Shown one piece after another: positions 1-6,167 of a DNA stretch of 6,167 nt. The position numbers and the translations under genes were made by a program. The notes beneath the pieces are model-generated. The model did not search any database. It had not been told where the DNA came from and worked only from the letters and a program-made list of their open reading frames with translations. This DNA is from Anaerolineae bacterium (lineage in GTDB: Bacteria > Chloroflexota > Anaerolineae > JAFGEY01), in contig JAFGIE010000091.1 in the NCBI GenBank assembly GCA_016929775.1, positions 1-6,167 on the forward strand, given 5' to 3'. How positions within the stretch are numbered: position 1 is the first letter of the stretch; each line of letters opens with the position of its first letter.

Positions 1-2
1 AA

Positions 3-35
3 TGACACGGTCACGCCTCGCTTTCTGACGGGTCA
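3..35. promoter_or_regulatory. Two TGAC/GTCA dyads, possible operator pair
   Basis: Two short palindromes sit at the left edge: TGAC-acg-GTCA at 3-13 and TGAC-gg-GTCA at 26-35. Each is followed by CG, so both share a GGTCACG or GGGTCACG right half. Their centres lie about 22 bp apart, close to two helical turns, which fits a dimeric regulator binding twice on one DNA face. They lie just downstream of the leftward promoter candidate at 46-54, where a repressor could block transcription out of the window. The dyads are directly visible; the operator role is inference. Four-base half-sites can arise by chance, so confidence is low. Confidence 0.25.
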
Positions 36-45
36 CGTCGGTTCG

Positions 46-54
46 AGTATAGCA
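46..54 (-). promoter_or_regulatory. Candidate leftward extended -10 promoter
   Basis: Read on the minus strand, bases 54 to 46 give TGC-TATACT: an extended -10 (TGn) followed by a hexamer matching TATAAT at five of six positions. A weak -35 candidate, TTTGCG (bases 74-69), lies 17 bp upstream and matches TTGACA at three positions. Transcription would start near base 39 and leave the window to the left. It is AT-rich against a GC-rich background, which adds some weight. The gene it would serve is outside the window, so its existence is inferred. Confidence 0.3.
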
Positions 55-90
55 TAACTGTCCCGCCGCGCAAACCTACCCGCGTAGACG

Positions 91-127
91 GGCGCACCTT
101 GGCAGTTCCGGCTGCGCCAGAACTGTC
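91..127. other. Interlocked inverted repeats in the leader region
   Basis: Two inverted repeats interlock. GGCGCA (91-96) can pair with TGCGCC (113-118). CAGTTC (103-108), inside that loop, can pair with GAACTG (120-125), extendable to 101-108 with 120-127 through one G-T pair. The order a-b-a'-b' means the stems cannot be nested; they would form either alternative hairpins or an H-type pseudoknot if transcribed. The rightward promoter candidate lies downstream, so this segment may not be transcribed with the kinase and could instead be a DNA operator. No function is assigned. Confidence 0.25.
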
Positions 128-142
128 ATCCCGGCGGTGCAC

Positions 143-175
143 GTAACCGATCTGTAACTATCGTGTAATGGCGCT
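143..175 (+). promoter_or_regulatory. Three 11-bp phased GTAAC/T repeats
   Basis: GTAAC occurs at 143-147 and 154-158 and GTAAT at 165-169, spaced exactly 11 bp, and each 11-bp unit ends in T. On the other strand the elements read TTAC or TTACA. The last element covers the place where the kinase promoter's -35 would be, and the predicted -10 (192-197) has no good -35 partner. That arrangement is typical of activator-dependent promoters. OmpR/PhoB-type winged-helix response regulators are known to bind direct repeats with an 11-bp period, for example Pho boxes, and an exact CTGTCAT (a Pho-box half-site) occurs nearby at 123-129, though out of phase. The repeat is seen; the regulator type is inference. 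Confidence 0.4.
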
Positions 176-188
176 TTCCAAAGAGAGA

Positions 189-197
189 TGATACAAT
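189..197 (+). promoter_or_regulatory. Candidate kinase promoter, extended -10
   Basis: TG-a-TACAAT at 189-197 is an extended -10 with a hexamer differing from TATAAT at one base. The -35 position at 17-bp spacing (169-174, TGGCGC) is poor, as expected if the TGn element or an activator at the 11-bp repeats replaces it. The start of transcription would be near base 204, giving a leader of about 30 bases before the kinase ATG. The whole kinase-FHA-tubulin unit could be read from here, because the two downstream junctions are 125 bp and an overlap. Confidence 0.45.
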
Positions 198-233
198 GCT
201 AGCGGGGACGCAACGGTCAAAGCGGGTCGGGCC

Positions 234-1253
234 ATGGCACTGCTCAGGGGAACGCTGCTCAGAGAAGGACGATACGAGATCCTGCGACATCTGGCGCGCG
301 GCGGCTTTGGCTTTATCTATCTCGCACACGACCGGCGCACGGATCGTCGTGTCGTGATCAAGGAACTGCTGCCCGTGCTCGCCGCGGACGAGGAGATACG
401 GCGCCGCTTTGTGCGCGAGTCGCGCGCGATGCAGCGGCTCACCCATCCTCACATCGCCCGCGTCGAGGCTACGTTCCAGGAGCAGGGCACCCACTACATG
501 GTGCTCGAGTACCTGAGCGCCGGCTCGCTCGAGGACGTCATCGAACCGGACCGCACGTTGGGCCTCGCCGAGACCATGCAGGTCGCCATTGCCCTGTGTG
601 GGGCGCTGAGCTACCTGCACGCGCGCGGCATCACCCACTGCGATCTGAACCCCAGCAACGTCCTCTTTGATGCGCAGGGCGTGCCCAAGCTGGTCGATCT
701 GGGCGTCGCGCACATCGCCGACGACTTTGTGCACCGCTCGTGGCGCACGGAGCATGCCTCCTCGTTGGGCACGATCGTCTACATGACCCCAGAGCAGTTG
801 ACCGGGGTCCGCGACGAACCGCGGGTGGACCAGTATGCCCTGGCAGCGATGGTGTACCGCATGCTGTCTGGGCACGACTATCTGCCGTTCGACCGGTCGG
901 GGACCCCGCTGGCTCAGGCAGACAACATCGCCCTGATCCAGCGTGAGACGCCGCGCCCGATCGACGGGATTGGACGCGAGATCAACGAGGTGCTCCTGCG
1001 CGCGCTCGCCAAGGACCCGGCGGCGCGCTATGCGAGCGCCGCGGCGTTCTGCCAGGCCCTGACCCGTGCGGCGATCCCGTACCTGCCCGCTGCGGATGCG
1101 GTTCGGCTGATGGCGCCATCCCGGCTCGCCGTGCGCCCACAGACCAGGATGCAGGGATCCGACGAATGGCCTGCCTGGACGGGGGTCGTGCTCCTGGTAG
1201 CCAACGCAGCGATCATGGCAGTGGTCGCCCTACTGCTCCTGTACGCAGCCTGA
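234..1253 (+). CDS. Membrane-anchored Ser/Thr protein kinase, atypical motifs
   Basis: A 339-residue eukaryote-like (Hanks-type) protein kinase expected to transfer phosphate from ATP to Ser/Thr at the inner face of the membrane. The catalytic domain spans about 14-280: glycine loop LARGGFGFIY (20-29), VVIK lysine K43, helix-C Glu probably E62, catalytic loop HCDLNPSN (135-142), DLG (155-157) in place of DFG, and YMTPEQ (183-188) in place of APE. Oddities: the first loop glycine is Ala21, the HRD arginine is Cys136 (a non-RD kinase), and the usual lysine of DLKPxN is Asn139. The catalytic Asp137 and the Mg-binding Asn142 and Asp155 remain. After a short linker a hydrophobic helix (about 316-337) ends the protein, so it is tail-anchored with no outside sensor domain. 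ATG 234 is the only usable start after the in-frame stop at 189-191; its Shine-Dalgarno is weak. Kinase identity is firm; full activity is uncertain. Confidence 0.93.
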   Translation: MALLRGTLLREGRYEILRHLARGGFGFIYLAHDRRTDRRVVIKELLPVLAADEEIRRRFVRESRAMQRLTHPHIARVEATFQEQGTHYMVLEYLSAGSLEDVIEPDRTLGLAETMQVAIALCGALSYLHARGITHCDLNPSNVLFDAQGVPKLVDLGVAHIADDFVHRSWRTEHASSLGTIVYMTPEQLTGVRDEPRVDQYALAAMVYRMLSGHDYLPFDRSGTPLAQADNIALIQRETPRPIDGIGREINEVLLRALAKDPAARYASAAAFCQALTRAAIPYLPAADAVRLMAPSRLAVRPQTRMQGSDEWPAWTGVVLLVANAAIMAVVALLLLYAA

Positions 1254-1301
1254 GACCACGGTCCTCGGGTAGTCCCCTCAGGCGCTCGGTGGGCCGAGAG
1301 C
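1248..1301 (+). other. Two hairpins after the kinase gene
   Basis: GCCTGAG (1248-1254, including the kinase stop codon) can pair with CTCAGGC (1277-1283), enclosing a small GGG-TAGT-CCC hairpin (1267-1276). It is followed directly by CTCGG-TGGG-CCGAG (1285-1298), extendable to 1282-1301 with one mismatch. The two larger stems share bases 1282-1283, so the second can form fully only in its core. No T-tract follows, so this is not a classical intrinsic terminator. It could stabilise the kinase message or cut downstream expression. The rest of the 125-bp gap shows no clear promoter. Confidence 0.3.
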
Positions 1302-1366
1302 GTGCCCCGGCATCACGCTGTGCGCTGCATGGAGCGATCCGCAGGCGCGTGTTTCGAGAGTGGAAC

Positions 1367-1374
1367 GGAGGAGG
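1367..1374 (+). promoter_or_regulatory. Strong Shine-Dalgarno deciding the GTG start
   Basis: GGAGGAGG at 1367-1374 is a near-ideal ribosome binding site, the best in the window. It lies 4 bases before GTG 1379 and 16 bases before the in-frame ATG 1391. Spacing favours GTG 1379, although 4 bases is slightly short if the whole octamer is used; pairing through the first GGAGG gives 7. It argues against the upstream in-frame ATG at 1166 inside the kinase gene. Confidence 0.7.
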
Positions 1375-1378
1375 TGCT

Positions 1379-2272
1379 GTGCGCGATCATATGCCTTGGT
1401 TGAGGGCGATCGGCGCACTGTGGCTGGGCGTCGGTGCACTAGCCCTCGTATGGGGCGTAGTGGCCCTGCTTTCCGTCTCCTTATCCCGCACGGCACTGCC
1501 CGAGAGCGGGGCGTTCTGGGACCAGTTCCGGGTCTCCCCCTGGGCCGAGGTCGCCGCGCTCGCCTGGGGGGCGTTTGCCCTGATCGCCGGTTGGGGCCTC
1601 ATCCGTCGTCGCAGTTGGGCCCAGACGCTGCTCGTCCCGGCGCATCTGCTCCTCATGCTCTACGCTGTGGTCGGGTGGATCGCGGCCCAAGCCCTGCTCG
1701 CGCGGGGCGCCGCGCCGTACACCGGAGGCGCGGTCCGGTGGGCCGTCCCGATCGTCTTTGGCGCGCTGATCGCGGCAAACGCCGGGCTGCTCACGTTCAT
1801 GCGCAGTGCGGGCACCACCGAGGCGCTCTCGTGGCTGCCCTTGCGCACCATGCCCGCCATTGCCCTTCGCTGCGAGTTTTGCGGCGCGCCGCTCGACCCA
1901 GAGACGCAGCGCTGCCCACAATGTGACGCGATCCCGGCGCCAGTGAGCCATCCCCCCCTCGCCCGGCTGGTCAGTCTGAGCGACCAAGCCACGACCCCGC
2001 TCTCGCCCGACCGGCCCACCCGCATCGGGCGCGGGCGCAGCGAGAACGACCTGAACCTGGGCAATCCGACCGTGTCGCGCCGCCACGCCCAGATCGCGTT
2101 CAGCGGAGGGCAGTACGTGCTGACCGCACTGCAGGACTCGAACGGGACATTCGTCAACGACGCCCTGATCCGCGAACACGCCCTCCAGGACGGCGACGAG
2201 ATACGCTTTGGACGGGTGCGATTCCGTTTCGAGATCGTCCCGATCCAGACATCCGAGGCCCCCCATGCCTGA
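1379..2272 (+). CDS. Membrane protein with zinc ribbon and FHA domain
   Basis: A 297-residue protein that should read phosphothreonine at the membrane. Four hydrophobic segments (about 8-33, 56-75, 81-107, 117-141) form an N-terminal membrane domain. A four-cysteine ribbon follows, CEFC (165-168) and CPQC (179-182), likely binding zinc. The C-terminal FHA domain covers about 196-290 and keeps the phosphopeptide-binding positions: G217-R218, S233-R-R-H236, and N255-G-T with N260. With four membrane segments the ribbon and FHA domain share a side with the N-terminus, presumably cytoplasm. The gene follows the kinase by 125 bp, and its stop lies inside the start of the tubulin-like gene, so the two are probably translationally coupled. 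The natural ligand could be phosphothreonine on the adjacent kinase or the tubulin-like protein; that is inference. The membrane part resembles no family I can name. The FHA call is very firm; the GTG start is well supported. Confidence 0.9.
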   Translation: MRDHMPWLRAIGALWLGVGALALVWGVVALLSVSLSRTALPESGAFWDQFRVSPWAEVAALAWGAFALIAGWGLIRRRSWAQTLLVPAHLLLMLYAVVGWIAAQALLARGAAPYTGGAVRWAVPIVFGALIAANAGLLTFMRSAGTTEALSWLPLRTMPAIALRCEFCGAPLDPETQRCPQCDAIPAPVSHPPLARLVSLSDQATTPLSPDRPTRIGRGRSENDLNLGNPTVSRRHAQIAFSGGQYVLTALQDSNGTFVNDALIREHALQDGDEIRFGRVRFRFEIVPIQTSEAPHA

Positions 2273-5066
2273 CCTACATCCCGCCTTGATCATCGGCATT
2301 GGGCCGCAAGCCGGGCAGATCGTCGCGCACTACGCGCACATCCTAGGCGCGCGTAAGGGCCCGGTCCCCGCCGTGCTCGCGGCGACGGTCGAGCTGGGCA
2401 GGCCCACGCCCGGACGAGATGCCGCGGGCATACAGGTCCTCTCGGTGCCGGCGCCGGCGTTCGGCCCCGCCGAGGCTTGGCCCACTTGGCTGCCCACCGA
2501 ACTGGCGCGCATGCCGGTTGCGGAACGGATGCAGACCCGCGCCTGGATGCGCGCCGCCCTGGTCCAGGCTGCGGACGAGATCGAGGAATTCCTGCTGGAG
2601 CGCATCCCTCACCTGACCTCCTTTGCCGCGATCGAGGAGATGCGTGCGGCGGGCATGGCGCTGGCTGGCGACAGCGAGATCCGGGTCTACGTGATCGCCG
2701 ATCTCGGCGACCCCCTCGGCAGCAGCGCGTTCATCGACGTCGCCTACCTCGCGCACCACGTCTGCCGGCAACTGGGCCTCCAGCCCGCGGTCAGCGGCGT
2801 CCTCTCCCTGCCGCCCGCGACCTCCCCGGCGCCTGCCGAGGAGGCGATCGCCTATGCCGCGCTCAAAGAGCTGGACCACTATGTCGAGCGCCGGGCCTAC
2901 GACCGGGAATGGGTCCCTGATTGGGCGCCGGACGAGGAGCTGGGCCCCTTTGAGGACGGCTGCTACCTCTTTGACGCCGTGAACGAGCTCGGGTACACGC
3001 TCGAGGACCCGGCCCAACAGGTGATCCTGATCGCCGAGTGGCTGTACGCGATGACGATCCTCGGCATACACGAAGCGGTCCGCGCGCGGCGGCGGCGACG
3101 GTACGCTACCAGCACCCTGCGCAGGCGCGTTCGCCCCTACGAGGGGACCGGCATCGCCGTCCGCTACGTGCCTCGCACAGCCCTGCTCGATTGGCTGACG
3201 GCAAGGTGGGGCGGCGCCGTAGCCCAGCGGATGCTCGGCGAGCGGAGCGCGCGAGACGGCGCCGCACGCGCTGCTGCGTTCGCGGCGCGCGTGGGACTCG
3301 GTCTGGACGATCTGCGCGCGACACTGCGCCAGCGCGCCGGCGAGGGACAGGTCGAGGGCGAGTTGGAGGACCTACAGCGAGCGCCCCTTCACCAGATCGA
3401 GCTGCGCGCGCGCGAGGCCCTGCAGCACATCCGCGCGCGCCACCTGCCCGCACTGGACGCGCGCCTGGCGCAGGCTAGCCAAGCGCTCGGCGGAGAGCTG
3501 CAGCACGCCATAGAGGGCGAGATCGCTGCGACGGAGGAGGGCGGACTGGACGGGATCGTCCAGGAGAGGGAGCAATTCCTGGATGGCGTTGCCCACCGCC
3601 TCGCCAACGTGCAGCGCGAGGTCGAGGCGTTGAGCAGGCGGCACGGGCAAGCGCTCCGCGCGGCGCTGTCGACGGTCGGCGAGGCGCACTATGCGCTGCG
3701 CGCCGTGCTGATGAGCGTTCCCCCTTGGCCGATCTCGGTCGTGAGCGCCATCGGCTTGCTGCTCTTGCCCCTCGTGTACGTCGCACGCCTGGTCGACGTC
3801 GTGCTGCAGCCGATCGGGCATGGGTGGAGCACCGCCGTGCAAGTGGTCCTCATCCTGGGCGTACTCGGGATCGTGGCCTACCTGGGTTATCAACTGTGGC
3901 GCAGGCAGAGAGGTGTCTGCGCACAGTACCGGGAGATGGTCCAACAGCGATACGAGTTGGAGGGCAACCCGCTCTACTATGCCGCGATCGGCGCCGCCTG
4001 CGCCTCCGCGCAAGAGTACGTCGACCGGACACGGCAAGAGCTATCTGCGCTGGCATCTGCCCTGCGCACCGTCACCGCGCAGATGGATCGGCAGGCGGCA
4101 GATGCGGCTGAGCGCCTGGAGGCGTTGGCGGCGCCCGGGCCATTCAGCTCTGCTGTCGGGCGCCCAGAGGCAGTGGTGGTCTGGAGCCGCGTGGAGGGCG
4201 ACCTCGAGCGATCGCTGCAGGCCCTGCATGCCGAAACGGGATCGCTGGACACTTGGCAGGAGCGCGCCGACGACGCCGTGCAGCCGTTGTCGTCGTGGTT
4301 GTGCGAGCACCTAGCACGCCGCGGACCGGCGCATCTCGCGCCCTATGCCGCCCAGTTTGGCGTGCTGGACTTGATGGCTGTCCGCGCGGGCGATGCACAA
4401 GACGACGCCTTCCAGCGCCTGATCGAGAGCGCGCAGCCGCTGTGGAACATCGATCCACGCACGCTGCGGCGCGGCAAGACGGAGCGGATCGTGGTCGTCG
4501 GCGCCGCGCCGGGTACGGCGCGCGAGGAACTCTCGCGCAGGTTGGGGCGGGACGCGCGGGGACGAGCGTGGGTCGATACCCGGGATCCCAACAGCGTGGT
4601 CGTGGTCCGCGTGCACCGCGGGCTGCCGCTCTTTGCGCTGCGCCGCATCGCCGAGTACCGTGCCCACTATGCCGAGATGCTGTGGCAGGGCAAGCGTCCC
4701 TTGCACTCGACCTGCGCCATGCGTCTACAGGAGGACCTGTTCCCGGCGTACCGCGGGGTCCGATACCCGGCGGCGATCCTGTTTGCCACCGGACTGGCGC
4801 TGGGCCACATCCGTCGCGATCCCAGCGGGCGCTACCTCGCCCCGCGCCCACAGGGCGGCACGATCGCCCTGAGCCGGCAGAAGGACCGTTCGGTTGCCTT
4901 GATGAGCATGGACGGCGCCACCTGCGGCGAGGTCCAGCGGCAGCTCGACGCCGTACTCGCCACCAAGGGCGCCAGCGCCGTACGCACGATCCTCGACGAG
5001 TACGTGACCGTGATGCCCGACCTGAAGGATTGGGAGGTGAGGGCGATCCTCGCTTTCCAGCGCTAG
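2265..5066 (+). CDS. Large tubulin-like protein with membrane hairpin (Tubulin_2-like)
   Basis: A 933-residue protein I assign to the bacterial tubulin-like family (Pfam Tubulin_2, recognised from memory of family motifs). Supporting features: N-terminal beta strand and glycine turn LIIGIGPQAGQ (8-18); VYVIADLGDPLGSS followed by AFIDVAYL (141-162), where the family has a GGTGSG-type loop before a LDLAYL helix; YAALKELDHY (197-206); and CYLFDAVNE (233-241). An arginine cluster lies at 273-290. Then come a helical, probably coiled-coil part (about 340-480), two membrane helices (about 489-508 and 522-545) with a short loop, a second helical part (546-690), and a C-terminal domain with IVVVGAAPG (742-750), HRGLPLF (784-790) and PLH (812-814). 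Both large parts would be cytoplasmic. The nucleotide loop is degenerate, so GTPase activity and polymerisation are doubtful. ATG 2265 has GAGG 6 bases upstream and overlaps the FHA gene by 8 bp; the ATG at 2208 lies deep in that gene. The role is probably membrane-linked and structural (inference). Confidence 0.75.
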   Translation: MPDLHPALIIGIGPQAGQIVAHYAHILGARKGPVPAVLAATVELGRPTPGRDAAGIQVLSVPAPAFGPAEAWPTWLPTELARMPVAERMQTRAWMRAALVQAADEIEEFLLERIPHLTSFAAIEEMRAAGMALAGDSEIRVYVIADLGDPLGSSAFIDVAYLAHHVCRQLGLQPAVSGVLSLPPATSPAPAEEAIAYAALKELDHYVERRAYDREWVPDWAPDEELGPFEDGCYLFDAVNELGYTLEDPAQQVILIAEWLYAMTILGIHEAVRARRRRRYATSTLRRRVRPYEGTGIAVRYVPRTALLDWLTARWGGAVAQRMLGERSARDGAARAAAFAARVGLGLDDLRATLRQRAGEGQVEGELEDLQRAPLHQIELRAREALQHIRARHLPALDARLAQASQALGGELQHAIEGEIAATEEGGLDGIVQEREQFLDGVAHRLANVQREVEALSRRHGQALRAALSTVGEAHYALRAVLMSVPPWPISVVSAIGLLLLPLVYVARLVDVVLQPIGHGWSTAVQVVLILGVLGIVAYLGYQLWRRQRGVCAQYREMVQQRYELEGNPLYYAAIGAACASAQEYVDRTRQELSALASALRTVTAQMDRQAADAAERLEALAAPGPFSSAVGRPEAVVVWSRVEGDLERSLQALHAETGSLDTWQERADDAVQPLSSWLCEHLARRGPAHLAPYAAQFGVLDLMAVRAGDAQDDAFQRLIESAQPLWNIDPRTLRRGKTERIVVVGAAPGTAREELSRRLGRDARGRAWVDTRDPNSVVVVRVHRGLPLFALRRIAEYRAHYAEMLWQGKRPLHSTCAMRLQEDLFPAYRGVRYPAAILFATGLALGHIRRDPSGRYLAPRPQGGTIALSRQKDRSVALMSMDGATCGEVQRQLDAVLATKGASAVRTILDEYVTVMPDLKDWEVRAILAFQR

Positions 5067-5073
5067 CCCACAG

Positions 5074-5086
5074 CGGCGCCCCGCCG
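5074..5086. terminator. Small GC dyad between convergent genes
   Basis: CGGCG-CCC-CGCCG (5074-5086) is a perfect 5-bp dyad within the 31-bp gap between the tubulin-like stop (5064-5066) and the DUF362 stop (5098-5100). The position fits a bidirectional transcription stop, but there is no T-run on either side and such short GC dyads are common in this composition. It is a weak candidate only. Confidence 0.25.
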
Positions 5087-5097
5087 GATCGACCGCC

Positions 5098-6167
5098 CTA
5101 TCCCAGCAGGATCTTGCGCAGCTCGGTGTGCGCTTGGTCTGCCCCCAACGCCATCTCGATCGCGGTGTCGATATAGTGCGACTTGCCGGCGATATAACCA
5201 GCAGGTCGTCCATCGGCCTCGCGGCGAGCGAGGAGCACCTGCCGCCCCACCGTGTCGTGCGCCACCGGGTCAAAGCTCATCGCGATCTTGGACTCGCGCG
5301 TCATCTGGTTCCAGTCATAGGGACAAGTACGGATCCAGTCGCCGACGATCAGGCGCGTTTTGGCGCGGATCTCGGGCAGCGCGTTGAGCGTGGCGATGTA
5401 GGGATCGCACGCATTCCCGTGCAGCGCACCGGGACGGTCGACCGTCCCATAGTGGTTCTTCATCGCAGAAGTAAACCCGGAGGTACCGTGCTCCTTGAGC
5501 GCCGGGATGTTGATCAGGGCGTGGCACGACAAGAGCACGTCGTGCAGGCGCTGCGTCTGCCCCGCGATGTCGGTCGGCGCCTCCCACCCCTTCGCGCCCC
5601 TGCAGCGCACCCCCGCCCCGTCGGCGTTGATCGTGAACCCCTGCGCCTGCAGCTCCCAGTCCGTGCGGTCAAAGATGACGATCTGCTCGGCGCTCAACCC
5701 GGCATCCTGCAGGCGCTGCGCCACGGCGTACGCGATTTGCGGCGTGGTCGTGTAGCGGCTGATCGTGTTGACCTTGATCCCGACCCGCTCCCCCGCATCG
5801 AACAGCACGCGCCAGGCGAGCGCGGCGTCCTCGATCCCGGTCAGCTGTACCAACGCGGCGTCGAGCATCTGCAGCACGACCTGATCCTGAATCTGATCCG
5901 CATCCCACACACCCGGGTGCTCGACCAGGGACACGACGCTCTGCGCCACCTGTGGATAGTGCGCCACCAGCGCATCGCGCGACGGCACGACCAGTGTGGC
6001 GGTCGGGCGCGGCGCGGTTGCCGTGGGTAGAGGCGTCGGCGACGGCGCCGCCATCGTCGGAGTCCCTTGCGCAGGGACCGCCTGGGTCGCCGGCGCTGTC
6101 GCGGTCGGGTCCTGCGCCGCAGGGACCGCCTGGGTCGCCGGCGCTGTCGCGGTCGGGTCCTGCGCCG
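5098..6167 (-). CDS. DUF362 domain protein with Pro/Thr/Ala linker, 5' end outside window
   Basis: The reading frame runs from the stop at 5098-5100 to the window edge without interruption: 355 residues visible and no certain start. Numbering from the in-frame Met at 6054, about 38 visible residues precede it, and the stretch to about 25 is Pro/Thr/Ala-rich linker. The DUF362 domain follows: GIKVN (92-96), INIPALKEHG (181-190) and the SAMKN (196-200) typical of the family, and DPVAHDTVG (262-270). DUF362 function is poorly defined; some members carry ferredoxin-like Cys clusters or Tat signals. Here only scattered cysteines are seen (151, 177, 216, 244) and no 4Fe-4S motif. The low-complexity linker suggests an exported or lipid-anchored protein whose signal lies off the window; that is inference. 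The Met at 6054 sits inside the linker and is unlikely to be the true start. It converges on the tubulin-like gene and is probably a separate unit. Confidence 0.85.
   Translation of the reverse strand, partial: AQDPTATAPATQAVPAAQDPTATAPATQAVPAQGTPTMAAPSPTPLPTATAPRPTATLVVPSRDALVAHYPQVAQSVVSLVEHPGVWDADQIQDQVVLQMLDAALVQLTGIEDAALAWRVLFDAGERVGIKVNTISRYTTTPQIAYAVAQRLQDAGLSAEQIVIFDRTDWELQAQGFTINADGAGVRCRGAKGWEAPTDIAGQTQRLHDVLLSCHALINIPALKEHGTSGFTSAMKNHYGTVDRPGALHGNACDPYIATLNALPEIRAKTRLIVGDWIRTCPYDWNQMTRESKIAMSFDPVAHDTVGRQVLLARREADGRPAGYIAGKSHYIDTAIEMALGADQAHTELRKILLG
6070..6167. repeat. 48-bp perfect tandem repeat, two copies, in-frame
   Basis: Bases 6070-6119 are repeated exactly at 6118-6167, a period of 48 bp with just over two copies before the window ends. 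Forty-eight is 16 codons, and on the minus strand in the DUF362 frame each unit encodes AQDPTATAPATQAVPA. Identity at every base, including synonymous positions, indicates recent duplication by slippage or unequal recombination, or an array kept uniform. More copies may lie beyond the edge. The product is a flexible extracytoplasmic-style linker whose length can change in 16-residue steps without breaking the frame. Confidence 0.9.

Follow-up and report, generated by a model that had tools for sequence, protein, structure and literature searches.

Three consecutive genes of an Anaerolineae bacterium encode a serine/threonine kinase, a membrane protein with an FHA domain and a protein of the Tubulin_2 family (Tub) that, judging from its sequence, is better called a pseudotubulin of the TubB type. 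The chances appear about even that they form a pared-down vWA/FtsZl1/kinase system, which would operate as a phosphorylation-controlled, GTP-independent membrane scaffold built on a tubulin fold. The window is the whole stretch of 6,167 nucleotides that was analysed, and L001 designates a locus of a related Anaerolineae genome (G001) carrying the same trio with the same order.

The anatomy of the trio is well supported (Table 1). The preliminary description had read three same-strand genes with these domains in this order, and open reading frames, Pfam matches and hydropathy bore it out. The kinase and FHA genes are separated by 125 bases. A crude pattern scan of the window found 0 promoter-like and 0 terminator-like sites, where chance alone would give 0.4 and 1.4, and no RNA family reached its gathering score there. 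A chance origin of the trio is excluded because homologues exist, namely 34 of Tub, 83 of the FHA protein and the trio again in L001.

Table 1. Features of the window with their coordinates, strand and basis.
Feature	Coordinates	Strand	Basis
Ser/Thr kinase gene, 339 aa	234..1253	+	Pkinase 4.9e-42, residues 14-271 (Pfam)
Kinase C-terminal membrane helix, residues 318-336	1185..1241	+	hydropathy 2.93; same place in L001
GGAGGAGGT, ribosome-binding-site-like, before FHA gene	1367..1375	+	read from sequence
FHA gene, 297 aa, GTG start	1379..2272	+	FHA 1.9e-18 (Pfam); four hydrophobic segments
Four membrane helices of FHA protein, residues 13-141	1415..1801	+	hydropathy
Zinc ribbon CxxC-x10-CxxC, Cys165, 168, 179, 182	1871..1924	+	84/84 family rows keep all Cys
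FHA domain, residues 214-278	2018..2212	+	Pfam
FHA stop / Tub start overlap, 8 bases	2265..2272	+	sequence
Tub gene, 933 aa, ATG start, TubB-type Tubulin_2	2265..5066	+	PF13809; groups with TubB proteins
N-terminal tubulin domain through S7 and H9, residues 1-324	2265..3236	+	predicted model; element names inferred
Degenerate T4 loop GDPLGSS, residues 148-154, where GGTGSG expected	2706..2726	+	sequence
Long, mostly helical insertion between H9 and S8, residues 325-735	3237..4469	+	predicted model; placement inferred
Membrane hairpin within insertion, residues 492-541 (helices 492-510, 523-541)	3738..3887	+	hydropathy
C-terminal tubulin elements S8-H10-S9-S10-H11, residues 740-830	4482..4754	+	strands/helices in predicted model
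DUF362 gene, convergent, open at window edge	5098..6165	-	Pfam 4.4e-17

Related loci show that Tubulin_2 genes mostly come in pairs. Two adjacent ones were found in 27 of the 30 loci fetched, all from one class, and a vWA gene was present in 25 of the 30. The first gene of the tandem, TubA, has a GTP loop of the GGTGSG type; the second, TubB, is without it and often has a membrane hairpin. Among testable pairs, the loop motif was present in the first gene in 25/25 and in the second in 0/25. By a fixed rule, a mid-protein hairpin was detected in 16 of 25 TubB proteins, the rule failing in the other 9, and in none of 25 TubA proteins. Drawing 367 genomes from the class a second time gave the same strong matches. 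A viral origin was considered, and the viral contigs contained no relative at the sensitivity of that scan.

Tub of the window belongs with the second member. It matches PF13809 (Tubulin_2) with 55.7 bits (6.3e-15; cut-off 27) and has 34 relatives at 37-50% identity, its own entry and one remote match not being counted. The signature GTP loop GGGTG(S/T)G is absent from it, a lack that the preliminary description had overlooked, and the motif is missing in 34 of its 35 listed relatives, the exception being the remote match with 14% query coverage. For this reason, Tub was classed within the Pfam family as belonging to a divergent branch of TubB type rather than as a canonical FtsZl1 GTPase. The replacement of T4 is itself conserved (Leu147, Asp149, Leu151 and Ser153 in at least 90% of 33 rows), which argues for a changed role and not for decay. 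TubB is also devoid of the acidic T7 motif; its H7-S7 stretch contains conserved Arg278, Arg279 and Tyr280, whereas TubA at the corresponding stretch has Asp304 in 54 of 57 rows and Asn305 in 55 of 57. This assignment of the T7 loop is a probable one, for which HHalign gave some help through a weak TubA match. TubB keeps a conserved Asn in the S6-H7 region (Asn240, 32 of 33 rows), so that some nucleotide binding may still occur. The cytoskeleton-like effector of the preliminary description is weakened: Tub has neither GTP loop nor acidic T7 motif and corresponds to the TubB-type member of a pair of tubulins, of which the TubA partner and the vWA genes of the cluster are missing in the window.

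The AlphaFold model of Tub (pLDDT 84.3, pTM 0.69) has structural matches that start at residues 2-5; of the 50 rows listed, most stop at residues 827-830. In the predicted models, TubA and TubB both contain most of the FtsZ/tubulin fold, which a mostly helical insertion of roughly 350-410 residues would split between H9 and S8. The modelled Tub appears to have a tubulin fold including the C-terminal domain, together with two traits of Tubulin_2/FtsZl1 proteins, a long helical middle and a C-terminal domain set apart from the rest. By Foldseek alone the Tub model was marginal (best E 1.1e-3) and the TubA model better (4.4e-5). Against solved structures, phmmer with Tub returned nothing at E up to 10, and the A2 and A1 profiles gave no tubulin at the same limit, their matches being mostly coiled-coil or helical. 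One match of A2 was to RecA and one of A1 to the end of an intracellular-survival protein. In HHalign, TubA aligned weakly with six FtsZ proteins (probability 10-14%, E 0.002-0.003), from T4 to about S7-H9 at most; removing the insertion columns did not extend the alignment to the C-terminal domain, and TubB gave no useful match. As sequence comparison finds no tubulin, the fold claim rests on the AlphaFold models and structural alignment. In CetZ and FtsZ, the GTP loop is intact and S8 follows H9 without an insertion, unlike in Tub with its degenerate loop and predicted insertion. BtubA/BtubB and alpha/beta-tubulin possess neither a long stalk nor a membrane hairpin and both of their subunits bind GTP, whereas the window lineage has one subunit only, as far as seen.

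The FHA protein has 83 close relatives (E < 1e-50), the window's own entry not counted; with the latter, these are the 84 matches, out of 286 (120 of them listed), that entered the matching of contig sizes described below. Gly217, Arg218, Ser233, Arg234, His236, Asn255, Gly256 and Asn260 are kept in all 84 rows. We take the Arg, Ser and Asn of the binding face to be phosphothreonine-binding residues, and on the strength of their retention the protein is a candidate phosphothreonine reader. Zinc ribbons were also seen in its Pfam search, under their cut-offs. In the kinase, K43, D137, N142 and D155 were found by motif scan and E62 by eye, so that domain and catalytic residues are those of a Hanks-type Ser/Thr kinase. 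Its catalytic loop is HCDLNPSN (residues 135-142), in which HRD reads HCD and position 139 is Asn, in the window as in L001. Most kinases have Lys at the equivalent position. With the HRD Arg replaced by Cys and the catalytic-loop Lys by Asn139, kinase activity is not certain.

The three genes had been proposed to be one module, and a neighbourhood survey of Tub homologues sustained this in close relatives and not in the wider family. A four-helix FHA protein was present in the TubB cluster in 7/7 closest loci examined (window, L001, G091, G099, G238, G275 and G284), and a kinase gene adjoins its gene in 6 of the 7; in G091 a PP2C gene takes that place and a kinase lies about 11 kb off. Only in the window and L001 is the FHA gene directly beside TubB, these being the two whole trio loci seen. 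The taxonomic order to which G001 belongs is represented by one genome only. In the closest paired loci, genes are ordered PP2C/kinase - FHA4TM (the FHA membrane protein) - FHA - vWA/FHA - TubA - TubB, and the window keeps kinase - FHA - TubB in this order without the remaining genes. FHA or kinase genes occurred in just 1 of 25 other fetched loci (L038), within the stretches fetched, several of which are short contigs. By the criterion that the preliminary description had set, the trio thus characterises a single branch and not Tubulin_2 genes in general. In parallel, FHA and TubB proteins were found on contigs of identical size in 9 cases, the window being one of them, versus 0-1 in each of 20 shifted controls, a matching that is indirect and covers only the longest contig per 90% cluster. 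A contig size of 5853 shared by TubA and TubB was rejected as coincidence: proteins of 956 and 1195 aa cannot both fit, and controls also gave 0-1.

These neighbourhoods also bear on an unlikely alternative, namely that the genes are co-transcribed neighbours with no shared circuit and the FHA protein reads a different kinase. It agrees with the lack of kinase and FHA neighbours in most of the distant Tubulin_2 loci fetched, and with the trio kinase being smaller and different in its catalytic-loop motif from the kinases of the closest paired loci. Against it stand the gene order that the window shares with L001 and with the closest paired loci, the apparent FHA-TubB linkage on further contigs and the overlap of the FHA and TubB genes in the window.

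Under the pared-down system, TubB would have a head of tubulin fold, its nucleotide loop degenerate, on a long helical stalk whose hairpin enters the membrane, as its sequence and predicted model suggest. The kinase would be held in the same membrane via its tail, along with the FHA protein. A phosphorylation circuit may then link the three. The kinase would act on itself, on TubB or on the FHA protein, and the FHA domain would bind whichever partner is phosphorylated; through this binding, the heads of TubB would gather as a scaffold at the membrane with no GTP hydrolysis involved. The role of TubB in full systems would be a different one, namely to hold or nucleate the GTP-loop subunit TubA at the membrane beside a vWA protein. 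A broader proposal is more tentative and falls somewhat short of even chances: Tubulin_2/FtsZl1 would be a two-subunit membrane-tethered tubulin, made of a soluble GTP-loop TubA and an anchoring pseudotubulin TubB with both folds split between H9 and S8, and TubB of the window lineage would have outlived TubA to become a GTP-free scaffold run by phosphorylation.

TubA and the vWA genes of the cluster are absent in the window and in L001/G001, as far as could be seen. In G001, searches with PF13809 and a TubA profile found only the Tubulin_2 gene of L001; this genome is metagenome-assembled with completeness not given, which makes the absence of TubA there weak evidence. The only vWA gene at L001 is a VIT-vWA gene on the opposite strand, 2.1 kb upstream of the kinase. 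Loss of TubA is also part of an improbable reading in which TubB is a membrane adaptor for ordinary FtsZ, its head joining or capping FtsZ filaments under kinase/FHA control. G001 does have a canonical FtsZ-type match with no second Tubulin_2 gene found, and the TubB model retains the tubulin fold. However, PF00091 matches also occur alongside TubA (one each in G099, G238, G275 and G284, two in G091), so the presence of FtsZ is not special to the trio; moreover, no division gene was identified among six L001 neighbours scanned. Improbable as well is a conflict or defence system with the tubulin-like protein as an assembling effector released through kinase signalling: tubulin-coiled-coil and vWA genes do belong to predicted GTPase-centred conflict systems in the available text of PMC7159879, and the kinase matches PADLOC PD-T4-6 models (225.7 bits, best 2.3e-67, for a model without stated cut-off), but it matches 35 PADLOC families, as any such kinase would, neither TubB nor the FHA protein has a PADLOC match at E up to 1, and the few neighbours scanned with Pfam showed no gene for a nuclease or another toxic effector.

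Association of kinase, tubulin-like and vWA genes in bacteria, which the preliminary description mentioned, has indeed been in print since 2010: FtsZl1, the Pfam Tubulin_2 family, was described with vWA-kinase operons (Makarova and Koonin 2010, PMC2875224). According to the available text, FtsZl1 resembles Tub in Pfam family, N-terminal FtsZ-like domain, helical middle and C-terminal domain, and its operons resemble the window in nearby kinase genes and membrane-associated partners. The window has the associated Ser/Thr kinase of vWA/FtsZl1 systems and departs from them in having no adjacent vWA gene; compared with FtsZl1 as portrayed there, Tub has no GTP loop and no TubA, but a membrane hairpin and an FHA/zinc-ribbon membrane partner. 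FHA partners are not mentioned in the same portions of PMC2875224, nor are a split tubulin fold and a pairing of intact with degenerate tubulins. It is stated there that T6-H7 was not confidently identified in FtsZl1, that its C-terminal domain had no detected similarity to those of known family members, and that three possibilities exist on whether it has T6-H7 and the C-terminal filament elements. The models of TubA and TubB favour the first possibility, with the elements present and the C-terminal ones predicted hundreds of residues downstream, past the insertion. A 2023 survey, in its available part, set the family apart partly for having no FtsZ_C or Tubulin_C domain. Another group found Firmicutes neighbourhoods with two tubulin-coiled-coil genes and vWA genes (Kaur et al. 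2020, PMC7159879). These Tubulin/vWA/GAP1-N2 systems resemble the paired loci in having two tubulin-type genes with vWA genes and are defined by GAP1 GTPases; neither a loop-less tubulin nor a split fold is stated in the text available.

The split-fold models and the intact/degenerate pairing turn a vague idea of membrane remodelling into specific tests, and raise the questions of whether TubA polymerises, whether TubB tethers it and what a lone TubB does under kinase control. If true, this would offer a rare natural experiment, in the form of a protein of tubulin fold that functions with no GTP loop. Finally, a homologue of the DUF362 protein, a neighbour outside the trio unit, was observed at the corresponding place in L001 (1.9e-150).

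Positions 234-5066 of the window hold three plus-strand genes, which encode in this order a Ser/Thr kinase, an FHA protein and a Tubulin_2 protein. The preliminary description of this gene trio was right, its genes, domains and membrane helices being confirmed by ORFs, Pfam and hydropathy. By hydropathy, the kinase has a single C-terminal helix, the FHA protein four helices and the Tubulin_2 protein two membrane segments (492-510 and 523-541). The FHA and Tubulin_2 genes overlap by 8 bases. A pattern scan of the window found no promoter-like or terminator-like sites, and a scan for RNA families was negative there as well. The DUF362 protein starts with an Ala-, Pro- and Thr-rich tandem repeat (6059-6166), which runs past the window edge.

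Genes of the trio and the adjoining DUF362 gene in the window and in locus L001
Locus	Gene	Position	Strand	Details
Window	Kinase	234-1253	+	339 aa; Pkinase 4.9e-42 (Pfam, over cut-off)
Window	FHA protein	1379-2272	+	297 aa; GTG start after GGAGGAGGT; FHA 1.9e-18 (Pfam, over cut-off)
Window	Tubulin_2 protein	2265-5066	+	933 aa; Tubulin_2 6.3e-15 (Pfam, over cut-off)
Window	DUF362	5098-6165	-	3' of trio, convergent
L001	Kinase	5962-6981		339 aa
L001	FHA protein	7042-7896		284 aa
L001	Tubulin_2 protein	7913-10930		
L001	DUF362	10944-12284	-	convergent; homologue of window DUF362 (phmmer 1.9e-150; also Pfam)

The same trio is carried by L001, a locus from an Anaerolineae MAG in the genome collection (JADHXD010000096.1). 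The ORFs of the remaining fetched loci gave no DUF362 homologue (phmmer, E <=0.01). In the genome of L001, a single Tubulin_2 gene was found by PF13809 and the TubA profile, along with one PF00091 (FtsZ-type) match. The sole vWA gene of L001 encodes a VIT-vWA protein and lies on the opposite strand.

A search with the window Tubulin_2 protein gave 36 entries including its own, three of them named as Anaerolineae. An alignment of 33 rows of window-type relatives (A1) had matches at E <=1e-3 in 31 of the 396 genomes of the class of L001. Leaving aside the genome of L001, the neighbourhoods in the 30 remaining matched genomes were examined, three of them extended; profiles made from Pfam-annotated members served to label their genes. 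Two adjacent same-strand Tubulin_2 genes were present in 27/30 loci. Where both genes could be tested (25 pairs), the GTP-loop motif, counted as GGTGSG or its variants GGTGSS, GGTNSG and GGTGAG, was found in every first gene (TubA) and nowhere in any second gene (TubB). Two further pairs, L039 and L058, have one gene cut by a contig end and were outside this test. L060 and L062 contain TubA only, and L061 holds only a 224-aa frame with a weak A1 match, so that its detection was probably due to chance. The loci were found with a TubB alignment, yet the A1 matches do not include the TubB gene for 14 of the 25 pairs, and the pairing is therefore not merely an artefact of the query. A mid-protein hairpin was scored by a fixed hydropathy rule in 16/25 TubB versus 0/25 TubA; the contig-cut TubB of L043 and L052 have two hydrophobic segments each, outside the limits of this rule. 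vWA genes were present in 25/30 loci. The second gene of L059 (8067-13406) is a 1779-aa frame that has a TubB-like part and also matches vWA, apparently a fusion of two system parts.

In a quick, unrooted tree of 74 proteins with long branches, 2 changes suffice to explain the A and B labels, versus about 25 in shuffles. One is the boundary between the two halves; the other is the first gene of L039, which falls among TubA but, its N-terminus being cut off at the contig end, was labelled B. Across 23 pairs, TubA and TubB distances correlate with r 0.94 (0/2000 permutations as high), a correlation that would also be expected from shared genome descent alone, and TubA is more conserved than TubB in 252/253 comparisons. 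A TubA protein search gave 119 matches, 93 of which have the loop within the first 450 residues by a strict motif test. Among the 26 others, 14 exceed 1000 aa, 13 of these with a kinase-domain annotation, and in these 14 the loop may be sited beyond residue 450.

In the parts of the literature consulted, FtsZl1 has been described with vWA, kinase, GTPase and OmpA neighbours, its T6-H7 region not being confidently identifiable and similarity of its C-terminal domain undetected (Makarova and Koonin 2010, PMC2875224). PMC9871819 holds the Tubulin_2 family apart, partly for want of FtsZ_C or Tubulin_C, and PMC7159879 reports GTPase systems of Firmicutes with two tubulin-coiled-coil genes. An intact/degenerate pair or a split tubulin fold was not described in titles or abstract openings among the matches listed from the open-access PMC literature.

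By its sequence, the window protein is of the TubB type. It falls among the TubB proteins of the tree, and its T4 region, the GTP-loop site, reads GDPLGSS. GGTGSG is missing in 34/35 relatives among the matches listed, the exception being a remote hit spanning 14% of the query. The substituted sequence is also conserved, with Leu147, Asp149, Leu151 and Ser153 nearly invariant in the 33 rows of A1, and Asn240 of the S6-H7 region is kept in 32/33. Between H7 and S7, TubA has Asp304 (54/57) and Asn305 (55/57), while TubB has Arg278 (27/33), Arg279 (30/33) and Tyr280 (33/33). Directly behind the tubulin C-terminal elements, positions 797-866 of the TubA alignment match the C-terminal part of RecA marginally (3hr8_A 268-335, E 9.5e-4), possibly a shared small domain.

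The window and L001, with the order PK - FHA4TM - TubB (FHA4TM denoting the four-helix FHA protein), keep the gene order of the closest paired loci without FHA, vWA/FHA and TubA. Genomes G099 and G238 show FHA - PP2C - PK - FHA4TM - FHA - vWA/FHA - TubA - TubB, and G275 the same from PK onwards, which is the first gene of its fetched stretch. G091 has PP2C - FHA4TM - FHA - vWA/FHA - TubA - TubB with a kinase about 11 kb off, and G284 has PP2C - PP2C - DUF3352 - FHA4TM - FHA/PK - vWA/FHA - TubA - TubB. In G284, the DUF3352 gene (L037, 14722-16449, minus strand; 2.9e-63) is flanked by the PP2C genes on one side and FHA4TM on the other. The FHA-domain protein ahead of the PP2C gene in G099 (L068, 9216-10265) has a DnaJ-like start (24.3 bits, below the cut-off of 27.8). 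Matching of parent-contig sizes between protein clusters served as an indirect sign of linkage: TubB and FHA proteins share 9 identical sizes, one of them the window, versus 0-1 for every one of 20 shifts. The single size common to TubB and TubA does not exceed the level of the shifts, and its contig is too short for both proteins.

Domains, gene order, membrane segments, a conserved FHA face and a degenerate T4 are seen directly in the trio, and the tubulin fold is predicted by modelling. The kinase would phosphorylate a partner within the unit, the FHA protein would bind the phosphorylated partner, and their action would gather TubB heads at the membrane. We give this scheme as a whole an even chance of being correct.

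The window kinase has K43, D137, N142 and D155 by motif scan and E62 by eye. Both trio kinases carry HCDLNPSN (window 636-659; residues 135-142 in L001) in place of the usual HRDxKPxN. HRD and the Lys are present in all six cluster kinases in which the motif was found; it was not found in two further kinase matches. In the FHA-protein family, all four zinc-ribbon Cys are present in 84/84 rows, as are Gly217, Arg218, Ser233, Arg234, His236, Asn255, Gly256 and Asn260 of the FHA domain. In the five closest paired loci, the FHA4TM proteins have the same layout as that of the window. Two relatives, P0183 and P0186, bear a precomputed PF14325 annotation besides FHA, a family to which the four-helix part may correspond.
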